This document shows, piece after piece, positions 1 through 32,800 of a stretch of 32,800 nucleotides of DNA. This DNA is from an uncultured Chloroflexota bacterium. Its GTDB lineage: Bacteria; Chloroflexota; Chloroflexia; Thermomicrobiales; CFX8. The first letter of the stretch is position 1. Every line of letters starts with the position of its first letter. The notes under the pieces are model-generated. The model saw only the letters and a program-made list of their open reading frames with translations. It had not been told where the DNA came from and ran no database searches. Location: the NCBI GenBank assembly GCA_937870985.1, contig CALMXF010000276.1, forward strand, positions 1 through 32,800, written 5' to 3'. The position numbers were made by a program, and so were the translations under genes.

Positions 1-475
1 CACTCGATCCGCCGGCCGTCCGGCCATGCTTCCACGGGTTGTGTGTCGGCCCGAAGACCCGATTGCCCGAGTCCCCCTTCCAGCCCAGCTCTGGCGTATT
101 GGTCTTGCCCAGCATCACCGCGCCGGCCGCGTAGACTCGCTCGACGAACGGCGCGTCCTCGTCCGGCACCCAGTCGGCGTAGAGCAGCGAGCCGCGGGTT
201 GTGCGGATGCCCTTCGTTGGCGTGATGTCCTTGATCGAGATCGGCACGCCGATCAGCGAGCCGGTCGGGTTGTTGCTCATCCAGGCTGCTTCGGCAGCCC
301 GCGCGTCGTCCATCGCTCGCTCGGCGGTGATAGTGACGTAGGCGTTCAGCGTCGGGTTCACTCGATCGATGCGCTCCAGGATTGCTCGTGTCACCTCGAC
401 CGGTGACAGCGTTCTCGCCCGGTACGCCGTCAGCAGCTCCGTCGCCGACAGGTAGCAGAGATCAGTCGAATCCAC
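1..475 (-). CDS. Amidase (amidase signature family), 3' part outside window
   Basis: This is the N-terminal 158 codons of an amidase-signature hydrolase of the GatA type, which cleaves carboxamide bonds with a Ser-cisSer-Lys triad. The GTG start at 475 is set by a GGGAGG ribosome site six bases upstream; the next residues read VDSTDLCYLSATELL. The catalytic lysine is K82 in PISIKDITPTKGIRTTRGS. The motif GKTNTPELGWKGDSGNRVFG follows, and the frame reaches the glycine-serine loop (TAGGSS), with the presumed cis-serine S157 in the last few bases. The K82-to-S157 spacing of 75 residues matches GatA enzymes. The nucleophile serine lies beyond the window edge. The gene is last in a minus-strand run with the MBL-fold, Sir2 and MFS genes. 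The substrate cannot be told: it could be a general amidase rather than the tRNA amidotransferase subunit, since no GatB or GatC is adjacent. Confidence 0.88.
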   Translation of the reverse strand, partial: MDSTDLCYLSATELLTAYRARTLSPVEVTRAILERIDRVNPTLNAYVTITAERAMDDARAAEAAWMSNNPTGSLIGVPISIKDITPTKGIRTTRGSLLYADWVPDEDAPFVERVYAAGAVMLGKTNTPELGWKGDSGNRVFGPTHNPWKHGRTAGGSS

Positions 476-530
476 CGCGCGCCTCCCATCATGTCGCCGT
501 TCGTCGAATATCGTAGCACTGCATCTTGCG

Positions 531-1388
531 CTACAAGGGGATGATCTGTCCTTCGTCCGCAACGGCAAACCCACGCTCGCGCACCTCGATAGCCTCGGCG
601 CTGTCGGGGTCGACCGCCGGGTTTGTGTGATTGAGATGGGTGAAGATGATCTGTGATTGGCCATCGCGCGCGACCGACGCCAGCCGGTCGAGCGAGTCGC
701 GGACCGGCGGATGCGGGACACCCGGCCGGCTGAACGGCTCCCAGAAGGTGCCATCCAGCAGCGCCACATCGACGGATGCGACGACCTCGCAGACATCCTG
801 CTCCCAGACGTCCCATGCGTCGATATCGGGAAGATACAGGACGCTCTGGTTCGGCCCGTCGATCCGATAGGCAACGGTGTCGGCCCCCCACTCGGAGCGA
901 TGCGGCACCGGCATTGGCGTGACCTGCACGCCTGGCACGACCTCGAATGTCGTGTTCAGCGCCAGCGGGGCGAGCGTGATGAACCCGTCCACAACCATCT
1001 GCCGCCACGGCTCGTTCGCCGCCAGAAGCGCGATCGTCTGCGGCGGACCGAGGACGCGGACGGCCTTGGCGGACAGCACCGACCGGTCGAGCTGCCAGAG
1101 TCCGACATAGTGGCCGGTGTGTGTGTGCGTCAGCAACACGGTCGCCGGCGGCGCGTAGCGCTTTTCAGGAAGAAAGTCAGACGCTGTCGACTGCAGCAGA
1201 TGCACCTGTTCGGCAAATGCGTGCGTCGCGTCGATCAGCGCCGTCGCGTCTCCGGCGCGGATGCCGACGGCTGGCGGGAGACGACGAAACCCCGGATCGC
1301 GCCGCGCTCGCTCGCAGTTCACGCAGCGGCAGCCAGCGTGTGGCATCCCGCCATCCTGAGCTGTTCCGAGCACTACGAGCTCTGGCAT
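531..1388 (-). CDS. MBL-fold metallo-hydrolase, PqqB-like
   Basis: This 285-aa protein has the metallo-beta-lactamase fold of the PqqB-like subgroup. It opens with LGTAQDGGMPHAGCRCVNC, the glycine-rich turn plus CxC/C cluster typical of PqqB relatives. It then has THTHTGHYVGL, a version of the metal-binding HxHxDH motif in which Gly replaces Asp. Further family landmarks are a central PVPHRSEW, a DGTFW segment and a late FTHLNHTNP histidine block. AGGAG lies upstream of the ATG. It sits 14 bases after the Sir2 gene and probably shares its transcript. No other PQQ biosynthesis genes (pqqA, C, D, E) are visible, so a role in PQQ synthesis is not supported; a general hydrolase of unknown substrate is the safer reading. 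Confidence 0.82.
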   Translation of the reverse strand: MPELVVLGTAQDGGMPHAGCRCVNCERARRDPGFRRLPPAVGIRAGDATALIDATHAFAEQVHLLQSTASDFLPEKRYAPPATVLLTHTHTGHYVGLWQLDRSVLSAKAVRVLGPPQTIALLAANEPWRQMVVDGFITLAPLALNTTFEVVPGVQVTPMPVPHRSEWGADTVAYRIDGPNQSVLYLPDIDAWDVWEQDVCEVVASVDVALLDGTFWEPFSRPGVPHPPVRDSLDRLASVARDGQSQIIFTHLNHTNPAVDPDSAEAIEVRERGFAVADEGQIIPL

Positions 1389-1402
1389 TCGTTCTCCTTA
1401 TG

Positions 1403-2206
1403 TCAAGAACCGGGCGTGGCCGAGAGCAGCCGCGCCGCAAGGTGATCGAGCGCCAGTCCGGCCGGTGCGTCGACACGAAGGTCGGCGGAGTCGTCCAGCC
1501 CGGTCTCGCCCTTGTTCAGAATTGCCAGATACGACCCAGCCTTCTTCGCGACCGCTGGCACTCGTGCGGCCGGGTTGACCAGGAGCGTTGATCCAACGAC
1601 GAACATCACACCCGCCTGCTCGGCGACGGCGAATGCGACGCGCAACGCATCCGGCGGCACGGGTTCGCCAAATGAGATCGTGCCGGACTTCAGGATGCCG
1701 CCGCAATTCGGACACGGCGGCGGCTCCTGGCTACCGCTGTAGGCCTCCAGAATCTCGCGGGCGAGGTAGACATTGCCGCACTGCGAGCAACGGATCTGCC
1801 GGCTGCTGCCATGGAGCTCGATCACGCGTGCTGGATCGGAGCCGGCCGCCTGCTGAAGCCCGTCGATGTTCTGGGTCACGATAGCGAGCATCACGAACGC
1901 TCGCTCGATCCGGGCGAGCGCACGATGGCCTGCGTTCGGCTGCCGGGCCTCGACCTCATCGAGGCGCGCCGGCAGACGACGCCACCACTCACGGCGAGCC
2001 TCCGGGTTGGACATGAACTCGTCGTAGGTGAACGGCTTCTGGCTGCCGGATGTCCACAGACCATTCGGGCCGCGGTAGTCGGGAATGCCGGACTCGGTCG
2101 AGATGCCCGCGCCCGTGAAGGCAACCAGCGGCGCATGAAAGCGGACGATCTCCGCGAGCTCGTCGATCTGCGCCGTCTGAAATGCGGTGAGTGAGTCCGT
2201 CGTCAT
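1403..2206 (-). CDS. cobB: Sir2-family NAD-dependent protein deacylase
   Basis: This 267-aa sirtuin would remove acyl groups from protein lysines using NAD+. The NAD-binding Rossmann motif reads TGAGISTESGIPDYRG near residues 31-46, followed by TQNIDGLQQAAG and the catalytic histidine in ELHGS. The structural zinc site is complete, with the pairs RCSQC and PCPNC. The C-terminal part has the usual VVGSTLLVNPAARVP nucleotide-binding segment. Length is slightly above bacterial CobB, within the family range. The ATG start has only a weak ribosome site. It lies between an MFS permease and an MBL-fold gene on the same strand with short gaps, so co-transcription is likely. The acyl specificity is not readable from the sequence with confidence. 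Confidence 0.93.
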   Translation of the reverse strand: MTTDSLTAFQTAQIDELAEIVRFHAPLVAFTGAGISTESGIPDYRGPNGLWTSGSQKPFTYDEFMSNPEARREWWRRLPARLDEVEARQPNAGHRALARIERAFVMLAIVTQNIDGLQQAAGSDPARVIELHGSSRQIRCSQCGNVYLAREILEAYSGSQEPPPCPNCGGILKSGTISFGEPVPPDALRVAFAVAEQAGVMFVVGSTLLVNPAARVPAVAKKAGSYLAILNKGETGLDDSADLRVDAPAGLALDHLAARLLSATPGS

Positions 2207-2260
2207 CAGAATACCTGTCTACGGTCCGAAGCCGGTCATGATCTGAGCCTTGGCCGGCCG

Positions 2261-3556
2261 TCAATCGGTTGCCAGTGAGTCCGGCTCCACCGGTCTGGCC
2301 GCGCTTGCTGCCTGACTGATCGTCTCCGGCATCCGGCCGCCAAAGGCCACTACGTAAACGGCCACCGACAGCGTGCAGAAGACCGCCAGCGAGATATAGG
2401 CGGGAGTGTAGCTGCCGGTCCTGGCGATGATCTGTCCGGAGAAGAACGCGGCGAAAGCGTACCCGAAGTTCCACGAGGCCGAGCGCAATCCGAACGCATG
2501 CGCCCGTGCCTGCGGGGGCACCAGCCCGCCAGCGTGCGCAGACTCCAACGGCCAGGCGACTGACCCGGAGATCTTCCGGCCGGCATACGCCAGTGACACG
2601 AGCCACGGAACTGGCAGGATGATCAGCGCCAGATGGATCGGAATGAAGAACAACCGTGTCCAGACCTGCGCTGAGATATAGCCAATGCGTTGAGCCAGCG
2701 CCGGCCCCGTCAGCGACAGAACCGTCGCCGCCAACCCCGAGATGGCGAAGATGATGCCGATCGTGCCGGCCGACGCGCCCATCTCCGTCAGCAGCACATT
2801 GTAGAACGGCTCGATCGCGCCAACACCAAGCGCGAGGAACAGGCCCAACAAGATCAGCGCGCCAACATCGCGTCGTGCCTGCCGCCGAACTCGATGCGAC
2901 AGTAGCTGCGCGTGGGAGACACGGAAGTCCTCATGGTGACGCTCGGTGCGGGCCGGCCCCATGAACAGGTTGGGCAGGATACTGACTCCGCTGATCAGCG
3001 CGCCGATGACAAGCGTCCAGCGATAGGCCTCGGCGGAGCTTGCCGCGACGCCGATCATCGCGCCGATAGCGGATGGCAGGAGTCCGCCGACCAGGCTTCC
3101 CAACATGATCGATCCAGAGCTGACCGCCGACGAGAACGCAGCCATCATTGCGGTGTGTCCACGGGGAGTCCACTCGATGACGAACGGCATCTGCCCCGCC
3201 ATGATGAAGGCGCTGCCGATCCCGTTGAGGAATGCCAGTGTCAGCAGCGCCGGCCCAGACGACACGAACGCCAGCGCGACCAGGGAGACGGCGAACTCGA
3301 CCGTCCCAATCGTCAGGCAGGCCCAGTTGCCGAATCGATTGATGAGGTAGCCCAGCAGCAGACAGGTCGTGCCCATCGAAAGCGTGACAACGCCATTGAC
3401 CGCGCCAATGAATCCCTCGTTGTACCCTAGCTGGACGATGTACAGATTGAAGATCAGCATAAAGACGCCGATGCCGACATACGACAGCAGCGCATAGCCG
3501 AGAAACAGATGGATGTCGCGCCCGCAATCGAGGACTTTCTGCCAGTAGGCGCGCAT
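2261..3556 (-). CDS. MFS transporter
   Basis: This 431-aa integral membrane protein has about twelve hydrophobic segments arranged in two six-helix halves, separated by a basic cytoplasmic loop (TERHHEDFRVSHAQLLSHRV, about residues 205-224). That is the layout of the major facilitator superfamily. The cytoplasmic loop after helix 2 carries GYLINRFGNWACL, a relaxed version of the MFS motif A. The ATG is preceded by AGGAG. The C-terminal tail is short and polar. The gene is 54 bases upstream of the sirtuin on the same strand and about 105 bases downstream of transketolase. The substrate is unknown; the sequence does not clearly match a drug-efflux or sugar subfamily. Confidence 0.88.
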   Translation of the reverse strand: MRAYWQKVLDCGRDIHLFLGYALLSYVGIGVFMLIFNLYIVQLGYNEGFIGAVNGVVTLSMGTTCLLLGYLINRFGNWACLTIGTVEFAVSLVALAFVSSGPALLTLAFLNGIGSAFIMAGQMPFVIEWTPRGHTAMMAAFSSAVSSGSIMLGSLVGGLLPSAIGAMIGVAASSAEAYRWTLVIGALISGVSILPNLFMGPARTERHHEDFRVSHAQLLSHRVRRQARRDVGALILLGLFLALGVGAIEPFYNVLLTEMGASAGTIGIIFAISGLAATVLSLTGPALAQRIGYISAQVWTRLFFIPIHLALIILPVPWLVSLAYAGRKISGSVAWPLESAHAGGLVPPQARAHAFGLRSASWNFGYAFAAFFSGQIIARTGSYTPAYISLAVFCTLSVAVYVVAFGGRMPETISQAASAARPVEPDSLATD

Positions 3557-3613
3557 GTTCTCCTGCTGCTATTCGAGCGTGTCGATACCTGCCCTCAAGG
3601 ATACGTCCTGGGA

Positions 3614-3648
3614 TGCGCGCGGCGCTCGAATCCCGAACGCCGCGCGTA
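3614..3648 (-). terminator. Hairpin downstream of transketolase
   Basis: A nine-base perfect inverted repeat (CGCGCGGCG at 3616-3624 with CGCCGCGCG at 3638-3646) extends by a wobble and an A-T pair to eleven, around a 13-base loop. It lies just after the transketolase stop and before the MFS gene on the same strand. No T-run follows on either strand, so it may be a weak or Rho-assisted terminator, or an mRNA 3'-end stabiliser. Confidence 0.45.
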
Positions 3649-3660
3649 GAGTCGATCGGA

Positions 3661-5535
3661 CTAGTCCAGCATCGTGCGGACAGCCTCGATGATGTGACGG
3701 GCCGAGATGCCGGCCCAGTCCATCAGCTCGTCCGGCGTGCCAGAGCCGGGCATTTCCGAGGGCGCCAGATGCGTCATTCGGAAGTTGTCGCCGAAGCCAT
3801 TCGTCGAGCCTGGACGAGTGGCGAGGCACTCGAGGATGGCCGACGCGAGCCCGCCCTGTGGCCAGTGATCCTCGACCACCACCAGCCGGCCGTGGGTCGC
3901 CACCAGCGCCTCGCGCACCGTCTCGTAGTCGACCGGCTTGACCGAATACAGGTCGATCACCCGGATATGGATCCCCTGCTCCGCCAGCTGATCGGCGGCC
4001 TTCAGCGCCTCGTGAAGCGTGATGCCGGCCGCGACGATGGTGACCTCGTCGCTATCCGACTGACGCGCGACCTTGCTCCCGCCGATCTTGAATACATCGC
4101 CGGCCTCGTAGATCACCGGTGTCGCAGCGCGGGTCGTCCTCATATAGGCAATGCCGTCGTGATCGGCCATCTCGTGGACGAGTGCGACAGTCTGGTTGGC
4201 GTCCGAGGGATAGAGCACCACACTGCCGTGGACGGCGCGCATCATCGCGATGTCCTCCAGCGCCATCTGCGACGGCCCATCCTCACCGATCGAGACTCCA
4301 GCATGCGAGCCACACAGCTTGATGTTGGCCTGGGAGATGGCTGCCATGCGGATGAAGTCGTAGGCGCGGCTCATGAACGCGCCGAATGTGGACGCGAACG
4401 GGACGTAGCCACGGACGCCGATGCCCACTGCCGCGGCAACCATCTGTTGCTCGGCGATGAACATCTCGAAGAAGCGGTCCGGATACGCCTCCTTGAAGAT
4501 CTCGGCCATCGTTGAATTCGAAACCTCGGCGTCGAGCACGACGACATCGGGTCGGAGTGCGCCGACTGCCTTCAACCCGTCTCCATACGCCTTGCGGGTC
4601 GCGACCGCGCTGCCGAGCTCATAGGTTGTTGGCGCTGGGTGGTCTGCTGCCGCAGCGACGTACGCCGTCGCAGCAGGCGCCTCCGGGATCTCGAATGTGA
4701 GATTGGTCGCCCCGCCGAGCTCTGCGATCGTCGCGTCGAGCTTGTCCTTCGGCACGGGCTTGCCGTGCCAGCCGTTCTGGTTCTCCATCCAGGAGATACC
4801 CTTGCCCTTGACAGTGCGAGCGACGATCAGAACCGGCTGCTCGTACTGGTCCTGATGCTGGATCGCGAGCTGATAGCCGCGTTCGATGTCGTCGAAGTCG
4901 TGGCCGTCTACCTCGATCGGGTGCCAACCGAACGCGCGCGCCCGGGCGGCGTATTCGTCGCCATCCCAGCCGTATTCGGTCTGACCGCGCTGACCCAGGC
5001 GGTTCATATCGAGAATCGCGACCAGATTGCCCAACTTGTAGTAGTTCGCCTTGTCCATCGACTCGGCGATCGAACCCTCGGCGAACTCGGAGTCACCACA
5101 GAGCACCCAGACGCGGTACGGCAGCTTGTCAAGGTACTTGCCCGCGATCGCGACCCCAACAGCGATCGGCAACCCCTGTCCCAGCGATCCTGTCGCGACG
5201 TCAACCCATGGCAGGGCCGGCGTTGGGTGGCCCTGAAACGGGCTCCCCATTCGGCGGTAGGTCATCATCTGCTCGTCGGAGATGGCGCCGGCCGCCTTGT
5301 ACATCGCGTAGAGTAGCGACGACGCATGGCCCTTGGAGAAGATCAGGTGGTCGCTGCCGGGATTCTCGGGACGATCGAAGTCATAGTGCCAGAAGCGCGT
5401 GATCAACACTGCCATCAGATCGGCCGCCGAAAGCGCCGAGCTGGGATGACCCGACCCGGCTGCCGTGCTGTTGCGGACGCTATCGACGCGGAGTTGCTGT
5501 GCGAGCGCCGTCAGGTTCGTGGATACTGCCGTCAT
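3661..5535 (-). CDS. tkt: Transketolase
   Basis: This is a full-length single-chain transketolase of 624 aa (EC 2.2.1.1). It moves two-carbon ketol units in the pentose phosphate pathway with thiamine diphosphate. The N-terminal domain carries GSGHPSSALSAADLMAVL and the ThDP-magnesium motif starting GDSEFAEGSIAESMDKANYY and continuing to the LDMNRLGQ segment. The pyrimidine domain carries MFIAEQQMVAAAVGIGVRG, with the ThDP-activating glutamate, and the C-terminal domain is complete. Length and motif wording resemble the shorter animal/actinobacterial-type enzyme (about 620 aa) rather than the 660-aa E. coli type. An upstream in-frame codon would add 19 residues, but the ATG at 5535 has a GGAGAAGAGG site at the right distance and opens MTAVSTNLTALAQQLR. 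It heads the minus-strand run; no other pentose phosphate genes are near. Confidence 0.95.
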   Translation of the reverse strand: MTAVSTNLTALAQQLRVDSVRNSTAAGSGHPSSALSAADLMAVLITRFWHYDFDRPENPGSDHLIFSKGHASSLLYAMYKAAGAISDEQMMTYRRMGSPFQGHPTPALPWVDVATGSLGQGLPIAVGVAIAGKYLDKLPYRVWVLCGDSEFAEGSIAESMDKANYYKLGNLVAILDMNRLGQRGQTEYGWDGDEYAARARAFGWHPIEVDGHDFDDIERGYQLAIQHQDQYEQPVLIVARTVKGKGISWMENQNGWHGKPVPKDKLDATIAELGGATNLTFEIPEAPAATAYVAAAADHPAPTTYELGSAVATRKAYGDGLKAVGALRPDVVVLDAEVSNSTMAEIFKEAYPDRFFEMFIAEQQMVAAAVGIGVRGYVPFASTFGAFMSRAYDFIRMAAISQANIKLCGSHAGVSIGEDGPSQMALEDIAMMRAVHGSVVLYPSDANQTVALVHEMADHDGIAYMRTTRAATPVIYEAGDVFKIGGSKVARQSDSDEVTIVAAGITLHEALKAADQLAEQGIHIRVIDLYSVKPVDYETVREALVATHGRLVVVEDHWPQGGLASAILECLATRPGSTNGFGDNFRMTHLAPSEMPGSGTPDELMDWAGISARHIIEAVRTMLD

Positions 5536-5765
5536 AGTTCGATTCCTCTTCTCCGTGCAACGTGGCGCGCCCGATACGAGCGGGCGGTCCACGCTATTAT
5601 CCTGGCCAACCCGAATTCAATCATGCAGGCGGTGGCGGGGGGCCAATCCGCGCCACGACCATCAGTCGTCAATCGACCCTCTCGCCAGAATCCGGCCACC
5701 AGAATCCATATCAGAAGTGTTCGCCGGAGCCCGCCGGCGGATGATGTGACACAGGAGGACGGACA

Positions 5766-6449
5766 ATGCGCTACGAGTTTCGAAACCGGCGGGACGCAGG
5801 ACGCGAGCTGGCACAGCGACTCGCGGGCTGGGGAGGCCGGGATGACGTCATTATCCTGGCGCTGCCGCGTGGAGGAGTGCCGGTCGCGGATGAGATCGCC
5901 CGCGAGCTCGACGCTCCGCTCGATGTGCTGCTCGTCCGCAAGCTCGGCGTTCCGGGACACGAGGAGCTGGCGATGGGCGCGATCGCCTCAGGTGGCGTCC
6001 GCATGGTCAACGACGAGGTCATTGGCTCACTGCGCCTCCCGCTGAGCGTTATCGACGAGGTCGCCGAGCGCGAGCAACGGGAGCTCGAACGTCGCGAGCG
6101 CGCATTTCGCGACGACCTGCCACCACCTGCTGTCTCCGGGAGAGTCGTCATCCTCGTCGATGACGGGCTGGCGACCGGCGCGACGATGCGTGTGGCGATT
6201 GAGGCGCTCCGGCTGCAAAGTCCCGGACGCATCGTTGTCGCAGTGCCGGTGGGCTCTCCAGACACCGTCCGCTCGGTGGCGCTCCTGGTCGACGAGGTGG
6301 TCTGCCTGCTCACGCCGGAGTCGTTCTTCGCGGTTGGACAGTGGTATGGCGACTTCTCCCAGGTGACGGACGCAGATGTTCGGGCGATTCTCGCCGAATC
6401 GCGCCGCGTTGCGATCGAGCAGCCCGAGGACGAGACGCCCGCCACATGA
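5766..6449 (+). CDS. Phosphoribosyltransferase-domain protein
   Basis: This 227-aa protein belongs to the type I phosphoribosyltransferase fold, in the stand-alone group often annotated simply as phosphoribosyltransferase and elsewhere fused to dienelactone-hydrolase domains. The PRPP-binding loop reads VILVDDGLATGATM (about residues 128-141). Other family features are ILALPRGGVPVADEIA near residue 31 and LLVRKLGVPGHEELAMGAIA near residue 56. The start is the ATG nine bases after GGAGGACG. The gene stands alone on the plus strand, divergent from transketolase, and converges with the next gene with only 15 bases between stop codons. The base or substrate transferred is unknown; these proteins are not classical purine or pyrimidine salvage enzymes. 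Confidence 0.87.
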   Translation: MRYEFRNRRDAGRELAQRLAGWGGRDDVIILALPRGGVPVADEIARELDAPLDVLLVRKLGVPGHEELAMGAIASGGVRMVNDEVIGSLRLPLSVIDEVAEREQRELERRERAFRDDLPPPAVSGRVVILVDDGLATGATMRVAIEALRLQSPGRIVVAVPVGSPDTVRSVALLVDEVVCLLTPESFFAVGQWYGDFSQVTDADVRAILAESRRVAIEQPEDETPAT

Positions 6450-6464
6450 CGCCAGAGCCGAAGA

Positions 6465-6923
6465 TCAGGGCGCGACAGACGAAGCGACGAGCGCATCCAG
6501 CTCGGCGATGTAGTCAGCTGGCAATCCGGTTGCGCGCGCGCCAGCCAGGATCGGTCGGACGTAGGCGGCGGAAGGCTGAAACGCGCCGATGGGCGATGGA
6601 ATCACATAGGTGATCGCCTCGACCGCCTCGCCGCTCGCCGTCGTGACAGTAACCGCGATCTGCTGATACATCCCCTGTCCAACGCCGGAGATATCGTCGA
6701 GCTGGGCGAGGGTAGTGTCATCCATCTCGTAGATCAGACCATGAACGACGTGTCCGGTCTCGGGCAGCAGGTGACATCCCCCGCCACTGCCACCGAGACC
6801 GTGTGCGGCGAAGCTGACACGCCATCCGCTGACTGTGCCGATCTCCGTCGCCCGCGCGTTCGGGCAGAAGCGCTGCATCTCGTCGCGTTCCAGCAATGTG
6901 CAATACGCGAAGTATCGAGGCAT
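6465..6923 (-). CDS. Gamma-glutamylcyclotransferase-like protein
   Basis: This 152-aa protein has the gamma-glutamylcyclotransferase/AIG2 fold. It opens with PRYFAYCTLLERDEMQRFCP, where the family usually shows YFAYGSN or YFAYGTL. It then has the substrate-loop region VSGWRVSFAAHGLGG and the strand VVHGLIYEMDD. The segment LAQLDDISGVGQGMYQQI aligns with the family's LDxxEG...Y stretch, but the position of the usual catalytic glutamate appears to be serine, so cyclotransferase activity is doubtful. The fold assignment is good; the function is open. The gene converges with the phosphoribosyltransferase and is divergent from the M14 peptidase. Confidence 0.75.
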   Translation of the reverse strand: MPRYFAYCTLLERDEMQRFCPNARATEIGTVSGWRVSFAAHGLGGSGGGCHLLPETGHVVHGLIYEMDDTTLAQLDDISGVGQGMYQQIAVTVTTASGEAVEAITYVIPSPIGAFQPSAAYVRPILAGARATGLPADYIAELDALVASSVAP

Positions 6924-7033
6924 GAATATTCCCTTCCCGGCAAACCCGTCGATATCAGTCAGCAGTCATCCTACCGCGGTCGCGGTTATCATCCGATCGA
7001 TGCTACGACACTGACACGATAGGGAGCGTGATT

Positions 7034-9541
7034 GTGACTGACGAGGGCCGGATTCCGATGCCGGAGGATGTGCTCGGTTATCAGATCGGCGCGCCGCGTC
7101 GCTTGCCGGATTGGGGTGAGATCGTCGGGTATTTCGACGCGCTCGCTGCTGCGTCGGATCGCGTGGCAATCGAGCGGCTCGGTGTCTCGACGGATGGGAG
7201 ACCGTACATTGCAGTGTTTGTCTCGTCGCCGGAGAACCTCGCGCGGCGCGATGAGCTCCGATCGATCCTGGCGCGGTTGTATGACCCACGCGGTCTCGAT
7301 CCCGCCGACGAGCGCGAGCTGACCGAACGTGGCAAGGTCACAGCGTTCCTGCTGTGCACGCAACACTCCAACGAGATCGGCGCGGCGGTGATGACGCTCG
7401 AGCTCGCGGGCGACCTGGCGCGGGCAACCGATCCCGACAGTGTCGAGATCCTCGACAACGTCGTCACGGTCATGATTCCGTCGCATAACCCCGATGGACA
7501 CCAGATGATCGTCGAGTGGTACCGGCAGTGGCTGGATACTGAGTATGAGGGCCAGCCAATGCCCTGGCTCTACCATCCCTACGTCGGCCACGACAACAAC
7601 CGCGACTGGTTCATGTTGACGCAGGTCGAGTCGCGTCTGTACGCCGATCTGCACAACCGCGAGCGGCCGCAGCTCGTCTTCGACATGCACCAGATGATGC
7701 GCGACGGCGCGCGATTCATGGTCCCACCATTCATCGACCCGCTCGATCCGAACCAGGATCCCGTGATCCAGCAGGGGTTCGCTGACCTCGGCACCGCTAT
7801 CGCCAGTCGATTGACGGCGGCCGGCAAGGCGGGAGTTGCGACGAACATCATCTTCGACAACTACAGCCCGTCTCTCGCGTACGGCAATTACCACGGCAGC
7901 GTCGATATCCTCTCGGAGGCCGCGAGCTGCCGGCTCGCGACGACAGTGGACGTTCCCGAGGACAAGCTGAAGGCGGAGCGTGGGTTCGACCCGAAGGTTC
8001 GTAGCTGGAATCAGCCGCTGCCGTGGAAGGGCGGCGCGTGGTCCCTCCGCGATATCGTCGAATATGACAAGCTGGCGGCACTCGCGTTTCTCGAGCACGC
8101 CGCCCGCAACCGCCGGCAGTGGCTGCGAAATTACGTGGGGATCACGCGGCGGGCCGTCGAACGCACCGATGGGCCATACGCATTCCTGGTTCCCCCCCGA
8201 CAGGACGATCCCGGCTCGGCGTTCGAGCTGCTGGATATCCTGCGCCTCGGCGACGTTGCGCTGGAAGAGGCGACTCGCGAGTTTGTGGCCGATGGGGTGA
8301 CCTGGCCGGCCGAAACCGTCGTCGTGCGCCTGGCGCAGCCGTCCGGAAGCTTCGCGAAGACACTCCTGGAGGTTCAGTCGTACCCCGATCTTCGTCGCTG
8401 GCCAGATGGACCGCCGCTTGCACCCTACGATATCGCTGGTCATACCCTCCCGCTGCAGATGGGCGTTCGATCGGTTCAGATCGAGAAGGCGTTTGAAGCG
8501 GAGCTGCGGCCAGCTCAGATCGCTCCGCCGGTCGGCGTCGTCCGTGGCGAAGGTCGCTTCGGCTGGGCGATCCCGGCATCACGAAATGGCTCCGTGCGCG
8601 CGCTGTACCAGCTGCTTGCTGGTGGCGCTGCCGTCGACCGGCTGACCAGACGGGCCGGTTCCTACGCGCCCGGCACGTATGTGGTCCGGGAGGTCGAACG
8701 CGCGGTAGTGGAGAACGTCGCCCGTTCCTCGGGCGTGGACGTGATCGGCATCGATGAACCGGTTCATCTGTCGATCGTCAGTCAGTCGCTGCCACGTGTG
8801 GGGGTTTATCAGTCGTGGAAACCGTCGATCGACGAGGGTTGGCTCCGCTGGATCTTCGATGACTACGGCATTCCCTACGAAACGCTGCACAACGCAGATA
8901 TCCGACAGGCCGGGTTGGCGGATCGCTTCGACGTCGTGCTCCTGCCACAGCAGCCAGTGAAGGACATGGTGGAAGGCAATCTGGAAAAGAACGAATACCA
9001 GGAGCCGTACCCGCCTGAATACGTCGGCGGCCTCGGCCGGCTCGGCGGGGATGCGCTCGCCGCGTTCGCGGAAGCAGGCGGGACGATTGTCGCGCTGGAT
9101 TCGGCCTGCGGGTTCGTTCTCCGTCATCTTCACCCGCCTGTTCGTGATGTCGTCGAGGGAGTGAACGAGGAAGAGTTCTACTGCCCCGGTTCGCTGCTGC
9201 GCGTCATCGTCGACTCTGATCACCCACTCGGCTGGGGCATGAACCGCCAGGAGGTGGCCCTCTTCATGAAGAGCCCGGTCTTCGAGGGCAAGGATGACGA
9301 CCAGGTTCAGATCGTCGCGCGCTACCCGGAGTATGAGCCGAATCTGAGCGGCTGGATTCTCGGGGAAAACAAGTTGGCCGGCAAAGGGGCGCTCGTCGAG
9401 GTTGCGCTCGGCGCCGGCCGGGCCGTGCTGATCGGATTTCGGCCGCAGTTCCGCGCTCAGGCGCGCGGTGGCTACCGGTTTCTGTTCAACGCACTCGCCC
9501 GCGGTTCGCTAGGGCCGGAGCGCGAACTCTCGCTCGGCTAG
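7034..9541 (+). CDS. M14-family zinc metallopeptidase
   Basis: This 835-aa protein carries an N-terminal zinc carboxypeptidase (M14) domain followed by a long C-terminal extension. The zinc ligands are H111 and E114 in TQHSNEIG and probably H219 in LVFDMHQM. The substrate-binding arginine lies in GHDNNRDWF, and the general base is probably E295 in ILSEAAS. From about residue 590 the sequence (SIVSQSLPRVGVYQSW, VVLLPQQP) resembles a glutamine-amidotransferase-like alpha/beta domain, as in other large M14 proteins. The start is the GTG at 7034: AGGGAG lies seven bases upstream, while the in-frame GTG two codons earlier is too close to it. There is no signal peptide, so a cytoplasmic peptidase is implied, unlike classical digestive-type M14 enzymes. 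The peptide or conjugate it cleaves is unknown. Confidence 0.87.
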   Translation: MTDEGRIPMPEDVLGYQIGAPRRLPDWGEIVGYFDALAAASDRVAIERLGVSTDGRPYIAVFVSSPENLARRDELRSILARLYDPRGLDPADERELTERGKVTAFLLCTQHSNEIGAAVMTLELAGDLARATDPDSVEILDNVVTVMIPSHNPDGHQMIVEWYRQWLDTEYEGQPMPWLYHPYVGHDNNRDWFMLTQVESRLYADLHNRERPQLVFDMHQMMRDGARFMVPPFIDPLDPNQDPVIQQGFADLGTAIASRLTAAGKAGVATNIIFDNYSPSLAYGNYHGSVDILSEAASCRLATTVDVPEDKLKAERGFDPKVRSWNQPLPWKGGAWSLRDIVEYDKLAALAFLEHAARNRRQWLRNYVGITRRAVERTDGPYAFLVPPRQDDPGSAFELLDILRLGDVALEEATREFVADGVTWPAETVVVRLAQPSGSFAKTLLEVQSYPDLRRWPDGPPLAPYDIAGHTLPLQMGVRSVQIEKAFEAELRPAQIAPPVGVVRGEGRFGWAIPASRNGSVRALYQLLAGGAAVDRLTRRAGSYAPGTYVVREVERAVVENVARSSGVDVIGIDEPVHLSIVSQSLPRVGVYQSWKPSIDEGWLRWIFDDYGIPYETLHNADIRQAGLADRFDVVLLPQQPVKDMVEGNLEKNEYQEPYPPEYVGGLGRLGGDALAAFAEAGGTIVALDSACGFVLRHLHPPVRDVVEGVNEEEFYCPGSLLRVIVDSDHPLGWGMNRQEVALFMKSPVFEGKDDDQVQIVARYPEYEPNLSGWILGENKLAGKGALVEVALGAGRAVLIGFRPQFRAQARGGYRFLFNALARGSLGPERELSLG

Positions 9542-9557
9542 TCTGCGGCGCTGGCGG

Positions 9558-10019
9558 TCAGCCTCGGTGGACCGCCAGCGCTTCCTCTTCAAGGAACGGG
9601 CCAATCACTTCGACAGGGTGAGATGCGCGCGACATGACCTCGGCGCACGACAATCGCAGCCCGGGCGCGTTCGGATCGCCTCGTTCGGTGCGAAGCCGCT
9701 CGGCGCTGACGCCGAAGACAACGCGGCGGATGTTGGCCATGAAGATTGCTGCCGAGCACATCGGGCATGGCTCGGTGCTGGCGTACAACGTGCAATGAGA
9801 AAGTGTCGTAGTGTCGAGCGCCCGTGTGGCCTGGCGGACTGCATGCGTCTCGGCATGGCCAGTGATGTCGCCGTCGTCAGCCACAGTGTTCTCGCCCTCG
9901 AAGAGGATGTTGCCGTGAGCGTCGACGAGGACGGCGCCAAAGGGGCTGTTGCCATTCGAGCGGGCGTGTCGGGCGACCTCGAATGCGCGCCGGATCATCT
10001 GCTGGTCAAGGTCATTCAT
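9558..10019 (-). CDS. Nucleoside/guanine deaminase-like zinc enzyme
   Basis: This 153-aa protein is a cytidine/deoxycytidylate deaminase-fold enzyme. The zinc and catalytic residues are H55 and E57 in GHAETHAVRQA and C85 and C88 in STEPCPMCSA. The opening (SPFGAVLVDAHGNIL) resembles guanine deaminases and other small-substrate nucleobase deaminases more than the tRNA-editing TadA, which usually has VPVGAV and a basic C-terminus. The ATG at 10019 is chosen because TGGAGGCGAT precedes it; an upstream in-frame codon would add 21 unsupported residues. It converges with the M14 gene with a gap of only 16 bases and is divergent from aconitase. Guanine deaminase is the best guess, but cytosine or another base is possible. 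Confidence 0.85.
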   Translation of the reverse strand: MNDLDQQMIRRAFEVARHARSNGNSPFGAVLVDAHGNILFEGENTVADDGDITGHAETHAVRQATRALDTTTLSHCTLYASTEPCPMCSAAIFMANIRRVVFGVSAERLRTERGDPNAPGLRLSCAEVMSRASHPVEVIGPFLEEEALAVHRG

Positions 10020-10167
10020 ATCGCCTCCAGATTTGCCACGATTCAGGTGTGCCAACGGGAAGACGCCGACATTCCCGAGCACCGTAGTACCATAGACTCA
10101 GGGTTGTGGCCCGTCCAGTCTGGCGTCGAGTGCCCGGACGCAGCAGGTGGGAGGGGTGTGCAAGACG

Positions 10168-10182
10168 ACACCGGTTCGGTGT
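10168..10182 (+). other. Small hairpin in the aconitase leader
   Basis: A six-base perfect stem (ACACCG with CGGTGT) closes a GTT loop about 20 bases upstream of the aconitase ribosome site. It could affect leader structure or be chance; I see no further conserved element around it. Confidence 0.25.
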
Positions 10183-10213
10183 TCCGAGCTCAGCCAACGA
10201 GGAGAGGGAATCC

Positions 10214-13096
<2,883 letters not shown>

Positions 13097-13117
13097 GTTC
13101 GGCCGCGAAGCGACATC

Positions 13118-13149
13118 GGGGCCCGGGAGAAACGATCCTCCCGGGTCCC
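13118..13149. terminator. Hairpin between convergent acnA and RidA genes
   Basis: A twelve-base stem with one G-U wobble (GGGGCCCGGGAG at 13118-13129 with CTCCCGGGTCCC at 13138-13149) closes an eight-base loop just after the aconitase stop, facing the RidA stop from the other side. The stem is strong but no T-run follows, so it may stop transcription in either direction without being a textbook intrinsic terminator. Confidence 0.6.
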
Positions 13150-13195
13150 GACGTGGTTTGCCGGGTCGACATCCCTCCCGGCGGTCTTCCCCGCC

Positions 13196-13573
13196 TTACT
13201 TCGCGGAGGGGATGCCGACGATCATCTCGATCTCGACCTTCATCGCCGGCCCGGCAAGCTTGGCCTCGATCGTCGATCTGGCCGGCTTCTCTTCGCCAAC
13301 ATAGCTGCGGTAGACGGCATTGAACGCCTGGAAATCGTTGATGTCGGTGAGGAAGCAGGTCGCCTTCAGCGCCTGATCGAAGCCAGTGCCGGCCTCGGCC
13401 ATGATGAGCTTCAGCTTCTCCATCACCTGCTCGGTCTGCCCTGCCACATCCTGCGATGTGTCATCGGCCACCTGGCCGGACGTGAACAGCAACCCGCCCC
13501 ATATGGTCGCAACCGAATACGGACTTGCCGGAACCGGCAGCTTGTCCGATCGAAGAATCTCTCGACTGGTCAT
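13196..13573 (-). CDS. RidA-family protein (enamine/imine deaminase-like)
   Basis: This 125-aa protein belongs to the RidA/YjgF/UK114 family, trimers that hydrolyse reactive enamine/imine intermediates such as 2-aminoacrylate. The family pattern is visible: GLLFTSGQVADD (about residues 27-38), ATCFLTDINDFQAFNAVYRS, the catalytic arginine in EEKPARSTIEAKLAG, and the closing VEIEMIVGIP with its glutamate. The ATG at 13573 (MTSREILRSD) is preceded by GGGGGGACG; an earlier in-frame codon would add 12 residues without support. It converges with aconitase. There is no neighbouring threonine or serine dehydratase that would tie it to a specific pathway. Confidence 0.9.
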   Translation of the reverse strand: MTSREILRSDKLPVPASPYSVATIWGGLLFTSGQVADDTSQDVAGQTEQVMEKLKLIMAEAGTGFDQALKATCFLTDINDFQAFNAVYRSYVGEEKPARSTIEAKLAGPAMKVEIEMIVGIPSAK

Positions 13574-13671
13574 CGTCCCCCCTGATTCACTGAATCGACG
13601 CGACGGCACGGCGCCGCCCGCCGAGATTCTAGCCCGTCGTCAGTCACTGAAGCAGCGACGAGTGGGAATAA

Positions 13672-13691
13672 ATACCCCATAGGGGTATACT
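13672..13691 (+). promoter_or_regulatory. CsoR-type operator overlapping a -10 box
   Basis: A perfect inverted repeat (ATACCCC, spacer ATA, GGGGTAT; 13672-13688) lies 27 bases before the repressor start. It matches the TACCCC-spacer-GGGGTA architecture known for copper-sensing CsoR operators. A good -10 hexamer, TATACT (13686-13691), overlaps its right arm, with a weak -35-like TGGGAA 17 bases upstream. Repressor bound here would block polymerase, which fits autoregulation. Confidence 0.75.
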
Positions 13692-13715
13692 TCCTGTGAC
13701 GAAAGGAACATGCTT

Positions 13716-14063
13716 ATGTCGATGAAGCTCATCTCCCCCGGCGAAAGCGACCAGCCCGATGCTAGTGGACCACACGGCGAAGGACACGCGTCGTACGCCG
13801 CCGACAAGGCACGGATCCTTGCCCGGCTCCGCCGCATGGAGGGGCAGGTTCGAGGTGTTCAGCGGATGATCGAGGAGGATAAGTACTGTGTGGATGTGCT
13901 TACCCAGATCTCATCGATCATCGCCGCGGCTCGCGCCGTCGGCATGCTTGTGCTCGAGGATCATATCCGCGGCTGCGTGGTGAGTGCTGGAGAAAAGGAC
14001 GCCGAGGTGCTGCTGACCGAGCTGACCGACGCTATCGAGCGCTTCACGCGGAGCGTCGGCTGA
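13716..14063 (+). CDS. csoR: CsoR/FrmR-family metal-sensing repressor
   Basis: This 115-aa all-helical repressor belongs to the DUF156 family of CsoR, RcnR and FrmR. The copper-binding triad of CsoR is present with exact spacing: C58 (KYCVDV), H83 and C87 (LEDHIRGCVV), that is 25 residues then HxxxC. The first helix carries the family stretch ILARLRRMEGQVRGVQRM. The N-terminus holds a His-containing extension (GPHGEGHAS) ahead of the core. The ATG at 13716 sits eight bases after AAAGGA; the ATG two codons earlier is only two bases away from it. A palindromic operator overlaps the promoter. No copper ATPase or chaperone gene is adjacent; the convergent neighbour is an MFS exporter. Cu(I) sensing is favoured over nickel or formaldehyde sensing by the Cys-His-Cys triad. 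Confidence 0.9.
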   Translation: MSMKLISPGESDQPDASGPHGEGHASYAADKARILARLRRMEGQVRGVQRMIEEDKYCVDVLTQISSIIAAARAVGMLVLEDHIRGCVVSAGEKDAEVLLTELTDAIERFTRSVG

Positions 14064-14083
14064 GATCGACGGTTCGCGACAGA

Positions 14084-15418
14084 TCAGCGGATATGTCGGT
14101 ATGAGGGGTGAACGACGCCGACGACCGCGATGACTGCCGCGAGCAACACCGCGCCAAAGCCGATTGCCACCGGCGCGGTGAACGCATCAGCCAACGCGCC
14201 ATACGGCACGACCGCCAGCGGCATCGCCGAGAATGTCAGCATATAGACACTCATCACCCGACCGTGGTATTCAGAGTCGGAGTTGTTCATCACCAGCGTG
14301 CTGTTGAGGGACTGATACCCGGACGAGACGAACCCGATCACGACCAGTGTCACCAGACCGATATGGAACGAGCGGCTGAAGGCAAAGACCGCCAGGGACA
14401 GGCCGAACGCGATTCCCAGCATCATCTGCAGCAGACCCTTGCGCGGGAAGGCCGTCAACGCGGCGATCGTCAGTGAGCCGGCCAACGCCCCAAGACCGTT
14501 GAAGGTCAACAGTAGTCCGAGCCCACGCGGGCCAACTTTGAAGACTTCCTCAGCGAAGACCGGCATCAGCTGCTGATACGGCATTCCCAGCAGCACAGGG
14601 ACGAACGCCAGCGCCAGCAGCGTCGAGACGACGCTATTGTTACGGATGTATCGCAGCCCCTCGCGGAGCGACTCGAGCGGCGGCGGGCGAACCGATCCCA
14701 TGGGCCGGCCCTGATCCTTGATCCGGAAAAGGCTCAGGACGACGTAGGCGTACATGCCGGTCATGATCGCGTAGACTCCGCCAGCCCCGATGAATGGAAC
14801 TGCGATCAGCGCTCCGGCCATCGACGGGCCGAGGACCCGGCAGAAGTTCATCCCGGCGTTGTTGAGCGCGACTGCGTTCATCAAGCGGTCGCGGCTGACC
14901 AGCTGGCCAACGAATGCTTGTCGCGCCGGCATATTGAACGCGAACCCGATTCCCTGAATTGACGCAACGGCCATCAGGTGCCAGATCTTGACGACACCGG
15001 TAAGGACCAGAATCGCGTTGAGCGCCGCGGCGATACCCACGAGCGTCTGGGTCATCAACAGCACGTTGCGCTTCGGGAATCGGTCGGCGACAACTCCTCC
15101 CGCCAGCCCGAACGCCAGCATCGGGATGCCCGACCCTAACGAGACCAACCCGACTGCCGCCGCCGAGCCGGAGAGGTCGTAGGCGACGTAGCCGGTCGTG
15201 ATCATCCCCATCTGCATCGCCATCGTGCCGGGGAGCATCCCGAGCCAGAGGGTGCGGAATCCCTCCTGGTCGAGGGCGAGGAATGGCTTCTTCCAGGACG
15301 GCGCCCGAGCTTCGACGCGAGCGGCGGAGGCCGACGCCGGGTGTGACGGCGCGACCGACGTCGAATTGGCGGCGTCAGTCGCTGTGTCGGGCGGCGTCGT
15401 CGCCGATTCAACCCTCAC
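14084..15418 (-). CDS. MFS transporter, DHA3/enterobactin-exporter-like
   Basis: This membrane protein has about twelve hydrophobic helices, preceded by a polar, Ala/Thr/Ser-rich cytoplasmic N-terminus of about 45 residues. The pattern FRTLWLGMLPGTMAMQMGMI, then AGGVVADRFPKRNVLLMTQT (the motif A region) and GFAFNMPARQAFVGQLVSRD, is typical of the DHA3-like MFS group that includes the enterobactin exporter EntS and macrolide-efflux relatives. The start is uncertain. I chose the GTG at 15418, ten bases after GGGGA. A TTG at 15511 would add 31 residues (475 aa in total) but has no convincing ribosome site. It converges with csoR 20 bases away and follows a small membrane-protein gene on the same strand. 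The substrate is unknown. Confidence 0.83.
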   Translation of the reverse strand: MRVESATTPPDTATDAANSTSVAPSHPASASAARVEARAPSWKKPFLALDQEGFRTLWLGMLPGTMAMQMGMITTGYVAYDLSGSAAAVGLVSLGSGIPMLAFGLAGGVVADRFPKRNVLLMTQTLVGIAAALNAILVLTGVVKIWHLMAVASIQGIGFAFNMPARQAFVGQLVSRDRLMNAVALNNAGMNFCRVLGPSMAGALIAVPFIGAGGVYAIMTGMYAYVVLSLFRIKDQGRPMGSVRPPPLESLREGLRYIRNNSVVSTLLALAFVPVLLGMPYQQLMPVFAEEVFKVGPRGLGLLLTFNGLGALAGSLTIAALTAFPRKGLLQMMLGIAFGLSLAVFAFSRSFHIGLVTLVVIGFVSSGYQSLNSTLVMNNSDSEYHGRVMSVYMLTFSAMPLAVVPYGALADAFTAPVAIGFGAVLLAAVIAVVGVVHPSYRHIR

Positions 15419-15523
15419 CGGATACGCGTCCCCATCCTGGATAATTCCAGTTGCGTGACCTACGACGATACGTTGCCGCGCGACAATACGCGATCGCAGC
15501 CACGATGGCAAGTGCGACCGACG

Positions 15524-15832
15524 TTACGACATGACGTGGACGATCGAATAGATGCCCATGAACATCATTCCCGCGCCGAGCGCCAACCGGGCCAGACGCC
15601 CGGCAGGATGCGTCGCCGCGCGCCAGAGGACAGTTGCCCCATATCCTGCGCCCAGTGTCCCGACGACCCATGTCAGCGCGATCAGGATCGCTTTTGCAGC
15701 GTCCCCGGTCAGGTCGCGGGTTGTGATTGCGACGACGAAGATGACGAATAGCCCCAACGTCTCGGCTGCTCCGGCAAGAATCTCTTCGCGACGAATGCCG
15801 GCGCTTCGTTCGCCCGTCGATAGCCTCTGCAT
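15524..15832 (-). CDS. Small membrane protein of unknown function
   Basis: This 102-aa protein has a polar N-terminus of about 20 residues and three predicted membrane helices: roughly residues 23-38 (LGLFVIFVVAITT), 49-68 (ILIALTWVVGTLGAGYG) and 82-101 (ALGAGMMFMGIYSIVHVMS). AGAGGA precedes the ATG by about six bases. It lies upstream of the MFS exporter on the same strand, with a gap of 13 or 105 bases depending on that gene's start, so the two may be co-transcribed. I do not recognise a family. The helices lack an obvious metal or haem site apart from one histidine near the C-terminus. Confidence 0.65.
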   Translation of the reverse strand: MQRLSTGERSAGIRREEILAGAAETLGLFVIFVVAITTRDLTGDAAKAILIALTWVVGTLGAGYGATVLWRAATHPAGRLARLALGAGMMFMGIYSIVHVMS

Positions 15833-15896
15833 GTACCATCCTCTGTAACGGTGTCATGTCGGTCCGTTGCGATGGATCGCTTACCCTGATTCTAGC

Positions 15897-15948
15897 CACC
15901 CGGATACGATGGCATCCAGAAGTATGAGACGTTTTTGCGATCCGGGTG
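15897..15948. repeat. Nine-base inverted repeat between divergent genes
   Basis: CACCCGGAT (15897-15905) is matched perfectly by ATCCGGGTG (15940-15948), 34 bases apart. It lies between the divergent small membrane-protein gene and the L,D-transpeptidase. The spacing suits two half-sites of a looping regulator or a long-loop hairpin; chance is possible. Confidence 0.35.
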
Positions 15949-16015
15949 TTATCACGTTCGTAGTGCTGGCGCCGTGCGGTCGAGGCGCGCAACGTAATCA
16001 TGTGGGGGTAGTCTT

Positions 16016-17416
16016 GTGCGGATAGCGTTCCTTCGTCGGAAGCTCGTTCACCTGTCGGCGGTCGCCATTATCGTGGCAACTGCGGTTGCTGGCGCTCTGA
16101 CGCCTGGTCTGGCCAGCGCTGAGCAGAACGTCGCCACCGTGCCGGTCGATAGCGCCGGCATGCCGGCAAGCACATACTTTCCTCCGACCAGCCATAGCCT
16201 GTCTGGCCCATTGCTGAAGGCCTGGAGCACCACTGGCCTGATGATCATCGGCTACCCGATTTCCGAGCCGGTGCAGGAGAACGGTCGTGCGGTTCAGTAC
16301 TTCGAGCGCTCGCGCCTGGAGGTCTGGCCGGAACACGCTGGGACGAAGTGGGAGGTTCAGGGCACGTTGCTCGGGACCTGGCTCGCCGAACAGCGCTATG
16401 GCAAGACCCGCAATAACCCCGCGTTCAATGCGCTGCCGGATGGTTTGACGAGCAACACCCCGGATCGAGTCATCTTCAGCGAGACCCGCCATTCGTTGGC
16501 GTACGGATTCAAGAACTACTGGGATAAGAACGGCGGGCTCTGGCAGTTCGGCTTCCCGATCTCCGAGGAGTTCGTCGAGGACGGCTATACCGTCCAGTAC
16601 TTCGAGCGCGCCCGCTTCGAGTTTCACCCGGAGAACGCTGGCACCCAGTTCGAAATCCTGCTCGGTCTGCTCGGCAACGACTACGCCAAGGCGCTGAAGA
16701 TCCCGACCAACCCGGCGGCGCAGCCGGCCGATGCCGTCATCTGGGACGCTGGGCTCTTCAGCCCGCAGATCGCGAATGCCTTCCGCAATGGGACCGGCAT
16801 CTGGTGGGGCAAGGTCTCGACCGATGCGGTTTCGGTGCGCAGCGCGCCACGGAACGATGCTCCGGCGATGGACGTTGCCTATAGTCGCCACCCGATCGTG
16901 ATCTACGCCATCGTCAAGGGCGATGTTCGGGAGGGCACGGATGCCTGGTATCTGACTGATAATTACGGCTATGTCCCGGCGGTCTACGTCGCTCCACTTG
17001 TGCTCAATCCGCCACCGCAAACGTTCGGCGGCCATTGGGTGGACGTCAACCTGAGCCAGTTCTACGCCGTCGCCTATAACGGCAGCACTCCCGTGTATGT
17101 CGCGATCATCACGGCCGGCCGCGACGGCAAGACGCCGCTGGGCACGTTCAACATCCAGAGTCAGGTGCGCCGCGAGATCATGGACTCGGCGACGGTCGGC
17201 ATCCCGCATGGCTCTTCGGGCTGGTATTACCTGGAGAACGTCGAGTACACCCAGTACTTCCTGGCCGGCGGCTACGCATTGCACGGGAACTACTGGACGC
17301 CGGAATCGAGCTTCGGGAACTTCACGTCCAACGGCTGTGTCGGGTTGATGAACACTGACGCCGCGTTCTTCTGGAATTGGCTGAACATCGGGGACGTTGT
17401 CACCATCCACTACTAG
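16016..17416 (+). CDS. Secreted L,D-transpeptidase (YkuD) with repeats and SH3-like domain
   Basis: This 466-aa cell-envelope protein probably cross-links peptidoglycan or attaches proteins to it. A signal peptide covers about residues 1-36 (basic start, hydrophobic core, LASA before EQN). Two similar modules follow, marked by GYPISEPVQENGRAVQYFER and GFPISEEFVEDGYTVQYFER, which look like cell-wall-associated repeats. A bacterial SH3-like segment (VSVRSAPRND to DNYGYVPAVYV) comes next. The C-terminal YkuD domain carries H423 in ALHGNYW and the catalytic C441 in SNGCVGL. The usual arginine after GC(V/I) is replaced by glycine. The start is a GTG after GTGGGGGT. A perfect palindrome lies about 50 bases after the stop. 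The gene appears to be transcribed alone. Confidence 0.9.
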   Translation: MRIAFLRRKLVHLSAVAIIVATAVAGALTPGLASAEQNVATVPVDSAGMPASTYFPPTSHSLSGPLLKAWSTTGLMIIGYPISEPVQENGRAVQYFERSRLEVWPEHAGTKWEVQGTLLGTWLAEQRYGKTRNNPAFNALPDGLTSNTPDRVIFSETRHSLAYGFKNYWDKNGGLWQFGFPISEEFVEDGYTVQYFERARFEFHPENAGTQFEILLGLLGNDYAKALKIPTNPAAQPADAVIWDAGLFSPQIANAFRNGTGIWWGKVSTDAVSVRSAPRNDAPAMDVAYSRHPIVIYAIVKGDVREGTDAWYLTDNYGYVPAVYVAPLVLNPPPQTFGGHWVDVNLSQFYAVAYNGSTPVYVAIITAGRDGKTPLGTFNIQSQVRREIMDSATVGIPHGSSGWYYLENVEYTQYFLAGGYALHGNYWTPESSFGNFTSNGCVGLMNTDAAFFWNWLNIGDVVTIHY

Positions 17417-17470
17417 CCACCGGCTCTGTCCGGACAGTTGACAGCCCAAGGTGATTCGCGCGATGGTTCG

Positions 17471-17496
17471 CCGGAGTGAGCAATTGCTCACTCCGG
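17471..17496 (+). terminator. Perfect 26-base palindrome, likely terminator
   Basis: Both 13-base halves are exactly complementary (left half starts CCGGAGTGAGC, centre AATT), followed by TTTCTCT on the plus strand. It lies 54 bases after the transpeptidase stop and 30 bases before the next gene, so an intrinsic-type terminator fits. A palindromic operator for the downstream gene is the alternative. Confidence 0.65.
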
Positions 17497-17526
17497 TTTC
17501 TCTGCGACGTGGATGGAGGCTTTCAG

Positions 17527-18117
17527 ATGGCCGACAAAATTGTGATATCCGGCGAAAACCCCAGCCTGACCCTCTACAAGCCCGGGACGGACCAGATCAT
17601 CGCCAAGGTGAGCTACTGGAAGAGTGTCTTCTCCGAAGCCGGCGATGGGAACGCAACGTTGATCTGGGTCGACCCGGAGGCATCCGGGCTCGGCGATGCC
17701 GCTCCCCATGCGATCTACACGGATAACCCCGCGGTGGCCCGACTGGTGACCGACCGATTCACGCTGCACTTCGGCGGCTGGGCCGAGCTCGGCTTCGCCA
17801 CGATGGCGCCGACCATGGCCCGTTTCTTCCAGGAAGGCGACGGTCGGCTGTATCACCGTGTCGTCTCCATCTGCGAAGGCGCTGTTGTCGAGCTCGTCTG
17901 GTGGGACATCATCGAGCAGCAGCTATTGCAGCGGCCGAATTTCGAGCTTGGGCCGGATCGGTGGGATCTGGCGACGGTCATCTGCCCGTGCAAGTCCGCT
18001 CTGATCACGGTCAACAACCAGCGGATCGAGGGCGAGATCAAGGTGAAGGAGGGCGACGAGCGGCTTGAGAGCTCAGCCTTCCTGGCCTTCTCCGAGACCT
18101 GGCGGCTCAGCTCGTGA
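17527..18117 (+). CDS. Conserved-looking hypothetical protein, 196 aa
   Basis: I do not recognise this protein. The ATG at 17527 (MADKIVISGENPSLTLYK) is chosen because GGAGG lies seven bases upstream; an earlier in-frame codon inside the preceding palindrome would add 17 unlikely residues. The protein is soluble, with no signal peptide or membrane helix. It is rich in alternating beta-strand-like stretches and aromatic residues (HFGGWAELGFATMAP, VVELVWWDIIEQQLL), plus a CPC pair at about residue 160 (TVICPCKSALITVNN). The codon pattern and reading frame are clearly coding. It sits between the L,D-transpeptidase terminator and the first BNR gene, 74 bases upstream of the latter, so it may share that transcript. 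Confidence 0.72.
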   Translation: MADKIVISGENPSLTLYKPGTDQIIAKVSYWKSVFSEAGDGNATLIWVDPEASGLGDAAPHAIYTDNPAVARLVTDRFTLHFGGWAELGFATMAPTMARFFQEGDGRLYHRVVSICEGAVVELVWWDIIEQQLLQRPNFELGPDRWDLATVICPCKSALITVNNQRIEGEIKVKEGDERLESSAFLAFSETWRLSS

Positions 18118-18191
18118 TCTGTTGATAGGCGGCCATCGGAGCTGACGCGACGTTGGCCGGGGTACTCATGCTCGAGGGAGGAGAAGTGGAC

Positions 18192-21100
18192 GTGGATGCA
18201 TCGATGCCAGGCTCGATGACGTGGCGTCTGGTCGGGCCGTTCCGCGGTGGGCGCGTTGTCGCAGTCGCCGGCCACCCGACGGAAGTTGGCACGTTCTATT
18301 TCGGCGCGTGTGCTGGCGGTGTCTGGAAGACGACGAATGCCGGCGATTACTGGGAGAACATCTCCGACGGGTACTTCAACACCGCCGCCGTTGGCGCGAT
18401 TGCCGTTGCGCCGTCCGACCCGAATGTCATCTATGTTGGCATGGGGGAGACGAGCATCCGCGGTGATGTCTCGCACGGCGACGGTGTCTACAGATCGACC
18501 GACGGTGGGCAGACCTGGCGACATGTCGGCCTTCCGGAGACCCAGTCGATTTCGACGATCCGCGTCCATCCGACCGATCCGGATCTGGTCTACGTCGCCG
18601 CGTTCGGGCATGTATGGGGGCCGAATCCGGAGCGGGGTGTCTACCGCTCTCGCGACGGTGGATCGTCGTGGACACAGGTGCTTCACACGAGCGATGGCGC
18701 GGGTGCTATCGACCTGGCGATGGATCCGAACAACCCTCGCGTCCTCTACGCGGCGATGTGGGACGCTCAGCGTTACCCCCATGCCCTACGCTCTGGTGGC
18801 CCGAATAGCGGCATCTTCAAGACGACCGACGGTGGCGATACCTGGCAGGAGTTGACACGTAACCCGGGCCTGCCGACAGGTGTGCTGGGCAAGATCGGAA
18901 TCGCCGCGTCGGCGAAGCCCGGCCGCGTCTGGGCATTGGTCGAGTCGGAAGATGGAGCGCTATTCCGCTCCGACGATGGTGGCGCGAACTGGCAGCGCGT
19001 CTGTGATCAGGGCGACCTGCGTCGCCGTGCCTGGTACTACACGCATATCGTCGCTGACCCGCAGGATGGCGACACGGTCTATATCCTCAATCTGAAGTTC
19101 TGGAAGTCGATCGACGGCGGAAAGACATTCACCGCGATCCCGACCCAGCATGGTGACAACCAGGATCTGTGGATCGACCCGGCGGATCCGCGCCGGATGA
19201 TCGAGGGCAACGACGGCGGCGCGAACGTGTCGTTCAACGGCGGCGCGACATGGTCGACGATCTACAACCAGCCGACCGGGCAGTTCTATCACGTGACTAC
19301 CGACGATCGGACACCGTACCGACTGTACGGATCCCAGCAGGACAACACGGCCTTCTCGCTCCCCAGCTCGTCGCTACGCGGCGCAATAACCGCCGCGGAG
19401 TACTTCGAGCCAGGCGGCGGCGAGTCCGGCTATATCGCGATCAAGCCGGATGACAACAACATCGTCTACGGTGGCGCGATCGGGTCGGGCGCTGGCCACG
19501 GCCGGCTACTGCGCTTCGATCAGCGGACGAACGAGATTCGGATCGTTACCGTCTGGCCGGAAGTCCACGGAATGGGCCGCGGCGCGGAGGCGCTGAAGTA
19601 CCGTTTCCAGTGGACGTTTCCCATCTCATTCTCTCCGCACGATCCGAATACGCTCTATGTGACCTCGAATGTCGTCCACCGCACGCGCGACGAAGGCATG
19701 AGCTGGGAGGTCATCTCCCCCGACCTGTCCCATAACGACCCGGAGACGCTGAAACCCTCCGGTGGACCGATCACCCGCGACAACACCGGCGCGGAGGCAT
19801 ACGGCACGATCTTCGCGTTCTTCGAATCGCCGCATGAGCCGGGTGTCTTCTGGGCCGGCTCGGACGATGGCCGGCTGCACATCTCTCGCGATGGCGGCGA
19901 GTCATGGGACGAGGTTTCGATCCCGACAAGCCAACTCCCCGATCGCCCGATGATCTCGGTGATGGAGCCATCGCCACACGACCGATCGACGGTCTATGTC
20001 GCCGCGACACGATACAAGCACGATGACTTCGCGCCGTATCTGTTCAAGACAGCCGACGACGGCAAGACCTGGACGAAGATCACGACCGGCATCCCTGACG
20101 GTGAGTTCACCCGTGTGATTCGCGAAGATCCGAATCGCATGGGCCTGCTCTACGCCGGGACCGAAACCGGTGTGTATGTCTCGTTCGACGATGGCGCGAG
20201 CTGGCAGCGATTCCAGTCGAATCTGCCGGTTGTGCCGGTCTACGATCTGATGATCAAGGGGACTGATCTCCTCGCGGCGACGCATGGGCGCTCGTTCTGG
20301 ATCCTCGACGATCTATCACCGTTACACCAGATGGACGCTGCGACTGCTGACGAGAAGGTCGTCCTGTTTGCTCCTCGAACGGCGAAGCGGATCAAGGTCT
20401 ACGGTCGTCTCGGCGATCCGTCGGCAGATGCCTACAGCTACGGGCGAGCCGGCGGTATGCCGATGACGACGCGACAACGGCCAGGGGCTGGTGGCGGCGT
20501 CGAAACTGAGTATGTTGACGCCGGCAAGAACCCTCCGGACGGCGCGATCATCCACTACTGGTTGAAGGATGCGTCGAAAACCGCCACGTTGACAATTAAG
20601 GACGCCGACGGTCAGACGATTCGGACGTTTGCCAGTGATGAACCAGGTTCCGGCGCGTCTCGACTGGTCCCCTCAGCCGGGATGAACAAGTTCGTCTGGG
20701 ATCTTCGCATTCCGCCCGCGAAGGCGATCTCGGGGATCGATTCGTCATTCACGTCTGGTATTCAGCCCGATGCGCTTCTGGGGCCCGTCGTCGTGCCCGG
20801 CCAGTACTCGGTCGAGCTGGACGTTGATGGGACCACGCGCCAGCAGGTGCTTCTCATTGAAGCCGATCCACGGGTCAGTGGCAATCAGCAGGATCTCGAA
20901 GCGCAATATGATCTCCTGTTGAAGATCCGGGACAAGCTTGCCGAGACCCATGCGGCAATCGACCGAATTCACACGATTCGAACGCAGGTCCGTGACTGGC
21001 TGACGCGGATCGATGATGAGACCGTCACGAACGCTGGCAGGGCGTTGCTTGACAAGCTCGCGGGGGTCGAAGAGACGCTGGCGCAGCCGAAGGCGAGTGA

Positions 21101-21323
21101 TCCGCGCCAGTTTCCCAGCGGCCTCAACGACAAGCTCGCCGCGTTGCCGGGGATGATCTCCAACTCCGATACGCGCCCACCGAAGCAGTACTACGAGGTG
21201 TTCGACAAGGTCTCGGGAGAGGTCGATCAGCAACGAGCAGCGCTCGATGGGATCGTCGACGCGGAGGTCCGGGCGTTCAACGCCTTGATCTCCGGCATGC
21301 AGACCGACGCCGTGATTCTGTAG
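18192..21323 (+). CDS. BNR/VPS10 (sortilin-like) repeat protein, first paralogue
   Basis: This 1,043-aa protein is a beta-propeller of the BNR/Asp-box type, often annotated as glycosyl hydrolase or sortilin-like. About ten Asp-box motifs (SxDxGxTW) are visible, for example STDGGQTW, SRDGGSSW, TTDGGDTW, SDDGGANW and SRDGGESW, spread over about residues 80-690. The family's opening WRLVGPFRGGRVVAV is present. After ILDDLSPLHQM comes a beta-sandwich-like region, then a helical tail (LLLKIRDKLAETHAAIDRI). There is no signal peptide, although homologues are usually exported. The GTG at 18192 is set by GGAGGAG eight bases upstream; the ATG at 18168 and TTG at 18153 are alternatives. No catalytic glycosidase residues can be assigned, so a binding or scaffold role is equally possible. 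A close paralogue follows in tandem. Confidence 0.85.
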   Translation: MDASMPGSMTWRLVGPFRGGRVVAVAGHPTEVGTFYFGACAGGVWKTTNAGDYWENISDGYFNTAAVGAIAVAPSDPNVIYVGMGETSIRGDVSHGDGVYRSTDGGQTWRHVGLPETQSISTIRVHPTDPDLVYVAAFGHVWGPNPERGVYRSRDGGSSWTQVLHTSDGAGAIDLAMDPNNPRVLYAAMWDAQRYPHALRSGGPNSGIFKTTDGGDTWQELTRNPGLPTGVLGKIGIAASAKPGRVWALVESEDGALFRSDDGGANWQRVCDQGDLRRRAWYYTHIVADPQDGDTVYILNLKFWKSIDGGKTFTAIPTQHGDNQDLWIDPADPRRMIEGNDGGANVSFNGGATWSTIYNQPTGQFYHVTTDDRTPYRLYGSQQDNTAFSLPSSSLRGAITAAEYFEPGGGESGYIAIKPDDNNIVYGGAIGSGAGHGRLLRFDQRTNEIRIVTVWPEVHGMGRGAEALKYRFQWTFPISFSPHDPNTLYVTSNVVHRTRDEGMSWEVISPDLSHNDPETLKPSGGPITRDNTGAEAYGTIFAFFESPHEPGVFWAGSDDGRLHISRDGGESWDEVSIPTSQLPDRPMISVMEPSPHDRSTVYVAATRYKHDDFAPYLFKTADDGKTWTKITTGIPDGEFTRVIREDPNRMGLLYAGTETGVYVSFDDGASWQRFQSNLPVVPVYDLMIKGTDLLAATHGRSFWILDDLSPLHQMDAATADEKVVLFAPRTAKRIKVYGRLGDPSADAYSYGRAGGMPMTTRQRPGAGGGVETEYVDAGKNPPDGAIIHYWLKDASKTATLTIKDADGQTIRTFASDEPGSGASRLVPSAGMNKFVWDLRIPPAKAISGIDSSFTSGIQPDALLGPVVVPGQYSVELDVDGTTRQQVLLIEADPRVSGNQQDLEAQYDLLLKIRDKLAETHAAIDRIHTIRTQVRDWLTRIDDETVTNAGRALLDKLAGVEETLAQPKASDPRQFPSGLNDKLAALPGMISNSDTRPPKQYYEVFDKVSGEVDQQRAALDGIVDAEVRAFNALISGMQTDAVIL

Positions 21324-21451
21324 GGTTGAGGCCGCCGGGCTGCTGAACGCGGTCAGGTGGGCAGCCTGGCGATTGTATTGCGAACGACGCCAACTGAGAG
21401 CGAACCACTGGGGCTCGTTCGATGCTGGTGGCTGAACTAGGAGGCATGGGA

Positions 21452-24400
21452 ATGACTGCAGGAGCCACGTCCGCGAAGGATGTGAGCGGGAGCCTGTTGG
21501 GTTCACTGGATTGGCGGCTCATCGGGCCGTTCCGCGGTGGGCGCGTCGTCGCTGTCACCGGAGTTGTGTCGGATCGGGAGACGTACTATTTCGGCGCAGT
21601 CGCTGGCGGGGTCTGGAAGACGACTGACGGTGGCGTTGTCTGGCGCAACGTGTCTGACGGCCAGTTCAACACGGGGGCTGTCGGCGCGATTGCCGTCTCG
21701 GTATCGGACCCGAACGTCATCTACGCCGGCACCGGAGAGACGAGCATTCGTGGCGACGTCTCGCACGGAGATGGCGTTTACAAATCCACCGATGGCGGCA
21801 AGACCTGGGCGAACGTTGGCCTGTCCGACACCCGCCACATCGGCCGCATCCGCATTCACCCGACGAACCCGGATGTCGTCTACGTCGCGGCGCTGGGCCA
21901 CACCTGGGGGCAGAATGAGGAGCGCGGCGTCTTCCGCACGACCGACGGTGGGAAGAGCTGGCAGAAGGTGCTCTACAAGAGCGACCGAGCTGGTTCGCAC
22001 GACCTCTGGCTGGATCCGTCTAACCCGCGCGTTCTCTATGCCGCGATCTGGCAAGCGCAGCGCTTCCCGAACGCGCTGTCGTCTGGCGGCGAGGATTCGG
22101 GCATCTGGAAGTCCGTCGATGGCGGCGATACCTGGGTCGAGCTGACGCGCAAGCCGGGCCTGCCAACCGACGCCGTGCTGGGCAAGATCGGCATTGCCGG
22201 GTCGCCAGCGCAGCCGGACCGCGTCTGGGCGTTGATTGAGGCGGTCAACGGTGGCCTGTTCCGCTCGGACGATGGTGGCGAGACCTGGGAGAAGGTCAAC
22301 ACCGAGGCGAAGCTGCGAACGCGTGCGTGGTACTACATGCACATGATCCCGGATCCGCGCGACCCGAACACCGTCTATGTGTTGAACTACAATTTCTGGA
22401 AGTCGATCGACGGCGGGAAGACGTTCACCGAGATCCCCTCTCGCCACGGCGACGAGCAGGACCTCTGGATCGACCCTGACGACACGCAACGGATGATCAA
22501 GGGCGACGACGGCGGCGGTTGTGTCACCTATAACGGCGGCCGGAGCTGGTCGTCGATCATGAATCAGCCGACGGCGCAGCTCTATCACGTCACCACTGAC
22601 AATGCCTATCCGTTCCGGATCTACGCCTCGCAGCAGGACAACTCGGCGGTGAGCATTCCGAGCGCGACGGTCAATGGGACGATCCACGAGCGAGACTCGT
22701 ATACGCCCGGCGGCGGCGAGTCCGGCTATATCGCTCTGAAGCCGAGCGACCCTGACATCATCGTCGCGGGCGGCATCGGATCGGGAAACTTCAATGGCCG
22801 CCTCATCAAGTACAACCACCGCACCGGCCAGTGGAAGAACATCACCGTCTGGCCAGACCTGGCCGGCATGGGGTCGGGCGCTGGGAGCCTGAAGTACCGC
22901 TTCCAGTGGACCTACCCGATCTTCTACTCGCGTCACGAAGTGGACACACTCTATGTCGCCGGCAACCGGATCTTCCGCTCGACCGACGACGGAATGACCT
23001 GGGAGATCGTTTCCGACGACATCACCCGCAACGACCCCTCGAAGTTGGGACCGTCCGGCGGGCCGATCACGAAAGACAACACCGGCGCCGAGGCGTACTG
23101 CACGATCTTCGCGCTGGCCGAGTCCCCTCAGGAGCCCAACACGCTATGGGCCGGCACCGACGATGGGTTGGTCAAGATCAGCAAGGATCGCGGCAAGACC
23201 TGGGAGGACATCACCCCGCCGGCCCTGCCCGAGTGGGCGCTGATCTCGATCATCGACCCGTCCGAGCACCACGCTGGGACCGCCTACGTCGCCGCGACAC
23301 GCTACAAGTCGGACGATACGACGCCGTATCTGTTCAAGACCAGCGACTACGGCAAGACCTGGACGACGATCACCAACGGCATTCCATCCACCGATTTCAC
23401 CCGCACGATCCGCGAGGACAAGGCCCAGCAAGGGCTGCTGTATGCCGGAACCGAAACAGGCGCCTACGTCTCATTCGATGACGGCGCAAACTGGCAGCGT
23501 CTGGGTGGCAACTTCCCGGTCGCGCCGGTTTATGACCTCATCATCAAGGGGCACAGCCTCGTGGTCGCGACTCACGGCCGCTCGATCTGGATGCTCGACG
23601 ACTTGACGCCTCTGCGCCAGATGGCTTCTGGACGAACCGGCAATGGCGTGACGCTCTTCGAGCTGCCGTCGAAGGTTCGCTTCAATCCTGTCATCGGGTT
23701 CGGTGGATCGCCCCAGAAGGGGTACGTTTCCTACCACGCGGCGAGCACCAGCCACGTGTCCTACGAACAGGTCGAGCAACCCGACGGCACGATGAAGAAT
23801 GTCTACGTCGACGCTGCCGCCAACCCATACGACGGGGTGATCGTCTCCTACTACCTGCCCGAAGCGGCAAAGCAGTCTGCGGATCTTGCCGTTGTCGACA
23901 ACCAGGGGAATACCGTTCGGTCATTCACCACGAAGGTGGCCGACGCCTCGTCAGAAGAGAGCGCTGCCAGTGGCCAGAAGGTGCCGGCTGCCGCGGGGGT
24001 GAATCGTTTCCATTGGGATATGCGCTACGAGCCGGCGGCGACGCTCGAGGGTCAGGAACTCGCCGATTGGGATAAGCCAGTCGGGCCGAAGGCGCTGCCC
24101 GGCAGCTATACCGTGCGGCTGACGATCGATGGCGCGACGCACGAGCAGCCGCTGGAGATCGTCCCCGACCCACGTCTGGATACCCCGGCCGAGGCGCTTC
24201 AGGAGCAGCTCGATCTACTGCTGAAGATCCGCGACCGGCTGAGCGATACGAACCGTGCAGTCTCGCGCGTGCGGAAGGTTCGCACGCAGGTCGAGGACTG
24301 GGAGAAGCGCGTCAAGGACAGCGACGCGGCTGAGTCGGTGCAGGCCGCCGGCAAGGACGCGCGCGAGGCCCTGACCGCGATCGAGACCGAGCTGGTCGAC

Positions 24401-24634
24401 ACGACCACTGATAGTCCGTTGATGGCGCCATCCCGGCTCTTCGAGAAGCTGAACGCCCTCACCGAGTTCGTCTCTCTCGCCGAGGGTGCGCCGGCGAAGC
24501 AGGGCTACGAGGTCTTCGACGAGCTTTCGACGCGCCTCGACGACCTTCTCGAGACGCTCGACGGCGTCATCAGCAGCAAGGTCCGCGTATTCAACGAAGC
24601 GATCTCGGCTGCCAAGCTCCCGCCGGTCGGATAG
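21452..24634 (+). CDS. BNR/VPS10 (sortilin-like) repeat protein, second paralogue
   Basis: This 1,060-aa protein has the same architecture as its upstream neighbour and is closely similar over its whole length, for example VGAIAVSVSDPNVIYAGTGE and ETSIRGDVSHGDGVYKSTDG against near-identical stretches there. About eleven Asp-box motifs are present (STDGGKTW, TTDGGKSW, SVDGGDTW, SDDGGETW, STDDGMTW, SKDRGKTW and others). The tail again ends in a helical segment (LLLKIRDRLSDTNRAVSRV). The ATG at 21452 lies seven bases after AGGAGG; an ATG two codons earlier is too close. No signal peptide is seen. The 128-base gap to the first gene and the shared strand suggest a duplicated, co-regulated pair. 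A strong hairpin follows the stop. Substrate or partner unknown. Confidence 0.86.
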   Translation: MTAGATSAKDVSGSLLGSLDWRLIGPFRGGRVVAVTGVVSDRETYYFGAVAGGVWKTTDGGVVWRNVSDGQFNTGAVGAIAVSVSDPNVIYAGTGETSIRGDVSHGDGVYKSTDGGKTWANVGLSDTRHIGRIRIHPTNPDVVYVAALGHTWGQNEERGVFRTTDGGKSWQKVLYKSDRAGSHDLWLDPSNPRVLYAAIWQAQRFPNALSSGGEDSGIWKSVDGGDTWVELTRKPGLPTDAVLGKIGIAGSPAQPDRVWALIEAVNGGLFRSDDGGETWEKVNTEAKLRTRAWYYMHMIPDPRDPNTVYVLNYNFWKSIDGGKTFTEIPSRHGDEQDLWIDPDDTQRMIKGDDGGGCVTYNGGRSWSSIMNQPTAQLYHVTTDNAYPFRIYASQQDNSAVSIPSATVNGTIHERDSYTPGGGESGYIALKPSDPDIIVAGGIGSGNFNGRLIKYNHRTGQWKNITVWPDLAGMGSGAGSLKYRFQWTYPIFYSRHEVDTLYVAGNRIFRSTDDGMTWEIVSDDITRNDPSKLGPSGGPITKDNTGAEAYCTIFALAESPQEPNTLWAGTDDGLVKISKDRGKTWEDITPPALPEWALISIIDPSEHHAGTAYVAATRYKSDDTTPYLFKTSDYGKTWTTITNGIPSTDFTRTIREDKAQQGLLYAGTETGAYVSFDDGANWQRLGGNFPVAPVYDLIIKGHSLVVATHGRSIWMLDDLTPLRQMASGRTGNGVTLFELPSKVRFNPVIGFGGSPQKGYVSYHAASTSHVSYEQVEQPDGTMKNVYVDAAANPYDGVIVSYYLPEAAKQSADLAVVDNQGNTVRSFTTKVADASSEESAASGQKVPAAAGVNRFHWDMRYEPAATLEGQELADWDKPVGPKALPGSYTVRLTIDGATHEQPLEIVPDPRLDTPAEALQEQLDLLLKIRDRLSDTNRAVSRVRKVRTQVEDWEKRVKDSDAAESVQAAGKDAREALTAIETELVDTTTDSPLMAPSRLFEKLNALTEFVSLAEGAPAKQGYEVFDELSTRLDDLLETLDGVISSKVRVFNEAISAAKLPPVG

Positions 24635-24657
24635 TCCGACCCGGAACGACAACGAGA

Positions 24658-24687
24658 ACGGCCACCGGCAAGATTGCCGGTGGCCGT
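24658..24687. terminator. Strong bidirectional hairpin terminator
   Basis: A perfect 13-base stem (ACGGCCACCGGCA with TGCCGGTGGCCGT) closes a four-base AGAT loop, followed by TTTCCTGTT on the plus strand. On the minus strand the hairpin is followed by TCTCGTTGTCG. It sits between the convergent ends of the second BNR gene and the sugar-binding protein gene, so it can serve both. Confidence 0.85.
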
Positions 24688-24708
24688 TTCCTGTTGGATC
24701 ACCCGTTG

Positions 24709-25992
24709 CTAACGTCCGAGGATCTCGCGCGTCTTGTCGTCAGCAGTCTGCAAGGCCGCGTCCAGCGACTTTGTGCCGAAGAAAGCGACGTAGATCTCGT
24801 CGTTGATGACCTTCTCGATCTCCGGCCATTCAGCGATGGTCGGCAGGCTGACCAGGTGCGGGCCAAGATCGAGGAAGATCTGGCTGTTGGCCGGTGACTG
24901 GCCCGGGTCGAGGAAGGCGTCCGACTCGGCAACCGACTTCAGCGATGGCACCGTCCGGCCTAGCTTCGCTGCGACCGTCTGTCCGTCCTTGCCGATGGCG
25001 TACTCGATGAACTTCCAGGCCGCGTCCTTGTTCTTCCCGTCCTTCGGCATGCAGAAGGCGTCGCTATGCAGCGTCGAGGCCTGCGTCTTGTCGGCCGGCG
25101 GCGGCGCGACATCCCAGGCAAACCCCTCGATCGAACGGAACACCGGCGTTGCGCGGCGACTGTTCAGCGTCATCGCGATGCTGCCCTCCATGAAGCGGCT
25201 GTCCGGGTCCTGGGCAGCGTAGGACGCCTCATCGGGGACGACATGGTGGACGAGATTCAGGTCAACGAAGAACTGCAGCGCCTCGCGGGTGGCGTCGCCG
25301 CCAAACGTGATGCTACGCGGATCGTTCGGGTCGGACTGCAGGCTGCCGCCGTGTGACCAGATGAACGGCGCTGCGCGAATGATCGATGGCTCGAAGCCCA
25401 GTCCCCAGATGTCGGTCTTGCCATCGCCGTTCGTGTCCAGCGTCAACGCCTTGGCGGCGGCGACAAAATCGTCCCAGGTCCAGTCGTTGGTCGGCAGCGG
25501 AACGCCGTGCTTCTCGAACAGATCCTTGTTGTAGTAGACAACCAGGCTCGACTGGTTGAACGGGATGCATTGCAGCACGCCATTGTAGGTGAACGCTTCC
25601 ATCGGGACGTTGAAGAACTGGTCGGCGCTCAGGCCCTTGGCCTTCTCCAGCTTCGGCCCCAGCGGCTCCAGGACGCCCTTCGAGACGAACTGGCCGTTGT
25701 GCCGGTAGTTGATCAGATAGACGTCCGGCGGGCTGCCGCTGGCAAACGATGCCGAAAGACGCGAAAGGAACGTCTTCCGGTCGGGAATTGCGTTCAGCGT
25801 CACCTTGGCCTTCGGATTTGTCTTGATGTATTCGTCGGCGATTGACTGGTAGACCTGCGCCTCTTCAGGATCGGCCCAGACCTGCCAGGTGATTGGCGCG
25901 GTGCTTGAGTCCCCGCTGCCGCCGCAGGCGGTCATCAGCACCGACAGCGCAAGGAGCGCGGCCAGGGCTGCTACACCCCGTCGTCGCGTCAT
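24709..25992 (-). CDS. Sugar ABC transporter substrate-binding lipoprotein
   Basis: This 427-aa extracellular solute-binding protein (family 1) captures a sugar for import. The N-terminus is a lipoprotein signal: RRR, a hydrophobic core, and the lipobox LMTAC with C23 as the lipidated cysteine, followed by a GGSGDSSTA linker. The mature part shows the family landmarks ITWQVWADPEEAQVYQSIAD, SGSPPDVYLINYRHNGQFV, YYNKDLFEKHGVPLPTNDWTWDD and DTNGDGKTDIWGLGF. The ATG at 25992 follows GGGGGAG. It is the last gene of a minus-strand operon after two permeases; no ATPase gene is present, so a shared MsiK/MalK-type ATPase encoded elsewhere is likely. The transported sugar cannot be read from the sequence. 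Confidence 0.93.
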   Translation of the reverse strand: MTRRRGVAALAALLALSVLMTACGGSGDSSTAPITWQVWADPEEAQVYQSIADEYIKTNPKAKVTLNAIPDRKTFLSRLSASFASGSPPDVYLINYRHNGQFVSKGVLEPLGPKLEKAKGLSADQFFNVPMEAFTYNGVLQCIPFNQSSLVVYYNKDLFEKHGVPLPTNDWTWDDFVAAAKALTLDTNGDGKTDIWGLGFEPSIIRAAPFIWSHGGSLQSDPNDPRSITFGGDATREALQFFVDLNLVHHVVPDEASYAAQDPDSRFMEGSIAMTLNSRRATPVFRSIEGFAWDVAPPPADKTQASTLHSDAFCMPKDGKNKDAAWKFIEYAIGKDGQTVAAKLGRTVPSLKSVAESDAFLDPGQSPANSQIFLDLGPHLVSLPTIAEWPEIEKVINDEIYVAFFGTKSLDAALQTADDKTREILGR

Positions 25993-26024
25993 GTCTCTCC
26001 CCCTCAACTACCCCAGTGAGCTAC

Positions 26025-26897
26025 TCACTGGAACGGATTCCCCTCATCGTATTCTCGCAAGAAGTAACGCTGGGCGACAATGAACACCACAACCGCGGGG
26101 AGCGTCACGACGACCGCGCCGGCCATCATCAATGGCCAATCGCTTGGATGAAGCTGCTGGAGACCCTGGAGTGCCACCGGCAGCGTGTACCACCTGGGGT
26201 TGTTGATATAGAGCAGCGGGTCGAGAAAGTTGCCCCAGTGTCGCTCGAACGACAATACCGTAACCGCCATCAAGGCTGGTCGCACCTGCGGCAAACCGAT
26301 GCTCCACCAGATCCTCGGCGCGCTCGCGCCATCCAGACGCGCAGCCTCGAACGAGCCGATCGGCGCCCGCCGGAATGCCCAGAACATGATCAGGACGTAG
26401 AGCGGGCTGCTGCCCATGAGCCCCGGGACGATCAGGACCCCGAGCGTGTCCAGAACGCCGAGCCACTTGTAGACCATGAACCTGGTCAACCAGACTGCCA
26501 TCAGCGGCACCATCAACGCGGCAACAAGCGTCGCAACGAGAAGGTCGCGCATTCGCGCGGGAACCTGCGCCATCGCAAATCCAGCAAGCGACGTCGTCAG
26601 GAGCGTCAGCGGAATGACTGTGACGATCACGATGACCGAATTGGCCGCGTAGCGCGCCATCGGCACGACGTGGAATATGGCCCGGTAGTTGCTGAGTGTC
26701 GCCGGATCCGGCCACCACTGGATGCGGAGCGGCATCGGCAGACCGAGCGGGCGTAACGAAGCAACGACCATCCAGAGCAGCGGCAGAATGAAGAGTGTTG
26801 CGGCCAACACACCGGCGATGAGCCGGATGCTGCGCGCCGGCCTGCGGCGCGTTCGCGGCGTCGGCTGAGCTGTCACTTCTGCCGCTCGCTCACTCAA
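26025..26897 (-). CDS. Sugar ABC transporter permease, MalG-like
   Basis: This 290-aa inner-membrane permease of the CUT1 group has about six membrane helices. The cytoplasmic EAA motif, which docks the ATPase, reads EAARLDGASAPRIWWSIGLP about two thirds along. The C-terminus ends YFLREYDEGNPF, a typical MalG-type ending (the pore-side tail FLREGMTAGAVKG analogue). The start is the TTG at 26897, which overlaps the stop of the upstream permease by eight bases and has GGAGG ten bases before it. A GTG at 26876 is the alternative. The overlap implies translational coupling to the first permease. It partners the MalF-like permease and the binding lipoprotein. Confidence 0.9.
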   Translation of the reverse strand: MSERAAEVTAQPTPRTRRRPARSIRLIAGVLAATLFILPLLWMVVASLRPLGLPMPLRIQWWPDPATLSNYRAIFHVVPMARYAANSVIVIVTVIPLTLLTTSLAGFAMAQVPARMRDLLVATLVAALMVPLMAVWLTRFMVYKWLGVLDTLGVLIVPGLMGSSPLYVLIMFWAFRRAPIGSFEAARLDGASAPRIWWSIGLPQVRPALMAVTVLSFERHWGNFLDPLLYINNPRWYTLPVALQGLQQLHPSDWPLMMAGAVVVTLPAVVVFIVAQRYFLREYDEGNPFQ

Positions 26898-27744
26898 AGT
26901 ACCCGGTCCTCCATCGACGGACGACGACGAACTGCAGCGCAATCGCCACGACAGTCACGGCAAACAGCACCAGCGTCATTGCTGCGGCGTAGCCAAACCG
27001 TTGATAGTCGATCGCGTTCTGCCAGATCCAGAATGGCAGATAGCTTGTCGCGTAGTACGGGCCACCGTTGGTCAGGATGACGGTCGCGACGAAGTTCGCC
27101 TGGAAGCTCCGAATCGTGTCCCGGAAGATGATGAGCAGCAGCATCGGGGCGAGCATCGGGAGGGTGATTCGTGTCAGCACCTGCCAGCGACTGGCGCCGT
27201 CGATCGCCGCAGATTCCAGCATCGCGCGCGGGATGTCCTGCAGTGTTGCCATCAGCAGCACGAATCCCTCGCCAAGAGTCCAGAACAGGACGATGGCGAT
27301 CGCGACCTGCGCCGAGGTTCCATTGAGCAACCAGCCGGCCGGCGTGCTGCCCCGACCGCCGAAGAGCGGTAGAAAGACATTCAGCGGGCTGAACAACGGG
27401 TTGAAGATGTAGAGCCAGAGGAGCGCATAGGCGATATCCGGCACGACGGTCGGCAGATAGATCGCCCCACGAATGAATGTCCGCCCCCGGCCAGGGCGGT
27501 GCAGCAGCAACGCCAGCAGCAATGCGCCGAGTAACCGGATCGGCACAGCCAGCAGCACGTAGACCAGCGACGCGCGTAGCCCGTTGAAAAACATCCCGTC
27601 GTGAAGCATCTCGCGGAAGTTGCCCAGCCCAAGCCACTCCGGCGAGCTAAGCGCGTCGTAGCGAGTGAACGCGAGCGGAATCGTCATGAGCGCCGGAACG
27701 ATAATCAACAGTGTCAGGCCGAGCAGAACCGGACTCAGCATCAT
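26890..27744 (-). CDS. Sugar ABC transporter permease, MalF-like
   Basis: This 284-aa (as drawn) permease pairs with the MalG-like subunit. It has about six helices, the GNFREML segment after the first helix, and the EAA loop ESAAIDGASRWQVLTRITLP. The annotated ATG at 27744 begins directly inside the first membrane helix and has no ribosome site. Coding character continues upstream in frame (AQQPGRIRRAFGSSYNRQLL), ending at a TGA at 27841. The only starts between are two CTG codons (27840 and 27837), preceded by AAAGGA, which would give 315-316 aa with a normal basic N-terminus. Beyond that TGA a ten-codon frame opens at an ATG (27873). So either a CTG start or a point mutation to TGA is likely. 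Confidence 0.88.
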   Translation of the reverse strand: MMLSPVLLGLTLLIIVPALMTIPLAFTRYDALSSPEWLGLGNFREMLHDGMFFNGLRASLVYVLLAVPIRLLGALLLALLLHRPGRGRTFIRGAIYLPTVVPDIAYALLWLYIFNPLFSPLNVFLPLFGGRGSTPAGWLLNGTSAQVAIAIVLFWTLGEGFVLLMATLQDIPRAMLESAAIDGASRWQVLTRITLPMLAPMLLLIIFRDTIRSFQANFVATVILTNGGPYYATSYLPFWIWQNAIDYQRFGYAAAMTLVLFAVTVVAIALQFVVVRRWRTGYFE

Positions 27745-28113
27745 CAGAAGCTGGCGATTGTAGGAACTGCCGAAGGCCCGCCGGATTCGGCCAGGTTGCT
27801 GAGCGACGGAGGCATCGTCCGGTGGCGAAACGGTCAGCAGTCAGTCCTTTCCGGCAAGATTCGGGATGCGCATGATCTTCCATCCTACCATGGCCGCGTC
27901 GGCCGGACGTAGCCGTCTCCGATGCCCTCACTGTGTCCGTGCATACGACATCTCCCCGGCATTACGGCCGAGGAGATGTCGTATCAGTATCGTCGGCGAT
28001 GGCGCGCGAACGGCGGATACCGCGCTGTTCCGGCGGGACCATCGTCGTTGCCCCGCCAAAACACAGTTCGCGTTGTTACTCCGGCCGGATAGCAGGAGCG
28101 CTTGCGGGAAACG
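27745..28113. other. Intergenic region between the amidase and the sugar ABC operon
   Basis: About 370 bases lie between two minus-strand genes. The part nearest the permease (to 27840) is probably its true N-terminal coding sequence. Next come a ten-codon open frame (27873-27841) and a large inverted repeat (27943-27984). A second short inverted repeat (GGCGGG at 28030-28035 with CCCGCC at 28050-28055) lies nearer the amidase stop. I find no convincing gene or RNA elsewhere in it. The ABC operon promoter is expected here, but no clear -35/-10 pair stands out. Confidence 0.5.
27943..27984. promoter_or_regulatory. Large inverted repeat upstream of the sugar ABC operon
   Basis: ATACGACATCTCC (27943-27955) is matched perfectly by GGAGATGTCGTAT (27972-27984). 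Inside, after a one-base mismatch, CGGC pairs with GCCG around an ATTACG loop. No T-run follows on either strand. It lies after the amidase stop and about 100 bases upstream of the permease reading frame. It could be an operator for the sugar operon, or an mRNA structure ending the amidase transcript. Confidence 0.6.
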
Positions 28114-29511
28114 TCAACCCATGACTGGCACGACCTCCGGTGGTCGCTTGCCCTGCCATGGTCCATCACGCTCTACGACTCTCGCCGCCCGGAAAACGAG
28201 CGATTCCAGCCACGGCCGAGCCGCGATCTGGATAGCCACTGGTAGATCGCCCTCGCCGAGGCCGACCGGCACGACCATCGCCGGCCAGCCCAGCGCATTG
28301 AACGGCCCGGTGAAGCGTGTGTTGCTCTGGACGACGCCGAGCGGCGGTGCTTCATGCGGCATGCCGGGCGTTACCAACAGATCCACGCCGCTCACCCGCT
28401 CCACGATCCGCGAGCGAAGAATCGTGCGGGCCTGTTCGACCCGCACGAACGCGGTCGGCGAGTAGGCGTAGGCAACCAGCATCCGGTCGCGGACGAAATC
28501 GTCAAGGTCGCCGAGGCGATGTCGAAGGTAGTGCTCATAAGCGGCCGCCGCTTCGATCGTCACAATCGTCCCGTACAGCGCGGACAGATCAGCGAGCTCG
28601 GGGATCGCAATCTCGACAATGTCGGCGCCAGCTGCCGCCAGCGCAGCGACGCCATTGCTCACGCCCTGGACGACGGCCGGCGTCCCCAGTGAGCCCATCC
28701 CGTCGTCTGTCAGCACGCCGATACGAAGTCGCGCAATCCCACGCTCGACGGCTGCCGGGTAGTCGTCAACTGGCACTCTGCGCGTGCGCGGGTCGCCCGG
28801 GTCGAATCCGGCCAGGATCTTGAGCATTGTCGCTGCGTCCGCGACGCTCCGCGTCATCGGGCCGACATGGTCCAGCGACCACGACAATGTTGCTGTGCCG
28901 CGTCCACTCACTCGCCCGAACGTCGGCTTGATCCCGGTGATGCCGCAAAGCGTCGAGGGCATGCGGATCGAGCCGCCGGTGTCCGAGCCGATTGCGCCGA
29001 GCACCAGTCCGGTCGCGACGGCCGCGCCAGAGCCGCTGCTGGATCCACCAGCATCGTGCGAGTAGTCCCACGGGTTCGGCACCGGGCCGTAGTGGGAGTT
29101 GTTCGAGCCTGGCGAGAACGCGAACTCGGGCATGCTCGTCTTGCCGACGATCACTGCGCCCGCTTCATCGAGCAGCCGCACGACTTCGCTATCCTCGGCG
29201 GCGATCGCGTCGGCCAGAACCTTCGAGCCGGCGGGTGTTGTCTCGCCGCGCATGTCTGCCAGGTCTTTGATCGCGATCGGGATGCCGTGCAACGGGCCGC
29301 GATAATTCCCACGTCGGATTTCGTCGGCTGCCGTCCGCGCCTGCGCGAGCGCGCGATCAGGCGTGGTTGTCCGAAACGCGTTGAGGATGGGATTCGCTGC
29401 CCCGATCCTCGCGAGCGAGAGCTCGGCCAACTCGACGGGAGAGATTTCGCCCGAGCGGATGAGCGGCCCGACTTCGGCGATCGACCGATGAAGGATCGAC
29501 GCATCAGCCAT
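28114..29511 (-). CDS. Amidase (amidase signature family)
   Basis: This complete 465-aa amidase has the Ser-cisSer-Lys triad with exact GatA spacing: K82 (AIKDLADMRG), S157 in AGGSSSGSGAAVA and nucleophile S181 in SDTGGSIRMPS. It would hydrolyse an amide and release ammonia. The ATG start lies inside the end of the preceding small gene, overlapping it by eight bases, so translation is coupled. That small helical protein resembles the GatC/AtzG accessory subunits that pair with amidases such as AtzE. No GatB is present, so tRNA amidation is unlikely as the main role. It is the last gene of a four-gene unit with a methyltransferase and a sulfurtransferase. The substrate is unknown. Confidence 0.92.
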   Translation of the reverse strand: MADASILHRSIAEVGPLIRSGEISPVELAELSLARIGAANPILNAFRTTTPDRALAQARTAADEIRRGNYRGPLHGIPIAIKDLADMRGETTPAGSKVLADAIAAEDSEVVRLLDEAGAVIVGKTSMPEFAFSPGSNNSHYGPVPNPWDYSHDAGGSSSGSGAAVATGLVLGAIGSDTGGSIRMPSTLCGITGIKPTFGRVSGRGTATLSWSLDHVGPMTRSVADAATMLKILAGFDPGDPRTRRVPVDDYPAAVERGIARLRIGVLTDDGMGSLGTPAVVQGVSNGVAALAAAGADIVEIAIPELADLSALYGTIVTIEAAAAYEHYLRHRLGDLDDFVRDRMLVAYAYSPTAFVRVEQARTILRSRIVERVSGVDLLVTPGMPHEAPPLGVVQSNTRFTGPFNALGWPAMVVPVGLGEGDLPVAIQIAARPWLESLVFRAARVVERDGPWQGKRPPEVVPVMG

Positions 29512-29728
29512 GGTGCGTCTCCCCCGTCGTCGTTGTCACGAGGTCCAGATAGTCGGGTATCTCGACTCCGGTGACGATGCGATCGATCATCTCCTCGACG
29601 GTCAGTGCGCGGCTGAGAAAGCCTCGCTCGGCGGTTCGCTCGATATCCTCGTCGGAGAGCTGTATGCCGGCCGCACGGGTTGCGACCTTCCAGCGCTCGA
29701 TCATTGCTCGTTCACGCTCGCTTGCCAT
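29504..29728 (-). CDS. Small AtzG/GatC-like amidase partner
   Basis: This 74-aa soluble, mostly helical protein opens MASERERAMIERWKVATRAA and contains LSDEDIERTAERGFLSRALT near residues 23-42, with an acidic, hydrophobic-patterned C-terminus. Size, helical character and its coupled position directly before an amidase match the small accessory subunits (GatC, AtzG and DUF4089-type proteins) that wrap around amidases. Sequence similarity to any one of them is not strong by eye, so the assignment rests mainly on context. Its ATG overlaps the final stop of the rhodanese frame as TGATG, and GGAGGTG lies just upstream; its own stop overlaps the amidase ATG. Confidence 0.65.
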   Translation of the reverse strand: MASERERAMIERWKVATRAAGIQLSDEDIERTAERGFLSRALTVEEMIDRIVTGVEIPDYLDLVTTTTGETHHG

Positions 29729-30585
29729 CACACCTCCGTGTTGTCGGGCCGGGCTATCGGGGTGTCGTCCCGGTTCCCCCACTCGCCGAACGACCGGTCG
29801 TAGGTTGCGATCTTCTCATACCCAAGCAGGGCGAGCACGTAGACTCCGTGCGCCGCACGGATGCCACTTTGTCAATAGGGGACGACTGCCTTGCCGCGCG
29901 TGATCCCATTCGATTCCAGAAGCGTGGCAATCTCCAGCGCGGGCTTGAATCGCGCCGACGCTTCCCAGTCGACGAAATGCTTCCACTCAAGGTGCACCGC
30001 ACCCGGGATGTACCCTTCGCGCTGATTCCGAACGGTTTCCGGAGTGCCGGCCCATTCCAGATCGGTGCGCATATCGAGCGTGGCGAAATCGTCATTACCT
30101 AGGCGCGGCAGGATCACGTCACAGTCGGCGATACGGTCTCCGACCGGTTGCGCCACGAAATCTCCTGCCACCGGCTCACCCCACGCATGCTCGACCGGGT
30201 TGCCCTCGGCGGCCCACGATATCCAGCCGCCATTCAGCAGCGCGGCATTCTCGAAGCCGTAGTACCAGAGCACCCACCAACAGCGCGCGGCCAGTACGCC
30301 GCCTTGCGAGTCGTAGCAGACGACTCTCCGGCCATCGCCAACACCAAGGCCGCCAAGGATCATGGTCGCCTGATCCGGAGGAAGGACACCGACGTTGGTG
30401 TGAATATCACGCAGGTAGGGGTGGATCGGCAGCGGAACAGCGCCGGGGATGTGAGGCCGAACGGCCCGCACATCGGCGTCGTCACAGTCGATGATCAGGA
30501 GATCGGTGTCTCCCAGATGTGCCGCCAGCCAGGCGGGCTCGACGATCAGATCGGGACATGGATATTGCCGGGGGGGATGGGTCAC
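29728..30585 (-). CDS. Rhodanese-family sulfurtransferase with in-frame TGA (probable selenocysteine 238)
   Basis: This two-domain thiosulfate/3-mercaptopyruvate-type sulfurtransferase is 285 aa if the TGA at 29872-29874 is read through. Domain 1 (about residues 12-125) has the inactive-site segment VVCYDSQGGVLAARCWWVLW and the LLNGGWISW turn. Domain 2 has EGYIPGAVHLEWKHFVDWE, then KAVVPY, the TGA (codon 238), and QSGIRAAHGVYVLALLGYEK followed by FGEWGNRDD. The TGA falls exactly on the catalytic cysteine of the CxxGxR loop. A conventional annotation stops there and loses the active site. The frame continues 47 codons to a TGA that overlaps the next gene's ATG (TGATG). A SECIS-like hairpin follows codon 238. 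The GTG start has GGAGGT six bases upstream. It lies 26 bases after the methyltransferase gene. A recent nonsense mutation is the alternative. Confidence 0.82.
29839..29874 (-). promoter_or_regulatory. UGA codon plus bacterial SECIS-like hairpin
   Basis: Reading the minus strand, the UGA (29874-29872) is followed by CAAA. A four-base lower stem then pairs 29867-29864 (GUGG) with 29842-29839 (CUAC, one G-U). After a two-by-two internal loop comes a seven-base perfect upper stem: UCCGUGC (29861-29855) with GCACGGA (29851-29845). The apical loop is GGC (29854-29852), so a guanine opens it, and it begins 17 bases after the UGA. E. coli fdhF has its loop about 18 bases after the UGA with GG at the loop start. 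The structure lies wholly within conserved rhodanese codons. Confidence 0.75.
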
Positions 30586-30611
30586 GAGATTACCTCCGGG
30601 TCGTGCCGTCG

Positions 30612-31445
30612 TCAGCGAACCCGGGTGACGACAGTGACGACGTGTGGGATTGCGATCAGAAACCGATGCTGGGCGATAGCGCGTTCGACGGCTCGCTCCC
30701 AGCGTTTGACCGTGCTGCGATCGACTTGCCGGCCGGCGGCTGCGTGCTCCGCCCAGACAGATGTGATCCCCTGCACGTTAGGCGCGTTCGGATCCTCGAA
30801 CACCAGCAGGTGACCGTGCACCCTCTCGACGTACAGCCCCACCTGAATGCACGCGGATGGCGTCTCGCGCGCCGCCAGTGGGGAGGCGTAGACCGACGCC
30901 GCTGACGCCAGAACGCGTGATGTGATGGTGGGATCTGGGCCGGCGGCGAACGCGCTGTACGGGTCGTAATCGGCAAACACCGCTCGGCCACCGATCGTCA
31001 ACACACGGGAGATTTCGGTCAGCACACGTGTGATCGGGGCGACGTGCATCAGCAGACGCTCCGCAAGGACGGCATCGAACGTGGAGTCGGGATACGGCAA
31101 CGTGTGGCAGTCGGCAGTGACGAACCGCGTCTGATTCAGCCCAAGCATCCTCGAACGTCGTGTTGCGATGTCGATGAAGTGGGGGTTGAGGTCGAGGCCA
31201 TGGATCTCGCCTTCTGGCCCGACGCGATCGGCAATGCCCTCCAGCATCATGCCGGGGCCGCAGCCGATCTCGAGCGCAACGGCGCCCGGATAGAGGTGGG
31301 CTTCGTCGAGAACAGTGTCGCGGAGTGCCTTGAAGCGTTGGTCATCCAGTGATTCGAGGAGGCTGGCAGCAATCGGGTTGGTTTGCGCCGCGCTCCCGAG
31401 TGCCAACTGCTCGTATAGATCGTTTTGCCAGTGCTCCTGCGCCAC
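30612..31445 (-). CDS. Class I SAM-dependent methyltransferase
   Basis: This 277-aa protein has the UbiE/methyltransferase-11 type Rossmann fold. The SAM-binding motif I is VALEIGCGPGMMLEGIADRV (about residues 55-74), the acidic motif II is IHGLDLNPHF, motif III is ADCHTLPYPDSTFDAVLAER, and motif IV region is LLMHVAPITRVLTEISRVL. The C-terminal third (about 180-277) is less conserved and probably binds the acceptor, which cannot be identified. The GTG start has AAGGGA about eight bases upstream. It is the first gene of the minus-strand unit that continues with the rhodanese 26 bases later, the small AtzG-like protein and the amidase. Methylation of a sulfur or selenium compound would fit its neighbour but is only inference. 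Confidence 0.87.
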   Translation of the reverse strand: MAQEHWQNDLYEQLALGSAAQTNPIAASLLESLDDQRFKALRDTVLDEAHLYPGAVALEIGCGPGMMLEGIADRVGPEGEIHGLDLNPHFIDIATRRSRMLGLNQTRFVTADCHTLPYPDSTFDAVLAERLLMHVAPITRVLTEISRVLTIGGRAVFADYDPYSAFAAGPDPTITSRVLASAASVYASPLAARETPSACIQVGLYVERVHGHLLVFEDPNAPNVQGITSVWAEHAAAGRQVDRSTVKRWERAVERAIAQHRFLIAIPHVVTVVTRVR

Positions 31446-31550
31446 TCCGCGTCCCTTCTCCGCGTGGGGAAAACTAACAGACCCCAGGGATTATCGCTAT
31501 TGGATCCCAGGCTCGTGCCGCGTGCCCGACGTCTGCGGCTCGGTGCTTTC

Positions 31551-31898
31551 TCAGCCGGCCATCGCTGTCGTCACCGCGGCGAGAATGAGGACCGCGATGA
31601 TCCCGAGCGACGCGAGTTGACCCTGACGTGATCCAAGACGCTTGCGCAGGATCGGAGTCGACCCGAGCACTGCAACAGTGAGCAGGCCGAGAATCGGATG
31701 AATGATCGAGACTCTGCCAGAGTCTTCCGAAATCAGGAGGACCCCCATGATGACCTGAACGGCCAACAACAGATGCGCGACGCCAAGGAGCGCGGCAGGC
31801 ACAGGCCGGCCCCGCCGCCCCGCAAACAGCACCACAATAATGACGAACAGATAGATGACAAAGAGGCCCTCGCCGAGATATTGATGAAAGCTCGCCAT
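31551..31898 (-). CDS. Small four-helix membrane protein
   Basis: This 115-aa integral membrane protein has four predicted helices (about residues 10-26, 34-55, 64-82 and 93-113) and a short basic loop (RKRLGSRQG) before the last. Histidines H5, H42 and H67 fall at or within the first three helices (SFHQYLG, GVAHLLLAVQV, IIHPILG). This resembles haem- or quinone-binding helix bundles, but I do not recognise a named family. The ATG follows GGGGTAGGC. It lies about 105 bases upstream of the methyltransferase on the same strand, so it may or may not belong to that transcript. Confidence 0.72.
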   Translation of the reverse strand: MASFHQYLGEGLFVIYLFVIIVVLFAGRRGRPVPAALLGVAHLLLAVQVIMGVLLISEDSGRVSIIHPILGLLTVAVLGSTPILRKRLGSRQGQLASLGIIAVLILAAVTTAMAG

Positions 31899-31973
31899 GC
31901 CTACCCCTCACACACCAACTGGCTCGCCTCCATCAGCGAGCGCCCGCAACCGTAAGCGTACCGAATTGATGCG

Positions 31974-31989
31974 ATGATCAGTAGATCAT
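31974..31989. repeat. Short inverted repeat upstream of polX
   Basis: ATGATC, a four-base AGTA spacer, and GATCAT form a perfect short palindrome about 40 bases before the PolX start and about 75 bases before the divergent membrane-protein start. It could be a regulator half-site pair; the evidence is weak. Confidence 0.25.
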
Positions 31990-32030
31990 GCGAGACAAGT
32001 AATCGCTCGAGAATGCGCGAGGGGGTGGCG

Positions 32031-32800
32031 ATGATCACAAACAGCCAGATTGCCGATCGGCTACGAGCCTATGCCGACCTGCTGGAAATGACCGGCGAGA
32101 GTGGATTTCGACTGAACGCCTATCGGCGGGCGGCGGACTCCATCCAGCAGCATGATCGGCCGGTCGCGACAGAGTCAGACCTCCGCTCAATCCCGTCAGT
32201 CGGCGCCGGCATCGCGGCAATCCTCGACGAGATTGTTGCCACGGGGTCGTTCATGGCGCTTGACGAGCTTCAGGAACAAATGCCGGGGTCGGTGCTGGCG
32301 CTGCTCGATGTGCCGGGTGTCGGATTGAAGACAGCCGCGAGACTGTATCGGGAACTGGGGATCACCTCGCTTGCCGGACTCGAGGAATCGATCCGCGACG
32401 GCCGGCTCGGGACGATGAAAGGGATGGGGCCGAAAGCGCAGATCCGGATCACCGAGGGGCTTGCGTTCCTCCAGCGCCGGAGTGGTCGGAGCTCGATCGG
32501 CGCGGCATTCCCGTTGGCCGAGCGACTGGCGGCTGACCTTAGCGCGAGGACCAACGCGCCGGTACACGTTGTCGGGTCTGTTCGGCGGATGTGTGAGACA
32601 ACCGGCAACATCGACCTGCTGGCGATCGGGGAGGATCCGGACGCAGTGCTGGGTATTGCCAGCCAGTTGGCGTCGATCGCCGGGATGATCGAGCGCGTGG
32701 ACAATTCGGCTACGTTCACGCTCCAGCAAGGTATCGACCTGCGCGTCGCGGTTGCGCCCGCGCGCTCGGCCGGCACTGCGCTCGTCCGCTGGACCGGCTC
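32031..32800 (+). CDS. polX: PolX-family DNA polymerase, C-terminal part outside window
   Basis: These are the first 256 codons of a family X (polymerase-beta-like) DNA polymerase, which in bacteria usually continues into a PHP 3'-5' exonuclease domain involved in base-excision repair gap filling. The N-terminal helical domain carries ADLLEMTGESGFRLNAYRRA, then the helix-hairpin-helix segments IPSVGAGIAAILDEI and LLDVPGVGLKTAARLYRELG. The palm begins at VHVVGSVRRMCETTGNIDLL. The usual catalytic DxD appears as N193-I-D195, so the first metal-binding aspartate is replaced. The third candidate acid in GIDLRVAV is present. The ATG at 32031 follows GAGGGGG. It is divergent from the small membrane-protein gene. 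The frame runs open to the window edge. Confidence 0.88.
   Translation, partial: MITNSQIADRLRAYADLLEMTGESGFRLNAYRRAADSIQQHDRPVATESDLRSIPSVGAGIAAILDEIVATGSFMALDELQEQMPGSVLALLDVPGVGLKTAARLYRELGITSLAGLEESIRDGRLGTMKGMGPKAQIRITEGLAFLQRRSGRSSIGAAFPLAERLAADLSARTNAPVHVVGSVRRMCETTGNIDLLAIGEDPDAVLGIASQLASIAGMIERVDNSATFTLQQGIDLRVAVAPARSAGTALVRWTG

Follow-up and report, generated by a model that had tools for sequence, protein, structure and literature searches.

Sequence evidence for a probable selenocysteine-containing tandem-domain rhodanese with a conserved candidate SECIS hairpin in a Thermomicrobiales-like Chloroflexota genome

The window, i.e., the whole 32,800-nucleotide stretch of DNA analyzed here, contains a gene for a rhodanese-type sulfurtransferase with an in-frame TGA, together with neighbors in the same orientation (Table 1). 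PF00581 matches the protein in two stretches (89.6 bits), which indicates two rhodanese domains, and the best solved relative, 1e0c/1h4k/1h4m, aligns with it over residues 12-277. The start codon is a GTG at 30585, closely preceded by a GGAGG ribosome-binding site, and the conventional ORF (29872-30585) ends at the TGA (29874-29872) after 237 amino acids, the product that a standard annotation had been expected to give. Past this TGA, the same frame continues for 47 codons (QSGIRAAHGVYVLALLGYEKIATYDRSFGEWGNRDDTPIARPDNTEV) to a final TGA stop (29730-29728), which overlaps, within a TGATG, the start codon of a 74-aa ORF, as the original prediction had described; readthrough of the internal TGA would give a protein of 285 residues. 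The extent proposed for the gene by that prediction, 29728-30585, was right, but the strand had been left unstated and must be specified as minus; a plus-strand reading was rejected, the frame on that strand not giving the rhodanese protein.

Table 1. The rhodanese gene, its predicted selenocysteine signals, and adjacent genes in the window
Feature	Position	Strand	Evidence or remarks
Two-domain rhodanese-type sulfurtransferase gene	29728..30585	-	PF00581, E 2e-25; 1e0c/1h4k/1h4m, E 1.4e-35
In-frame TGA, codon 238, putatively read as selenocysteine	29872..29874	-	Aligns with the C of the 1e0c CQTHHR loop
C-terminal 47 codons past the TGA (FGEWGNRDD motif) and stop	29728..29871	-	Conserved; stop overlaps the next ATG
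Predicted bSECIS hairpin, CCGTG-CGGCG-CACGG, 6 bp, GGC triloop	29846..29860	-	Folding, conservation, bSECIS model
Small ORF, 74 aa	29505..29728	-	Overlaps the rhodanese stop codon at its start and the amidase start at its stop
Amidase-signature enzyme	28114..29511	-	Nearest NCBIfam model AtzE, below its cutoff
Class I SAM methyltransferase, upstream of the rhodanese gene	30612..31445	-	

The overlaps between start and stop codons in the window suggest translational coupling. The SAM methyltransferase and the amidase-signature enzyme flank the rhodanese gene in all five genomes from the window's family, four of which also showed the small ORF (the window and L054, L056, and L057). This ORF has no Pfam or NCBIfam match and is AtzG-like only by its size and position. 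Beyond the family, the neighbors differ, and no pathway common across lineages was found. Elsewhere in the window, on the plus strand, lie a CsoR/FrmR-type metal-sensitive repressor (PF02583; 13710-14063) and two adjacent large proteins of 1056 and 1070 aa with Sortilin-Vps10 and BNR repeats (18153-24634), an apparent tandem duplication.

The loop cysteine of 1e0c with which residue 238 aligns is well established as the catalytic, persulfide-bearing residue of the RhdA family, and the original prediction had placed the TGA at exactly this position, with Cys or TGA expected there in homologs. In a set consisting of 200 relatives, then of named genomes and 400 genomes of the phylum, codon 238 was TGA in 22 distinct genes, TGC or TGT (Cys) in 102, and an Asp codon in one. 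All 22 TGA genes belong to Chloroflexota. The five genomes of the window's family present among the 200 relatives (four genera, the window's own genome included) each have one in-frame TGA, at this same codon, in proteins that are 51-70% identical to that of the window for the four relatives; the order to which the window genome belongs also includes Thermomicrobiaceae- and Sphaerobacter-labeled relatives. The resulting UxxG motif is UQSG in the window and UQ[SGA]G across all TGA members, and the region past the TGA is conserved as protein, with motifs in common with the Cys enzymes. Since five of five family genomes and 22 distinct genes carry the TGA, its presence is not due to chance, in agreement with the original argument against a random mutation, and decay of the frame past the TGA, which the prediction had named as a sign against itself, was not seen in the relatives.

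The selenocysteine (Sec) reading gains further weight from a feature that the original prediction had not considered, a conserved and covarying candidate SECIS hairpin located directly past the TGA. The predicted hairpin begins 11 nt past the UGA, and its apical loop lies 17 nt after the UGA. Published limits for bSECIS elements comprise a loop of 3-9 nt with a G in its first two positions, a stem of 4-16 bp, a spacing of 16-37 nt, and a minimum free energy of at most -7.5, and the rhodanese hairpin falls within all four, with a 3-nt GG-loop, a 6-bp stem, a 17-nt spacing, and an energy below -7.5. The single loop change, from G to U in L196 (GG to GU), is allowed by the bSECIS model. One may also consider that translation genuinely ends at the UGA and that the hairpin has another role, for example in a regulated termination that yields the 237-aa product. 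Bacteria usually decode UGA with incomplete efficiency, and some truncated product would be expected anyway, but conservation of the 47 downstream codons as protein, with motifs that are common to the Cys enzymes, and the fit of the hairpin to the bSECIS model both speak against a true stop, to which we attach hardly any credence.

Codon usage within the hairpin is also constrained. Indeed, codons +5 to +8 after the TGA read CGT-GCG-GCG-CAC in the 22 TGA genes, with the exception of one GCG-to-TCG (Ser) change, while CGT represents only 14.5% of the Arg codons in these genes. For the encoded amino acids, the probability of this codon combination averages about 0.02 per TGA gene, a value that we left unmultiplied because the TGA genes are not independent. 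None of the 36 Cys homologs that encode the RAAH peptide uses this 12-mer, and an intact 5-bp stem is found in 22/22 TGA genes versus 1/102 Cys genes, a contrast that appears to us a stronger point than covariation. Of 19 aligned sequences, four have G-C instead of C-G as the outer pair, a switch that accompanies Ile-to-Val and Gly-to-Ala replacements at the protein level; pairing is kept throughout, but the remaining pairs never vary, so that there is only one covarying position and covariation alone constitutes limited evidence. Compared with synonymous shuffles, the folding energies give modest z-scores (means of -1.13 for Sec genes and -0.08 for Cys genes), and the argument for the hairpin therefore rests on sequence freezing and pairing rather than on energy. 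The frozen codons bear as well on whether the rhodanese gene might be a pseudogene created by a nonsense mutation, or its TGA a misread TGC. The window genome is a draft MAG (447 contigs, 89% completeness), and a single-base change suffices to convert TGC to TGA; nevertheless, 22 distinct genes in independently assembled genomes share the TGA and have intact downstream frames, and the synonymous sites are frozen without a reason for such conservation in a Cys enzyme. We rejected a pseudogene or a sequencing error, both exceedingly improbable, because the TGA is conserved across genera and families and the synonymous sites are conserved with it.

The window genome encodes SelA (526 bits), SelB (339 bits), and SelD (354 bits), all above curated cutoffs, and the three genes are located on contigs other than that of the rhodanese. 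Of the Sec genes that the original prediction proposed to search for, selA, selB, and selD were thus recovered, but selC was not: tRNA-Sec was not found in the window MAG (G000, 89% complete) or in its congener (G001, 96% complete) with the RF01852 covariance model, BLAST with the gene of the sister genera, or two patterns, nor by ARAGORN or Rfam on the selA and selB contigs checked, although SelA, SelB, and Sec genes occur in both genomes. In three sister genera (G002, G003, and G004), tRNA-Sec is present and nearly identical from one to another. Low-scoring RF01852 matches in the window genome (L007, L008, and L009) proved to be tRNA-Ser and tRNA-Leu according to ARAGORN, and the matches to a relaxed anticodon/T-loop pattern were discarded as not tRNA-like by eye. 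The likeliest cause of the absence of selC in both genomes is their incomplete assembly. We consider it unlikely that this genus retains SelA, SelB, and ordinary SECIS hairpins but decodes UGA in the rhodanese and SelD with a tRNA too far from canonical tRNA-Sec to be recognized by covariance models or by BLAST with the tRNA of the sister genera, or with a variant of tRNA-Cys that has a UCA anticodon.

A selC-type tRNA-Cys with an opal anticodon has been described for some Desulfobacterales (PMC7609411), and the rhodanese UGA could in principle be read as cysteine by such a tRNA, in line with canonical tRNA-Sec not having been found in two genomes of the genus. We judge this very improbable, as SelA and SelD are present, SelD itself bears a TGA, and an ordinary tRNA-Sec exists in three sister genera that have the same gene and hairpin. 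The TGA of selD (L052, G000:C257, 55-990, minus strand) lies in the active-site motif LASCAG-TGA-AAK and is followed by a strong predicted hairpin with a GGC loop, as in the rhodanese hairpin; SelD of the window genome is probably a selenoprotein too. Of note, the selB contig contains a match to a T-box leader (L051, G000:C68, 11927-12204, minus strand; 71/93 bits, below the gathering score). Across genomes, SelB exceeds its cutoff in 17/17 of those with the Sec form of the rhodanese versus 13/16 of those with the Cys form, a co-occurrence that fits the Sec reading but is only suggestive.

In a tree of 75 homologs, neither the Sec nor the Cys form is monophyletic, and at least five Sec/Cys exchanges are needed, four of which are forced by well-supported branches. 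The frozen codons are lost in Cys members nested among Sec members (L188, L189, L190, L195, and L106). A Sec rhodanese is also found inside an otherwise Cys clade (L218; G279:C50, 97-906), with a hairpin like that of distant Sec forms, which could reflect a retained ancestral state, transfer, or convergence. Dynamic exchange between Sec and Cys has already been described in bacteria (PMC1794560), and the rhodanese pattern repeats it. The window genome encodes in addition a Cys-type homolog (G000:C35), and the Sec rhodanese is therefore not its sole rhodanese of the tandem-domain type.

Together, the exchange between TGA and Cys, the covarying hairpin, the intact downstream frame, and the presence of SelA, SelB, and SelD support the selenocysteine originally proposed, and, as far as sequence can tell, the rhodanese gene is almost certainly a functional selenoprotein gene. 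We estimate at roughly 93% the probability that it encodes a full-length tandem-domain rhodanese (COG2897/SseA-like) in which UGA-238 would be decoded as Sec by SelB and tRNA-Sec, under the direction of the downstream SECIS hairpin. Rhodaneses are known to work through their active cysteine, on which sulfane sulfur is first bound as a persulfide and from which it is then passed on. With Sec inserted at position 238, as the sequence predicts, a selenolate would by homology stand in place of the catalytic thiolate, and thiosulfate, a persulfide, or a comparable donor could supply it with sulfane sulfur. The sulfur-loaded residue would be a selenenyl-sulfide (E-Se-SH or E-Se-S-R), the sulfur of which would be handed to an acceptor thiol or to a sulfur carrier, and the Sec enzyme may be a faster or less over-oxidizable persulfide carrier than the Cys paralog of the same genome.

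We lean toward such a transferase function, for sulfur (or selenium), over another redox role. A less likely, although not negligible, proposal is that Sec is inserted but that the main task of the protein is selenium handling, as a selenide/selenite carrier that feeds SelD, or peroxide/disulfide redox chemistry. In vitro, Cys rhodaneses bind selenium at a 1:1 ratio, and they have been proposed to contribute to the supply of selenophosphate (PMC9369223); redox functions are assumed for most selenoproteins (PMC9312934). However, the rhodanese gene is unlinked to selD, selA, and selB, which lie on other contigs, many SelB-bearing genomes have the Cys form of the rhodanese, and the surroundings of one Sec gene point to sulfur transfer. 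In this locus (L101, 1898-5502), the Sec rhodanese gene is situated downstream of genes for an Rrf2 regulator, a PALP-family (cysteine-synthase-like) enzyme, and a ThiF-ThiS protein, neighbors that fit the supply of sulfur to a carrier protein and thereby suggest sulfur transfer in that lineage.

What standard annotation would call a truncated gene thus emerges as one for a well-supported putative selenoenzyme. Moreover, the homologs provide a tractable set of close Sec/Cys pairs from a single phylum, the Sec members having retained the hairpin and the Cys members having lost it. Such pairs lend themselves to asking why selenium comes to replace sulfur during the evolution of an enzyme that forms a persulfide, for which selenium offers no obvious benefit.

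Among proteins of solved structure, the closest comparison is with RhdA of Azotobacter vinelandii (1e0c, 1h4k, and 1h4m), a thiosulfate sulfurtransferase that has the same two-domain architecture, that can load selenium, and whose CQTHHR cysteine aligns with the Sec; RhdA differs in that its active residue is Cys, its loop is CQTHHR instead of UQSGIR, and it is no selenoprotein. The tandem rhodanese fold is also that of 3-mercaptopyruvate sulfurtransferase (NF008557/PRK11493), the best NCBIfam match, but the score of 114.8 bits lies below the cutoff of 250, and the loop is not of the CG[S/A]GVT type. Other Sec-containing rhodanese forms, namely, the COG0607 forms, the (seleno)protein of NF041203, and TsoB (NF045694), have in common with the window protein a rhodanese domain with Sec; the window protein scores 24.4 bits against NF041203 (cutoff, 115) and does not match the TsoB model. 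The Sec motifs of forms 1, 3, and 5 of a recent classification differ from UxxG, which form 2 also possesses (PMC13188914).

The novelty of the original prediction needs adjusting, since Sec rhodaneses of COG2897 have been in the literature since 2005, and its surmise that metagenomic surveys might already have put forward such proteins was correct (PMC1088965, PMC2398784). The Sargasso Sea selenoproteome of 2005 included a Sec-containing COG2897 rhodanese among 15 new families, with three sequences and a predicted SECIS element (PMC1088965), and the family was met again in the GOS data in 2008 (PMC2398784). It was later listed in a review, with MQG53192.1, where functions are described as unclear for most such predicted selenoproteins (PMC9312934), and it appears in a 2026 review as "form 4, UxxG," with MCY3690685.1 (PMC13188914). 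In the openly licensed literature, we found neither a biochemical study of a Sec rhodanese of the UxxG COG2897 form nor a report of a Sec rhodanese in Thermomicrobiales-like Chloroflexota. By its described features, the published family, with members MQG53192.1, MCY3690685.1, and AACY01016424, resembles the window rhodanese: in both there are tandem domains, a UGA at the position of the conserved Cys, a UxxG motif (UQSG in the window), a predicted bSECIS element, and widespread Cys homologs. A difference is that the window member comes from a Chloroflexota MAG of a Thermomicrobiales-like order. We conclude that the predicted selenoprotein of the window very probably belongs to the already known Sec rhodaneses of COG2897, of which it is a well-supported and unusually well-documented addition.

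Follow-up and report, generated by a model that had tools for sequence, protein, structure and literature searches.

Bacterial SECIS elements and rhodanese-related selenoproteins

Rhodanese-related sulfurtransferases of the COG2897/SseA kind, with a UxxG motif and a predicted SECIS, were described as selenoproteins in the Sargasso Sea data in 2005 (PMC1088965) and in the GOS data (PMC2398784), and rhodanese-related sulfurtransferases are among the selenoproteins listed since (PMC9312934, PMC13188914). Detection of bacterial SECIS elements relies on a structural model, bSECISearch, in which a stem of 4-16 bp carries a loop of 3-9 nt, the spacing between the UGA and the loop is 16-37 nt, G is present in the first two loop positions and is often followed by G or U, and the minimum free energy is at or below -7.5 kcal/mol (PMC13188914). 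The SECIS elements of different bacterial genes seldom resemble one another (PMC13188914).

The rhodanese gene considered here lies in a stretch of 32,800 nucleotides from an uncultured Chloroflexota bacterium, which is referred to as the window. Its protein is like the Sargasso Sea and GOS members in that it is a COG2897 rhodanese carrying a predicted Sec in place of the catalytic Cys and a UxxG motif, with a predicted SECIS directly after the UGA and many Cys homologues. It differs from them in coming from a family of Chloroflexota metagenome-assembled genomes, and the likeness is one of published description. The window hairpin agrees with the bacterial model throughout, with a loop of 3 nt (GGC), a stem of 7 bp, a spacing of 17 nt, and a free energy of -9.9 kcal/mol for the 17-nt hairpin alone.

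In the SECIS of Escherichia coli fdhF, the apical hairpin lies ∼17-18 nt past the UGA and the loop contains a G. The window hairpin, compared with it by general description, shares the distance to the apical hairpin and the loop G, but has a GGC triloop in place of a larger GU-containing loop and is without the bulged U in the stem. In contrast with bacterial SECIS elements in general, the rhodanese element has a primary sequence that is unusually invariant across more than 120 genes among the matches listed. The selenoprotein family has been known since 2005; what is added here is the comparative proof, the near-invariant sequence, and a gap concerning tRNA-Sec.

The window gene and its hairpin

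The gene, its in-frame UGA, and the parts of the hairpin are located as follows.

29728..30585, minus strand: gene for a two-domain rhodanese/sulfurtransferase selenoprotein of 285 amino acids, with a GTG start and a TGA stop at 29730-29728
29872..29874, minus strand: in-frame UGA for putative Sec residue 238, which takes the place of the catalytic Cys in rhodanese domain 2 (Y-U-Q-S-G-I-R)
30592..30597, minus strand: probable ribosome-binding site GGAGGT, read from the sequence, 6 nt 5′ of the GTG start (30585)
29845..29861, minus strand: upper stem-loop of the predicted SECIS, UCCGUGC-GGC-GCACGGA
29852..29854, minus strand: apical triloop GGC
29864..29867, minus strand: 5′ arm of a lower stem
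29839..29842, minus strand: 3′ arm of the lower stem

The Pfam family PF00581 is matched in each half of the protein, indicating tandem domains, and the best NCBIfam model is that of 3-mercaptopyruvate sulfurtransferase, with a score under its cut-off. The active-site Cys of the solved rhodaneses 1e0c and 1uar aligns with the UGA codon, past which rhodanese homology runs on for 48 codons up to the normal C-terminus. In a protein search across the order (61 genomes), all five genomes belonging to the family of the window genome proved to carry TGA at that position of the gene. With tandem rhodanese domains, U at the catalytic Cys, and UxxG in the form U-Q-S-G, the protein has the features of a rhodanese-related selenoprotein, and the product would act as a (per)sulfur or (per)selenide transferase.

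With the U of the UGA numbered 0, the sequence of the transcript is UGA CAA AGU GGC AUC CGU GCG GCG CAC GGA GUC UAC. The upper stem consists of seven perfect pairs (29861-29855 with 29851-29845) and includes the conserved core CCGUGC-GGC-GCACGG, whereas the lower stem, GUGG/CUAC, consists of 4 bp (29867-29864 with 29842-29839). The 7-bp upper stem of the original prediction is confirmed, as are its GGC loop and the distance of 17 nt from the UGA. An Rfam scan of the window matched no family. The fold of the 60 nt after the UGA has an energy of -22.7 kcal/mol (z -1.42), with 12 of 200 shuffles equally stable, and a stem of at least 5 bp arises in 3% of synonymous-codon draws weighted by the usage of these genes. 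Folding of a single sequence was rejected as evidence of a SECIS, given a z of only -1.42 and the overlap in fold energies between UGA-type and Cys-type genes.

As one sequence is weak evidence, relatives were gathered, and the strength of the case rests on their comparison. When 84,980 species genomes were scanned for a pattern that fixed the TGA and the amino acids and left third codon positions free, at least 119 stretches were obtained among the matches listed, mostly from Chloroflexota/Dehalococcoidia/SAR202 but also from Binatota and a few other lineages. One UGA-type relative (L112), with the motif YUQGG, belongs to Candidatus Lucifugimonas marina JH1073, for which the genome is complete. 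The matching Cys pattern, applied to 400 genomes of the phylum, found 19 Cys-type sites in 17 genomes. The comparison set comprises 125 UGA-type genes among the matches listed (hereafter the 125 listed genes) and 27 Cys-type relatives. More divergent UGA types are absent from the set because the pattern fixed Q/H-x-G-x-R-A-x-H, and, since related sequences are not independent, there were fewer events than the raw counts suggest. At three loci (L096, L140, and L157), two UGA-type rhodanese genes from two subfamilies lie close together.

Sec machinery and the missing tRNA-Sec

The window genome (G000) harbors selA, selB, and selD on contigs C159, C68, and C257, each above curated cut-offs. Its selB carries SelB-wing_2 and wing_3, which are the SECIS-binding parts of SelB. 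The selD gene (L199, G000:C257) has an in-frame UGA of its own, in the context ASCAG-U-AAKLAPG, and an 8-bp hairpin stem capped by a GGC triloop 20 nt 3′ of that UGA. UGA-type selD is also present in G003-G006; of these, only G003 and G005 clearly show the same register. Both genomes of the genus, G000 and its congener G005, contain selA, the UGA-containing selD, and the UGA-type rhodanese gene. The contig that carries selB also carries a T-box leader-like RNA (L053:11927-12204, minus strand) at 71 bits, below gathering.

The gene for tRNA-Sec was not found in G000 (89% complete) or G005 (96% complete) by Rfam at two thresholds, by blastn with a relative's gene, by an anticodon-arm pattern allowing two mismatches, or by ARAGORN on the tRNA-like matches. 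One candidate (L257), a 29-bit match at a contig edge, was uncalled by ARAGORN and was set aside; the remaining matches were other tRNAs. Three sister genera (G003, G004, and G006) have tRNA-Sec, each matching the G003 query at 98-100% identity, and the gene is present in all 12 other UGA-type genomes of the phylum sample. The two assemblies of the genus are drafts of 447 and 150 contigs, and the plainest reading is that tRNA-Sec possibly fell into an assembly gap in both.

Two other accounts of this gap are unlikely. In the first, the genus decodes UGA with a tRNA-Sec too divergent for Rfam, blastn, and ARAGORN, or with another tRNA, and SelB reads the sequence of the hairpin core and not only its shape, which would be why the core is kept letter for letter. 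In the second, the hairpin is an ancestral SECIS in a genus that has since lost tRNA-Sec, and the gene is a relic or is otherwise decoded. Such a loss would agree with the failure to detect tRNA-Sec in both genomes while sister genera carry near-identical copies, but the core is unaltered at its synonymous sites, selA, selB, and selD are likewise intact, and drafts in so many contigs can miss one gene.

The missing tRNA-Sec also lends something to the view that the UGA is a real stop, in a pseudogene, through a sequencing error, or at the end of a truncated protein. This is highly improbable, however, as UGA occupies the same codon in the 125 listed genes, which come from many assemblies and in which the downstream protein is conserved. 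Truncation would moreover cut off the catalytic loop, in a genome where selA, selB, and selD are present.

Conservation of the stem in UGA-type and Cys-type genes

The stem is under purifying selection in genes with UGA at the catalytic position and is missing from those with Cys. The inner 5 bp form in 124 of the 125 listed genes, within the codons for the conserved rhodanese loop, as had been proposed. To the question of whether Cys-type homologues share the stem, the answer is that none of the 27 does, including two Cys groups nested in UGA-type clades. Among the 125 listed genes, nt 17 is U in 124, nt 20 and nt 23 are G in 125 each, and nt 26 is C in 122, while the same bases occur in 5, 8, 9, and 17 of the 27 Cys-type genes, respectively. 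The loop is GGC in 118 of the listed genes and GUC in the other seven; a guanine at the loop start, which the original prediction had claimed as a mark of a SECIS, is therefore present in all 125, followed by G or U.

The outermost pair of the upper stem, U-A at 13-29, is present in 97 of the 125 listed genes. The lower stem had been predicted as well and does form in the window, but it is not conserved across the same 125 genes, with pairing at 10-32 in 70, at 8-34 in 36, and at 7-35 in 74, and position 9-33 is merely an invariant G facing U or C. The lower stem is probably not part of the signal.

The codons of the hairpin are frozen, whereas the third positions of flanking codons for fixed residues (Gly before, Leu after) vary freely. 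Within the stem, free third positions are fixed at whichever base completes the pair. Arg in the stem is encoded by CGT in 124 of the 125 listed genes, although this codon accounts for 9.8% of those used for Arg in the rest of the same ORFs, and the core is retained in UGA-type ORFs with a G+C content of 26-29%. Base composition or codon bias is thereby excluded as the cause. In synonymous redraws, no more than 9 of 125 sequences had a 5-bp stem, compared with the 124 observed among the listed genes.

Covariation and Sec/Cys switches

The inner pairs hardly vary because the protein fixes one side of each. The sixth pair, 14-28, can vary since nt 14 is a third codon position and nt 28 is the second base of a Gly, Ala, or Val codon. 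Compensatory change, the comparative check that had been suggested for the hairpin, is seen at this pair: the 125 listed genes comprise 112 with C-G, four with G-C, four with A-U, and five in which the pair is broken. The residues behind these states are mostly Ile-Gly for C-G, Val/Met-Ala for G-C, and Ile-Val for A-U. The pair is formed in 120 of the 125 listed genes, above the shuffle maximum of 113. On the protein tree, both sides of the pair change in six of seven independent contrasts, with none in the opposite direction (p 0.03). Of 400 genomes sampled evenly across the phylum, 13 have the UGA type, all 13 with the core, and in that sample the predicted C28 is present in four of four genes with G14, three of which are new. 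The rhodanese genes thus show the comparative pattern of a SECIS, with a stem in Sec-type genes, its absence in Cys-type genes, and compensatory change at 14-28.

The protein tree needs four switches between Sec and Cys, and a sign test of stem against UGA is non-significant, four switches being too few. One UGA-type gene (L156, identical to L277, G196:C50) lies within a Cys-type clade and has the same SECIS core, in which pair 14-28 is G-C. The genome that encodes it also contains tRNA-Sec. An AU test argues against placing this gene with the other UGA types (p 0.016), a result to be read with caution as the branch is longish, and an independent Cys-to-Sec change or recombination is possible. 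In the opposite arrangement, two Cys groups are nested in UGA clades (L224/L225 and L226-L228), and the stem is lost in both. Among the five genomes behind these Cys genes, a real tRNA-Sec is present only in that of L228.

These comparisons bear on the possibility that the protein motif GIRAAHG together with high G+C produced the stem as a side effect, which is very improbable. It is true that the protein fixes half of each pair (for example, Ala GC with His CA), that the single-sequence fold lies within chance, and that Cys-type stretches fold with similar energies. Nevertheless, the third positions were left unconstrained by the search pattern and are fixed in UGA types but variable in Cys types, and the near-universal rare CGT, the persistence of the core at low G+C, the compensatory changes at 14-28, and the distribution of the stem between the listed UGA-type genes and the Cys-type genes all contradict such an origin. 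A genome-wide reassignment of UGA to Trp (codes 4/25) with an incidental hairpin is rejected as next to impossible: it would account for two genes with in-frame UGA, but relatives have Cys and not Trp at the site, the rhodanese gene itself stops at UGA, and the anticodons of the tRNA-Trp found are CCA.

Proposed decoding, neighboring genes, and significance

The hairpin can be taken with high confidence as a bacterial SECIS, very probably a functional one, which would direct Sec insertion at 29874-29872. The absence of the stem from all 27 Cys-type genes, the covariation, the fixed third positions, and the agreement with the constraints of the published model support this interpretation. When a ribosome reaches the UGA, SelB loaded with Sec-tRNA would use its C-terminal winged-helix domains to bind the GGC-capped hairpin and would deliver Sec, and translation would run on to the stop at 29730-29728. 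The outcome would be a two-domain rhodanese of 285 amino acids in which Sec replaces the catalytic Cys.

Two further genes lie downstream on the same strand.

29504..29728, minus strand: small ORF of 74 amino acids, with an ATG overlapping the rhodanese stop (TGATG)
28114-29511, minus strand: AtzE-like amidase, overlapping the 74-amino acid ORF

The small ORF is likely co-translated with the rhodanese. The congener G005 has a similar small ORF 3′ of its rhodanese gene, and an amidase also adjoins the rhodanese gene in G003. The arrangement suggests that the rhodanese, the small ORF, and the amidase form an operon. Elsewhere in the window, 18153-21323 and 21422-24634 (plus strand) encode two neighboring long paralogs, each some 1060 amino acids in length, the first of which has a sub-cut-off match to a glycosylhydrolase model.

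A hairpin initially read by eye is now a comparatively well-proven SECIS. It represents an RNA signal inside a conserved catalytic loop, in which each free third base serves to pair with one that the protein dictates. The set of UGA-type and Cys-type genes, with their mutual nesting, provides a natural experiment on the gain and loss of SECIS elements in Sec genes.
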